Shown in pieces: positions 1 through 64,000 of a DNA stretch of 64,000 nucleotides. Numbering within the stretch: position 1 is the first letter of the stretch; each line of letters begins with the position of its first letter. Position numbers and translations under genes: made by a program. This DNA comes from Clytia hemisphaerica (taxonomy: Eukaryota > Cnidaria > Hydrozoa > Leptothecata > Clytiidae): contig CACVBU010000936.1 in the NCBI GenBank assembly GCA_902728285.1, positions 33,669 through 97,668 on the forward strand, written 5' to 3'. Under the pieces are notes generated by a model. It worked only from the letters and a program-made list of their open reading frames with translations, was not told the origin of the DNA and did no database searches.

Positions 1-792
1 TTAACTAATAGACTACCGTCCTCTATTTTAAATCTCTTGTCTATCCACAGCTTTAGTATCCATTATGTCTGAGATTATAAAAGCCCGAGAAAATATTTTC
101 AAAAGTATCCTTAGATTAACCAATTTGAGAAAAAATCATTCCTCTCTCCACGCACCTACGTACGTCGTTAATGCGGAATCACGTATCTACACAGACCATT
201 TAGAACGCCATAGAAATTACGTCATCATGAAACTAAATATCAGATGAGATTGAGCCATTTATATTATGATATCGGCTAATTACAGTTCACCACACTAAAA
301 TGTAAATATCTAATTGATTACCTGTTTCGCTATTTGATTCATTCTCTGTTTGCGACTCTAAATAAAAAGAATGATGATAGATATTTAGTTGACATGAGAG
401 GTTGGCTCCCGAGGGTAAAGGGTTAATGTCAGGTAAATGGCGTTTCTATCGATCAGTAACGTAAAAAAACCTAGGATACACGGGACGAGGTTGCGCCCAA
501 ACTCGTTCCCAGAGTCACATTCATTCGCACTATTTAACTTTACTGATGGACGCGATACATACAATTGCTTCATGGATAAGAGAGAGCTCTATAATCAACC
601 CAACTTCTAAAAAACCCCAGATAGTTCCGATCGCTGATCCGATTTACGCCGGCCTTTTTACGCCAGCAGTGACGAAAAAATAGCGCCTATAAGGGCCGAT
701 GAGGTACATATAATTTGACTGACGCCCACCACGGCATCAGCGAAGATGGCGGTAAACAGTATCGGGCGCTAAAGCCGCCAAATGTAAATCAG
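1..792. other. No gene recognised (left edge)
   Basis: No exon with family similarity was found. A short open frame starts at an ATG near 65, just after a polypyrimidine-AG acceptor-like site at about 50, but its translation matches nothing I recognise. A motif near 640-700 (ACGCCGGCC, then TTTACGCCAGC, then AATAGCGCC) recurs in looser form at 37,880-37,925 in an intron of pyruvate kinase, so at least part of this stretch is dispersed repeat. Confidence 0.4.
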
Positions 793-943
793 GCGGTGTC
801 GGGTGTTGATCGTCGGGTGTTCTCACTAAGTTAAAAATTTAAGCACCCGACTGTCGGGTGCACTAATTGTCGGGTGTTTTCGCAAATTTAGAAATTTCAG
901 CACCCGACAAAACACCCGACAGCACCCGACTGTCGGGTGCACC
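793..943. repeat. Clustered CACCCGAC / GTCGGGTG inverted motifs
   Basis: The octamer GTCGGGTG and its complement CACCCGAC occur about ten times within 150 bases, in both orientations. They include immediate head-to-head pairs such as CACCCGACTGTCGGGTG. Either strand could fold into several competing hairpins. No coding potential is seen. It is probably a small inverted-repeat element or the end of one. Confidence 0.6.
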
Positions 944-1104
944 GGCAGGGTCGTGTGAAATCATATGCTTTCAGTGGAGTTTGTGGACGAAATCAGAAAG
1001 AAATTGGCTGAAAGGATTTTCGTCTCAATACTTGTTTTTTTATCGGTATATGTAGTTGGACCCCCCCCCACCCCCTTATAGGCCCAGCCAATGCCGATAA
1101 AAAA

Positions 1105-1288
1105 TAGACCTTTTTTCAAAGAGGCCACCCTGTTGAATAATTTATGTAGTCCAGCAGAAAAACAATGATAAAACCATGCATAATGTATACAATATATATG
1201 ATACAGTAATTATGCATGGCTCTAACATTGTTTTTATGGCTGGAATACAAAATTATTCAACAGGAAGTCCTCTTTGAAAAAAGGTCTA
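1105..1288. mobile_element. Palindromic MITE, family M1, copy 1
   Basis: A self-complementary element whose ends read TAGACCTTTTTTCAAAGAGG and its complement. The arms are separated by a short AT-rich centre containing ATGCATAATTA. Related copies lie at 62.26-62.39 kb and, split by insertions, at 62.98-63.07 and 63.91-63.99 kb. No coding capacity. It is a non-autonomous DNA transposon; the superfamily was not assigned because no clear target duplication was identified. Confidence 0.75.
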
Positions 1289-2640
1289 TTCGAAAGTTTT
1301 TTGTCGAAGATCCCTAAGAGCGGACCTTATTCAAAGAAGTGCTTAGCTATCAAAATCTTTTTCTGACATTTTTCCAACTTGTCCGACTCGGGATTTATGT
1401 TTTGAAGGTGAGTCGGTCGGGCGACGCGAACGGAACATATTTTAGATTGCCGCCTCTCAGATCAGTAGAGAAAAGGAGCGAGACCACTTTTATTTTTGTT
1501 GCAAATTTCAATATAAACTTCTCACAAGGAGTACATGTGTTGTGTCAACTTGTCAGCATTGTATTGCTGCAAAGGGAAAGATAAGAGAATTTCAAATCCT
1601 TATTTAAGAGTTTAAGTCTAGATAGGAAAAAGTGTGAAAATTAAGATGTAGTGTTGTGTGCCACACAGTGTGGTGTAATAAATTAAATGCAAATAGATTA
1701 TGACAGAGGAATGATTAACTCAAATTTTGAGCTATTATTCTTACGTTCTTTAATTGTCTCGCGTTCAAACATAGTCAAAATCCAGCCCAAAACTCATTTC
1801 TTTTATTTTGTCTTTTAAAACTGTTAAATTTTTGTCTCACTTTCGCCTTGAAAACTGGTGAAAACGAAAGTGAATTCTGCCATTTTTAAAAGCACATTTT
1901 TGAGGTCATGCGCATGCGTGGAGTCAAAGACATTTCCTGGAAGCCGAAGAGCCAGAGTCCAGAGTCCCAGGCTTCTTCTTATACGGCCCTTGGGAGGCGA
2001 TTGGTGCCAGTGCAGGACCAAAGACAAAAAATAAGCAAATAGGAAACCAAACACCAAAAGGGAAGAGATTTACTAAATGCTAAAGAAACCATCTGTTATC
2101 ATCGTTTTTCCTTCTTCTTTTGGTCCTGAATTCTTTATACAGGATGGGTGAGAGTTGATCTTGCTTTTTCTGTCTTCAAGTTTTGGTTTGCATTTATAAC
2201 AGATTAAAATAAGGTGTAGCTAGCCTACTATAACTAGGTCTAGGAATGGAGACAAAATGCCCCCACTTTTGCCCCTAACTTTGTCTCTTTTAGCTCGCTA
2301 GCTAGCTAGCACCTTTGTTTTTATAGCCCGAAATCAAAAGTGAGACTAAGCGAAAACAAACTAGAACAAATGAGAATCGGTCTATGAAATTTCTTTGTAG
2401 TCGTTTCAGAGGATAACGTGGACCGTCTTTCTGAAAACAATTCCTGCCCAGGGACAAATTTCCTGCTGAGAATAGCATATAGAACAGTATAGAATCATCA
2501 CAGCTTTGTGAAATTCCACAACTTTGGAAGATATTCAAAATGAACCAACAATGGTGACATTTTATTTTTGTGACTATATATATTTCGATGTTACGATCAT
2601 CCTCAGGTCTAAAATCCACAACTTTGGTTTTGTGTTGTCT
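1289..2640. other. No gene recognised
   Basis: AT-rich sequence with short random frames only. A (CTAG)n-like run (GCTAGCTAGCTAGC) lies near 2,294-2,310. No exon, RNA gene or clear inverted-repeat element was recognised. Confidence 0.4.
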
Positions 2641-3095
2641 AACTGTCAAATACCAAGAGCAGCCGCTGGCAGATTTTTCTTAAATAACTGTTCTTTTTTT
2701 CCAGGAGAGTAAATTTTATGGATAAATCTAGGAGAGACTTTCCTAAAAAACACCCAGGTAAATCCAGGGGTCTCCTTAAAGACATCTGTTCTTAAAATCC
2801 AGGAGCACATTTTAAGGAAAAAAAACATACAATTTTCCAGCGGACAATCTGTTAAAAAAATCCAGGAGCTACATTGTGAAAAACACAACCAGATACCAGA
2901 TTTTTTTCCAGACAGCTTCATAATTTTCTTAAAACGGCTCAATTTCTAGGAGCATTTTAACTTTCTTAGAGAATAGCTGTTATATTTTTCCAAGAGCATA
3001 ATACCTCTAGAGAACAGATGATATAATCCAGGAGAGCCCAGGATACAGAACAGATAGTTTTTTCTAGGAGAAAGGGACCTCAAGAACAGATATTT
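2640..3095. repeat. Degenerate tandem array around TCCAGGAG and AGAACAGAT
   Basis: A pair of motifs, TTYYCCAGGAG and AAGAACAGATR, alternates six to eight times at irregular spacing of roughly 50-80 bases, with many substitutions. It looks like an old minisatellite with a long unit. The frames through it are repetitive in translation and are not a protein signal. Confidence 0.5.
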
Positions 3096-4751
3096 CATAC
3101 TTCCTAGCCGGTGGCTGCTCTTGAAATACCAAATCTTCGTCAAATTTCACAGCTTTTCCATTGTGTTTGTGTGGGAACAACCCAAAAAACAAAAGTAAAC
3201 TTGTTACCACCTAGGGGTGGCCATCAGAAAATTGTTCTGTTTGTGGGTTTGTGTCACAGTTGTTGTTAAAAATACATGTGGGCAGGGGGAGGCGCTCGGC
3301 AACATTTCTGGGTTTTTAAAAATTGCATCAGAAAGCCAATCTCCGCCAATCTCTTCTTCTATAATGCTAATGGGCTGGATCTGTTGTGTTCTTGTGAAGT
3401 ATAGCTAAAAAATAACACTGTTCTCCAAGCGAAAGCATCCACTGAAAGGGGACTTCAAAATATTTGTTCTGAAGGCACGTTCCAGCTGGATATGGCGGTC
3501 TGTTCTTAGCTCTTTTTATCCAAAGTGATCGCTTATTGTTAAAAGCTTTTCAATGCAAGAGGGTAATCCAACTGGCTTGAAATTAAACATTTAAAAGGAT
3601 ATGTAAGAAAAGGAGGGAAAACAGAAAACAAAAGAATTTATTTTCAATGATAAGAAAGAGTGAAAATAACGAAACAACAATTTTAAGTCATTTTATTTAT
3701 CTCTCTTTTGTTTCTTTTAACAAGTTAAAAACTTTCCTAATCTAACAAAATAGGCGCATTAGATGTCTTCGGGATAACAGACAGTTAGCCACACTAGCGT
3801 CCCGCCAAAATACGTATCAAAGATTAATGCTGCGAAAGCGCTATATCGTTTGCTTGACTCTCAAGCAAAAAAATACACCGCATAACTTCTAAAGGGATTC
3901 ATGAAAAAATAACCCGGCGCTTTTTAATGAAATTAACATTTTCAAAAATTTGGGAAATTGCCTAAAATTTGAGCCATAGATGAAAAAATTAGAGCCAAGC
4001 CAACCTTGAAAACTAATTTGAAGATCAACTTCCCAAGAAAAAGATCTACGGGGGAGGCGGAACCCACCTAGATCAGCGCACTGCCGGATAGGCTATCTCC
4101 CGGAAATTTTGCCGGACCTCAAACAATGACCCATTTACATGTGCGTAATTGTTTTTACTTTAGCATATAAACAAGGCCTTAAAAATCGAAGCGCTGTCTC
4201 GGGAATTGAATGACAAATTTTGGTTGGTTGATTTTGGCTGCTGCACGTTTTATTTTGTTTCCAACTTTCAAGTTTTAATTAATATTGTCTTGCGAACTTG
4301 ATTCAGGTAACTCTCATCCTTGTTGTTGAAATGTATCCTGTAGATGACTGATGTTGTTTTTTCTGAAAGCTAGATTTCCTAGTGTGACTAACTGACAGAT
4401 GGGTTTTCTGGTTTACTCGGACGCTTTGTTTTGGCAGCAGCATTTGCAAACAGTGTTCTGATGTCGCCATCTCGTCGAGGTCTTTTTGGTTGACCAGCAG
4501 CTAAATCTTTACTCTTCTTTTTCCTTTTTGAGAGGGAAATTTCAATGACAGGTCCTTTGACCAAATATGACCCGATGATTACCTCTTCTTTTGGTTCAGC
4601 GTACAGTGTTATACAAGTTCTGTATATCTATCCAACAATAAATGATTTCTCACAGTTTCAGGCATCTAACTGTTACTTTGCACGCGATCTCAAGTCCACC
4701 TTGGACTAAAGGAGAACGTCTATAGTTTTTTCTTGTAAGAGTAGCTTTGAT

Positions 4752-5395
4752 CAACACATTATCACACATAATTCTACAGAATACGTAGATGGTGTAAATT
4801 TAAAATTTCTACAGATGTCTGTAGATTTACGGGTAGAATTATTATTCTACAAAATATGTAGATTTATATTTCTACAGACATCTGTAGAATTACGGCAAAT
4901 TAGTAGATTGCTACACAACAGAGTCTATATTGTATAGAAGGGTATATAGGGTAGAATTATTATTCTACAAAATATGTAGATTTCATATTTCTACAGACAT
5001 CTGTAGAATTACGGCAATTTAATAGATTGCTACACAACAGAGTCTATATTGTATACACCACAATAAGTAATTTAGCGCTGATAAGTAAGGGCGAAGAATA
5101 ACGGTCGGGGTTGTGGATGGCGCAATACCGGATAAATAGCGATCTAGACAGTTAGCCTTACTCGTCAGTTAAACTGTTTACTCGTCACTACAAAAGTTCT
5201 TGGGTCAGGGGTTTGGAGCTCGAGTCTCGAGCGCGCACAAAGTGAAATCGTTCTAGAATATCTACAAAATCAGTTGAATTCTACATTCTACTTTATATGT
5301 CGATATTAACGAGTTCCGTAATTCTACAGACGTCCGTAGAATTAAGAAAATTTATACATCTACTTATTTTGTAGATTTTCTTGTGAGACTGGCCT
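4752..5395. mobile_element. 644-bp insertion with 8-bp target duplication
   Basis: Flanked by exact GCTTTGAT at 4744-4751 and 5396-5403. Removing the segment plus one copy restores the reading frame of the interrupted HIRAN-like exon, which confirms it as a late insertion. The body is rich in short TCTACAnAATA.GTAGA palindromes and has a 118-base tandem duplication. It has no coding capacity. An 8-bp duplication points to a hAT- or P-like transposase, but convincing terminal inverted repeats are not obvious. Confidence 0.7.
4831..5055. repeat. Two-copy tandem duplication (118-base period)
   Basis: 4831-4936 and 4949-5055 are nearly identical, each starting GGGTAGAATTATTATTCTAC and ending TCTATATTGTATA. 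The unit itself holds TAGAATTATTATTCTA and TCTACAGACATCTGTAGA palindromes. It lies inside the 644-bp insertion. Confidence 0.85.
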
Positions 5396-6030
5396 GCTTT
5401 GATTGATGCTCCACAATCAAGTAAAAATTTGCTGACTCTGGATATTTCTCGTGGTAAATGTCCGGCGATTTCACCGCTTTCGCCCACTGTTTTGATAGCG
5501 AACACATCAAAAATATTTCCAATCTCGTGCAAGCATTGCAAAACTTCTTCTTCTTGAGGGTTCCATGTTTGTCTGTAGAAATGGAACCCTTGTACTGCAG
5601 CTGTCTATTATTATCATGGAATTTATTTTCTTTGTTCAGTTACTACGTTCATATTTTGTTTGTATTCCCTTTGTATTTCAAAAACAGTTTTGACATGAGA
5701 AACTGAAACTAATTCATTTTCAATTTAATCTTTTTATCCCGAATTTCTCTTCCGCTTTTTTCCCAAATAGGCTGTGAAAATTTAGCTCCGCACCATGGAA
5801 GTTCAAATTCAACTTTTGATAGTTGTAATACATATCTCCTCGCCCTATTCCAAAACACCCTCTTAATTCTTAATTTTCCTTAATTTTCCTGGAAAAATTT
5901 TATTTAAATGTTTTGACCCTTTTCGAAACTTAATTTGTACCTAATCCGCAAAATTAAATCCCCGCGAAAAATCAGGAAATCCCTCATCCGCGAAAATTAA
6001 TCCCCGCGAAAATTTATCCCATTAAAGTAG

Positions 6031-6973
6031 TTGTTTGGGAGAATGTGACAGTCTATTGAATAACAAATTACTGCAGCTAGTAAAACAGGATTGATTATCT
6101 TGTCCCTAGGTAACAGCTGTGTTGTAAAAAACAAATCAATTATATGACGTTATCATTTACAGAATTTCTGCTGGAGTAATTAGTTATTCAAAAGTCCGTT
6201 GCGTTCTCCCGCAAACAATATTCTGTTCCTACCTTAATCCAGATGCTTAATCGAACATTAATCGAATGTTCAATTGTGATAAAAGTAATTACTTATCAAC
6301 TTTATCAGTGATCGAATACTCACTCGACTCCAAATTATTGCATTCTTCAAGCATTTTCAATTTGTTCATCATTTCGATTACTTTTCGATTACTTTCGATA
6401 GGAGGGGGTTGTATTGTATCCGATAAGGTACCTAAATTACATGTATATAGCACTGTCTGTGCAAGCCTTCCTTAGCTGGAATTGGCAATCCTAGTGAATC
6501 TCTGCTTTAAAGTTGGGGACATAGAATCAGATACACACTTTCGAACTTCTTGTTTTTAGATTTGATTCGATATATTCGGGTGTAATGATTTTTGACCTCC
6601 CCATTTGTATGAACAATAAATGAACTTCTAGGTAGATTGAGTTAATTTTCTCAAAAGCCATAATATCCCTTCCAAATTTAATCACAGTACAGTCTTCAAA
6701 ATGCTTAAAATCAAATCATATAATATTTTCTCTTTGCCCAGCGGAGGTTAGGCTGTGGGTACGCTATCAGATACAATATACTCGCCCCTCCCTTTCAATC
6801 ATATTGAATATCTTTGATTGTATCGAATATATATGTTTTCTGTTCAATAGCAGCACAACGAAATCTAAAACTGAGCTCAACCAATAACTCTAGCTAGCTC
6901 TAAAAAAAAGTTTAATTGTTAATCGATATAAGTAGTCGTTCAATTACTTCGATCATTATCGATTACTTTGATA
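6031..6973. other. AT-rich spacer between two inverted T1 copies
   Basis: No exon recognised. Contains several ATCGATTACTTTCGAT-like palindromic stretches near 6,250-6,400 and 6,920-6,975, which may be remnants of further inverted-repeat elements. Confidence 0.4.
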
Positions 6974-7711
6974 CTTTAATGGGATAAATTTTCGTGGGGG
7001 TTAAATTTCGCGGTTGAGCTCATCCGCGAAATTTTAAGATTTCGCGGGGATTAATTTTCGCGGATGAGGGATTTCCTGATTTTTCGCGGGGATTTAATTT
7101 CGCGAATTGGGGTACAAATGAAATTTTTTGAAAAGGGTCAAAACATTGAAATAAAATTTTTCCAGGAAAATTAAGATTTTTTTTTTCAAGTAATAAGAGG
7201 GTGTTTTGGAATAGGGCGAGGAGATGTATTACAACTATCAAAAGTTGAATTTGAACTTCCATGGTGCAGAGCTAATTTTTCACAGCCTATTTGGGAAAAA
7301 AGCGGAAGAGAAATTCGGGATAAGAAAATTAAATTGAAAATTAATTAGTTTTAGTTTCTCATGTCAATTTAATTTCAAGCCAGTTGGATTACCCTCTTGC
7401 ATTGAAAAGCTTTTAACAATACCTCTTCCAAGTTTGTAAATTTGTGAAGAAAATTTTGAGGAAAACGATTTTTTGCTAACAAGCATATCGAGGATTTGAC
7501 CTTTTTCAAGGGTTGCGTGCCCTCATGTAGAAAAAAAAAACGATAAAAATAGAAATTTCGCGGATTGCAAAAAAAATTCAAATTTTTCGCGGAAACTAAT
7601 TTTCGCGGATGGGCCTTTTTCAAATTTCTATTGGGACTTATTTTTGCGGATGACACCCAAATCCGCGAAATCCGCGAAAATTAATCCCCGCGAAAATTTA
7701 TCCCATTAAAG
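6974..7711 (+). mobile_element. Short TIR element, family T1 (738 bp)
   Basis: Begins TA-CTTTAATGGGATAAATTTTC and ends with the complement, CCCATTAAAG-TA, giving a TA target duplication typical of Tc1/mariner-like elements. Both ends carry several repeats of TTTCGCGGGGATTAATTTTC-like sequence. Most of the left half matches 5,690-6,030 in reverse, and the middle matches 3,538-3,587. Open frames inside are short and repetitive. It lies less than 300 bases upstream of the MEMO1 start codon. Confidence 0.75.
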
Positions 7712-7986
7712 TAATCGGATTTATTGATTAGTACCGTCTGGCTTAATGATTTCTCACAATCATTTTTGACAGGAAGGCTGGGTATAATGTATCAAATATT
7801 TGTGAAAATATTTTCTGAAACTTAGCCTTGCAGAACAAATCAACGGGGGCAAAATAAGTTTAAATTAGCTCTCAATGAGAATATAACATAGAAAACATTT
7901 ATTTAATTTATTTTTTTCATTGAAATACTGTTATTTCATTTATAGTTTTAACAAATAAGAATAATAAATAATTTAATATATATAAC

Positions 7987-10900
7987 ATGTCTGAAGTTAG
8001 AAGAGCATCGCATGCAGGATCGTGGTATTCATCCTCAAGTAAGTTCTTCTCCAGTAAATGATTTCATAATTTTCTGTAGATCTATTTGAAAGAGTAGTAA
8101 ATCTCTTCATCTTTTTTGAAAGACTATTTTAAGGTTATTTCTCACATTGTATCTTCTCATTTCTTTCTATATGGCTGGAAATGTTCTTAGCATTATAGTT
8201 TTTGTGCTTACTACCAATTATTTTAAAATTGTTCTCAAATCCTAGCGGTCCAGGGGAGTCAAACAAAAGTTCTGTTTAGTCTGACGTATTAAAATTTGAA
8301 ATATTGGCAAAATTTTCCTGTGTGAACAAATATATTTCCAGTGTAACTTTTATTTTATGCCGGAGAAATTGGATGAGGATCATGTTAATAGTGGGAGATT
8401 CTTGAAGAAACTTTTCATGCCAGAGAAAGTGTTGATATGCAGGATACAGTTTTGTGTCTCATCATTTAATGTTTTGTTTATTTCAATTATTATTATTATT
8501 TTTTTTAATGCAAACCATGCTTACTTTCTATAGAGAAAGAACTGAATTCGCAATTAGAGAATTGGCTTTCTAAAGCATCGTCAAAGAAAGTTGGAACCAG
8601 GGCACTTATTGCACCGTAAGAATTTTATTGATTTTTTTTTAAATCTTATAATTGAAATGCCAAATCAGAAAACAACAACCTTTAGGTTAAATTATGTTAA
8701 TAATCTCAAACACCAAGAGGAAAAAGAAATAATCAAGAATGCACACTAAGTAAAATTACTTAAAATCCTGTATCAATTATATGGTAATTTTCTTCTTAGT
8801 TAATAAAAAAAATGATTTAAATAAAATTTAGGCCATTCATTTTCTATCCTTAGTCATGCAGGTTATAGTTATTGTGGCGCATGTGCAGCTTTCGCATACA
8901 ACAGGGTTGATCCAACCAACATGTAAGTATGTTGAAGATTTTGTTTCTGAGAAAAATTCTTAAACATTATTTCTCAAACATGAAAGGTCATCTGTTCTTT
9001 TTTCCCTTTTAAAAAATGCAAGGGAATCCTCTTACATTTTCAGGAAATTTTCTACCCATGTTGAATAACAATGTTCAGTTCATTTCCTTGTTTAATTTAT
9101 CTGTTTTAGGGGCTGTTCATATGGAGACAGGCTGGCTCGGCTAGGTGAGGTGGGATAGATCTTCAAATGTCACGTGATGTACTTTTAGCCATTTGATTCG
9201 TCAAAAACTGTGAGGTGACAATAAAAAATTTATCCCACCTCATTTAGCCGGGCCAGCCTGCCTCCATAGGAACAGCCCCTTAAAAAGCAGTATAAATGCT
9301 TGAGGGATTCTCACTTATCTATTGATGCAAGTAGTATGTTGATCATCAAATCACTTTTTTCTTAGAAAGAGAGTGTTTATCCTTGGTCCATCTCACCATG
9401 TTTCATTGGGTGGATGTGCATTAACACAAACCAAGACTTACTCCACACCGCTCTATGATCTGATAGTTGATCAAGAAAGTATGATTTCTTATAAGATTAC
9501 TTCTCTGTACTAAACTTTTTGACGTTTTTGTAAGGCCATTGGTCAGTTGAAAAACGAAGCAATTCCATTAGTCGGTTGAAAAATGAAGCAATTTCATTGT
9601 TCGAAATTGACGTAACGGATGAAAAAAGTAGAACTTCCTTCAACTTTTTTATGTTCGCACGAATCTTTTCTTTAAAAAAAAGGTTGAGTGAAAAACTGTC
9701 GCCCATTTAGCGCAAAAGTGGATACCAGCCTTTATACTCCTATCAACTCTAAACAGTGTGATCAGTTTTTGAAGACGCTGATACAACAAAAATGCAAGGA
9801 AACTTCTTTTTGACAACGGTATTGAAAACAAGTGTAGGCGCCCTCTTGTGAAAAATGTAAGATTCCCTTGCATTGAAATGATAAACTGACGTCAATTTAA
9901 TAGACCTTAGAATGCTGAAAATAGTTTACACTCCACCAGAAAAGTGCCTCTCATATGGCACAGTAGTCCATACTAGATGTCACTCACGTTTTTCTACACT
10001 ATTGGGCTGTTCCATTAAAAATTGACGAACCTTTTTAAGGCAAAAAAAAATTTTTAAAAATGTAGTGATACCCTGGAAAATGGCAAAATTTGCAAAAGAA
10101 GTCTTGGAAAATTTTTTTTCATACTTTAAAAGTAAGAGTGGACGAACAGAAATGAATCTATTACCCCCTGGAAATTTTAGAATAGCTTTTACCTACTGGT
10201 ACTGGAAAAATGAAGAAAAAAAAGCCTGGAAATTATTCTCCGATTATCCCCTGTAAATGTTCGTCCAACCTCCTGTATGGATATAAAATGTAATGGCCCA
10301 TTAACGTCTATTCAACTTTGTGACTTTTTCAAATGTTTGGACCCCGGGTTTTTTCGGGCTTTAAGCATTAGATATTTTGACGTCACTTTTAGCTTCCGAA
10401 ACACCTGCAGTAGCAAAAAAATTGAGGTTTTTAGCCCAATTATTTTCCAAAGCTGAGATATTTGACTTTGAATTTTCAAATTTTTACTTGAAAATGATAG
10501 AAATTCAACGTAAAGAATCATTTTTAGAATTCTATTTCTTAATGAGGGCAAGTTAGGGCCTTGTACAGACCATTGAATTATAGATGTTATAAGATTCCTT
10601 AAAAATGTTAGGTATTTCCATGATATCTCAAAAAAAAAGGTGTTTTTCAGTAATCATGAATTTTATCAGGCTAAATGAGGTTATTTCTATTGATTTCAAA
10701 GCCCTGAAGGGGCTAGATCTGAATGTCCTGGATGGGAAATGAAGCTACTTATATCCCTTTCTCGTGACCCGTGTGTTTTTCAAACTAAATTTGTAAATGC
10801 AGGGCAAACTTAAGGCCTCACTTTTGCTTGCCTGGGAAAGATTGAAGATTTCACTCTTTAGCCGCTTCGGGGCTTCAAACTAAATGATTCTTCTTCTTTC

Positions 10901-13900
10901 CTCTCCTCGCCAGTGAATGAAGAATTACACAAGACAGGGAAATTTGACAAGATGAGTATTTCGACGGATGAGGATGAACACAGCATTGAAATGCATTTAC
11001 CATATATTGCCAAAGTCATGGAAAGGTATTGATTTTCCAGCATGGAACCTACACCGGGGATCATTTTCTTTCGTCAATATGTCAAACAGCTTTTTATTCC
11101 TTAGGGTTCTAAACCTTAGGATCTCTGACATCTTTTATATAAACCCCTACTGATCAGACTCAATAGGAAAAGTGGGAAATATAAATTTTTTGAAAGCTTC
11201 ACAAGCTGAGGCTCGAATCTGAGAATCCTGATAAGCGCTATTCTGGCTAAAAGGTGTCATGGATGTTGTTTACTATAAACTGCTTGACCCTTTAAGTCTT
11301 TGAGGGTAACTTTAGAACGCCATGGCTTGACCCCTTCCCACATGTGTTTACCCTTTCGATTTGTATTTAGATACACATAGAATGGGCATATCCCAACCAA
11401 TCAAAAAAGTCAAAGCATACCATACCATGGGCTTTTCCAGAAAAGAACTGAATATAGGGATGGAGGATATAACATTTCTTGAAAATCGCCCCTGACACTG
11501 TGACGTTTGATCTCCGGACAGCAGGTCTAACCCCTCCGAACAAGCAACAGTTGACCCCCTGGACATTCAAAACTACCCTCAAACAGAGCAAATCTACCCC
11601 CAAACAGACCAAATTTACCCCCCCCCCCCCAGACAAGGCGAATTTTGTACGCTTTTCACTATCCCCCGGACACTATATCCTCCACCCCATGTACAGACAT
11701 TTTCTGGAAGAGCCTTATAAGGCTTCAAATCCTTTTAATTTAAATTTATCTGACACTGGGCTCAATCTTGCTTATCCTTGAATTCATTTTTTCTTGTTAA
11801 TTTTTTTTATAAGAACATAAGCTATGAAGGCCAAAAAAAATTAAAAATTTGAAAACGTTTTTGACTATAAGACCCGAAACTTTAAGAAGACTCGAAAATT
11901 CTAAAAAAAGAGTTACTTTCTTTAAAATAATGTGTATAGACTTAACTATAAGTTTAATAGTTTCTCGAATTATTCTTTCATTTTTTAGTAAGAAAGGCCA
12001 GTTCACTGTTGTACCGGTTTTAGTTGGACACACTTCCCACGATAAAGAATTGATGTACGGCAAAATTTTTAGCAAATATTTGAAAGACCCGGAAAACCTT
12101 TTCGTAATTTCCAGTGATTTTTGTCACTGGGGAAGCCGCTTCAGATATACGTATTACGATAAAAGCAAAGGAGATATACACCAATCTATTGAAGACCTGG
12201 ATAAGCAGGTATTGTTCATGATAATTTAAACGCACATGAGACAATTTCTAAACGGCTGAATATAGCATCTATAAAAAAGCCAATAGTACATTTTATACTT
12301 AATAGCTGCAGTTAAGCTAGAATCCGAGAACGTCTGTCTGTATGTGCGTCTGTCTGTCTATCTTCCGTGTTTGAGTCCAATATACTTTATTTAGATTATT
12401 GACTATTTGCATAGAGCTCTTTTTGGACCTACCCCGGTGGGGTAGAGGTCCGCAAAATGTCAATACCTAAATTGTGACGAAGCCCGATTTTCGAAAAGAA
12501 TTTATTTCCGGCCGAAAATGCCGGAAATATGCCGGAAAAACTGTTTTTTTGGCATTTTCTCGAGATTTTATCATTAGTTTTTAATGATTTTTTGCTCAAA
12601 GATGTGTATTAACAATGCCCAAAACATGACCGAGTCCGATTTTTGAGAAAATTTTTTTTCCGAAAATGCCGGAAATATGCTTGAAAAACCGGTTTTTTGA
12701 CTTTTTCTCGAATTTTCATTTTTAGTTTTTTCTGATTTTTTGCAGAAAGATGCGTATTCGCAATCAACTGGAACAAATATATCCATCAATAATCAATCGC
12801 GAACCAGAACTTTCAATAAATCAAAATCATCATAACTATTTAGATACCATTCTCATCAATATAAACCAAAACATATCTCGCCATGTAATCAACATATCAA
12901 AATACCAATATCGAATAACATTTAACAACATCCTCTCATGGAGGACGTAGCCTTCCAGAAACAAGAACTTGATTTAATTTGCTGAAAGACGCTCCCCGTT
13001 TCGTAAGGGAGTCAGCTAATTGCTTCGAAGCTTCGATCCACTTGATTGACATTTTATTATCGTGTATCATTTCATAAATGACACCCATTTCAATGCGTAG
13101 CCTTTCTCCGATACCATAGTTGTTGAGTGAACATTTTGTACCAGAGATTTGTTGTCAACAAATGACATTATGGGGATTCGATTCTGGTGATCAGATTTTC
13201 CGTAAATCAATTCTGTTAGAAGACATCCGATAACGAAAACACCTTCACAACCATCAGCAAGTGACAATGTTTCTGCAGCAAGGACGGCCAGGAAATGGGA
13301 CAGCGCTTATCTCCTTTGCCGAAGGGAAAAACAACTCGACCACCAGTACTGGAAGTTCCGTCAGGAAGATTGGCGAACGATGCATCATTGAATAACATTA
13401 GCTTAAGATTACTCAGTTCTCCAAGACGTGGGAACATGATTTGTAACGCTTCAGATTTCAACTTTCTGATGACTTTATTCGCTTGCAGTAAATGATCTAC
13501 TGTGGCTCGATTGGTTATCATACTCAGTTCAAGAACGCCATATGAAAGATCTGGTCGTGTCTGTGTTGCGACCCAATTCAATTGACCGATTGCTGTTCTC
13601 AAAAGTTTTTCCTCTTTGGATGTCACTTTATCGTTCTTTCGTAACTTTCTCGACGGCGTGATTGGAATCTCCTTGATTGACTTTACGTAGATCAATTGTA
13701 ATAAAGTTGTTTGATTTTGGTTGGTCGAAACTTCCAATCCGATGTATTTGAAAATATCAGTTTCCTTAGAACCAACTTTGTAAACTTCACACACCTTTTT
13801 CACAACAGTCTTTAAGAAGGTCTGTGAACCAGCATACAAAAAGTCATCAACATGTAGGATAAACATTCCTGCAAGCTGGTTAGATGAATCACGCCACATG

Positions 13901-16900
13901 AACAGTGCTTTGTCGATGGTCGATTGTACGCATCCAAGTTTTAGTAGTGTTTCTCGAATCGTAAAATACCAATTACGGGATGCCTCGTTGAGCCCATACA
14001 CTACTTTTCGTAGCTTCCAAACTAGGTTCTCGGCTACTTTTGCTTCAGTGGACGGTTTGACATAGATTTCACGATGAATGTCTTCTCCTTGTTAAAACGC
14101 TGACTTAAATCAATCATTTCGATAGGCCATTGCTTTGTAGAGGCAATAGCAAAACGAAGAGAGTCCTTGGATATTGTGGGAGAGTCACTTGGTATATCTG
14201 ATGTCTCTTCAAATCCTCTCACTACAAGTCGAGCTTTAACTGTAAGGTTAGGTTTGGGTTGTTTCTCAGTCACTACCCATCTTGTTGAAATCAAGGGTTG
14301 GTTTTCGGATTCAACCGGTTCATATACGTCAAATGACTTCCAATTGAGAAGCTCTTTTTCTTTAGCTTCTTTGACAAGTTCTCTTTCTTGGTCATTTGTG
14401 GGACGAAATATAGCATTGAAATTGACACTTTCACTGGTATTTTCCCATTCAATTGCTGAAAAGTCAAGACATAAATGTTCACCATTTTCTACATTTTCGA
14501 CATTGAACCACGATGCAAACTTTCCTGTCGCTTTACCTCCTCTGCTGATGATACGGGCAGTTTCCCATTCAGAGTTATTTTGTTTAATACGCACAATGTC
14601 ATGTAGTCTAGGAAAAAGTTGTCTTTCTGATACAGCTGCAGGCATTGGTGGTGGTACTACAGGTGTTTGATCCGAGGTCGGTGGTGTAGGAGCATCATCT
14701 TCATAATGAATTGTCACTGGGCTGTCAATCGGTTCTGTAGATCCGGTATCGATGATTTCCGATTTGTCACATGCTGTTGGGACTGTAACTTTGGAGTTAA
14801 TACGTTTGGTTGGATTACTGTTTGGAGTTGGGTTGAATTTTTCTCCGACTTTGAGGATTCGACAACTGGGAACTCTTACATAAACACTTCCATGGCGGAC
14901 AAAGATATCTTTCCGTCCTCACCAATAACTTTTCCAGGACCTTTCCATTTGTTGCTAGACTCTCGTTTGTAGTATACAGCATCACCGGATTCGAAAATTT
15001 CGCAATGCACGCCTGATTCGCTCTGATGATTCAGCTTGTATAAATGCACGTCTCCCTGAGTGTAGACTGTTAAGATGTTGATAGAAACGTTCAGATGTTG
15101 TTGTACCCTCTAAAGCTGGTGGCTTATCGACGATCACGGATAGAAGATTAGGATTTTGTCCAAACAAAAGCTGATAGGAACTGTAGCCGGAGTTCATTTG
15201 TAAACAGTTTTTTGCATGAATTGCCCATACTAGGGCAACATCGGGTTTCATTTTTGGGTTTTCTTCCAGGACTTTTTGCAAACATTCATCAACAACGGCA
15301 TGGTTACGTTCACATAATCCATTTTGCCATGGACTTTCTGCTGCAGTGTTTCTGATTTTGATATGAAATTAAACGAAGAATGTATTTACCGTCTTCCCAC
15401 TTCTTGAGATCCATCACTACGACTTCATTGAAGGTGGTGGCTAATGGTAAACTGACAACTGGCCTTGCAGGAGTTTTTTTAAATTTACGACAAATTTGAC
15501 AATCAGCTGAAATAGCATCAATCACTTTGGAGCAAACTGGCGACAGAACTCCTGCATCTCGTAATAAACCTTTTAAGCGTTTCGGGGACGGATGAGCAAA
15601 CTGCTTATGAAGTTTTGTGACAACTGCGGAAATTTCCTGATCACTTTCGACACCGGTAAAGCAACATTCTATGTCAATAGATGTGTCTCTCAAAGGGATG
15701 CAATAATGGCCTGCTGATGTACTTTGTAGGTTAACAGCATTTCCGTAAATTTCAGCTTTATCGTTCACCAAATCAAGTTTCATTCCTGCTTTTTTCATTG
15801 CATTTTTACTTAAAAGCATCGGAATATCACTATCAGTAATATCTGTTTCAATGGTGCATTTTTGTCCAGCAAGGTAGCAGGGCAACAATGCTTTACCTTT
15901 TGATTTGAGTCGTTCACCACCTCCAAACTTGTAAATAGTATCACTATCTTTGTAAATAATCTCACTTTTTTCACTGTCACTTAGTGAGTCAATAAAACAC
16001 TCCATCCAATCTTGTCCAGAAGCTGTTGACGAGCATCCACTGTCGAACACGGCAGCATTGGTAGATTCTGTTAACAACACTGTCATTTCATCATCATTTT
16101 GGCCCGTAAACAGAGCAAATTGTTCAGTCTCATGTAGAATGAATGTTCAAGATTTTCATAAGCATGAGGGCAATCTTTCACGAAATGTAATGTTGAATCG
16201 CATGCCATACAGCGGAGTATGTTTCCATCACCATCCAATGGGTTCGTTTTGCGACTGATGGATTGACCTCTTCCTCTATTGAACGGTCTTTTTTGGTAGT
16301 TGGTGAAACGTCCTCTGCCTCGTCCTCTGCCACGACCGCGATTTGGAAATTTCTGTTTGAAAGTGATGTTAGCTTCCTCCTGGTTCGATTCATGGATATC
16401 CAATTTGATGCTTTTAAATGGTTCGGTTGCGATGGGTTTTGCTTGTTGTCCAAAGAAATTTTTCAATGAGTTTTTCATTTGTTTATATAACGTGGTGTGT
16501 TCATTATAATTAACTCCTGTCAGAACCATAAGACGATCATTATTTAGCAACCCTGAGTTCTCAAGTAGTTTAAATGCTAGGACGCTTTCCGGCAACTCCA
16601 TTTTGAATTTTTTTGTTTTATTGTAACGCTTCTCGAATTCAAGTATGTACGTATCCATTGTTTCACCTTCAACTTTCTTATATCGATCGAAATTGACGTA
16701 ATATTCGTACACTTCCGCCAACTCATCTTTTTTAAACACTGTATCAAAGAACGCTATCAAAGTTTCTACGCCATCGTCTTTTTTCAGATCATCAAGATCA
16801 TCTTCATTGAATACTTTGTCTCTAATTTGGGATTTGTCATCCTCTGGTAGAGACAAAGCTACCGCTAATCCTTGCTTCTTCTTGGCAAGGTTTGTGACAT

Positions 16901-17919
16901 AAGTCCAAGCACGCAATTCTTCTACGTATCTCGTATAAGGTTTGTCATCTCCAAAGGCTGGGGGCTTTTGAAAACTTTCTGATGATGCCATTTTGAACCA
17001 CTTCTGCTACCATGAAAAGTCAATAAAGCTGAATAATATAAAAGCCCCACAGCCACACCAAATGCTAATATTTTAAAAATATATACTAGCCTATAACGAT
17101 CAGAAGAATATGAACGTTAACATTTTTTCCTTATATTTCTATGTTTTTCACACAAAAACATTATTGATAACAATGCTCACCATTAAGCATGATTCAATTA
17201 ATAATCAATAAAACTGATTTTTGCGACCAGAACTTCCTATTTATTTTTTCCCTACAACCCTTCCCTCTCCCCCCATCAACTAGTCAGAAAATCTGCCGTA
17301 TACTATCTTCGCTTTCTAATTTGAATGATGACGCTACTTTTTCCACCATCAGATTATCAAAGGCAAAGGTGTTGTGTATTTTCGCTAAACGCTATATCTT
17401 CTGACATAGGTCTTCTTTTTTCTTTTGAAGGGTATGAAGATTATCGAGCGACTACATACATCAGAGTATTATCAATATCTTGAAAGGTATTCAAACACGA
17501 TATGTGGAAGAAAACCTATCGGAATTTTCTTGAATGTAAGTGTGTTAAAATATTTTGTGCATGAACAGCGTGCTGGGTCCGGAAAAAAACAACTGAAGAA
17601 TGAGAAATTAAAATGATCTTACTTTTTTGTTTATCCAGCTTTGCCAGCATAGAAGCAAGCTTTCTTATTATTATATCATAAAAAAGAATCCAATCATTAG
17701 GTTTACCATTGCTGCAAAATTTTATTATGTTTTGTCTGTTACATAGATAACCAGTTCAATTGAACCATAGCTTTTTTTGTTTTTCAATTTCAGGCCGTGG
17801 ACCAGTTAAAAACAGATGGTACAATATTCGAGTTCCACCAATACGCACAAAGTAGTAAAGTCAAACGGATGAATGATAGTTCGGTTAGTTATGCGGCTGG
17901 TACCCTGGTCTCGTTGTAA
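7987..17919 (+). CDS. MEMO1: MEMO1 family protein, eight exons, 292 aa
   Basis: Exons: 7987-8038, 8534-8615, 8854-8922, 9366-9478, 10914-11025, 11989-12208, 17431-17535 and 17794-17919. All have GT..AG borders and consistent phases, giving 292 residues against 297 in the human protein. MEMO proteins are cytoplasmic relatives of non-haem iron dioxygenases; MEMO1 has been linked to receptor-tyrosine-kinase-driven cell motility and to copper/iron handling. The metal-site residues known in the human protein are present: His46 ([11 protein letters not shown]), His78 (LGPSHHV) and Cys241 ([10 protein letters not shown]), plus Asp186 and His189 in SSDFCHWG. The start was chosen because ATG-TCT leads directly into the conserved ASHAGSWY motif. 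Intron 6 (5.2 kb) is filled by a repeat split by a Copia element. The nearest AATAAA downstream (18364) lies in a dispersed repeat. It appears intact. Confidence 0.93.
9109..9279. mobile_element. 171-bp MITE with TTA target duplication (MEMO1 intron 3)
   Basis: The ends form a long inverted repeat, starting GGGGCTGTTCATATGGAG and closing with CTCCATAGGAACAGCCCC. The sequence TTA flanks both ends. Terminal GGG plus a three-base TWA duplication fits a PIF/Harbinger-type non-autonomous element. It is in an intron and leaves splice sites untouched. Confidence 0.75.
9538..9603. repeat. Short tandem duplication in MEMO1 intron 4
   Basis: A unit of about 30 bases, GTYRGTTGAAAAAYGAAGCAAT plus TYCATT, occurs twice in direct succession with a few substitutions. 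No function is suggested. Confidence 0.6.
11455..11725 (+). repeat. Dispersed repeat R1, copy 1 (MEMO1 intron 5)
   Basis: About 220 bases match 39,760-39,965 in the same orientation. Shared phrases include GGACAGCAGGTCTAACCCC, CCTCAAACAGAGCAA, GGACACTATATCCTCCACC and ACATTTTCTGGAAGAG. It contains a 14-C homopolymer. An inverted TGGAGGATATA near 11,465 and its complement near 11,675 suggest a transposon of about 230 bp. Confidence 0.65.
12427..12758 (-). repeat. Repeat R3, one half, split by Copia (MEMO1 intron 6)
   Basis: Matches the 58.3-58.72 kb end of the intact R3 copy in reverse complement. It begins with a hairpin, GGACCTACCCC..GGGGTAGAGGTCC, as the intact copy does at its end. It contains GCCGGAAATATGCCGGAAA-type repeats and poly-T/A runs. 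Open frames here mirror frames in the 58 kb copy only because the DNA is repeated. Confidence 0.7.
13067..14717 (-). pseudogene. Copia reverse transcriptase and RNase H, frameshifted
   Basis: An RT start with [11 protein letters not shown] and the MIDLS segment lies in the frame at 14717-14034. After a frameshift near 14.1 kb it continues as [12 protein letters not shown] and the catalytic HVDDF box (the Copia YVDD equivalent) at 14001-13216. RNase H follows with SLADGCEGV and SFVDNKSLV, then in a further frame LADSLTKRG before the stop at 12936. The domain order and motifs are typical of Copia. The frameshifts rule out a single working polyprotein. Confidence 0.85.
14982..16086 (-). pseudogene. 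Copia protease and integrase with internal deletion
   Basis: The frame at 16086-15310 starts with an aspartic protease signature (FDSGCSS). It continues into the integrase zinc-binding HHCC region ([12 protein letters not shown], then CQICRKF) and the start of the catalytic core (VVVMDLKKW). At about 15,360 it jumps straight to the region around the catalytic glutamate ([15 protein letters not shown]) in another frame. Roughly 90 residues of the DDE core that should lie between are missing. The remaining C-terminal part includes [14 protein letters not shown]. Integrase is therefore inactive. Confidence 0.8.
16083..16991 (-). CDS. Copia gag-like capsid/nucleocapsid ORF, 302 aa
   Basis: An intact ORF starting at ATG 16991. 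Residues about 10-180 resemble a Copia gag helical region. An [10 protein letters not shown] basic stretch follows, then a CCHC zinc knuckle, [14 protein letters not shown]. Its stop codon overlaps the next frame's ATG as ATGA at 16086-16083, so protease/pol begins in a different frame. It is the only uninterrupted ORF of the element. Function is inferred from the family; there is no evidence of expression. Confidence 0.8.
   Translation of the reverse strand: MASSESFQKPPAFGDDKPYTRYVEELRAWTYVTNLAKKKQGLAVALSLPEDDKSQIRDKVFNEDDLDDLKKDDGVETLIAFFDTVFKKDELAEVYEYYVNFDRYKKVEGETMDTYILEFEKRYNKTKKFKMELPESVLAFKLLENSGLLNNDRLMVLTGVNYNEHTTLYKQMKNSLKNFFGQQAKPIATEPFKSIKLDIHESNQEEANITFKQKFPNRGRGRGRGRGRFTNYQKRPFNRGRGQSISRKTNPLDGDGNILRCMACDSTLHFVKDCPHAYENLEHSFYMRLNNLLCLRAKMMMK
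17003..17012 (-). other. Copia primer-binding site (initiator tRNA-Met)
   Basis: Directly after the TG..CA LTR, the minus strand reads TGGTAGCAGA, which is complementary to the 3' end of animal initiator tRNA-Met (ending TCTGCTACCA). Its abutment to the LTR supports the LTR boundary at 17013. Confidence 0.7.
17013..17122 (-). repeat. Copia 5' LTR, 110 bp
   Basis: On the minus strand it starts TGTTAACG and ends CTTTTCA, next to the primer-binding site. It contains TTTTATATTATTC as a possible promoter. It is unusually short. The sequence after the RNase H stop shares only the TGTTAA start with it. Confidence 0.6.
17123..17400 (-). repeat. Repeat R3, other half (MEMO1 intron 6)
   Basis: 17,123-17,280 is the reverse complement of 57,700-57,865, including GTTATCAATAATGTTTTTGTG on the opposite strand. 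A second block at 17,358-17,395 matches 57,655-57,682. It ends about 30 bases before the exon 7 acceptor, so almost the whole intron is repeat. Confidence 0.7.
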
Positions 17920-18194
17920 CACTCTCTTGGGACACAGTTTCATTGCTCGAAAACTGTATTGCTTACCAGATATTATGTTTACTTTGCTTGAGACAGTACC
18001 TGACTGGATGATTTCAATTTTCATATTGCCTGAACAATTCGTCATCTACAAAAAGAAGGAATTGCAAGTTGAAATTTTTATGTTGTTAATGTTATCATCA
18101 ATCGACTACTGCTTACCGACATCTAGAGACTTAGACTATCTTACGCGTTCTCTGTTCTTGAGGATATGGATTTCCTATCAACATTTCATTAAAG

Positions 18195-18420
18195 GTTTTA
18201 TTTTTAAAAAAGTGTTCCCGTTTCATATCAGACACATTTTATATCAGGACAGTCTCTGCACTTTGTTATATTATGGCTTATACAAGCAAAAAACATCCTT
18301 CTTTCCTCTTTCTGACCAATCTTGATCCACATCCGTGTCAATCCAATGTGAAAAAGCTTGTGAAATAAAATTTATGAGTAAGCAAACGATTGTAATTCTT
18401 ATTTAAAAACAAAACCTTTA
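18195..18420 (+). repeat. Dispersed repeat R4, copy 1 (after MEMO1)
   Basis: Matches 34,565-34,795 (pyruvate kinase intron 4) in the same orientation. Shared phrases include GTGTTCCCGTTTCATATCA, CCAATCTTG.TCCACATCCGTG and CAATGTGAAAAAGCTTGTGAA. It supplies the first AATAAA (18364-18369) after the MEMO1 stop. Confidence 0.75.
18364..18369 (+). terminator. Candidate polyadenylation signal for MEMO1
   Basis: AATAAA about 445 bases after the stop codon. It lies inside repeat R4, whose other copy has AATTAAA at this place. Use by MEMO1 is inferred only from position. Confidence 0.35.
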
Positions 18421-18508
18421 AAACATGAAGAATGCGAACATTTTAGATGCACTGACCTTCATAAACCCTAGACTAAGGTGTATCCCACATCTTTGATCGA
18501 AGTCTTTT

Positions 18509-18861
18509 TGAAAGTGGTACCCGCAAAGAAGCCATTGTAATGTTAAAATTTTGCCTAACGACAAACGGTGCAACACCACTAGTGTGCAAGCGAAAGTAGA
18601 TCTAGCGCTATCGTATACGATGCTATCGTCCGTTTAAAGGGTCAATGAAAGTATATATGCGCAGAGTCAGGGCGTCAGGGTGGTTCACGGGAAAAATAGT
18701 GGCGGTAGAGTTTTGGAACCTCCGCCACTGTTTACTTCGCCTCGAACTGAACTCCATTTTCAAATTTATCCCGCGTCCTGAATTATTCGGTATTCTCTTT
18801 TTTAGTGATAATGTGTAGACGATAGGATCATCTAGCGCTATCGATGCGGGTACCACTTTCA
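18509..18861. mobile_element. 353-bp TIR element
   Basis: Terminal inverted repeat TGAAAGTGGTACCCGCA at 18509-18525, with its exact complement at 18845-18861. A second inverted pair, CTAGCGCTATCG, lies just inside. No coding capacity. A target duplication was not identified. Confidence 0.75.
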
Positions 18862-19821
18862 GAAAAAACTATTTTTTGGATTGAGACTACTGCCTCCAGG
18901 GTCTATACAAAGATCAGCGTTGGATGCCATGTCCTATTTAAAGACCTTTTTCTATTGAAAACAGCTTTAACCGACCTAACCCGATGACCTACTTATGTTT
19001 AACTATCCAAGGTACATAATCATTCTCGGCTATTTCTCCTTCCCCGAATGAACAAACAATAAATCACAATAATAGCTACTTTTTGTTTGGTATTTGTCTG
19101 CAATAACACTCGTGGTAAAAAAATGAAAATTAGTAAAATTACAAGTTGGATAAACTCAAATAAAATACACCTGAATTTTTGTGACGAAGCGTGTAGCGTA
19201 AAACCCCCAGTGGCTGTTTATTCTGGAGGAAACATTATCTCCGAACCAATGGCGTCCGTCACCCCGACCTTCGGAGGTTAAAGGTCTTCCCCCTTTATGT
19301 ACAAATTTTTTACTAACGAAATTATTTCATCTGCAAGTGTTTGACCCTCAAATGTAAGAGATCATAAATTTGAATTATAATTATTGTAATGGATTTTTAC
19401 GAGGTATGAGCTTCATAGCTTCAAAATGTTATCAATCTATTAGTAATTTTCGTTTAAGAAATACCAAATTCATCAACTTGATAAAACACATCCACGATTC
19501 CATGTTTGATAAGTTGTCGGTGGTGAATGTTGATAAGATCGTTAATCTCTAATGACCGGCGTTTGTTTTGGTAATCGATAGTCTTAGTATATTCTATTGT
19601 ATTCCTTGGTGGTTGATCGTCTGAGCCATTGATTGATCATCTGTTTGAAGTCCAGGAAGAAGCTCTTGTCCGATTGTTCCAATGTCATAAAAATAAAGAA
19701 AGGTTGACCGGAGTATACAGGGGCTTATGATTAAATATAGTACGAGAAAATCTGGAAATTTCGGAAAAGTTTGCTAAAGTATGTGAAAATGATTTTGAGT
19801 GAATGCAATAGCGAGGATGGT

Positions 19822-20190
19822 TTAGAATTTTGAATTGTATTTAAAGACATACGAATCATAATTATCACTTAATGATGCGCATGCATAATTAATTTTCCGT
19901 GCGAAATTGTTGAGAACCTGCTTTGATTTGTAACGATGACAAAATAGGTAAGCCTCGGGTTTGTAATTTAATTTGGATAGTGACAAATATTTGCGAAGCC
20001 AGTAAATTGGACAGCATTTTGTTCCTGTCTTGCTAATGAAAACGATATTACCTTCACGAACTTGGTCGGTTTTTGACTTTGGTAGTAAAACTGTTGCACC
20101 GAAGTTGTCAAAAGTGATTTCCTTTATCTGAATTTGAAGGATTTCGCTAATTCTAAAAAATCCTGCAAAACCTAGTAAATTGGACAGCAT
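19822..20190 (-). pseudogene. DIRS tyrosine recombinase fragment, 122 codons
   Basis: Contains GFAGFFRISEIL, the first catalytic arginine motif of tyrosine recombinases, followed by LLPKSKTDQVREG and an IYWLRKYL helix, as in DIRS/Ngaro recombinases. The later HxxR and Tyr motifs are absent: the frame ends soon after, in sequence that resembles the element's own A repeat. Truncated and inactive. Confidence 0.7.
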
Positions 20191-20197
20191 TTTGTTT

Positions 20198-20380
20198 AAG
20201 TACGCTTAGTTTGATGAGTGAATGCAGCGAGGATGTTTGTAATTCAAACGCCCTATTTAAAACGTTTTCACAGCGCATGCTTCTCATTATGACGTAATGA
20301 TACGCATGCAAAAGTAATTAGCGTGCGAAAATGCACGAGAATCTGCTTTTCCAGCTTTTTTCAATCGCTGGAAACTTCGC
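20198..20380 (-). repeat. DIRS direct repeat A2
   Basis: Appears identical over 183 bases to 22652-22834, by base-by-base reading. It abuts repeat B1 at 20,380/20,381. It is also related, at lower identity, to 19,798-19,930, which is the 3' part of the recombinase fragment. Confidence 0.85.
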
Positions 20381-21029
20381 TTCTCGGCTATTTCTCCTTC
20401 CCCGAATGAACAAACAATAAATCACAATAATAGCTACTTTGTTTGGTATTTGTCTGCAATAACACGAGAGATAAAAAAGAAAGAAGTTATGAGTTGTACA
20501 TAATATAGTAGCAAAAAAAATAAATTTAAAGTTAAATTCCCAATGATTGAAAAATTTTGAATCGGATTTCAGTTTTATCTTTAATATTGTTGCGAGTTTT
20601 TCTTTCAAATTTTGGGGGTCATGATCTGTCGAAAATTGAAATAAGAAAAATGGTAAATTTCGTACCTTTGCACTTTGCCATCTGTAAGACGATGGGCTTC
20701 AAGATGGAGAACGAACTCCTCAAATGCGTTTGTACAGAGACATTGACGCAAAAGACGTGTTTGCGCAGAGGCATTGACACATAAAACACACCACGTGTAA
20801 CGTTGATCGTGATGTAATAAATCTTGCGAATGTAGTCACCAAGTTTGTCAACATAAAAGGAAAGAAAAATGATGTTACAGAATAGAAGCCTGCAAATCCG
20901 TCAGTTATACATTTTGTGTTGAATAGGAAACAGCGTTGACGGCAGATGTTCCTGGGTAATACTCACGAGAACAGTTGCTTTAGCGTTTTGGTTATTGGAA
21001 ATTCGATCGATAGTAATTTGTCCATAGCT

Positions 21030-21620
21030 TGATTATATAATTAAAAATCTCATTATCGATAGACCAATTATCTGTGTCGGTAGATTTGGAAATTAAATCT
21101 GCTGTTTTATTCATGTCCCTTGGTATCCAAGTAGGGTAAATTCCGACGTTATGAGATAAGCAGATGTTGAAAAATTTCTATTGCAAGATTTTGTAGGTGT
21201 TGTTTTGTGCTATTTTACAAACATCGTTGTCCGTGAACCACTCAATTATTTCGTTTTCGAGAAGTTTGGAAAGGACGTCAAAAATATTTAACTGCGAGAA
21301 GTTCACGACAAGTTGAGCTAGTTGTATTTCATGTCTACCAAAATTTCCTTTTGCTATGGTGTTTCCTAACTTTTCTACCGCGTAACCTCCATAGCCTGTA
21401 CCACTTGTGTCCGAAAAGATGACCTTCGTAATTCTTGGTTTAGTTTTAATTCTAAAAGCTTTTACGTTTTATAAATTGGGTTGCCAAAATTGAAGTTCTT
21501 GAATAACGTCAAAATTTATTAATCGTCTTTTATCCCAGTGAGGTAAATTAGCAAAACGAAGGAGAGAAGTTTTGATAATTTGTTGCATCATCCATTTTTG
21601 ACATTTATTATTAAAGAAGG
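21030..21620 (-). pseudogene. DIRS RNase H remnant (RT lost)
   Basis: The minus-strand frame reads through an INFDVIQELQFW linker, then the RNase H start IFSDTSGTGYGGYAV, a WFTDNDVCKIAQNN segment, and finally YPTWIPRDMNKTADLISK. This is the characteristic order of DIRS RNase H. In-frame stops occur at two places. Only about 200 bases separate it from the gag stop, so the reverse transcriptase domain has been deleted. Confidence 0.75.
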
Positions 21621-21814
21621 TAAAATGGCACAGTTGAAATAGAATAGAAGATCAGGTACGTTTATATCATTAGCTCTCATTAATACTAATCTAATTACAA
21701 CAAGGCAAAATTGTAATCAATTTTTAAAACTAACGCAACGTAAATTAGCTACTGTATTTCAAAAGTTGAAAAAATTGTTCTGAATATCTGAAAATCTTCT
21801 ATTTTTTGTTAAAG

Positions 21815-22612
21815 TTATTTTCCATCCCTTGACGATTTAGAATTTGAATTGGACGACGAACTTTTTGTTGCTGTTGGTGAGGACATTAACTTTATCGAGT
21901 GGGCCAAAGGTGACGAAGATTCAAAAAAAGGACAGTGGCTGACGTAGTGCCCTACTCTTTTGCATGAATAACAGACCACCTCATCCATACGGCTCCTTTG
22001 TTCAGTTCTAGATTTGATTGCCTTGGAGTATTCTCCATCAGGTTCCTCTATTCTTGGCTTTTTATATATACGTTCTTTAACTTGCTCTGCATTTTTAATA
22101 GCCCTCTTAAGCCTCTTTTCCTCCACGTCTCCGGATGTAAGATCGCTTGCCTTAAATTCGTTGACAGTAAGCCACCCATATGTGTCGGCGATTCTAATAT
22201 GTTGAATACGAGTCTCTAGTAATCTCTTACCTTTATTCAAAGCTTCTTTCATCCCATCAACATCCGTCTCTTCCATGAATTCGAGGGTATCCTCAATCGT
22301 TTCCAAGACTGCTGTGTTATGAGCAAATTGATCTTGATGGCCAGTTTTCTTGAGTACAATGTTGTCGTTGGCTCTCTTCTTTTCGAGTTTCTTTTTGAGC
22401 TTGGCCAGATTGGTCAACTGATTCTCAGCAGATTGTACAGAAGCAGCTTTCACTGTGTCCTTGGTGCTTTTCATGATTTGTGGGCCAAAGTCTTTTTCAA
22501 CAACATCATTAACTAGAGTTTTCAACTGCTCGTAAGTAACAGCTAGTGTTTCATTTCCAGCAGTAGTTCCACCGTCAGTAGATTTTGATTTCTCACTTGA
22601 TTTTTTAGACAT
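21815..22612 (-). CDS. DIRS gag-like ORF1, 265 aa
   Basis: Open from ATG 22612. The N-terminus is serine/lysine-rich. A long helical, coiled-coil-like centre (LKKKLEKKRAND and neighbours) follows. Near residue 218 a CCHC zinc knuckle, CYSCKRVGHYVSHC, is followed by a serine-rich tail. This layout matches ORF1 of DIRS elements, a presumed RNA-binding structural protein. The frame is intact although the rest of the element is decayed. Confidence 0.7.
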   Translation of the reverse strand: MSKKSSEKSKSTDGGTTAGNETLAVTYEQLKTLVNDVVEKDFGPQIMKSTKDTVKAASVQSAENQLTNLAKLKKKLEKKRANDNIVLKKTGHQDQFAHNTAVLETIEDTLEFMEETDVDGMKEALNKGKRLLETRIQHIRIADTYGWLTVNEFKASDLTSGDVEEKRLKRAIKNAEQVKERIYKKPRIEEPDGEYSKAIKSRTEQRSRMDEVVCYSCKRVGHYVSHCPFFESSSPLAHSIKLMSSPTATKSSSSNSNSKSSRDGK

Positions 22613-22651
22613 TTTTTAAAAAGAATTTTTTTTTCTTACACACACATACAC

Positions 22652-22834
22652 AAGTACGCTTAGTTTGATGAGTGAATGCAGCGAGGATGTTTGTAATTCA
22701 AACGCCCTATTTAAAACGTTTTCACAGCGCATGCTTCTCATTATGACGTAATGATACGCATGCAAAAGTAATTAGCGTGCGAAAATGCACGAGAATCTGC
22801 TTTTCCAGCTTTTTTCAATCGCTGGAAACTTCGC
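22652..22834 (-). repeat. DIRS direct repeat A1
   Basis: The left-hand partner of A2, apparently identical. It starts AAGTACGCTTAGTTTGATG on the plus strand. It precedes the gag ORF on the coding strand and so is the 5' end of the element. Confidence 0.85.
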
Positions 22835-24247
22835 AATCACTTTTCCGAGCACATAATGCCATTGACTTCCAAGCCCGAAGGGCTAAACTCGAGACTCCTG
22901 GATGGGAAATAAAGCCACTTATTACTCATCCAGAACGCCTGTCCATGGTTTTATCACAAACGCCGGATTGAAAGTAAAATCCATCGCTAGTTTTCAAAAA
23001 ACGCAGTCCTCAAAAACAAAGGAACCGCTAGATACAATCCGTCGTCATGATTGCGGTGCGTTTTAGGCGCGTTCTGGATGGGAAATAAGTGGCTTCAGTG
23101 TGGAAGCCTCCGAAGTCTAATTCATGAGGAAATATTCATAACTGACGTTGGTGATCGGTGTTTTGATTAGGCTACGTCATATCTTCCTTCGTTTCGAGCG
23201 TAAAACTCCTACTCTTCGTAGAAGAGTAAGGCCTAAAAGCCTGGATCTGTCTATTGTGTAGACTATGTTTTGATATGCTGTATCATTTTTGTTCTTATGA
23301 TGATAATACCGTGACATTTTTTTTCAAAATTAAAACTTAGTAAGATTATTATAGTTCTTAGTAGATATTTATTCAATTGTTTCTTGTAAAGCTTTCTGAT
23401 ATAATGATAACGAATTTTTACCATTTCATCATATCATCAGTAACAAAATGAAACAAATTTTTATTAAAAAAATTAATTTTGAAATTTGCTTGTTGTGTAT
23501 TTTTTTAGTTTTATCGGAGTTTTACCAGTTCTTCTCTGGTTTTAAACCTTTAGACACGTCGTGCGTGTTTCGCTTATTTCGGAACAAATCTTGTAAAACT
23601 TTGATTAAATCGTTAACAATAATTTTGCTTTTAACTCTTTTTAGCCTCTCTGTCGTGCCAAGTCGCACTTCATATTATTCGCAGAAATTGTTTGAAAGGG
23701 GCAAATAATTTTTTTGAAGGGTGTCAACTTAAAAGATAGCTAGCGTGATAGTCACACGAAAATCACAAGTCTTTTTCTTTTCTTTTTTTTTTTTGGGGGG
23801 GGGGGGGGGGGGTGGTAGCTAGCACCTCACTAAAAACCGGGATTTTTCATTTTTCGTTTCTTAGTGAGTTTCACTTTGACGATTTTCGAAAAATAGAAGC
23901 CTTTCAAGTGTTTTGACGCAAATTCGATTATTTTGCTACTGCAGGAGCTTCGAAAATTAAAAGTGACGTCAAAAAATCGAAATCGAAACATTGTCGCAAA
24001 GTGGAATAGACGTTAATTGCGTAAAAAACGCGGGTGACGTCTAGTATAGGCTAGGGGGGGGGTGGTTAGGAAAATTCCGCGGTTCCTTTTTCGGATCCGG
24101 TCACGATTGGTAAACGTGGTATCATGATTCGAAAGCGTGAAATCTTGAACTTCCCGTTGTTTTGCGCGTGTGGTGTTTACCGGTTTTTTTCCGATTTTTC
24201 AACTGATTTCGCCCAGCGGGACTCTTTATCGGGATGGTGTAGACGGA
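22835..24247. other. No gene recognised; homopolymer tract
   Basis: No exon was recognised. The phrase CTGGATGGGAAATAAAGCCAC at 22,900 recurs inverted or altered at 23,070 and 10,720, marking a small dispersed repeat. A T run followed directly by a G run of about 17 bases lies near 23,785-23,811. Such a tract is prone to polymerase slippage and may be miscounted. Confidence 0.45.
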
Positions 24248-24846
24248 GAGAGTTATATCGGATCACCCAAAGTTACCTTCATTTTTTTATTTTTCATTTT
24301 TTTATTTTTTTATCCACGGATCGCTGATAGTCACCTTTCCGGGGGTTTTGTTGTTTGGAATTGATTAACTAACAGTTAGGTAGGGTCAGGGTTGCTAGTA
24401 ACGGCTTGTCACTGTGCCGGGTGCATACTCGGCGCCTTGGGCCCCGCAGGGTTGCTAGTAACGGCTCGAATTTCAGTCAGGTTTAAAAAAGGGGTACTTT
24501 TACCCATATTATAATAACATTACCCCCGTCTTTTGCTAGTTTGGTATAATATGTTATGAATTGCGCGGTTTTGATGTGCGGCGATGGCTCAGTGGATAGA
24601 GCGCTGGCTTCCGAATCTGAAGGTCTTTCTTTGGTGGTGGTTCGAATCCCACTCGGTGCGAAAATTAGATTGGTCGAAATTGATGGACAAATGATTGACA
24701 GGTATGAAAACTCAGTCAGAAATGAGAAACTAAGTCTCAGAAACTCAGAAACTCAGACAGTCAGAAAAAGAGAAAGACAGGATCAGAGATAAGAAAATAA
24801 AAAAAAAACACGAGGGTACTTTGGGTGATCCGATGTAACTCTTTCC
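24248..24846 (+). mobile_element. Composite tRNA-like element with inverted ends, copy 1
   Basis: A 599-bp unit flanked by the perfect 12-base direct repeat GGTGTAGACGGA (24236-24247 and 24847-24858). The ends are inverted repeats, ATCGGATCACCCAAAG near 24,258 and its complement near 24,820. The core begins at TTTTGTTGTTTGGAATTG (24,346) and has two copies of AGGGTTGCTAGTAACGGCT 60 bases apart. It then runs into a tRNA-like segment with pol III A and B boxes. The same core in the same order occurs inverted at 47.4-47.66 kb, but inside different terminal repeats. Confidence 0.75.
24580..24661 (+). ncRNA. tRNA-derived pol III segment (SINE-like)
   Basis: TGGCTCAGTGGATAGAGCG (24585-24603) is a good A box with a perfect four-pair D arm. 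GGTTCGAATCC (24639-24649) is a B box. Acceptor ends can pair partly. The anticodon arm is only CTTC/GAAG and the T arm is weak, so this is tRNA-derived rather than a working tRNA. In SINEs the tRNA part normally comes first; here about 230 bases of conserved sequence precede it. Confidence 0.7.
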
Positions 24847-25096
24847 GGTGTAGACGGACTTGACACATTCCATTCACTTTTTGCACACGCTGGACGTTGA
24901 CGACTAGACATGCCACTCTAGCCACTCTATTTATCTAAAGGTATCAATTTTTATCATTTATAGCTAAGGCAGAGATTGTCAGATTACCCTCCCCTAGGCA
25001 AAGTCAGAAAAGTTATACTTATGGGTATGGGTGGGTGGGTGAGCTTTTAAAACATCAATTTATGTTTTTCTAACCTCTAAAATCGATATTGCTTGT

Positions 25097-25299
25097 ATCC
25101 AGACGATCTCAATCGAACGGAATCGACGATCGAACCAGTCGAACCAAATCGAACGCAATCGACCGATTGAAATTCGATTGTTGGACGCAATCGCATCTCA
25201 ATCGAACGTTAAAATTCTGGGTAATATTCGATTGGTTCGATTGTTGTTCAACTGGTTCGATCGTTGATTCCGTTCGATTGAGATATCGTCTGGCTTTAT
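25097..25299. mobile_element. Inverted-repeat element built of ATCGAAC units, copy 1
   Basis: Starts CCAGACGATCTCAATCGAAC and ends with the complement of the same sequence (a one-base slip in the right arm). The interior is a chain of AATCGAAC/GTTCGATT heptads and octads in both orientations. No coding value. Confidence 0.7.
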
Positions 25300-25404
25300 T
25301 CTTGCAGCTTCCCAACATCCAAGCTCTCTAACATCACAAGCCGAATGAAATTACCTTCGATTTCCTGTAGAAATTATGCGATGAACAATCCGGGGGTCAA
25401 TGAA

Positions 25405-25557
25405 TCGACGATCGAACGCAATCGAATCTGAAAATTGCAGTAATATTCGATTGAGATTCGATTGCGTTCGACAATCGAATATCAATCGGTCGATTGCATT
25501 CGATTTGGTTCGACTGATTCGATCGTCGATTCCGTTCGATTGAGATCGTCTGGTTGT
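25405..25557. mobile_element. Inverted-repeat ATCGAAC element, copy 2
   Basis: The reverse complement of the left 140 bases of the 25.1 kb element, including the terminal GTTCGATTGAGATCGTCTGG. The two copies therefore face each other about 100 bases apart. Confidence 0.7.
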
Positions 25558-26065
25558 ATTTAGCAATTATGATTCTCCTTTTCCTTGTTTGAACGTTTGA
25601 CTTTGAACCTTTATTTCTGACAAGTTTTGTACAATTCATAGTGTTCGATTGAATTTCCCTTTTCGACTTAAATTTGTATATCAAGATTACGGGATTTCAA
25701 GTATGGGCCGATTTTACTTTCGTTTTGAATGGTTTCATTTTCGATTTCAAACCAACATCTTAGCAACAGGGTGCTTGCCCATAGTTACAGGGCAGGGGTT
25801 TGTGCAAAAAACTAAACATAGAAAATTTTCCAAATACCCCATTTCGATTAATGCAATGAAAAATGAAACTTTTCTATGTTTCACTTTTTTGCACCTATTC
25901 TTCAAAATGAAAATATTCAAGATTTTGAGTTGTTCTTTTATTCAATGATTTTTTACGGGACTTTGTTGACAATCTAACTCTTGCACCAAATTCCCGCTTT
26001 CTTCAGTAACTTGAAGGTGAGAAAAAACCTAAGCAGCGGATCACGGATTGAACAGTTGACGGTAA

Positions 26066-26507
26066 CCGTGAGATTGGGTAACTTGCATACAGTGGAGGCT
26101 AACATGCATAGCCCTCAAATGAAAGACCTGGCTGGTCATTACCGTAAGTTGGTCTAATGTCAACATCCGTCTTCTAATTTCGACATCCTTCTTTATAGAT
26201 AGGAATAATAAGAAGGTCAAAATCACTGATAGACTAAAGATTTTTCCTCTAATCGCGCTAATCAAAGTCAATCAGCGATTCCGACCCAGTTTCTATTGTT
26301 CCTATCTCTAAAGAAGGGTGTCGAAATTAGAAGAGGGATGTCGACATTAGTCCAACTTACGGTAAAATACAACTACGTAGCTCTGCTCGCAGCTCTACTC
26401 TACCATTTTTGTTTTAATTTAATTTTGTATTTTAATGACCAGCCAGGTCTTTCATTTGAAGGCTATGCATGTTAGCCTCCACTGATGCAAGTTACCCAAT
26501 CTCACGG
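26066..26507. mobile_element. Fold-back element with long arms
   Basis: The left arm 26066-26206 and right arm 26299-26507 are complementary (CCGTGAGATTGGGTAACTTG at the outer end, ATAGGAA at the inner end). The right arm holds a 68-base insert, 26365-26432, with its own AAATACAA ends and a TA duplication. The spacer is about 90 bases. Non-coding. Confidence 0.75.
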
Positions 26508-26761
26508 TATATACATATTTAGGTGATATTTAAACATAAAGGATAAATAAGATAAATAAGATAAAAACACAGGTCACAGGTCATTAGGCGGCAATCAAAA
26601 ATATGTTCCATTCTGGTCCTAAAACATCTTCAAATCCAGTCGGTCGGTCTGTCAGTCGGTCGGTCGTTAGTAAATTTTGTCGGATTTTTAAATCCCGATG
26701 AATCAAAGTCAGCAATCAACAGAATCTTATGCCGCCATCTTTAATTTGCCAAACTAAATGT

Positions 26762-27719
26762 GCGGCTAGTTCGAAACACGGGTCACGGGTTACGGGTTAC
26801 GGGGCACGGGGTACGGGTCACGGGGCACGGGGCATACAATTTACAGACCGGAAAAAATATAACGATATCATGACGTATAATTCATAACACGCACTACATA
26901 ACACGTATAATAGTACTAATACTACTAGTATAGTATGTCTGAAACAATTATATACGAATAGTATTATCATGAAAATTTTTGAATAATATGTCATCCACAA
27001 ATTTTGACAAAATAATATTGAATGACAAAAATATTGTCAAAATCATGAAATATAAGGCCTCTGAACCAATTTACAGCAAAATGTCTTTTCATACTCAATA
27101 GGATGCTAATCATGTGACTGGATATAGATTGACATGTTTTAAAACGATTAAATGCTGCAAGATAGTGGTTTTAGAGATATGAGTATAATTACATCATTTC
27201 TATTAAAAATTCATAATGGTAGGTGGAAAATATTGACACATTTATAAAGTACCATCATTTCTACGTTATTATCCATTAGAATTATATTCATACTCAAGGT
27301 GATGGAGGGGATATAATGAGATATGATTTAACAATAGCCGTACTGTCATTTTCGTGAGATAGCTCGCTTTTCAGGGATGGGAATTGTAATATGTATATTA
27401 CTTACGTATAACATATAACATGCATATAACACTAAAAGTGTATTATTGATAATATAAGCTTATTATATGTATGTAATATGTTGCGGTGTTTTCTGGTCTG
27501 CATTATACACGACGCAAACTTCGAAAGCACGTGGAAAGCACGTGGTTAGGTTTTAGCGTTTTAAATTGTCATACGTGGATAAAATACCTTAAAATTGATT
27601 TTTTCGATAACTTTTAGTGTTTTTAAAACATTTTCTGATTGAATTACTTTGATCTGAGCTGCCCCGTCACCCCGTGCCCCGTGACCCGTGACCCGTGACC
27701 CGTGTTTCGAACTAGCCGC
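26762..27719. mobile_element. About 958-bp TIR element with subterminal heptad repeats
   Basis: Both ends carry GCGGCTAGTTCGAAACACGG and its exact complement. The left end is followed by seven or so copies of a CACGGGT-like heptad and the right end by the complementary array. The sequence TAAATGT occurs just outside each end (26755-26761, 27720-27726), a 7-base target duplication that could be 8 depending on the boundary. Subterminal heptad arrays are typical transposase binding sites of hAT elements. The interior is AT-rich with no transposase. Confidence 0.8.
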
Positions 27720-28394
27720 TAAATGTGCGCGGGCATGTGTTAACCTTAAAGCAGCCCTTACTTTCACCCCCCAGGATATTGGCCCTACCGCGTTGCTGAA
27801 TTTTGACATAAAAATTTCACATAGCTGTCAACTTTTTGCATCGCAAAAATGCGGGAGAGGTCGGAAAAATTCTCCCCGGTAATCCAATTTTTCCGAATGG
27901 AAAGATCAGGAAATTGAGGGAATTTCCCTGCAAAGTCTGATTTTATTGGAAATTTTTTTTGAGAAATAAGGGAAATCAGGGAATGTTTGGTCCCCCAAAT
28001 TCAGGAAATTTTGCCATGTCGCCTTTACAAAATCTGAATTTTTTTTCAGGAAATCGGAAAATTTTTGGAGATGCGGGAGAAAATCCTGAAAATGCGGAGA
28101 AAACGTTGGCATGCAGGAGTCTCCCGTCCAATGTGGGAGACTTGACAGCTATGATTTCAATAAGGGTACATTAAAAAACTTGAACATGACTCAATGTGGG
28201 TTAAGTAAACAAAGAATACAAGTTTTTTTTTTTTAAGAAACACACTTTTAAGAAACATGGGGCTCAGAATGCCTAAAAACTAAGAAACATCTAAGAAACA
28301 TGCTGAGGCTGAGAATGAGAAAATAGCATTTTTTAATTCGTTTTTTTTAAGAACCTTCCAATCAAGGTTCCAGAAATATACATACATAATACAT
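27720..28394. other. No gene recognised
   Basis: Contains AGGAAAT/ATTTCC-rich sequence and imperfect GGGAGA repeats near 27,850-28,140. No exon or clear element was seen. Confidence 0.4.
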
Positions 28395-28885
28395 AGTGGG
28401 CAACACCCCTCCAACCCCCACCTAAAAAAGGTCACCCCCACCTGCATAGGCTTACCCCCACCTGAAAATTGAAGACTACTCAACCCCCACCTTCTTGGGC
28501 AACCCCCACCTGATTTTAAAAAATCTTCTAACCCCCACCTGAAAAATCCACTCCAAAAAATTTGGAGATTTTGTTCCTTTTAGGAACGCTCAAAATGCCA
28601 GTCAAGTCCCCTGATGACTATGAACTGGAAAGGAGGAGATTGGAGGATAAGAAATAAAATTTTTTTTTCTTGCAAGCCTGTATATATAGTTTTTTCAAAG
28701 TTTTTCTTTTTTTGTTCAACTAAAAGATACACTCAAAACTACACAACCCCCACCTGAAAATTTCCACCCCCACCTGTATAGAGTTACCCCCACCTGAATT
28801 TTTTCATCAACTCAACCCCCACCTGATTCAAAAAATTTGAAAATCGTCAACCCCCCCCCCCCAGAATCCTGGGGGGGTGCCCACT
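28395..28885. mobile_element. TIR element with CCCCCACCTG arrays
   Basis: Ends AGTGGGCA and TGCCCACT are inverted, embedded in ATACAT/ATGCAT flanks. Both arms are made of repeated AACCCCCACCTGAAAA units (about six on the left, four or more on the right) around a central 180 bases of ordinary sequence. No known protein is encoded. Confidence 0.6.
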
Positions 28886-30193
28886 ATGCATAACAGTTAG
28901 AAACACTTGAGAAAGTCAGAAAATCAATATAGAAGATAGGAAAGTACTGTAGATTAGTCAATTAGACTATTGTATTATCGACATGCGTCCTTTAAGCTTG
29001 ACAAAGTTTGGAAATATGTAAGAAACATTTAAGGCTCAAAAGGCTGATTTCTTAAGAAACATTGAGACTGCTTGGGAAAACTAGTTTCGTAAAAAAAAAT
29101 GTGTAATGATTCAAAGACATGCTCCGTTTGCCCGTGCCCGCCATTATGGGAAAGATCAGAACCTGCAAACAGCGCCCAAAAAAACACGACGATTTTACAG
29201 ACTTTCTGAATTGGGTTTTCTTGTAAATAAACAGTCGGTCAGACAACCCGAAAGCAACATATTTTTGATTGCTGCCTTAACACAGGTCAGCTTTATAATT
29301 ACTGTAAAATACCAAAGAAAAAGAAGCAATAGCTATTTCACAATTGCTTTATCATATCCCATTTTATCTCCTGCATCACTTGGATATGAAAACAAGAATT
29401 GTGAAAATAGCGCCTAAAGGATTATGCTTTATAAATATTGGAATATTTTTATCTGTGACTATGCTTTGCTTTTTTAATAAAGATGACGTCACTATCTATG
29501 CATCTCTAAAATGGCTCTCTTGGAGCACTAAACTTTTTCAAAACATGTCAATCCCGGCTGTATCATTTGAAGCATGCTATCAGGTACACACCTTCACACA
29601 CACCTAAAATGCCTGAAGAGTGCAGTCAATCACACCCCATAAAGTTAGTTTCACAACTGAAAGTTGTGCAAAGCACTCCTTATCACATGCCTAAATTACT
29701 AAAATTAAGGTTTTAGAAGTGCGATTGACCACACACCTGGGATCTGCTGGGATTTTTAAATGATACAGCCTGTCAATCTATATCCACTTAACACAGTCAG
29801 CATCCTATCGAGCATGAAAAAGAAATTTTTGTAAATTGGTGTACACACCTCATATTTTGTGATGATATCATTCATTTTCATAATTGAAGTGTCACTTTGT
29901 CAATATTTGGGTTAATGATTTATCCTTGAAATGTCTAAATAGCATATTTTGAATCTATACTGCATTTCCAAAAAGTTACCCACCTTGCTTAGAAAGACAA
30001 AATCGTTGAAATGAAAAGCCAGAATTTTGAAAATTTCCTAGCCTTGTCAGACTTTTTAAACTTTTTGTTGTTTTTTGTGTACACATTTAGGAGAATGTGG
30101 CCAGTCTATCTAACAATTAATTACACAACCCTGCCAACGTACCACAATGTCCGATGTTTTTGTCCAATGTCGAAAAGTATTATTTAATTACAC
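28886..30193. other. No gene recognised
   Basis: Short frames occur on both strands near 29.05-29.6 kb but none shows family similarity or good splice borders. The phrase GGAGAATGTG..CAGTCTAT near 30,092 resembles 6,037-6,060, suggesting a further minor repeat. Confidence 0.4.
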
Positions 30194-30962
30194 CAAGGAT
30201 TTATTATACACTGGATATACAAGTACCTGATTTTTGCCGATTTCTCGTGTACTAGCTATGTCCGCAGTAATGATATTATTGTTCACTCTCCTTCCCTCAT
30301 TAAATGTTTTTTCAAAGGATTTTCATTGCATTTCTTATTGAAAATCACTCATCCAATTCCCAAAAGAGACTTAAACTTTTCCTGTGAGAGTCAGATTCTT
30401 CCACTTAAATTGATAATATAAGTCGTTATGACGTTTCAAGCTGTGAGAAAGATGCAAAAGACGTGTTGTGTATAAGAAATTGAATGTTGACACCGGAAAT
30501 TTTCAAACTTCAACCTCAAAAAAACCACCTTGCCACCACGTGCCTCCAAAGGATTTTCATTCCACAGTGGAGACAATCAAGTCGTATGCTAATTTCAGCT
30601 CTTCTGGGGACAGTCTTGGAAAGATATTTCCAATTGAAAATTTTGTGTCACTATAAGCATTTTGTCTAAATTTCTTGTCTAATGATGATTTTCTCACACC
30701 AGATTTCACAAATGTATCCAGCTTGGTATGCTAGCCTTACTTTCAAACTTTTGTTTTGCAAATGTACAAAAAGAAAGAGCTAGAGAACTTTTTAAAAATA
30801 AGACTGATAAACATTTTTTTAAATCAGGCATCTTCGAGCCGCCATGGCAGTTGTCCTTTGCAGACAAAGCTTGAACATCAATTGTTTTCTGAAACAATGA
30901 AAATACAATGATCGCTCTCCATCGTTTTATGAGTCGTTTATCCAGTGTATAATAAATCTTTG
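30194..30962. mobile_element. 769-bp TIR element, 7-bp target duplication
   Basis: Starts CAAGGATTTATTATACACTG and ends with its near-perfect complement. ATTACAC flanks both sides (30187-30193 and 30963-30969). The frame at about 30,470-30,650 has no recognised similarity. It is a non-autonomous DNA transposon, possibly hAT-like. Confidence 0.8.
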
Positions 30963-31259
30963 ATTACACTATAAGAAATTTTTTGTCCTACATCTATCAG
31001 TATAGCTAGCTTTCATTTCTGGAACTTTTTCAAAAAAGAGAAAATACAATATTAAGTATTTTTTACTGCTCTTTTTACATACTGAATTTGAAAGATCTTC
31101 TTTGAGGCGTTTTTTGCAAACTTCAAAACACTGATTTTTGTCCCGCTATTTTGGGAATCTAGCTTGAAGTGCATGTGTGTTGCATTGGGTATGAAGTCCT
31201 TCAAATATGTGTTACCTGTAAATTTTTGTATGGAGAGTTAGGACTTTGGCTATTACTGT

Positions 31260-31558
31260 CAGGGATTTTTCTAAGCACTTTATGTCCGTATTCTGGCCAA
31301 AATACTCAATCCAAGACTTGAGAAAATAAATGAGATTTTTTCTAGCGAAATTAACCTTTTTTGTTGTTTATGAGCAACAATCACTAATTATTATCTACAT
31401 ATTCAAGACTTTTTGGGAGCTTCTCCCTCAAGACCCCCAGCTTCATCAATGTACAGTTTTGCTGAGCAAGCAGGAGCAAGTTCCCTTTCAGGCATATTGA
31501 AGATTCAATCTAAGTTTACAAAAACGGTCCCAGCTCAAAGTGCTTAGAAAAATCCCTG
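31260..31558. mobile_element. 299-bp CAGGG-ended MITE, 5-bp target duplication
   Basis: Terminal repeats CAGGGATTTTTCTAAGCACT and the complement, flanked by ACTGT on both sides (31255-31259 and 31559-31563). CAGGG termini with a 5-bp duplication fit the hAT5 group. It lies about 350 bases upstream of the pyruvate kinase start codon. Confidence 0.8.
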
Positions 31559-31905
31559 ACTGTACATTATATACAAATTCTTGACATCAGACAAACATTG
31601 GACTTTTTCCTTTAGCGTTAATAAGGAATGAAAGGGTTGAAATGAAAGTACAATATACGTGGTAAGATTTAAAGTTTTTACCTAATTTTCTCAATAATAT
31701 GATACCAGTTCCTTTGACAAGTTCTGTAAGCTGAGCTGGAAAAGCTGGGCCCATCATATTTCCATAGGGCTTTAAGAAGGAAAAGGGTAATTATGGCCAG
31801 GCTGCCATTATAGATTTAATTTTTGTTCTAGTTTATTATTTTACTCTCACAGATCTGTCTTCAAAAATACAAACTACCCGTCATTCATAAAAAAAATAAA
31901 GCACT

Positions 31906-34900
31906 ATGTCTGGTCAAGAAAATAGAACAGAATACTTGAAAGATGCTTTTAAAAGGCGAACACTATCAACTGCCAAAACGGTCCTGGAGTATCACAGTAA
32001 AATCAACATTGATGAAACTGCACCGGTTATTAGAAGTGTCGGTATCATTTGTACCATTGGTAAGTTTTATTTTCACTTTTTCTACCGGATGCACCAAAAA
32101 AAAGTATACAAGTTTGTTGAGATATTGTGAGTTTCAGGATTTAAATTTTTTGTTCATTCTTTTTTTATTGTATAGAGGATGCTCTAACTTGAATTTTGAG
32201 CTATCATACATTAGAAGTAGTAAGCACACACATAACATCAAAACCTTTCTTCGAGATTTCAAAAAGAAATTTTCAGCCTTTCCAAAAATATTATCCCACG
32301 TGGGAATAGCTTATTTTACCATATTCTTAAATTCTGTAACGAGTTTTGATGATCACACAGTTGCATTTTTTTGGTATTTTAATGTGTAAAGAAGGTAAGT
32401 GTCAAGAGAAAAGCTTGCTCGTTGTTTTTGATAATTTTTTGAAATTTCGACATGGAAAAAAGTCAGTGTTTTGGAAATAACTTTCGAACTACTTTTTAAA
32501 ATTTATAGTATATAGTTTTAGTTCCTTTTTTTCTGTCTTTTAATAAAAGTACATTTTATAAGATCGTTAATCCAAAAACAATGCACAATAAACCAGGGAC
32601 GTACCTGGACGTACCCACTTAATATCGCTTTGCTTTCTTAGGCTCTTTTTAGGCTTTTTTTAGCTCAAAAGTCTTTTAATGTGTAATTTGTGTAATTGTT
32701 TTGGACAACCTATACACAAAAAACTTTAAACGAGTAAGTACTGACGTCGAATTTATCAGGGTCATCAATAAAACCATAATATGAGTTAGTGCATAACGGG
32801 TTCACAGATTTCAATGAATTATTTTTGTCATCTGCTTTTCAGGGCCCACATCACAAAAAGTAGAGCAGTTGGAAGCACTGATTTCTGCTGGTATGAACAT
32901 CGCTCGAATGAACTTTTCTCATGGGACACACGAGGTATTGTTAAAATATACATTCTACCAGATTAAAACGATTCTTTCTATAAAATGTTTTATGTAGGAC
33001 CAAAAATTTGACAATTTCAAGTCTTAAAATTATTGAAAATTATACTTGTATAATTCTGTAATTTAAAAATGCTTTTAAAGACAGAAATTTTACAAATTGC
33101 AGACATAAGAACGGAACCCAGAATCACAGAGGAAATACCCTCCCTCAATGTCATATTCTTTCATTCAATATCTCTTTTGGACATTTTAATGACATTTCAA
33201 TCCTATCGTCGTCGCCTTTTTATTTGATCTTCGTTTCGGATCGAGTGTGTTCATATTGGTTTCGGAACGTTTCGGAGCAAGAAAACGGACCGATCCCGTT
33301 TCGATGAAAAAAGTGGAGCGAAACCGTTTCGATCTGTTTTGCTTTGTAACGTCTTCTTTTTTTGACGTTTCGAATTTTGACGTTCACACTTGTTTCGGAA
33401 CCGTTTTGTTTCGGAACGGAACTGTAACCTATGAACATGGTCTGATGTGATCCCTCATTATTTTTAGTACCATGGATCTACCATTGAGAACGTGCGTGCT
33501 GCTGCAGCCAAGGTTTACCCTCACCCAATCGCTATCGCGTTGGATACCAAAGGACCTGAAATCAGAACTGGGATGATGAAAAGTGTAAGTCACCTTTTGT
33601 TTTAATACTCCTATCAAACCTCATGTTTCAAAAAGATTTCGTTCGACGTGGCCATGGTCGAATAGCACACCGCTATGCAAGCGTCATAATTATTACTTTT
33701 AACATTTGACCGAAATTCAATCCCACAATCCTTTTCATCTTGATTTGTAATGCGTGCAAGTTATTAAAACTTCAGAAGCCATTTAACAAATCGGAACTCT
33801 CCTTTAAAAGTTTGTCAATTTCATGATGTAACACTGTAACAGACTTTTATATGACCTCGAAATGATTGAAAAAACCCTGCAGCCTGTCTAACGAAAATAT
33901 TTTCCATAACCTTAATCTAATTCATTTCCATTCTTCATCAGGGCAAAGATGTTACTTACAAGAAGGGACAAGCCTTAAAGATCTCTTGTAACCCAGCCAT
34001 GCGTGAACAGTGCGATGAAAATCAACAATATCTGGAATATCCAAGTCTCTGCAAATCTTTAAAAGCAGGTCAGAAAGTCTTTCCATTGGCCATTGCATGT
34101 AGGATGTTGTTTTTGTTGTTTTTGCATGTTGAAGGCAATGAAATTTAGGCTAGGCCTCTTTCGTATGGCTTTAAGAGTTGGGATTTGTGTGTGTAACAAT
34201 ACTCATTAATAGTGCTTTTTGAACCTTTTTTGATTACGATTGCTGGACTATTTTTCATATTACAGGAAGTACAGTTGATGCTCTCTAATTCGACGTTCTA
34301 CTATTCGATACCCTCCATTATTTGATAATATTGAAACTCTCATAAACGCGGCTCTACTATTCGCTACACTCTCTTATCCGATGAAAATTCTATTTCCCTT
34401 GGAAATCGAATAAGAGAGTGTCAACTGTATTAAGAAAAGCAATGTTGAAAGTTTGGACAGATTTCTGTGGTATTGAGCTATAATAAAAAGGAAGCTTGTC
34501 GTACTACTAGGTCCACTTTCTCAATTTTGAACGAAAAGCTTTCTGTTGAACATTGAAGGTTTTAGTTTTACATAAGTGTTCCCGTTTCATATCAAACACA
34601 TATCTTATATCAGGCCAGTGTCACCTATTGTTGTATTGCATTCGATTTTGTGCTGAATGAGCAAAAATTGTTTTTGTTTGCTATTTCCGACCAATCTTGC
34701 TCCACATCCGTGCGAATTCAATGTGAAAAAGCTTGTGAATTAAAATTGATGAGTAAGCAAACGATATCACTCTTATTTAAAAACAAAACCTTTCAAGGGA
34801 CATAAAAGTAGTAAAATGTAAACATTGCGCGAACCATGTGTCATTAAAGAGAACAATTAAAATCACGTATCCAAAACAAACTTGTAAAAAAATTGAAACA

Positions 34901-37900
34901 ATCAAAATCAGCCATATTTGTATTTATTTTTTATTTTGACATGTGACATTTGTTTTGATTTTGTATCCCGCTGCATACGGTTTGTTTACAAATTTCGTCA
35001 GTACTTTTATGTCCCTTTAACTGGTTTGAATTCTTCTTTTTCTTTCAGGCAGTAAGATTTTTATTGCTGACGGCATGTTGATTTTGGAAGTGCGCGAAGT
35101 TTTGAATGACGACATGCTGATGGCTGAAGTTAAGTGCGATGCCACTATCGGTAGCCGGAAGAATTGCAATCTGCCGGGCGCCATTATTGATTTACCTGCC
35201 GTGTCCGAGAAAGATCGCTCCGATTTGCTATTCGGTGTGGAACAGAAGGTATGCGCCCAGCTGGCACACAACGTTATTTCAACGTTTATCTAACGTTATA
35301 TGGACGTCGTGAATATTTGAAACAACGTTGGGTGTCGGAGTCAAATAAAATAGATTAAAGGAAAAAATTTTGACAGGAAGAAAATTTGGCGGTTTTGGTG
35401 GATTTAGTCAAAATCCGCCAAATTAAGTTCCCGCCAAATTTAATTTTTTCCGTCATCCGCCAAATTTAAGTTGCTCTATTTATTCCCCCAAATGTGCGCT
35501 ATTTCAGGCTTTAAAACAGGTTTTTCTTTTTTTTTAATGGTGGTATTTTTCGGACAAAAATGTCCTTCGTCCGCCAAATTAAATTCCCGCCAAATTTAAT
35601 TTTTCAAGTTAACCGCCAAATTGAATTCACTCTGAAAAAACTTTTTTGACCATCCGCCAAATTAAATTTCCCGCCAAAATTTCTTCCATTTTTGTAGATT
35701 TTTTTTGAACTTCGACTGGGTTATAGACATCGATATAGACATTATAGTACACTACGAAGGGTGAACTTTCCAATAATGCAGTGGTCGGAAACGTTTAGAT
35801 TTTTAGAGAGAAAATGCTTGGCGTCAGCAGCCAGGGTAAAATTCAACTTTGTCGAGTGTAACGCTGAGTTGTAATGCCTAATGGTTAGATTATCTAATGT
35901 CACCTCACAACACATTTTATTCTAGAAATGTCGCATCTAAAAATCAATGTCTTCAATAAAACTTAAGTTTACAAAATAATAAACACAATACATACCTCTA
36001 AATCCCGTTTTTAAACCATCTTATGTTATAATTGTACTATACAAAACTACGAGGAGACTGGGTGAAAAATAGTTTTCTAGAAAAACTTCTCATTTCGATC
36101 AATAAACGTTTACTAATGACTATAATACTTTGATATCTTTATCTCCCAGGTTGACATGGTTTTTGCCTCGTTTATCCGAAAGAAAGAAGACATTTTTGAT
36201 ATCCGTAAAGTTTTGGGTGAAGAAGGCAAAAGCATTAAAATCATTGCCAAAGTTGAGAACCATGAAGGTGAGAGTATGTAGTTTCTTTCTTCTTCTGATA
36301 GGTCATACCGTATTTTGAGCTTATGCAGCAATCCCTTCTAATCCCGGTACCCTTCCCTTGTAGATAAGAAAGAAAGATAGAAAATAGAGAGGGTGGAATG
36401 ACCAATTGGACTTTTTTACTTTATCTCTCTGGGTAAAGTCTCGATCAGTGATTCCAACCTTCATAATATAAGTTACCAACACGCTAAAGCTCTGAAGGTT
36501 GGGAAACTTTTCAACATCTGGAACATTACGGAATTTTGCAAGCCTTCGTTTTCGGGGATTGGCGGGTCTAACCGAAATATTTTCAGGTTTACCACCGCGC
36601 AAGGGTAGTTTCACCTGACTGAGTATGCGGCACATCAAAGGCCGACTTTCGTTCCTCTCCAATGTTAACTTGGACTGCTTCTCTAGAGCTTTAGTCTGGA
36701 CGGTCGCCAATCTGCCATTGGAATATCAGATTACGCTAATTGAAAGTCTGAAAACTTTCGTCTCGCTTTTATTAGAGTAGTACAATCAGGTACGTTACAA
36801 ATACTACTAGGAAAGATTCAATCTGAAACTTTCTTCAAAACATATCTATCTTTAATACACAAGGAATCACCAACATAGATGAGATTGTGGAGCACTCAGA
36901 TGGTGTGATGGTAGCACGTGGTGACATGGGTATGGAAATCCCCCTGGAAAAAGTCTTCTTAGCTCAGAAACTTATCATCTCCAAATGTAACAAGAATAAA
37001 AAGCCTGTCATCTGTGCTACACAGGTTAGTCAACGAATGCTAATTCCAGCCTACTTCACATTCCTTGTCTCGTCTTTCTTGGCTTCACTGGTTTTCTTCC
37101 ATCGCCTGCCATGTAAAGAAACACCAATTTGTTTACCGTATAACTACGAATGTATCGAAAACCATAGCCAGTTGTCCGAGTTTTCAATCTCGACCCCTAT
37201 ATTACGAGCATACTACGAAGTACTATGTCTATTTGTTTTAGATTTTATAGTTATAATCACTGATCGGATTAATACCCCTTCCCTTCTGTCTCAGATGGAG
37301 AAAAAAACACTTCTAAAACTGGGTATTGCAATTTCTTTGACAGAACGTTCACCTTACATTAAATCAAATGTTTTTGTTTGTTTAGATGTTGGAGTCGATG
37401 ATAAAAAACCCACGTCCGACGCGTGCAGAAATTACGGACGTCGGAAATGCAGTGACGGATGGTTGTGATTGCGTCATGTTGTCTGGTGAATCAGCCAACG
37501 GTGCTTATCCTGTGGAAGCCGTCACTTATATGCATAAGGTGCCGTTATTGCGGTTATACTCCCCTCTTGGGATAACTCCAACCTTACTACTATAGTGCAC
37601 CATTGAAATGATCGAAATCTGGATTATAATTATTATAATCTCCGAAATCGAAAGGCAAAAAATAGATTTGCAAACTGATTTCCACACACATTTTTTTTAA
37701 TAAGCAACACCAATTTTTGGGTCAATCCTGGGGTTTCTAAGCATTCTAGCTCATTTGCTTAAAATCTTGCTTTGGCCACCCCTTAATATTACACCATATT
37801 TCTGCTTACCTTATCGGTCCCCTTTCACCCGTGCTAATTTAGCACCTGTCCTTATTAAGCTGAAGTTCAATTCCTTACGCCGTCCCTTACTACGCCAGCG

Positions 37901-39253
37901 ACGTAAAAATAACGCCAATTAGGACCGGTGTAACAGAGTCAATAAGATATTAGGTTGAGGGCTATCGTTTACCATGGTTAGATTATCTAAAAAAGCTTTT
38001 ACTTTACGAGAAAGTGAAAAAAAATCATCTAATTTGAGGCCTTTTAGCAAACTGGCTGCTTTTAAAATAACGTGTACTTTACATTGTGGATTATGATTTT
38101 ATTTTCATCAACAGATCTGCAAAGAAGCATGTTCGGCTATCCACTACGAGAAACGTTTCCAAGAACTGACCGCTTCCTCTCACTCCACCGACACTGCCGA
38201 GATTGTTGCTCTTTCCGCCGTCTCCGCTGCTTTCAAAGTCAGTGCGGCTGCCATTATTGTGTTGACCACATCAGGAAGGTACGTTGGATGTCATTTACTT
38301 TAATGGGATTAAATATCGCGGTTGAGCTCATCCCCGAAATTTTAAGATTCCGTGGGGACCTAATTTTGCGGATGGCACTACCTTATCGGCCAAAACTTAG
38401 TCGGCCTCAATTATTAGTCGGCCCTAATTTTTGTCACCTCGTCAAAATTTAGTCGCTAAGGGCCGACTAATAATTAAGACCGACTAAAAATTTGGGCCAT
38501 TTCTAAATTTACAAGCAGATGGAAAATAGGAGAAAGCTTAAAATACTGGAAAATAAGGAAAGCTTAATTAGGTCCAAATTTTTAGTCGGTCCAAATTTTA
38601 GCCACCAAGCCAAAATTTAGTCACTTAGGGCCGACTAAGTTAAGTCCTTTCCGAATTTCCGTCGGGACTAAAAAAAGTCTGCGACCGCAGTCGGAGGCAA
38701 CCCGAAGGCTCTAAATCTGATGGTAAGTTGTGACGGAATAATTCCAAGGCAAACTTAAAATCCGTAAATATAAAAAAAATCTCTAAAGCGCCGAAAACGA
38801 TATATTGCCATAAGCCGTGTATCCTAGCCTAGTGAATACGGGCTTGATTAAACTATATGACAAGATATATGAAATATAATAATCAGTACTAAATTCGTTC
38901 AATTCTTTTTTCTTTACAGATCGGCCACTTTGTTGTCTCATTTCTGTCCAAACTGTCCAATCATTGTCATCACACGTTCAGCACCAGTTGCCAGGAAGCT
39001 TCATGTCTACCGAGGTCTCTTCCCATTAGAATATCCATACGCCAGAAAGGGGACTTGGACAGAAGACATTGATGCACGGTTGGATTTTGGAATCAAGAAA
39101 GGATTAGACATGGGTTTCATTTTACCAAGTTCAAAAGTGATTTTCGTGTGTGGTTACCAACCTGGTTCGTCTACCACCAATACAATGAGAATCCTGTCAG
39201 TTGAAGGTGATCACCACATTGGCACACCTGAGAGCAACATCGTCTTCAAATAA
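31906..39253 (+). CDS. PK: Pyruvate kinase, ten exons, 539 aa
   Basis: Exons: 31906-32059, 32843-32934, 33468-33584, 33942-34068, 35049-35248, 36150-36267, 36864-37024, 37386-37538, 38115-38278 and 38920-39253. All borders are GT..AG and the total is 540 codons with stop. The enzyme converts phosphoenolpyruvate and ADP to pyruvate and ATP in cytosolic glycolysis. Key residues are present: Arg73, Asn75 and Ser77 (ARMNFSHG), Asp108-Thr109 ([11 protein letters not shown]), catalytic Lys264 and metal-binding Glu266 (AKVENHEG), and Asp290 (ARGDMGME). The fructose-1,6-bisphosphate loop reads TTSGRS at 425-430, as in allosteric liver-type enzymes, with the Trp and Arg of WTEDIDAR also kept. A tail of about 16 residues extends past the usual C-terminus. 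Introns hold several MITEs. It appears intact. Confidence 0.96.
33225..33440. repeat. TTTCGGAAC-rich repeat (PK intron 2)
   Basis: The motifs GTTTCGGAACG, CGTTTCGATC and complements recur many times in both orientations over about 200 bases. It is probably an inverted-repeat element, but clean termini were not defined. Confidence 0.45.
34272..34427. mobile_element. 156-bp pogo/Tc1-like MITE (PK intron 4)
   Basis: TA-CAGTTGATGCTCTC at the left and GAGAGTGTCAACTG-TA at the right form inverted ends with a TA target duplication. Inner sequence repeats CTCTAATTCGA/TCGAATAAGAGAG. The end sequence resembles pogo-type MITEs. Confidence 0.75.
34565..34795 (+). repeat. Dispersed repeat R4, copy 2 (PK intron 4)
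   Basis: The same sequence as 18,195-18,420 with scattered substitutions. It stops where the AAGGGACA MITE starts. Confidence 0.75.
34795..35017. mobile_element. 223-bp AAGGGACATAAAAGTA-ended MITE (PK intron 4)
   Basis: The 16-base terminal repeat AAGGGACATAAAAGTA has an exact complement at the right end. It ends about 30 bases before the exon 5 acceptor. Non-coding. Confidence 0.8.
35257..35332. repeat. Hairpin MITE family H, diverged copy (PK intron 5)
   Basis: CCAGCTGGCACACAACGTT with following AACGTT boxes matches the 45,472 hairpin. It starts only eight bases after the end of PK exon 5, so it immediately follows the splice donor. Confidence 0.65.
35365..35690. repeat. GGCGGGAATTTAATTTGGCG-type repeat (PK intron 5)
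   Basis: Multiple copies of CCGCCAAATTAAATTCCCG and its complement. The same motif family fills 54,645-54,945. It resembles the architecture of family T1 (TTTCGCGGGG repeats), with a different core word. Confidence 0.6.
36321..36710 (-). CDS. Unrecognised ORF in PK intron 6 (antisense)
   Basis: An open frame of about 129 codons in sequence visibly richer in G+C than the intron around it. The product is basic and proline-containing ([30 protein letters not shown]). No family was recognised. The start is uncertain because the upstream in-frame ATG is in another frame. It may be a fragment of a transposon protein; it is not part of pyruvate kinase. Confidence 0.25.
   Translation of the reverse strand: MATVQTKALEKQSKLTLERNESRPLMCRILSQVKLPLRGGKPENISVRPANPRKRRLAKFRNVPDVEKFPNLQSFSVLVTYIMKVGITDRDFTQRDKVKKSNWSFHPLYFLSFFLIYKGRVPGLEGIAA
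38298..38372 (+). repeat. Family T1 end fragment (PK intron 9)
   Basis: TA-CTTTAATGGGATTAAAT followed by CGCGGTTGAGCTCATCC matches the first 75 bases of the 6,974 element. Truncated. Confidence 0.7.
38373..38665. repeat. TTAGTCGGCC repeat block (PK intron 9)
   Basis: The words CCTTATCGGCC, TTAGTCGGCC and the complement GGGCCGACTAA recur in both orientations, as in the TA-flanked element at 40,106-40,496. It is a related element without clear ends. Confidence 0.5.
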
Positions 39254-40105
39254 GAGATGGGAACTTATTGCATCTTATCTTAAACACGTGTGTTGTAGAC
39301 CATCGTAACCAAGAATAGGAACGTGAGCTTTGTGATTCAATTTTTAGTTTTTGAGGCTGTGTAATTTTTTTTCAAATGTGTGGTTTTGTTTTTGTGGTGT
39401 TGGTTCCGTTTCAGTTTTGCTCTTCTTTATAGCATGTTTTTCTCACATTGGATAGTATTTTGTATAAGTTTTGTTGAAATTACTTCTAAATACGCTTAAA
39501 AAGAAATATAATATTGTATCTTATTTAAAAATTTTAGTTGCTTTGTTCAGCATTTTTTTCGTTGGCAGGCTTATATTTTTTTTGAAAATCGATTTCCAAA
39601 ATTGATTACTAAATTGATTACTAAATTGATTGGAAGATTGTACACACTTTTTTATAAGAATGGTGGTTTTTCATTTCATCATGGATATTCTTAACTTTTT
39701 TGGCAAAAATCATCCTAAAATATTTTTGTGCGATATAACATTTTTTGGAAATTTACCTCCTGACTTTTGACCCCCGGACAGCAGGTCTAACCCCCGGACA
39801 CGTATTAGTTGACCTCCTGGACATGGACAATCAAAATTACCCTCAAACAGAGCAAGTTTACCCCAGGACAAGGCAAATTTTGTAGATTTTCCACTACCCT
39901 CTTCCCCCGGACACTATATCCTCCACCACCATTTACGAACATTTTCTGGAAGAGTTCCTTACGGTTTTCTTGGGTTAAAATTGAAATTCGACCTAAAGTT
40001 TAAAAATGTTATTCTTCGGTTCAGTTGCTATATTCCATGATGGCGATATTCTTACCATATATTTTATTTTTTAGCCAATTATATCATAAGTATTCTTATA
40101 AAGTA
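39254..40105. other. Downstream of PK: R1 repeat and TIR remnants
   Basis: Repeat R1 copy 2 lies at 39,760-39,965, same orientation as at 11,480. It sits between inverted ACTTTTTTATAAGAATGG (39,645) and ATTCTTATAAAG (40,092) sequences. These also mark elements at 45.08-45.40 kb and, loosely, 49.54-49.78 kb. No gene was seen. Confidence 0.5.
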
Positions 40106-40496
40106 CCTTATCGGGGAAAAATGTCGGAGTTTTACTTAGTCCGTTTTTTTTTTGTCGGGGAAAAATTTCATCACCTAGAGGCATTTTAGTCACTTCTCCC
40201 CGACCAAAATTTCAAATTCGTCACTTTCACCCGACTAAATTGTCCAAAAGAAATGGTTTCCTCACTAATTCGACGTTTAAAGCACTAATTTCGGTAAATA
40301 AAGGTGTAAAAAAATTAGATTTAAATTTTGGTTGCGGTATAAAATTTTGGGTAAATGTTTTGGTCGTGGATAAAAAAATCGGGTACAAGTTTTGGTCAGG
40401 TGATAAGATGTCGGTGAAATATTTCGTCGGGGAAAAATTTCGTCACCCCCTCAAAATTTTCGTCACTTTCCCCCGACATTTTTTTCCCCGGTAAGG
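40106..40496. mobile_element. 391-bp TIR element, TA target
   Basis: TA-CCTTATCGGGGAAAAATG at the left; CATTTTTTTCCCCGGTAAGG-TA at the right. The interior repeats GTCGGGGAAAAATTTCGTCA. Non-coding frames only. Confidence 0.75.
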
Positions 40497-42779
40497 TATA
40501 TTCTTTTAAAAAGCGTGTATCTTTTTGGACAAAGAAAATGTATCGATGTATTGAATGCGAAAACTACTACAGGCCCCTAGGGGGGGGCGCCAAAATGCAA
40601 AGGGCGAAAAAAGACGTCTCTTATTACTAAAGTCTTTAACAAAGGCATTTACTTTTAATAGGGGGGGGGGCCATCAAAATTTTTCGAAAGTGCCTCCCCA
40701 GTTTGCCCGGTGTTTTGTCGACCCATAACGCTACTGGTTCTAATATTTCAGATAAGATTTAAAAACTAGTGACCTCGTCTTCCTCTGCTTTGATAAAAAC
40801 TTTTTTATAGAATTTTTAGACAATGGCAAAAAAAGTTGAAGTTGTAGAGGTTATGTGAATAAACGAGCATGTTCATCTGGCAAACGTTTTTTCTGTATGA
40901 TTTGAGCAAATATCTCTCTACCTGCACTCAAAGATGAACTCGGAGACGGGGGTTTTGTTGTTGCGGTAGTAAGCACTTTTCCCTAATTTCTGATTGCATT
41001 CTTTCTAAATTTGACCTGAATTCATTTTACAAAGTAAACTTTCGCCTTCGTTGATCATTCTTCTAAAACAAGACCTTGTTTGTAAACTATACGTAGAATA
41101 AAAAGAAATTGATTTAAAGTTTGTAAACAAAAATAAAAAAAACTTTATTTCTGATCAAACGAAACCTCCTGATTTTATTTTTTCTCTCTTTTGTTTCATA
41201 CAGAGTTGAGTCGGGACAAACAGAATGTAATATGTTTCACCCAATCAGAAATGAGTTTTTAATCACGTGATACACGGAAACAAAAGAAAATCATCCACAA
41301 AATGTAAAACGTGGGGACCAACCAGAAAATATTTACACGATTATCAGTAAACTTATTTTCAAGAAAAATCAAAAAACATATCACACACAAAGAAATTCTT
41401 GAGGAACGAAGTCGAAATCAGCTAAGAAGAAATCAGTTTTGTTGTTAAACATGTGAGTGTTTTGTTTGTCAATTATTTACAAACTTTCTCATTCTTTTCT
41501 TTTTTCGTTTTGTTTTCTATTTCTAATGTAATTATTTATTAACAAATCTGATTATTGCTTCGGCAACTCTTCACCAAGAGAACAAACGAATTAGAAGATA
41601 CATTCCATTGAAATTAAAGCTTGCACCATCAGACTAGTCTGGAGGCCCGTTTTCCGAATGCTCTTTTCCCATAACCCCCCCCCCAACATTTTGCAAAGTA
41701 ATTTTTTTTTACTTTAAAAAATCTTATATATACTGTTTAGAGGGGTGAAATACAAAATTTTCTTCGTCGCCCAACCATGGTGGGCGAAAGAATTCCTTTT
41801 TATAAGATTAACGAGGCTCAAATTCTTAAAAAATAAGACGAAAAATAACATTTTTTATAAGGAACCTTAACTAAGCTCCGACCTCCGAGCCTGGGGCTCC
41901 TTATTTTTCCAAAGAATTTCAGCCTAGAAGTTCCTTATGGAGTTCTTTACCTACTTAGCTGCTAAGATTGCTAAGTATGTAGTTCATGAACGTTGTTTAA
42001 TCAATATTGCGCGTCATATTTTTGTTTCAATTTTTGTAAATGAATGTAAAAGTTCAAGTTAAACTGTCTGTTCCTTAACTTGTTTTATTATTCTCAGCTT
42101 GAGCAGTTCCTTAACAATTCCTTAATTTTCCAACAATTTTCAGCCTCAAGTTCCTTATAAACGTGTTCCTTACAAAAAAAACGTGTGTAATTTCAGAAGT
42201 AGCTACTCAGTAAAAAAAGTAAGATAGACAGACCTGAATACCTCATTTTTGGTCTTAATATAATATGAGGCTCAAAGGAACCGAACAAATGAATCTTACA
42301 AAAAAGCATGTATGCACACCACGCATTCAGACAAATATTCATTTTCGGTACACCCGGTAAAAACGTAGTGGTCCCGAACCGAGTCTGATTGCTCTTATTA
42401 AATACAATCATGGTCTATCTATTGAGAATTTAGCTTATTTCCTCGTTTTTCAAAATTTGGAGTTCGGGTGAGAAAGTCGCTTTTGGGCTAATTGATAAAT
42501 TTATTCGAGTATTTCAATTCAGGATGGGTTTAGAGACTTCCAGACCATATTGTGAGCCATATTGTACCGTTCTTGAACTTTTCGATCCTTAAAACCAAAG
42601 CTCCTAAGTTTAGCGTTAAAACTCAGGGTTAAAACTGTCCTTCCAACCTAATTAGAGCGTAAATCGTTTGTGGTTAAAAGATTTTGTTGGAGTTTCCGTT
42701 TTTTCTCAAATATTACGACCATGATTTTAGTTCTTGCAGAAAAGAAGTATATTTTTTTCAATTTTTTTATCTTCCTCAG
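40497..42779. other. Upstream region of forkhead gene
   Basis: No coding exon recognised. Stretches of GGGGGGG near 40,580 and 40,660. A non-coding first exon of the forkhead gene may end at 41,452, where AAACAT is followed by GTGAGTG, spliced to the acceptor TTATCTTCCTCAG at 42,779. That is inference from splice-site quality alone. Confidence 0.35.
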
Positions 42780-42797
42780 AGACAAGACACGTACAAA

Positions 42798-43781
42798 ATG
42801 AACACCATAGCTGCAATTGAAGTTGCCGCCGGTTGTCGAAAACTGACCAAACATTCAATTGAATCCTTAACCTCTCCTATAGAAAGCGAAAACGGCAGCG
42901 ATGGAGGAAGCACATCTCCTAAAAAGGAGAACAAAGATCGTAATAAGGTGCACTCCGACAAGGTGACTTCTTACACTGAGATGATCGCTAGAGCCATCTT
43001 AGCATCACCAAATGTCATGGCAACTCTAGCAGATATCTATAGTCACCTCATTTCAAAATATCCTCTTCTGAAAGGCCGAGGTAAATCGTGGAAAAATAGT
43101 GTCAGACACACTTTATCATTGAATGAATGGTTCATCAAAATCCCCAAACTTGACAACGCAAAATGTTGTTATTGGTCAATCCATCCGTCCTACCTCCAAC
43201 GTTTCAGGAAAGGGGATTTTCAAAAACAGCGGAAAGCAGCCATCACTAAATTACGGACACATCATCACAATTCCGGACATCATCATAACCGGTATTACGA
43301 TTTAAACTACGACATTAGCCCAACTATGGATTACCATTTTCCTACTCATTTCAACGAAATGAATAATACTTCTGTTTCACCTCACGCCAACTTTTCATCA
43401 TGGCCAAGTAGATCGCCCTATGAGGAATACCAAACATTCTTTCCACCCTCTGGTACCGCCCAACAATATCAAAGCCCGTACCAACCAACTCAAATGTACA
43501 ATCAACAAGGAACGCCCCCACCCTATCCAGTCCACCCGGCTACTAATTATCCACACTCATATTATGGAGCGCCGGAACATGAAAATTTTTTTAATTATCG
43601 ACCAGCCGAAACGAATAATTACTATAACGCTCCACCATCCCACATGAGATGTGGCATCAATCGGACAGTTGATCCTTACAGACCCGCAGAGAGAGAAGCT
43701 GCTTCTGTATTGGACGATCAACAGAGTAACCCACATCAACCAATTAACTCCGAAATGAAAGCTGAATCAACGGGATGTTAA
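42798..43781 (+). CDS. Divergent forkhead-box transcription factor, 327 aa
   Basis: Single coding exon. ATG 42798 was chosen because a CTTCCTCAG acceptor ends at 42,779 and the upstream open sequence is polypyrimidine intron. The forkhead DNA-binding domain spans residues about 55-145. Helix 1 is SYTEMIARAI, helix 2 LADIYSHLISKYP, recognition helix WKNSVRHTLSLNEWF, and the wing IKIPKLDN..CYWSIHP. The usual KPPYSY start is reduced to KVTSYTE, and several normally invariant residues differ (ALIA is missing), so the subfamily is uncertain; a diverged FoxQ2-like identity is possible. The N-terminus is serine/acid-rich; the tail is His-, Tyr-, Pro- and Gln-rich, as in activation domains. Expected nuclear. 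AATAAA at 43995. Confidence 0.9.
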   Translation: MNTIAAIEVAAGCRKLTKHSIESLTSPIESENGSDGGSTSPKKENKDRNKVHSDKVTSYTEMIARAILASPNVMATLADIYSHLISKYPLLKGRGKSWKNSVRHTLSLNEWFIKIPKLDNAKCCYWSIHPSYLQRFRKGDFQKQRKAAITKLRTHHHNSGHHHNRYYDLNYDISPTMDYHFPTHFNEMNNTSVSPHANFSSWPSRSPYEEYQTFFPPSGTAQQYQSPYQPTQMYNQQGTPPPYPVHPATNYPHSYYGAPEHENFFNYRPAETNNYYNAPPSHMRCGINRTVDPYRPAEREAASVLDDQQSNPHQPINSEMKAESTGC

Positions 43782-43994
43782 CATTTTTCATTATCGTGAA
43801 ACTGTATGTATATTTGAAGTTGTGTATCTATTTCAAATCTTTTTTTCTGACTGACTGACATGCTAAAATATTATATTTTTAGGCCTTATTTTAATTCGAT
43901 ATTAAATTCATTAAATTCATTATGAATTTAATTTGCTTGGGACGAGATGGAGTTTTTACAAGCTCTTTTATGATTTGGTTGGTCGTTAACCAGT

Positions 43995-44000
43995 AATAAA
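43995..44000 (+). terminator. Polyadenylation signal of forkhead gene
   Basis: AATAAA 214 bases after the stop codon, the first such hexamer downstream. Confidence 0.5.
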
Positions 44001-45471
44001 ACAATTTTGTTACTTATTTTTCTAAAGAAAAAAAAATTTATTACTTCAAATGACCAATTAAAAGTATCTTATAAAAACTCTATCTCATTTGATTTGCTTA
44101 GGATTTTTCGGATATTATTTTCCATTCATCTGTAAATAATGTTCAGTGTATATTATTTTATGTACTTTATTATAACCATATAATCTCTATCACCCATAAA
44201 GAAAACTAGTTTCGTAAAGAAAATTATGTATCCATAAAATTCAATCCTAAAAGGTGCAAAATCTCATTCTCTGAGACGCCCCCCCTATACCTCACAGAAC
44301 ACTGTTATAAAATTATGAGAGTATCGATCCCCATCGAGTTTCAATCCGTTATTTTTACCCTCCCTGGTTGAAGAAAATCACATCGGGTCTGTGAGAAGGT
44401 GTCTACTAACGGGTTCCCAACCCCTTAAAAATTGAAATATTTAAAAATATCACGAAATTCTTTTAAGGAAAATTAGCCACCAACCGTAGATTTAAAGGCT
44501 TTTAAGGATACTAATTTTAGCCACCACCAACCGTAGCGGGACCTTAAGTGTGCGTTTCAGGCTCCCTTAAAGTGCACTGAAATGGTTGATATTCAAATCC
44601 CTGGAAATTTGCTCAAATTTGGCTAGAATTTCTTTTGACCATAAGATTCCGATTTCAAAGGCCTTACTTTGGGCCACTCACGTGTTCGTTTTTAAATCGA
44701 ATGCCTCCCCCGGAAATATCAGTAAAGCTGGATGCTGATACAACAACACGAGGTAAAACATGATGAAAAGGTAAAACAATTTTATAAGAATGGTTGTATA
44801 ATTTTAAAAATAAACTTGAAAATAGTAAAAAATTACACTACTGTCGGCGGTTTCACATCGATCAGATTATCAAATGTTAGGCTCTGTGCGCATCCATCCA
44901 TCATGTTTTGATATAGGGGGATGCGTATCGTTTATAAAATGCCCGTCTAGAAGCTTGATTAGTAAGTCATAATTTAAATATCATAAAATTTCATTGAATT
45001 TGAATTAAAATTTTGAACGGCTAAGGGTTTAATACAATAATTTTGGAGCCGTTCATCCCATACACATTTTTCATAAGAATACACTTTATAAGAAAGTCCA
45101 TGATGAAAATGGCCAACAAACTAAGAATATGCTAAGAATATCATCATCATGGAATTTTGCTACTAAAGCTAAGAATGCCATTTTAAGAGCATTTTCAATT
45201 ATCAATTATCCCCAAGTTAGGCTCAACCCTTTTACAAAAGTGCCATTTTATACTCGAGAGGTATGTACTGAATGTTAAATCTAGTATGAATTAGGATCCT
45301 AACCTAAGAATGCTGTAAGAATATTTTAAGATGATTTTCCCAAAAAAGTTAAGAATATCCATGATAAAATGGATTTACACCATTCTTATAAAGCGTGTAT
45401 TCCAGGACAGGAACTGTATGTACTATACGCATCCCTTATAACAAAACATGACAGAGACAGTCCAGCTGGCA
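44001..45471. other. Intergenic repeats between forkhead and lectin genes
   Basis: No exon recognised. 44,745-44,890 is duplicated at 51,760-51,890. An element of about 320 bp with inverted ATACACTTTATAAGAA ends spans about 45,080-45,400. TTAGCCACCA.CCGTAG occurs twice near 44,470-44,530. Confidence 0.45.
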
Positions 45472-45557
45472 CACAACGTTGTTTCAACGTTTATCTAACG
45501 TTCACAACGTCCATATAACGTTAGATGAACGTTGAAACAACGTTGTGTGCCAGCTGG
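45472..45557. mobile_element. 86-bp near-perfect hairpin MITE (family H)
   Basis: CCAGCTGGCACACAACGTTG at the left and its exact complement at the right. The stem continues through TTTCAACGTT..ATCTAACGTT with about three mismatches and a short loop around ACGTCCATATA. A diverged copy sits in PK intron 5. Confidence 0.85.
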
Positions 45558-45827
45558 GAGGGCCCACGCCACTGGGGGTTGCAGTTGGACCATGGCCCCC
45601 ACTTTTTTGGAAAGTAAAAATATCTGGTTGCGCCGCCTTAGGCTCTATATTCAGGGGGTGGGGGCGCTTTCAATTTCATGGCGTGGGCCGTGAGAGGGAT
45701 GCGTGTAGCCTAGGCCCTCTATGCCTAGGCAAATGTTTGAAAATTGATTATCATCAAACATTAAAGTAATATTAAATATAATTTGATAAATAAATGCATT
45801 TATGAGTCCGGAAAGTGGCAATATCTT

Positions 45828-45833
45828 TTTATT
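45828..45833 (-). terminator. Polyadenylation signal of lectin gene
   Basis: AATAAA on the minus strand, about 78 bases after the lectin stop codon. Confidence 0.5.
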
Positions 45834-45910
45834 TCAAAAGTGTATTCAGAATTTATCCAAAAGAGATATGAAAAATCGGTACATATTATAGCTTGGAGTA
45901 GAAAAACCAA

Positions 45911-48279
45911 TCACTCAATGCAAGATGGACATCTTTGTTGCCAAATATTAGTTGATAAGGCTTGTACCAGTGATATTCCATTATCATCATAATCGACTTT
46001 GAATTCACAAATATATGCATGATCTTCTGTACAAGGGACAAGCTTAAAACAACCAGGTGCATCCGAATTGGCATTCTCAAAATCTAGCAAAACACACCCT
46101 GGAGCACCAGTTGCTGGTGTACCAGTACACCAGTTTCGGTAATCAGAAATATCATTATCAATCCACCTGAATTCCGAATTAGCGATGTCATTTACGAGTC
46201 CAATCCAAATAGTGCTATGATAAAAAAAAATTTGCTACCATAAGCAGATATGAAATAGGTAAAAGTTGGTTATTGGAGATTTATTGATCCAATAACCAAC
46301 GAAAACCTATTGTATATGTTTTATTATATGCCAAGAGGCAAAAAAAACAAAACATTAATTATGTAAACACTCCCATAATCGAACATTTGAATCCCGGTTC
46401 GAATATTTTTGTTGCTTTCGTAATAAGTTTCTTAATTTCTTTGAGTCTTAAAATTAGTTCACGAAATCAACAATAGATTTATTTTAATAAATTTCTTTGA
46501 TAAACAAGAAGAGTGAAATATCAAACTTTGAGAGCAAACTTTGACGAAAAAAAGAACTCTACCGTTCTACCGTGCTATAATCCAGCGGGATGTACTAGGG
46601 TTGCAAGCTGACGGGGGGGGGGGGGTTGTGCTGCCCCGACTTTCGACCTTTGGACCCTTACCGGGACTAAAAAGGACAAAAGAAAGTTAAATTTTGTGAA
46701 TTTCACGACCCTTATTTATTGAAACAATTCGACAAATTTCGAATTCTTTCCAGGGGGTAAAAAAGTTGAAATTTTTCTATTTCTCCGACCCTTAGTTGGA
46801 CTGAAATTTGATTTTCTGATTTTTCCAACCCTTAGCGGGACTTTGGAAATCAAAAAAAGATACCCGAAGAGGACTCGGGGCTATAAAACAGCCATTGAAT
46901 AATTCCTGATATACCATAGCTATTATACCACAGTGGTTTTAAATGGTGTAAAATGCTCTTAATCATGTGAAGGCTATTGTAATGGCCAATTTTAAAATTA
47001 AGATTTGATAGGTCGATTTTTAACGTTTTTGAGCATTTTCTGAAAGTAACTTTTTTATTCCATTGAGCGTAACTTTTGATCTAATGAACCAAATTTTATA
47101 AATGACCCATCAAAATTTAAATTTATTTTTCTTCTTTCCAATGAAAAAGGATTGGTTATTTTTAAGATTTTAGACTTCGGGAAAATTCACTTTAAAGAGA
47201 GAAACATTTTTGTGGCGCACCCCGCAAATCTTTTTTGTATCATCGACGGTCGGGAGTATCTCATCTTGACGGTCGGGAGTATCATCGACGGTCGGGAGTA
47301 TCTCATATTGACGGTCGGGAGTATCATCGACGGGCGGGAGTATCTTAAACTTATCTTAAACCTTGATATATCGACCCGACCGGGGTTCGAACCCACCAAA
47401 TGAAAGAGTTTCTGAGAAACCCAGTGCGCTATCCGTTGAGCCACACTCGCACAGCAGAACTCAAATTTGGAAATACTTATTGAATGACAAAAAAGACGGG
47501 GGTAATGTAATTGTAACATGGGTAAAATTGCCCCTTTTTTAACCTGACTGAAATTCAAGCCGTTACTTGCAACCCTGAGGGGTCCAAGGCGCCGAGTATG
47601 CACCCCGCACAGTGACAAGCCGTTACTACCAACCCTGACCTAAGCAATTCCAAACAACAAAACCAAACAACAAAGATGAGATACTCCCGACCGTTGATGA
47701 AACTCCTGTCCAAAGGAAAAGAATTTGCGGCGTACCCGGTAGGATTTTTCTTCCAACCGAAAAACTTTCCAGTAGTGTCTAAAGAAAGGGAAAGTTTACT
47801 TACTTTAAAGAAAGAAATCTTGCAGTAATATATATATTTTCTCTCGTATTGTAAAGACCAACCAGGTTTGCCATATTTGCTTCGCATAGGTCCCGAGCAG
47901 CTTGCCAAGAAAGCATTGGAGTAGCACCTTCAGGAACAAAGTAATGACTTTTGATTCCACAGCCACATAGTTCTATTGGACCAGGGGGTCCTGGAGGCCC
48001 TGCATTACCTCTGACACCTCTGTCTCCTGTAGCACCTGGTGGGCCTAAAGGACCTTCCCCACCTAGATCGCCAGTAGGACCAGCGATGGTCGATGGAGGG
48101 CCTGGAGGTCCGGCAACACCGTCATCTCCTTCCAGTCCTGATGATCCTTGAGGTCCCATTGGCCCTGGTGGCCCTGCGGGGCAACCAGCACTACAATGAT
48201 CACAATCATTTTCCAAGTGACAACTTAAGGTGGTTGCAACAAAAAGCAATCTGATAAACCAAACTTTTAGTTTCATCAT
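45911..48279 (-). CDS. Secreted collagen-like C-type lectin, two exons, 259 aa
   Basis: Exon 1 is 48279-47804 (donor GTAAGT); exon 2 is 46214-45911 (acceptor TATCATAG); the phase joins correctly. Residues 1-20 form a signal peptide ([16 protein letters not shown]). Residues about 36-101 are Gly-X-Y collagen repeats, roughly 21 triplets with one break (STIA). Residues about 111-230 are a C-type lectin domain: [32 protein letters not shown], with the expected cysteines 132, 199, 220 and 228. The calcium/sugar motifs EPN or QPD and WND are not seen, so classical calcium-dependent sugar binding is doubtful. The collectin-like design suggests a secreted trimer for pathogen or matrix recognition (inference). 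The 1.6-kb intron holds a composite transposon. The start was moved from an upstream GTG to the adjacent ATG. Confidence 0.88.
46262..46301. repeat. Short perfect hairpin in lectin intron
   Basis: GTTGGTTATTGG and its complement CCAATAACCAAC face each other across a 12-base loop. Confidence 0.7.
47020..47214 (+). repeat. Dispersed repeat R2, copy 1 (lectin intron)
   Basis: The reverse complement of 57,365-57,560. Shared phrases include TCTGAAAGTAACT, AATGACCCATCAAAATTTAA, ATGAAAAAGGATTGGTTA and TTTTTGTGGCGCACC. The right end is interrupted by the composite element at 47,223; the missing end GGTAGG resumes at 47,738. Confidence 0.75.
47223..47729 (-). mobile_element. Composite tRNA-like element with inverted ends, copy 2
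   Basis: Ends CGCAAAT and ATTTGCG are followed inward by inverted ACGGTCGGGAGTATCTCATC blocks. Flanks GCGCACCC (47215-47222) and GCGTACCC (47730-47737) form an 8-base duplication with one mismatch, set inside repeat R2. The left arm contains a minisatellite of five TCGACGGTCGGGAGTAT-like units (47,241-47,345). The interior on the minus strand carries the same core as the 24.3-24.66 kb element, including the doubled GGGTTG..AGTAACGGCT and the tRNA-like A box (47,430-47,450) and B box (GGGTTCGAACCC near 47,388). Confidence 0.75.
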
Positions 48280-49000
48280 CACTTCTTTATAGATTATTGA
48301 TGTATATGCTATATTTTTTTAAATCCAACACTCAAAAGTATGATTTCTGTTTAATGATAACAGAAATCTATTCGTTAACCTTTTTATACCGTTGTCTTTG
48401 AGAAAATGAAGAAAAGGAATGGAAAATATTAAGAAAACAAATGAAAAACAAAGAAAATATTACATAAAAACATTGTCAAAATGTTCCGGTTAGGTAGATT
48501 ATCTTTTCTCGTTTTCGGTAAAGCCAACCCGGAGATATGATCGATTGCCGTCTGTTATGTATTAACAATCTATTGAATTTTCGGTTTTTCGCACTACGTT
48601 TTGTCGGTCTTTATTTTCCCGCCACTTGATAGTGACGTGAATGCTTTACGGCTCCGGTAATTATCAGATAAGCAATTATATTCTTTGTCATAACATAAGG
48701 ATGTTAATATTAAAATAAAAATCTGTCAACAAGTATGCGGAAGCCTTACAAATTACTAGAGGGGTTACTTTGGGCTTTAAAGAAGAAAGATAGTGTTAGT
48801 AACTGAGTAACTTTGAGATAGCCTGAGATCAGATCGTGATTGTTTTCTGTCAACCACACTGAAGCTCTAAAAGGATGGATGAAAACAAAACAATCCGAAT
48901 ATACAATCTCGATTTCGTATCTTGTGTTCGTTTCAAAGGACCGGGAATGAAAACAAAGTTGCGTGATTGTGTTTGAGAAAAATTTGTTTTTTTGTTGTAG
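48280..49000. other. Upstream of lectin gene
   Basis: Probable promoter region of the lectin gene. AT-rich, with no exon recognised. TATATGCTATATTTTT at 48,300-48,316 is a possible core promoter but is not distinctive. Confidence 0.3.
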
Positions 49001-49410
49001 ACGAGGGGTAAATACTTGAAAAAAGGTGTATGATACTTTTTGACTTTTTGAATTTTCATTTGACTTTTTGACTTTTTTTTGACTTTTATTTGACTTTTTG
49101 ACTTTTTTTTGACTTTTTTCAAACTTCCATTCTGCCTTCGGGCGCCTAAGATTTTCCGCCCAAATCTGTCCAAAAACGCTAACCGCCCATAAATTTTGCT
49201 CCACTCATCCGCCCATTCAAGAAACTTTTTGACTTTTTCAAGACTTTTTTTGACTTTTATTTGACTTTTTGACTTTTTTTTAAGAATTTTTGACTTTTTC
49301 TTTGACTTTTTGACTTTTTTTTTGACTTTTTGACTTTTTTTGACTTTTTTGACTTTTTTTTTGACTTTTTGTAGAGGTGTACGATAACTTTTCGAGTGAT
49401 TTACCCCTCG
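49001..49410. mobile_element. 410-bp MITE with TTTGACTTTTTGAC minisatellite
   Basis: Flanked by GTTGTAG on both sides (48994-49000 and 49411-49417). Inverted ends CGAGGGGTAAAT and ATTTACCCCTCG. Two internal blocks are long runs of TTTGACTTTTTGACTTT with variable T counts, separated by ordinary sequence that resembles a protein-coding strand only through repeats. Non-autonomous. Confidence 0.8.
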
Positions 49411-50600
49411 GTTGTAGAAATTTCCGTGGGAGGAATCAAAATCGTTCTTAGGGTGTATTCACACTGTTGCTTGAAAGTTGCTTTAAAATAGGAACAAAAA
49501 AGTTCACGATCTTCTCCTTTATCTCTTACAAATTTTTTATAAAAAAAATTATATAAGAACATAAGGCTTCGATGACAAAAATGTTAAGAACAAGTTGAGA
49601 ACATTTTAAAGCCTTGCAGAGTCAGTCTATCTCTAAGGAAAATGGACAAAAATTCATAAGAAATCATGGGGCAAATAAGAACATGTTAAGAACATTTTTA
49701 ATCTTTAAACTCAAAAAATTAAGAACATCAAAAGGCTTCAAAAATTTTAGATGTTCTAATAAAAAAAGATGTGTTATTTAACAATTGCCCAATCGCGCTT
49801 CTATTCCATCCCATTTCTCTGCTCTCGACAAGTATGCAGAAACCTTACTTTTTAACATTTTCTTAGGACCCACAAATATGTAGTCCAGTATTGAAATTTA
49901 CGAAAATACATGTTTTTTAATGAACTTCAAAAAGATTTCTGTTAGTTTTCTGGGTATTTACTCTACTAATTTCCTAGATCTAACAGCCTACCTAGCGTCA
50001 TGGTCTGGTCGTACTTTATTTTACTGTCCATGGAGGAATTAGTTCTATTAGTTGTTATCAATAGTTGTATCAATTTTGTAGTATTTTATAGCTTAATCTA
50101 AATTCAAACTTTGGTTTTACACCGGTCTTGCACAAGCCACTAGCACTACGTTCACTCAGTCTACTTTTGCCAAGCTCATATTACTCTACAACGGTATTTG
50201 ATCGAACGTACTTGGCTTTACTAGCTTTTAGCCTTCTAGTCTCTAGTTACAACAGTATTTTTAATGAACATCGTATTTTTTATACGCTACATACAAAGAT
50301 CATAGCAAAATATGTGCAAACGTACTGCATGAATGTCTGCTTTATTTTTCTTATAAAAACGTAACACTCAAGGGGACAGAGATGGATTTCTATTATGAAC
50401 AGTTTACAATAGAAAAGACAAAGAAGCAATCCGCAAAGGAATTATCGTACTTTATCCAGCTTCTCTATAACATATCCCTGATTTGAGTAGAAATATGTCT
50501 ATCTAGCGGTGTCGAAACGGGTCAAACTCAGTTCGATTACTAAAAGAACGCAATTACTATCGTATATCTAAGTTTTCTTTACTTCCTTACAGCTAATTGT
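49411..50600. other. No gene recognised
   Basis: A loose inverted pair TAAGAACAT..ATGTTCTAAT spans 49,550-49,770, resembling the ATAAGAA-ended elements at 39.6 and 45.1 kb. No exon was seen. Confidence 0.4.
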
Positions 50601-50712
50601 TTCGAATAAACGCCCCTTTTAAAGAGTAGGCGTTTATTTCGAAGGGGAGGGGGGTTCTTTTGAAGGGGCGTTCTTTAAAATTTTTCCCTCAAAGAAGGGG
50701 CGTTTATTCGAA
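50601..50712. mobile_element. 112-bp MITE, perfect 16-base TIR
   Basis: TTCGAATAAACGCCCC at 50601-50616 and its exact complement at 50697-50712. The inside repeats the same word once more in altered form (GGCGTTTATTTCGAAGGGG). Non-coding. Confidence 0.85.
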
Positions 50713-51759
50713 TGTAGTACGATATTTATTTTCTGTTTTTTTTGCCAAATTGGCTAATAAGTAGGAAGCCCCAGTTTGTGGAGCGGCATCCTCTTTCAAA
50801 TTCACTTTTATTGGTAGAAAGAAAAATGGGGTGGAGACACGAGAAAGCGTTTCAGGTTGGTGGGATGAAGCATGTTGCATTGCACCAACGCGAAAAAAAC
50901 AAACCTTTATTTGACCTGTTATTTTTTCTATTCTAGACACTAGATAAATGTAATGCTCAAAGATATGAGCAAAAGATCTTGTAGATGAATGGTGTTTTCC
51001 TTGTCTGAAAAGAATTTTTCTTTATATCGGTTTAAAGTCGCTCGTCCGCCAACTAACACCGTCCGCCAACAGGTCCACCTACTTTACATATTAACTATTT
51101 TGAAGGTCAACACGGGAAATATCCATCGTAACCTGAGTAGTCTCAGTTTGAAGAGCTTTTTGTTCAAACTTGACGAGACTTTTCTATGCAATGAATTCTG
51201 AAGAAGAAAACTATGTGAGTGCAACCAAGGCTTCCGCCACTGATAGCAGCGGTGTTTACGGGAAAACAACACGGACAGAACCAATCAGAACAACGTAGTT
51301 TACATGTATTGGACCGCTTACGTCACAACTAGTCAATGAAGATGTGTAAAGGCCCAAAAAATTGCATCGAAAGGATTAATCTTTGGGCTAAATTTACTCA
51401 AATTTGGATAATATTTTATTGCAAAAAGGGCAAAATTCCTTCGGTATTTAGGAACTCTGAAAAAGTTGCGGTATCGGTATCGGTATCGGAAATCCATGAA
51501 TTTTTGCTTCAAAATTTCGGTATTATAAATTTTTTCGGAATTTATACATAAAAAATCAAATTTGATGAAAAATTAGTCAAAACGAGGAAAAATACCAAAA
51601 AAATCAGTATCGGAGTTGCAAGTATTTTTTTACGGAATTTCGGAAATTTTGGCAAAATTATTCGGTATTTCGGAAATTGCAAACCCCGTACGCCCCCTCC
51701 CTTTTTAGGCAAAGTTATTATCGCAAAGACTTTATTAAAAAAAAATGAAAAAACAAAAC

Positions 51760-52030
51760 AAAACAACATGAGGTGAAAAGATAATGATTTTTTTTTATAA
51801 TGGTTGTATGATTTTATAAAACTTAAAAAAATAGTATAAAAAATTACACTACTGTCAGCGGTTTCACACTGAGATTGTCAAATGTTAAAAGTTTGAAAAC
51901 ATGATATTATCAAAACTATTAAAGTAATTACTGAATAATATAATTTTGATAAATAAATGATTTACGAATTTGAAAAATATGGCATTTCCTTATTTCAAAA
52001 CGTTTTTCAGATTTTTCATATCTTTTTCTT
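51760..52030. repeat. Duplicate of the lectin 3' flank
   Basis: Matches 44,745-44,890 followed directly by 45,735-45,880. Shared phrases include AAATTACACTACTGTC.GCGG, GATAAATAAATG.ATTTA and CTTTTTATTTCAAAA-like text. The 845 bases between those two blocks in the lectin flank are absent here, and they contain two transposons, so this copy reflects the pre-insertion state. Confidence 0.6.
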
Positions 52031-52135
52031 CACTTTGCTTCTTCATTTTCATATTTTTTTTAAAGAAGTCAACAATCTTACATCAATCCCCTTCAGTTCA
52101 GATAATTTTCAAACGAGGTATTTATCTTATTACAC

Positions 52136-52268
52136 NNNNNNNNNNNNNNNNNNNNNNNNNNNNNNNNNNNNNNNNNNNNNNNNNNNNNNNNNNNNNNNNN
52201 NNNNNNNNNNNNNNNNNNNNNNNNNNNNNNNNNNNNNNNNNNNNNNNNNNNNNNNNNNNNNNNNNNNN
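52136..52268. other. Assembly gap (133 N)
   Basis: A run of N. It may hide further exon(s) of the TRPM-like gene or part of a duplicated lectin locus. Confidence 0.99.
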
Positions 52269-52283
52269 AGATTAACAACATAC

Positions 52284-52426
52284 TGGGTTAACAAGTGTTT
52301 CTCTGCCACTCAAAGCACCCCATGGTGCAATCCCCAACAAACTGATATCTGATCCATCTATCCCAACATTCCCTGTATTACTGAATGCATCGCCCACATG
52401 CTGCATAACACCTGCGTTTGTACCAG
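52284..52426 (-). CDS. TRPM-family channel, one internal exon (melastatin homology region)
   Basis: A 143-base exon between a TATTTTCAG acceptor and a GTATGT donor on the minus strand. It encodes GTNAGVMQHVGDAF and LLGIAPWGAL, the signature of the N-terminal TRPM homology (SLOG-like) region: G(T/S)NTGV..HVG followed by IGIAPWG. TRPM proteins are plasma-membrane cation channels with a long cytoplasmic N-terminus. Neighbouring exons are not visible: the next would fall in or beyond the N gap, and upstream ones were not found with confidence. It could be a live gene with long introns or an isolated fragment. Confidence 0.75.
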
Positions 52427-52807
52427 CTGAAAATAAAAATGAATTATAGAGATATTTTGCTGATACAATTGACTTTCTCTCTGATTCAACTTTAAAAGGG
52501 CCAAAAATGTTCTTCGAATTAGAGAAAAGTTCGAATAACAGAGTTTATCGTCCACCTCTAGGCAAAACGCACTGTCGAATATTTTTACATATCCGATAGC
52601 AAAATATTTCTTCTGTATCAGCGATCATAAAGAAAAATAGTTTTTTGATCAAATAATTATTTAAATGTCACATATATAAAAACAGATTAAAAAGAAGGTT
52701 CTTTTAAACAAAAGAGAAAGGAAATTCGAACGTTTTGTAATAAGAGAAAAAAAAACAATGAAATTGACATCTTTAAATAAGACAGTAAAACGTTCGAAAA
52801 TGTCATA

Positions 52808-53174
52808 AAAAAAGAGAGAAAGACTGAATGCGAAATAGGGAAAAATTAAAATGCTTTTCTGTTAATTGGTGAACGATAAACCATATATTCAACGTGAAAA
52901 ATCAGATATCGAAATTATTCAGTCTCGCTTGATGATATTCGACTCAGCTGCGCTTCTTCGAATATCATCAAGCTCGACTGAGTAATAAGCAGATATTCGA
53001 CAAGAAAAATCAAATATCGAAAATTATTCAGTAGAGCTAGATGATATATCATTAAAACGAGACTGAATAATTTTGCTATCCGATTTTTCACGCTGAATAT
53101 ATGGTTTATCGTTCACCAATAAGCAGAAAAACATTTCAATTTTTTCCTATTTCATTCAGTCTTTCTCTCTTTTT
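52808..53174. mobile_element. 367-bp fold-back element
   Basis: Arms of about 120 bases are inverted: AAAGAGAGAAAGACTGAATG at the left and its complement at the right, continuing through GAACGATAAACCATATATTC. The centre holds further GATATTCGA/TCGAATATC palindromes. Non-coding. Confidence 0.8.
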
Positions 53175-53218
53175 GCGGAACGACTGTTTTGAGGGAGCGA
53201 AGCGCCCGAATAGGGAGT

Positions 53219-54640
53219 GTAGCATCCTTTGGCAAGATCTGCGTACGCGGGGCGTAAATTTGTATATGTTCAGAAAAATGTCCCCAAAATTGCTACCTCC
53301 AAAACGAAAAATATCGACTTTGCTCTGTATTGAAGAATGGAACCTGTTTAGCCAACGAAAAGAAGTATTTACCTCGTAAATTTTATTGAAAATTAAATTT
53401 AGTAAAACTTTGGTTCTTAATTTTGTCGTTTTTTGTTTTTAATATACATACTTTTGAAAAAAGTAAAAGTGGTACTAAAATTGTATCGAGTTTGACTATC
53501 CAATCAAGTGCGAGATGTCTGTTTTTGTGTCATTGCTGCTCTTTTCACATTTGCACACTTGCGAAACATAAAACAAAGATGGCGATTTTTGTCAAGGCAG
53601 GATCTTGCTGATTTTTTAAGCTGGAAGGCATCTTTTGCTTGTAAAATGACGTTGCTGCTGTTCACACTTATTGGAAATTTTAAACGAGTATCATTCTTGA
53701 GGTTTTTTTACCACTTCCTCTGGGAGAGGTGAGAGCTGTCCTATCCTCCACTTGCTGATGGTGGTGGCTGTCGTCAACTGCTGAAATTTTCCATAAATGG
53801 TGTGATGGTTGTTTACTTTGTGGCATTCAAACTTCATGGCACATTTTTGTGATATATAATTGATTGGAGTAACCATTACTATTACATCAATTAATTTCAT
53901 GGAAAACTATTTTTATGGCTTGATCAAACCAAATATCTGCAACAGCTAAGTCAGATTTATAAAACAACATTCGGATTTCGAAATATTTTAACTTTTTAGA
54001 CCCTATGATTTTATTGGAATTATGTCATGGTTAAACTTAACATTCAGTGGGTATTGTTGCCAAACAATGATTTATTTCGTCACATTGTCAGCCAATATAC
54101 TGTTCGACTATTCGAGTAACACTTTTACGAAAAAGATCATACGCCATAGAATATTGAGTGATTGTGGTCAGTAACATTCGTTGAGGCTGATTGAGGACGT
54201 ACGCTGCTGTGAAGAACAGACAAAATATTTGCAGGAGTTTCTTAATTATTCAACATGACATTAGAAAGACTTTGCTGTGGTTTGAGATCAAGCAAACGCT
54301 TATTATGTACGTATTTTAATGCAACACAAGAAGGGGGTCAAATTGTGATCATGTTTTGTGACATGTGATGTTCAATGACATTTATAACTTTTACATATAC
54401 TATAAGGCAGCAATTACTAATACACTTCCATTTTATTTGAATCTTTTTCAGTCAGTAGTAGTAGAAAATTTCAAATTCACTGGTCATTCACTGGTGCTGA
54501 TGGTCATTATTCAGTTCAAACACTTTAAATAATTCCCAAATAAAATAAGCACTTTTAAAGCATTTTTCTCAAAACTCTTGAGCGTGTTTTTGGTGAAGTG
54601 AAATCAAGATGTTTGTGATTGCCGCCTTAGAATATACTTT
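53219..54640 (+). repeat. LINE-tail-like repeat unit, copy 1
   Basis: Aligns by eye with 55,682-57,146 in direct orientation over most of its length, starting GCATCCTTTGGCAAGATCTG. Shared blocks include GGCGATTTTTGTCAAGGCAG, CTGATTTTTTAAGCTGGAAGG and CAAACACTTTAAATAAT. The coding part at the start is frameshifted relative to copy 2. Confidence 0.65.
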
Positions 54641-54644
54641 AAGT

Positions 54645-54945
54645 GGATAAATTTTGGCGTGGATTTAATTTGGCAATTGGCCAAAATACAATTTTTGACG
54701 GGGATTTAGCTAATTTGACGATAGATCAATTTCATAAAATTTGGCGGGGATTTAATTTGGTTATTGGCAAATTTTGAGACACTTAAATTGGTAAAAATTA
54801 CTATAAAATATACTGAAAAGTTGTTAAATTTGGCGGGAATTTAGTTTGGCAAATGGTCAGTTTTTGAAATTTTGGCGGGGATTTAATTTGCCAATATTTG
54901 TTAAAATTTGCCAAATTTGCCAAATTTAATCCTCGCCAAAATGAC
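54645..54945. repeat. GGCGGGGATTTAATTTGG repeat block
   Basis: Repeated TTTGGCGGGGATTTAATTTG units, with the complement at the right end (CCAAATTTAATCCTCGCC). Same family as 35,365-35,690. Confidence 0.6.
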
Positions 54946-55530
54946 GAGAAAGACTACACTTTTCCTAAACTACACATCAGTGTGTTATTGTTTTTATGAC
55001 CTCGTAATTGTGTCTTTTTCACAGGGTACGTATGTTGAAAAATTCTAGAAGGATCTTTTAAAACTTATCAAATTATTTTTAGCTCAAAAGCCATGTATGA
55101 AAAACTCTCTGTGTTACCCTTTTAGATACCTAAGGACACTAAAAAACAAAAACATTTGTTTTTAAATTTTAAATAAGATAAGTGCCGCGGATCATCAGTG
55201 GATACCGTGTGATATTTTTTAACTAAACCAAAACATGAACATAATATGTGAAATTTTGTATTTCATGAGTTTCTTAGTCTACACTGTAATACCCCTATGT
55301 TATTAAGTCCATGCTACAATGCTATACTCTTTAGAGTTTTAATTTTTTATTTTTGTTATTATTTACTTTTGTGGAAAGTTGTATTGAACAGATATTCTTG
55401 TACTTTTAATCAGGGAAATTTATTTAAAGCTACAAGTATTACAAAATCGAGCACAAAAAACTTTTTGTCTTTTAATTTTCCAACATCCTCTTTTTTGGCA
55501 TTATTGTTATGACTCGCTAATAAATTCTAG

Positions 55531-55833
55531 GTGAAATGTAAGGTCTTATTAGTTTGTTCTTTAAATTCTGCATTAATTAATAATGGAGTCGATTTCTTGT
55601 ACATTTTGAGATTTCTTCGCTTTGCGAAAACAGAACGCTCGTTCCGCAACCCCTATTATGTTGATTATGACATTTTCGTTCCGCATCCTTTGGCAAGATC
55701 TGCGTACGCGGGACGTAAATTTGTATATGTTCGAGAAATGCTACCGATTTGGCTCACAAAAAAAACACCGAGCAAAGTAGACTTTTCTTTATTTTATAAA
55801 ATAAAAGCGTTTTTAAAATTATATCGAGTCTGA
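55531..55833 (+). pseudogene. Possible LINE ORF2 C-terminal tail
   Basis: An open frame whose second half reads FRNPYYVDYDIFVPHPLARS, then YAGRKFVYV, MLPIWLTK and FYKIKAFLKLY. This pattern (DxFVP..R, a WN/W-LP-like stretch, then F..K.K..L) resembles the C-terminal tail of many LINE reverse transcriptases. No RT core lies upstream. It is followed by 1.3 kb of non-coding sequence shared with copy 1, consistent with a 5'-truncated LINE and its 3' UTR. Low to moderate certainty. Confidence 0.4.
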
Positions 55834-57146
55834 CTATCCAATCAAGTGCGAGACCTTGTTTTTATGTCGTTGCTGCTTTCACTTTTGCAGACTTGCGAAA
55901 CAAAGATGGCGATTTTTATCAAGGCAGGATCCTGCTGATTTTTTAAGCTGGAAGGCATCTTTTGCTTGTAAAATAACGTTACTGCTGTTCACACTTATTG
56001 GAAATTTTACTCCAGTATCATTCTTGAAGTTTTTTACCACTTCCTCTGGGAAAGGAGAGCTGTCCTACCATCCACCTGCTAATGTGACAATGTGTGCGGC
56101 TGTTTTTTGTTGTTGTCAACTTGAAATTTTCGATAAATGCAATGGTTTGACAGATGGTTGTTTACCTTGTGGCATCAATACTGCATGGCACATTTTTGTG
56201 ACAATTGATTGATTTGAGTAACCATTCCTACTACATCAATTTATCTCATCGAAAACTATTTTTATGGCTTGAGATCAAACCAAATATCTGCAACTGTCAA
56301 GTCAGATTTAAAGCAACATTTGGATTTCGAAATATTTCAACATTTAGACTTTATAATTTTATTGGAAATGTCATGTCATGGTTAAACTTTACATTCAGCC
56401 GAACAATGATTTTTTTGTCATGTTGTCTATACACGGTTCAGCGTATTTGAGTAAACGCTTTTACGACAAAGATCATACATACGCCATCGAATATTGGGTG
56501 ATCGTGGTCAGTAACATTTGTTGAGGAGGTATGCTGCGAAGAACAGACACATTATTTATTAATGGTCCTTATCAGAGTTTTTGACTTTTCTAAAAAGCGA
56601 TGCATTGTGGGATCGTTTCGAGTGTATTACAAATAATATCTCTTAGGAACTCCTCGAGGGAATTCTATTGTAATACACATCGCTTTTTTAGAAAAATCTA
56701 AAACTTCAATAAGGTCTATTATTCAACACGACAAGTTGTAGTTTGAGATCAAGCAAACGCAAACATTACCAGATTCCCATCAAGATTCAATATTAATATT
56801 ATGTAGCTACGTATAATATAATGCAACACAAGAAAGGGACAAATTGTGAATGTTTTGGTGGTACATGGGATGTTTTGTGTGTGACATGTGATGCTTAATG
56901 ACATTAACTTTTACATGTTAAGGCAGCAATCAGAAAATACACTTCAATTTTATTTTTAATCGTTTTAAGTCAGTAGTAGAAAATTTCAAATTCACTGCTG
57001 CTGGTGGTCATTATTCAGTTCAAACACTTTAAATAATCTCCAAATAAAATAAGCTCTTTCACAGCATTTTCCTCAAAATTCTTGAACATGTTACTGGCAA
57101 AAAGAAATGCATCCGGAGAGGTTCGTGATTGCTGCCTTATAATATT
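55682..57146 (+). repeat. LINE-tail-like repeat unit, copy 2
   Basis: Direct partner of 53,219-54,640, about 2.46 kb downstream. It carries an extra inverted-repeat insert at 56,567-56,713 that copy 1 lacks. Confidence 0.65.
56567..56713. mobile_element. 147-bp inverted-repeat MITE inside repeat copy 2
   Basis: CCTTATCAGAGTTTTTGACT with CTAAAAAGCGATG at the left, and the complementary CATCGCTTTTTTAG with TTCAATAAGG at the right. Absent from the matching place in copy 1, so it was inserted after the duplication. Confidence 0.7.
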
Positions 57147-57364
57147 GGAATGTTTCAAGGGGTTTGAAGTCATTGCATGATTTGCTTTTTTGATTGCATG
57201 AATGTATGAAAACTAGTAGTAGTGAATTTATAAACTAGTGATATTTTTGTAAAAGTGGATTTTACCCCATCAATAATGCTCAATTTTGTTTTAAATAATA
57301 AAGAAACTATTATGCCAACATAATCTTAAAAAGTTATGCCGATAAAAACATTTTAGATTTTTCT

Positions 57365-57560
57365 ACCGGGTGCGCCACAAAAAAGTTTCTCTCTTTGAAA
57401 CTGATTTTCTCAAAGTCTAAAAATTTAAAACTAACCAATCCTTTTTCATTGGAAATAGGAAAGATAAACTTAAATTTTGATGGGTCATTTATTAAATTCG
57501 ATTCATTAGATCAAAGGTTATGCTCAATTGAATAAAAGAGTTACTTTCGGAAAGGGCTCA
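57365..57560 (-). repeat. Dispersed repeat R2, copy 2
   Basis: Reverse complement of 47,020-47,214. It retains the uninterrupted end CTACCGGGTGCGCCAC, which shows what the composite element split at 47.2 kb. Confidence 0.75.
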
Positions 57561-57654
57561 AAAATGTTAACAAGCTATATGCTGAATGGACCTACCTGAT
57601 GATGAAAGTTAGATAGCAATGCAAAAGAAAAATAAAAAAAAATCATTCAGAAAA

Positions 57655-58722
57655 TGTAGCGCTTGGCGAAAATACACAACACAATAAATTCATCATTGAT
57701 CGTTGATGGGGGGAGAGGGAAGGGTTGTAGGGAAAAAATAAATAGGAAGTTCTGGTCGCAAAAATCAGTTTTATTGACAATTGAATCATGCTTGATGGTG
57801 AGCAATGTTATCAATAATGTTTTTGTGTGAAAAACATAGAAATATAAGGAAAAAATCCAATGAAAAATCTAGAAAAACGGCGATTTCCGTCATATTTCAG
57901 GCATTTTCCGCCGGAAAAAAAATATTCTCAAAAATCGGACTAGGTCATGTTTTGGGCATTGTTAATACGCATCTTTGAGCAAAAAATCAGAAAAAACTAA
58001 TGATGAAATCTCGAGAAAATGCCAAAAAACCAGTTTTTCCGGCATATTTCCGGCATTTTCGGCCGGAAAAAGATGTTTTTCGAAATCGGGCTCCGTCACA
58101 ATTTAGGTATTGACATTTTGCATCGTTGTGCAAAATTTCATGAAAGAATAAGTAGTACAGCTCAAGAAATTCAAGAAATACCGTTTCCGGCGAAAATCGG
58201 CTGTTTACGCGATTTTAGAAAGTTCCGGCTTCAAAAATCTATTTTATTGAAATTGAAACATGCTTGATGGTGGGCATTGCTATAATAATGTTTTGATGAA
58301 AAAAAAACCAATTATATGGAAAAAGTCCAATGAAAATCCAGAAAAACGGCGATTTCCGGCATATTTCCAGCATTTACGGCCGAAAAAAATTTTTTCTCAA
58401 AAATCGGACTCGGCCAAGTTTTGGGCATTGCTCATACGCATCTTTGTGCAAAAAATCAGAAAAAACTAATGATGAAATCTTGAGAAAATGCCAAAAAACC
58501 GGTTTTTCCGGCATATTTCCGGCATTTTCGGCCGGAAATGATTTTTTTTCGAAAATCGGGCTCCGTCACATTTTGGCCATTGCCATTTTGCATCTTTGTG
58601 AAAAAAATCAGAAAAAACTAATGAGCCAATCTCGAGAAAAGCTGGTAACAGACGAACGAACGGACGAACAGACAGAGGTTAATTCATAGGACCTCCACCG
58701 GGGCACCCGGAGGTAGGTCCAA
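57655..58722 (+). mobile_element. Repeat R3, intact copy
   Basis: Uninterrupted version of the repeat split by Copia in MEMO1 intron 6. A unit of about 475 bases occurs twice in tandem (from CATGCTTGATGGTG at 57,787 and at 58,259). It is rich in TTTCCGGCATATTTCCGGC words. It ends with a strong hairpin, GGACCTCC..GGAGGTAGGTCC, at 58,691-58,722. Apparent ORFs (58,019-58,267, 58,260-58,689) are translations of these repeats. Confidence 0.7.
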
Positions 58723-58755
58723 AAAATTTATTTCTGTATGTCATCATCCTTCGAT

Positions 58756-58775
58756 CTAGGTCTTTAAAGACCTAG
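58756..58775. repeat. Perfect 20-base palindrome
   Basis: CTAGGTCTTTAAAGACCTAG is self-complementary over its full length. Confidence 0.9.
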
Positions 58776-59028
58776 GTCGGAAATTCTTTATGTCCAAAAA
58801 AACTTTTACAGAGATAACTCATTGGATAAGAAGTTAAAAGTCCTCTTGTGGTTCCCAAAATGTCCAAAAAAGTTTTAATACATGGTATACTAAAATACCA
58901 CTGAGGTCTTCTGAGGTTGGTGGGGTATTGCCTCCCACCTGTAATGTTGTTAATTGGTTTTGAGCAATTATTGGGCTTTTCCAGAAAAAATACCCCCACT
59001 GTTGAGGATATTGATTTTTCGAAGTATC

Positions 59029-59275
59029 GAACCCCCTGGATATCCTACTTTATTAGTAAAGACTGGTTATCCACTCTTAAAGATATGCTTAACTCCCTGG
59101 ATATCCTCTCTTATTGAGATGCTTACCCCTGGATATTGTATTTTTTATTTGAAAAGACACTTTACCCCCTGGATATCCGCTCCCTTGTAGATATTTAACC
59201 CCCTCCACTCCACTCCACTCCACTCCACTTTTGAACAAAAATTGTTAAATCCCTGGATATCCGATATCCTCAACA
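59029..59275. repeat. CCCTGGATATCC tandem-like repeats and CCACT microsatellite
   Basis: The word CCCTGGATATCC (or a close variant) occurs five times at 30-85 base spacing, with a CCACT microsatellite near 59,212-59,229. No exon was recognised. Confidence 0.65.
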
Positions 59276-59408
59276 GGGGGTGCACAGACTATTGGATTTT
59301 ACAGCAAGGTTCACATTCTATGAATATAGTTTTGGGGGTTTTTTAGACCATGTGTGACCCTTTCAAGAGGGATCACTTTGAAATAATCAAAAAAAGAAAA
59401 GAAGATAC

Positions 59409-59489
59409 CTCAACTCCAGTAGCTTTTACACCATTGTAAGAAAAATATTCACTTGCGTCTACAGTCGAAAAGTTACCAAATGTTACATT
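59409..59489 (-). CDS. Candidate 27-codon exon, possibly TRPM-like
   Basis: Lies between TTTTTAG and GTATCT splice sites on the minus strand, in phase 0 and open. It reads TFGNFSTVDASEYF then NGVKATGVE, loosely resembling the TRPM segment just upstream of the SLOG region (FG.I.F..... KYVRVS). The gene order and strand fit the exon at 52.3 kb, but the similarity is weak. Confidence 0.25.
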
Positions 59490-60914
59490 CTAAAAAGTAA
59501 AAATTTAAAATTGATGTAATCAAAGATAAGGAATTGGTTGTAAGAAAAATGTTAGGCCTATCAGGCGATTTTTCATCCCCTTTTATTCATAGAATTATAT
59601 TTCTACTTTTAGCCAGGGGTTTTTCCACTTCTTTATACTTTCAAATTGAGTTTTTAACAAAGGTATAGGCCGCGATATCCAGCTGAAGGTTGGATAACAG
59701 AGGCTGGGGGCCTTGATGAGCCCCCCCCTGTGGGTCCAGGGCAAGTTAAGGGGGCAAAGCCCCCAAAAGCTTAGCATATTTAAAAAAAAACTACATAAAA
59801 TGATGTAAAAACTGCTGCAAATGATAAAAAACTCCACTAGAATTATATATAATTTTTCCAAAGACACTCAAAAAGAGTGTGATTTTTCAAAAAGCGGAGC
59901 AAATTTTGTCTCAACTGGCACTTTGAATCAGCTAAAGTTGAAAAATTTATCAATGATCAAAGTTAATTAAATTACTGAAAATATCTAAATCACAGCTCTT
60001 TTTAAATGAAAAGATGATGAAAAGTTTCACATTTTGGAAAATTAAAAAATGAACTACAATACAAATGATAGAATCACTATTAGCAAAATAGGATAAAAGA
60101 AATACCAAAAAAAGGAAATGGTGCTTCTAAACCAGCACTCTACTACTTAATTGAATGAGCTACTGTAATGATATAGATCTGTACCAAAACAATAAAAAAA
60201 TAGGTTCCAAATAAGATGTTTCTAAAGATAAATATGGGTTTCATTTATTTTAATCATTTCAATGGGTTTAAAAAAGGGGAGAGAGGAGAGACTAAACCTA
60301 CCCAAAAAAAAGGCATAGGCCTCATAACTGACTATGAGGATCACAGCGCATAAAAATAAATTACTAAATTTGATCTTTTACTTTTTTTCTTGTAAGGCAA
60401 TTACTTTTTTATTTTCTGGTTTATGGACATTACAAGGAGAAGTTTTGGACAGGAGGATGAAAAAAAAAAAAGAAATTGATGTTTTAAATTTTTTATTTTC
60501 TTTTTAAAAATCTGAAACCGGAGGAAATAATAAATAAAATATTATGAAATTTCCTAAAGTATCGATTTTTTAGATTTAAAGACAAAAGAATAAAGTGCAA
60601 GGTGTCGTTATAGATAGAGTCTATGGATAAAAAACACTTAAAATAAACTGAAACATAAAAATGCACACACAAAGACTGATAAATGTGTATATGTAAGACT
60701 GGCATAGGTTCCCATTTAGGGCTCACCCTTAGGGTTCCCACTTAGGTTCCCTCATCCAAGTTTTCTGGTATGCCTATTTTTATATCTACTCTTGAATTTC
60801 AACAATCACATATAAAAGGCTTTAAATAAAAGTGATTACAAAAGAAAGAAAAAACGAAGAAAATCCATTGTGTACACAAAGAGTTATAATATAATTTAGT
60901 TTGTTTTTTGTGGA
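59490..60914. other. No gene recognised
   Basis: AT-rich, with short hairpins such as GGGGGCAAAGCCCCC near 59,750. No exon, RNA gene or clean transposon end was identified. Confidence 0.4.
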
Positions 60915-61530
60915 TAGGGAAATTCCATGTGGAAAGTCCCTAACATTAAGAGAAGGATCAATTGGAGCTAAACCTTAGCTCAGGTTAATTCCAAGCCGAA
61001 TGAAGTACATCCCGCCACCGCACCGAGGCGGCTATAAAATAGTATATTTCGGCTGCCGGTTATTCTTTCCTTCGCCTATATATATCCTACCGTCAAGCCC
61101 CTTTCAGCGCAGTTCAGCTCAGTCTCAATTGATCACAACATCAATCTTTCCCTCCCACCCTCTCCTTAACCCCTGTATTTTTGGTTCTGCTTTCTGCTTC
61201 TTCCTTTTCTTTTTTTTTAGTTACCAACTGCGTTCTCATCCAAGCGTGGTGATTGCTCCTGCGACGGATCCTGATCTCATGGTTTCTCCTAGGCAAGGCT
61301 GTTAACCAGAGATTAGGTCATTTGGGATGCATCATGATACGTTTAGTTCTAGTGTAGGGTTACTCCGTAACCGTTGCATGTCAGTAGTCAGTTACTTAGA
61401 TTCATCCCCTAAGGTCAAGGATCCAGTTAGATCTGGATTAGGTTCGCACACTGTAGTCCCAACGGTGTTAAGTCGCCAGGGCAACCTCCCTGTTTATTTT
61501 TTAGCCTCCGTCTTATACGGGGCGTATAAG
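60915..61530 (+). other. Hairpin-rich region with a TATA box
   Basis: Successive local inverted repeats: TAGGGA..TCCCTA with inner TTCCA/TGGAA (60,916-60,944), AGCTAA..TTAGCT (60,967), CCGCC..GGCGG (61,010), GTTAC..GTAAC, CTTAG..CTAAG, ATCCAG..CTGGAT, ACACTG..CGGTGT and CAGGG..CCCTG (61,360-61,495). GGCTATAAAATAG at 61,029 is a good TATA box. No coding frame was recognised. It may be an LTR or the leader of an unidentified transposon. Confidence 0.45.
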
Positions 61531-61668
61531 TCTCCGTCATCAAAACGGGGCTTATCAACCTCCATCATCAAAACGGGGCTAGGCGACACCTGTCATCAAA
61601 ACAGGCTAAGTAAGACCCCCGTCATATATAAAAACGGGTTACACAGGACACCCGTCGTCAAAACGGGT
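61506..61668 (+). repeat. Array of six hairpins with a shared stem design
   Basis: Hairpins at 61506-61522, 61532-61550, 61560-61578, 61589-61605, 61618-61638 and 61650-61668. Each has a CCGT-type 5' arm, a short loop (usually CATCAAA) and an ACGG-type 3' arm. One unit changes both arms together (CCTGT with ACAGG instead of CCCGT with ACGGG). Others use G-U pairs (CTCCGT with ACGGGG). Spacing is 26-32 bases. Not CRISPR-like: spacers are too short and the context is eukaryotic. Confidence 0.7.
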
Positions 61669-62255
61669 TAGGCTCTCAGTTATATATATATCTTGATGCA
61701 TCCCCAATGTCATCCCAAGTTCTATTATACATTTTCGGCATTCTTGTTTACGTTTCGAAATATACTGTTTCCATTACTGCACACTTATGTCTCTATTCTA
61801 TTTCCTCTGTTGCTCATATCCTTTGGTACCTAGATCAGTGTATTTCGACCACTTTCAAAAACTTCTCATCTTGCCTCCTCAGTCTGCCTTTTTTGTGTTT
61901 TTATTCCTAGGGCCTTATACTTTAATTGCATCTGAGACGTGGGAATTAAAGTATCTTTACCGTAAACCAATAAATGTATTTATTGAAAAAAATTATTTGC
62001 CTAAAAGAAAATAATAAACTCTTTCAAATTGAAAGGGGATGTAAAACTTCAATCTGTCAATCATTTTCTCAAGCAAAGAGTAGGCGAAGCGATTCTATTA
62101 CGATAGTGCCGCGGTAAATCAATGGATAGTATTCAAATATCATTATCCCTTTATTTTCATTCCTAGCACTTTTGCAAAAAATAGGAAAAACAGAAAAGTT
62201 GTATTTTTTACTGCTCTATTCACATACTGAATTTGAAAGATCTTTGAAAGAAATA
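61669..62255. other. No gene recognised
   Basis: Pyrimidine-rich then AT-rich sequence with two overlapping short frames at about 61.7-62.0 kb that show no family similarity. The phrase TTTTTACTGCTCT.T.CACATACTGAATTTG at 62,206-62,235 recurs at 31,060-31,095. Confidence 0.4.
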
Positions 62256-62390
62256 TTTATGTAGTCCAGCCATAAAAACAATGATAGAGCCATGCATAAT
62301 TACTGTATCATGCATATTGTAATAATTATGCATGGTTCATTGTTTTTCTGCTGGACTACATAATTATTCAACAGGGTGGCCTCTTTGAAG
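62256..62390. mobile_element. MITE family M1, copy 2
   Basis: Palindromic arms TGTAGTCCAGC..AAAACAATGAT and complement around ATGCATAATTA, as at 1.1-1.29 kb. Its right end (CTCTTTGAA) is interrupted by the 62,391 element. Confidence 0.75.
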
Positions 62391-62976
62391 ACGACCCTCG
62401 ACATGGCCCGAGAATTCTCGGGCCTCTTCGGGCCATGTTCGGGCCGAGAGACCCTATCAATTCTTTTGGCCCGAACTTGACCCGAATCATTCGGGCCACG
62501 TTCGGGCTACGACTTAAGACGTAAACTGTTCAACCTATACCTTTGTGCCTGTGTCAGATGATTCCATTGATTAATCCAGCTTGTCCAGTCATAATGAAAT
62601 TAAAACGTGAAAATGACGTTGAAAATGTGTGAAAATGTTAATTTTATTTTATTTCGTCGCGTTTCATCCAGTTCATCTTGCTAAAAATAAACTTAACAAA
62701 CTCCTCGTGGACCACGCTTCAAAGTTTAAAACCAGGACCAGTTTAATAGCAAATATTTAAGTGAAATCAAGTTTTTCTAGAGAAAATATTGAAAAAATGC
62801 AGTCCTGAAATTACACGCGGGTTTAAATCATGATTTCAAAAGTTAGCCTGCGTGTGGCCCGCGTGAGGCCTGCCCGCGGCCCGAAAACTCGGGCCATGCT
62901 TGGGCCATCCTCGGGCTTTATGCGCATTCCAATAAAAGTTTTGGCCCGAGAATTCTCGGGCCATGTCGAGGGTCGT
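62391..62976. mobile_element. 586-bp TIR element with nested palindromic ends
   Basis: Perfect 34-base inverted ends starting ACGACCCTCGACATGG. Each end itself contains the palindrome GGCCCGAGAATTCTCGGGCC. Flanks CTTTGAAG (62383-62390) and CTTTGAAA (62977-62984) form an 8-base duplication with one mismatch, hAT-like. GGGCC/GGCCC words fill both subterminal regions. No transposase. Confidence 0.8.
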
Positions 62977-62984
62977 CTTTGAAA

Positions 62985-63985
62985 AAAGGTCTATAATTAT
63001 GTACTCCAGCATAAAAACAATGATACAGCCATGCATAATTACTGTATCATGCATATTTAAAAAAATTATGCATCAGTGTAGCTGGAACCTCGATATTCCA
63101 GGATTAGAAAAAGCTATACCTGTTATCTTTTTTCTTTAAAGAATCAACAAGCCATCAACATCGATAAATTACACACATTTACTCAGAGAAACTTTTAAAA
63201 TTATCTGCCATTATGACTTTCTTGAAGCCGTTCTGAAATGAACCAATCGGGTTATGAATCGGAATTCCTATGGGAGTTCTTTTCCGAAATTTGTAAAATA
63301 GCTAAGTCGGCAAAAAAAATTTTCCCGGGGTTTGAGGGAAAAACAGAACTGCTGTCATTTGTTTTTTATTTAACCAGATATTTGAATTTGGGCTCAAAAA
63401 TATTTAAATAAATAAGTTAATAGTATTCAATATACTATTTGTATCTATCAGAAAATAAAACACTTACAGAACGACATCGTTTATCATTTGGAATACCCCC
63501 GTATTTGGACCATTCTATGGTGGGCGCAAAATAGGGCGGAAACTAAGTAGCACCCTCAGTGCAAGATTGCTGCCTCATCTTTATTCGCCCGCGCGAGAAT
63601 GCGAGCTAATCATTTATTTCTCACGCGCTCAAGGGGAAAGGAAAGTGATCGATATTCTTTGAAGGAAAAACGTCAGAAACAAACCCAAAGACCAAAAGAT
63701 GTATATATTTTGTTGTTGACAATCGATCCTGTGAAGATGAAAAAATTTCTGCTTTGCGTTTTTTTCGGAACGCTGAAAAACTCTAATTTCGATCACCCTT
63801 TAAGATAAAGAGGTTGCGAGATTTGGGTTAGCGAGGCAGGCAAAAATTGCTAAAAAGCTGGTAAAATCGTAATCCTCAAAAATCGATGTTCCAGCCTCAC
63901 TGTGCATGGCTGTATCATTGTTTTTATGCTGGAGTACATAATTATTCAACATGGCTGCCTCTTTAAAAAATGGTCTATTGCCAAT
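62985..63985. mobile_element. MITE family M1, copy 3, split by a hAT-like insertion
   Basis: The left arm (62,990-63,073) and right arm (63,903-63,985) are the two complementary halves of an M1 palindrome (ACTCCAGCATAAAAACAATG and complement). They are separated by the 829-bp insertion at 63,074-63,902. Confidence 0.7.
63074..63902. mobile_element. 829-bp CAGTG-ended element, 5-bp target duplication
   Basis: Starts CAGTGTAGCTGGAAC and ends GTTCCAGCCTCACTG, flanked by TGCAT on both sides (63069-63073 and 63903-63907), a duplication within the M1 palindrome. CAGTG ends and a 5-bp duplication fit hAT5-type elements. The interior frames have no recognised transposase. Confidence 0.8.
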
Positions 63986-64000
63986 AGTATTGGTCAATCA

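Follow-up and report, generated by a model that had tools for sequence, protein, structure and literature searches.

A hairpin array in the hydrozoan Clytia hemisphaerica lies in the 3′ repeat of a Ngaro-like tyrosine-recombinase retrotransposon and is probably part of a structured RNA domain

Whether a run of regularly spaced hairpins of one stem design marks a selected RNA structure, and in what kind of element it resides, is the question raised by a 64,000-nucleotide stretch of the Clytia hemisphaerica genome (contig CACVBU010000936.1, positions 33,669–97,668), hereafter called the window. Six units had been predicted there from the sequence alone, and all six were recovered at 61506–61668 with a start-to-start spacing of 26–32 nt, including the one said to carry an A–C mismatch:

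61506..61522, plus strand: array hairpin 1, CTCCGT/ACGGGG
61532..61550, plus strand: array hairpin 2, CTCCGT/ACGGGG
61560..61578, plus strand: array hairpin 3, CTCCAT/ACGGGG, with an A–C mismatch that is private to the window copy among 30 copies of the B repeat (see below)
61589..61605, plus strand: array hairpin 4, CCTGT/ACAGG
61618..61638, plus strand: array hairpin 5, CCCGT/ACGGG
61650..61668, plus strand: array hairpin 6, ACCCGT/ACGGGT, at the same position in B as the hairpins of related families, before TTAGGC/ATAGGC

The array also folded better than shuffled sequence. For the 176-nt array region, the plus strand gave a z score of −3.27 (1 of 200 shuffles as good) and the minus strand −4.54 (0 of 200). 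A strict hairpin finder returned four hairpins without overlap, whereas shuffles averaged 0.93 and reached four in 2 of 1,000 cases; the four found were units 2, 4, and 6 and an alternative pairing at 61512–61530 that overlaps unit 1. When the array was folded without constraints, the six hairpins were not all formed separately.

The array sits within a 988-bp dispersed repeat, which is a solo AB repeat of a Ngaro-like (DIRS-order) tyrosine-recombinase retrotransposon. Its parts are as follows:

60962..61949, plus strand: solo A-A′-B copy of a Ngaro-like split-direct-repeat retrotransposon, with the ends TTGGAGC... and ...GGGAATTAA and no target site duplication
60962..61150, plus strand: A repeat, the 189 bp common to A1 and A2
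61033-61039 and 61077-61085: TATA-like motifs in the A repeat, with a putative promoter role
61151..61351, plus strand: A′ region, found on the 3′ side only, between A2 and B2, and containing P2 and the 5′ strand of P1
61352..61949, plus strand: B repeat, 598 bp, present as B1 and B2 in the full element
61358..61372, plus strand: P3 hairpin GGTTAC-TCC-GTAACC, at the start of B

A search of the genome (417 Mb) with 60900–62100 of the window gave at least 58 matches (40 of 1,180 first-look candidates were scored). The termini of the repeat were fixed, and a search with the 5′ pattern identified 48 exact ends, 25 forward and 23 reverse, whereas the backward control identified none. Among 14 insertions with both flanks available, an abutting direct repeat of at least 3 bp was absent at 13, and one of 3 bp was found at the other (L036). 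The element occurs as a short A-A′-B form of approximately 0.99 kb, the type found in the window, as a long A...X-B form of approximately 3.5 kb, and as both in tandem. The listed copies of the long form contained no long open frame, and decayed recombinase remnants lay beside B at some sites (e.g., C197, C380, and C30). A hairpin identical or similar to P3 also opens B in L043, L045, L048, L049, L053, and L059.

The coding capacity of the element was found in a relative on C788 (L038 and L013), whose termini are identical to those of the window element and whose layout is A1-gag-like-RT/RNaseH-YR-B1-A2-B2. Its first ORF (407 amino acids) contains a CCHC-like zinc knuckle, a match below the Pfam cut-off. 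The second, in L038, encodes an RT/RNase H of 641 amino acids (RVT_1, E = 1.2e-12; RNase H matches below the curated cut-off), and the third a tyrosine recombinase of 356 amino acids. The recombinase had no Pfam match; its best PDB match was Cre (whole-sequence E = 0.003), with the HxxR motif and the tyrosine aligned and a C-terminal part that is weak by itself, and it also matched integrase and XerA weakly (E = 0.13–0.18). No methyltransferase family occurred among the Pfam matches of the three ORFs of L038, the one coding copy scanned. The split direct repeats A1...B1-A2-B2 were present in L035 and L036 and, together with ORFs, in L038 and L013. When the genome was searched with the C788 recombinase, 118 matches were obtained, and the 3′ ends of 18 of these were retrieved. 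Direct repeats of B were present in 12 of the 18 and were not found in L047, L053, L055, L057, L058, and L060. In ten insertions (L043–L046, L048–L050, L054, L056, and L059), B1 and B2 were 99.4–100% identical, and these insertions therefore look young. The recombinases of L050 and L051 are 40% and 37% identical, respectively, to that of C788.

In the parts of the literature open to us, Ngaro elements, a superfamily of the DIRS order, are described as carrying split direct repeats in the form A1-[ORFs]-B1A2B2, an RT/RNase H, and a tyrosine recombinase (PMC8547959, PMC9210276, PMC4157794). The element described here resembles them in its split direct repeats, RT/RNase H, tyrosine recombinase, and solo AB repeats, and no methyltransferase family was found in its ORFs, the lack of this domain being what separates Ngaro from PAT/DIRS. 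An LTR retrotransposon or Penelope-like element was ruled out by the tyrosine recombinase in the coding relative, the fixed termini, the target duplications not seen, and the B1-A2-B2 order. A Helitron was considered for the absent target duplication and abandoned after the RT and recombinase ORFs turned up. A retroelement had been named as one possible home of the array, and this proved correct; the leader position suggested with it did not, because the array lies in the 3′ B repeat. The packaging role that was also suggested is possible.

The short copies seem to have arisen in place. We tabulated 49 of the 58 genome matches, leaving out nine fragments. Ten of the 23 short A..B units, some of which are truncated, directly followed a B, in the order B1-A2-B2, and 13, including the window copy, did not. 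Of 24 B-only units, 14 had no short unit after them; two 5′-truncated B pieces were placed in neither class. The resolution of circles was rejected as the origin of the short copies: it also predicts the short–long order, but 0 of 20 short units tested were directly followed by another 5′ end (as defined by the 48 exact pattern matches), so that recombination between repeats in place is the simpler explanation. Isolated AB repeats, likened to solo LTRs, have been reported for the Ngaro elements of Cafeteria, and the part of that report available to us proposes in-place repeat recombination (PMC8547959). Where B meets A, and only there, a near-perfect inverted repeat arises (GGAATTAATTGGAGCTAAACCTTAGCTCAGGTTAATTCC, e.g., L003 1498–1536), which is a candidate recombinase core site.

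To determine how the array varies, we compared 30 distinct full-length B copies from L001–L036. Units with a CRTCAAA loop numbered four in 21 copies, three in six, and five, six, and seven in one copy each. The CCTGT/ACAGG unit had been interpreted as a compensatory change relative to CCCGT/ACGGG. The double change is genuine, but because all 30 distinct copies carry the unit (one with a further change to G–U), it represents one old event, and each of its steps is a C-to-T or G-to-A change at a CpG site, as could arise through ordinary CpG decay. When the distinct CRTCAAA-loop variants were compared with the four master unit types, ten one-sided changes were counted in the inner five pairs (five to G–U, three to A–C, and two others) and no two-sided change; units 1 and 5, which have other loops, were excluded from this count. 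The array alone thus does not demonstrate selection for pairing in the window family, and within-family covariation was rejected as proof of RNA selection. Independent mutation of the two arms in other copies, which the original prediction had named as evidence against its interpretation, is what the array displays within this family, although many of the copies may be dead and merely decaying. By itself, the array is weak evidence for a selected RNA structure.

Arrays of other families differed in sequence and unit number. In L043 and L044, they consist of 20 and 21 perfect hairpins with the stem CCCGT/ACGGG and the loop C(A/G)TCTAC. L048 has five hairpins around CAACGGG(C/T)CTTTG, in which the loop is nearly constant and the outer arms covary: the own arms paired at 19 of 20 positions, a value equaled by 2 of 120 permutations, as expected because two of the units are identical. 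L049 contains a sixth hairpin of the L048 type with a T–T mismatch. The local folding z scores (plus/minus strand) were −2.9/−4.9 in the window, −3.0/−5.7 in L043, −1.1/−3.7 in L013, −1.2/−2.8 in L059, −1.8/−1.5 in L048, −1.3/+1.5 in L051, −0.9/−0.5 in L053, −1.0/+0.9 in L045, +1.2/−0.5 in L046, and +0.7/+0.5 in L049. The idea of a hairpin array in every family was rejected, since the arrays of L045, L046, and L049 were no better than shuffles.

Strong evidence came from the sequences surrounding the array. In A2-A′-B2, a long-range helix of 19 pairs between A′ and B (P1) closes the array and is directly preceded by a stem–loop with a 9-bp stem (P2):

61270..61317, plus strand: P2 stem–loop, CCTGATCTC (61270–61278) paired with GAGATTAGG (61309–61317), covarying across families
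61319..61339, plus strand: 5′ strand of P1, in A′
61689..61709, plus strand: 3′ strand of P1, in B, sharing bases with the segment CCCCAATG..., which is the partner of X where B is present as B1

Around B1, the closing helix is another one (PX), formed by the segment CCCCAATG... of B1 and X, a unique sequence just upstream of B1 in the long copies. The PX site in B overlaps the P1 site, and because the two helices share B bases, B1 and B2 have the potential to fold with different unique flanks. P1 was tested in nine of the 27 loci with an A′ anchor, the remainder being mostly near-duplicates, P2 in nine loci, and PX in 12; all families are from one genome, and close relatives are included (three loci of the window clade each for P1 and P2 and four for PX). 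When the strands were exchanged among loci, the mean energy of P1 changed from −29.2 to −22.0 kcal/mol (25 of 20,000 permutations as good as the own pairing), that of PX from −32.0 to −26.3 kcal/mol (0 of 20,000), and that of P2 from −17.3 to −11.2 kcal/mol (0 of 20,000). With one strand shuffled, 20 of the 21 P1 and PX helices were matched by at most 3 of 2,000 shuffles, the weak exception being the PX of L053 (73 of 2,000). Within 900 nt downstream, the best partner of X was the equivalent C-rich site in B in all 11 loci. This site reads CCCCA(A/G)TG in nine loci and CCCCAATA in L050; in L051, it is a different C-rich stretch, and PX there was weak against shuffles (24 of 2,000 as good). The PX helix was absent in L052 (771 of 2,000 shuffles as good), and L050, L051, and L052 yielded no P1 anchors.

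The pairs themselves bear on the strand. With G–U not favored in the pairing and close relatives included, P1 comprised 159 Watson–Crick, 2 G–U, 0 A–C, and 13 other pairs, and PX comprised 216, 20, 4, and 19, respectively. The excess of G–U over A–C (22 versus 4) points to plus-strand RNA, although in the PX of L048, which holds three of the four PX A–C pairs, A–C exceeded G–U by 3 to 1. The whole domain of the window (61262–61715) folded with a z score of −5.74 on the plus strand (0 of 100 shuffles as good) and −6.56 on the minus strand; because it also folds well on the minus strand, the strand assignment rests on the G–U counts. P1 or PX pairs appeared in the minimum-energy folds of all 20 stretches.

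The arms of P2 differ among families, as in L059 (CCTAGTCCC/GGGACTAGG), L048 and L049 (CCTTGTTTC/GAAACAAGG), and L046 (GTTGGTCCT/AGGACCGAC). A MAFFT alignment of eight loci, with L046 slightly out of register, showed pairing in 98.6% of the cells of the 9-bp helix and changes on both sides at five of the nine positions. The covariation score of the whole 13-pair P2 structure was 0.429, against 0.233 when shuffled (0 of 500 as high) and at most 0.179 in slid controls, whereas its further pair types (10) were not above those of shuffles (10.8). Taken together, compensatory changes have preserved P1, P2, and PX among the families, which is strong evidence for a selected RNA structure. The view that covariation in this region reflects selection on RNA structure is therefore upheld for these helices outside the array and not for the array arms, which drift one-sidedly.

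In six sampled families, P2 also resembles the ENE (element for nuclear expression), a triple-helix element and poly(A)-protecting device that is reported mostly from plants and fungi in the passages of PMC12501189 that we could consult. Tracts of at least five U per side face each other across the internal loop of P2 in L043, L045, L046, L048, and L049, as do tracts with four U on the 5′ side in L059, and these loops are flanked by GG/CC, except in L046, where one flanking pair is missing. In the window clade, the facing tracts are interrupted (UUUCU/CUGUU) and thus lack the U runs of an ENE. The likeness to the ENE of Evade/Copia93, as described in the accessible part of PMC12501189, consists of a U-rich internal loop with G–C flanks in the 3′ untranslated part of a retrotransposon (here in the relatives among L043–L059, L046 being one pair short). 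In contrast to that plant LTR element, the present one is an animal tyrosine-recombinase element in which the window U tracts are interrupted, a triple helix is a prediction, and the stem–loop is joined to a long-range closing helix and an array. Upstream of P2, at 61151–61230 of the window and in the A′ of L045, L046, L048, and L049, a CCTCCCACCC-type tract is followed by a polypyrimidine-AG that resembles a 3′ splice site.

A genome search with the pattern GGTTTTTCC-N4-20-GGTTTTTTA yielded 15 matches, against six in the backward control. Seven of the 15 were in family loci (L045, L048, L049, L056, and L061–L063), and three further ones were approximately 1 kb from recombinase matches. Among the others, L065 and L066 have no such stem, and C905 and C796 were matched by the pattern alone. 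L064 (C244:392300-393700) contains an ENE-like stem–loop at 365–401 of the locus (GGG-UUUUU-CCUCC...GGAGG-UUUUUU...CCC), with none of the other searched motifs of the Ngaro-like element nearby.

The one-sided drift of the array could mean that it is a neutral minisatellite, in which slippage within the retrotransposon repeat duplicated a single ancestral hairpin, the last unit, and only the surrounding helices matter. The range of three to seven CRTCAAA-loop units per copy and the arrays of L045, L046, and L049, which are no more stable than shuffles, are also consistent with such an origin. It accounts less well for the separate arrays of L043 and L044, with 20 and 21 perfect units around another loop, for the covarying constant-loop hairpins of L048, for the three array hairpins retained by the coding copy, and for the last hairpin, which keeps its position across families with an exchange of C–G to A–T. 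We consider a neutral array possible, with the balance tilting against it. Slightly more doubtful is the interpretation of P2 as a genuine ENE clamping the poly(A) tail, with the array and P1 merely spacing or shielding it. The GG/CC-flanked facing U tracts of the six relatives (save the missing pair of L046) argue for it, as does the finding, in the passages of PMC12501189 seen, that an ENE in the 3′ UTR of a retrotransposon stabilizes its RNA. The window clade nevertheless has UUUCU/CUGUU in place of U runs, no Rfam match was above the gathering score, and the six chance matches of the backward control temper the 15 matches of the genome pattern.

Tyrosine recombinase core sites consist of inverted arms around a spacer of 6–8 bp, and the inverted repeats might instead act as DNA, either as binding or core sites of the recombinase or as cruciforms, in integration or the resolution of a circular intermediate. 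The units of the array, with arms of 5–6 bp around 5–11 nt, and the near-perfect inverted repeat at the B|A junction are compatible with this. However, DNA pairing does not predict the 22:4 ratio of G–U to A–C in P1 and PX, the arms of L048 vary around a nearly constant loop, and the insertions terminate at the ends of A and B rather than within the array. A role as DNA is accordingly improbable. A hammerhead or other known RNA was rejected: Rfam returned nothing above its gathering scores in the whole window, and a search of 12 related loci by E-value gave 11 weak matches, all below the gathering scores.

We conclude that the array hairpins probably belong to a structured 3′ RNA domain in the Ngaro-like retrotransposon. 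Judging from sequence, this domain is most likely cis-acting and serves the expression or copying of the element itself. Transcription would start from the TATA-like motifs in A and run through the domain, which may then act in cis within the transcript in RNA stability, recognition, or copying. A stable 3′ scaffold might shield the RNA, as the ENE-like P2 of the relatives suggests, and/or bind the element's own Gag or RT, with the hairpin array as a putative repeated binding site that grows by tandem duplication. Non-autonomous copies might retain the array so as to exploit the proteins of their partner. Tandem protein-binding stem–loops, known as packaging signals, occur in viral and retroelement RNAs. 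The array resembles them in repeating one small hairpin design within a genomic RNA; it differs in that it lies in the 3′ repeat, that its unit number and sequence vary between families, and that its binding partner is putative.

A bolder proposal, which we think unlikely as a whole, is that of a two-state 3′ domain conserved in Ngaro-like elements. Of the B segment around CCCCAATG, overlapping parts would be engaged by X in the first B copy and by A′ in the second, which would let the RNA itself tell B1 and B2 apart; just upstream of the second, an ENE-like stem–loop would clamp the poly(A), and the family-specific array in the closed loop would provide a handle for element proteins. It is speculation that the alternative between P1 and PX functions as a switch. 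The element belongs to a known kind; its RNA domain seems to be a previously undescribed feature. The hairpin array, closing helices, and ENE-like stem–loop distinguish it from the Ngaro elements described in the passages of PMC8547959, PMC9210276, and PMC4157794 available to us, which describe none of these, and the words "hairpin" and "secondary structure" are absent from the main texts of PMC9210276 and PMC8547959. A literature search, which reached few subscription papers, found no described RNA structure for DIRS-order elements.

The copying of split repeats by DIRS-order elements and the recognition of their own RNA are, to our knowledge, poorly understood, and we know of no defined cis-acting RNA structure in tyrosine-recombinase retrotransposons. 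If the two-state domain is real, it would be the first of its kind in these elements and would have implications for the copying of split direct repeats. With the ENE-like stem–loop, the range of a poly(A)-protecting device would come to include a tyrosine-recombinase retroelement of an animal. Lying exactly within the repeats, closed by different partners in B1 and B2, and retained by non-autonomous copies, the covarying domain offers a concrete experimental target.

Other sequences encountered during the searches lie outside the element. MITE-like palindromes, whose arms include GTAGTCCAGC / GCTGGACTAC, occupy 62252–62368 of the window, with similar sequence at approximately 63001–63090 and 63896–63960. 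Between the MITE-like copies, units of the CGGGCCATG type, each 11 bp long, cluster in both orientations at 62391–62520 and 62846–62960. L037 (C900:5-967) is on a mitochondrial contig whose combination of COB and COX1 suggests a cnidarian- or sponge-like animal; COX1 comes after COB and is cut by the contig end.
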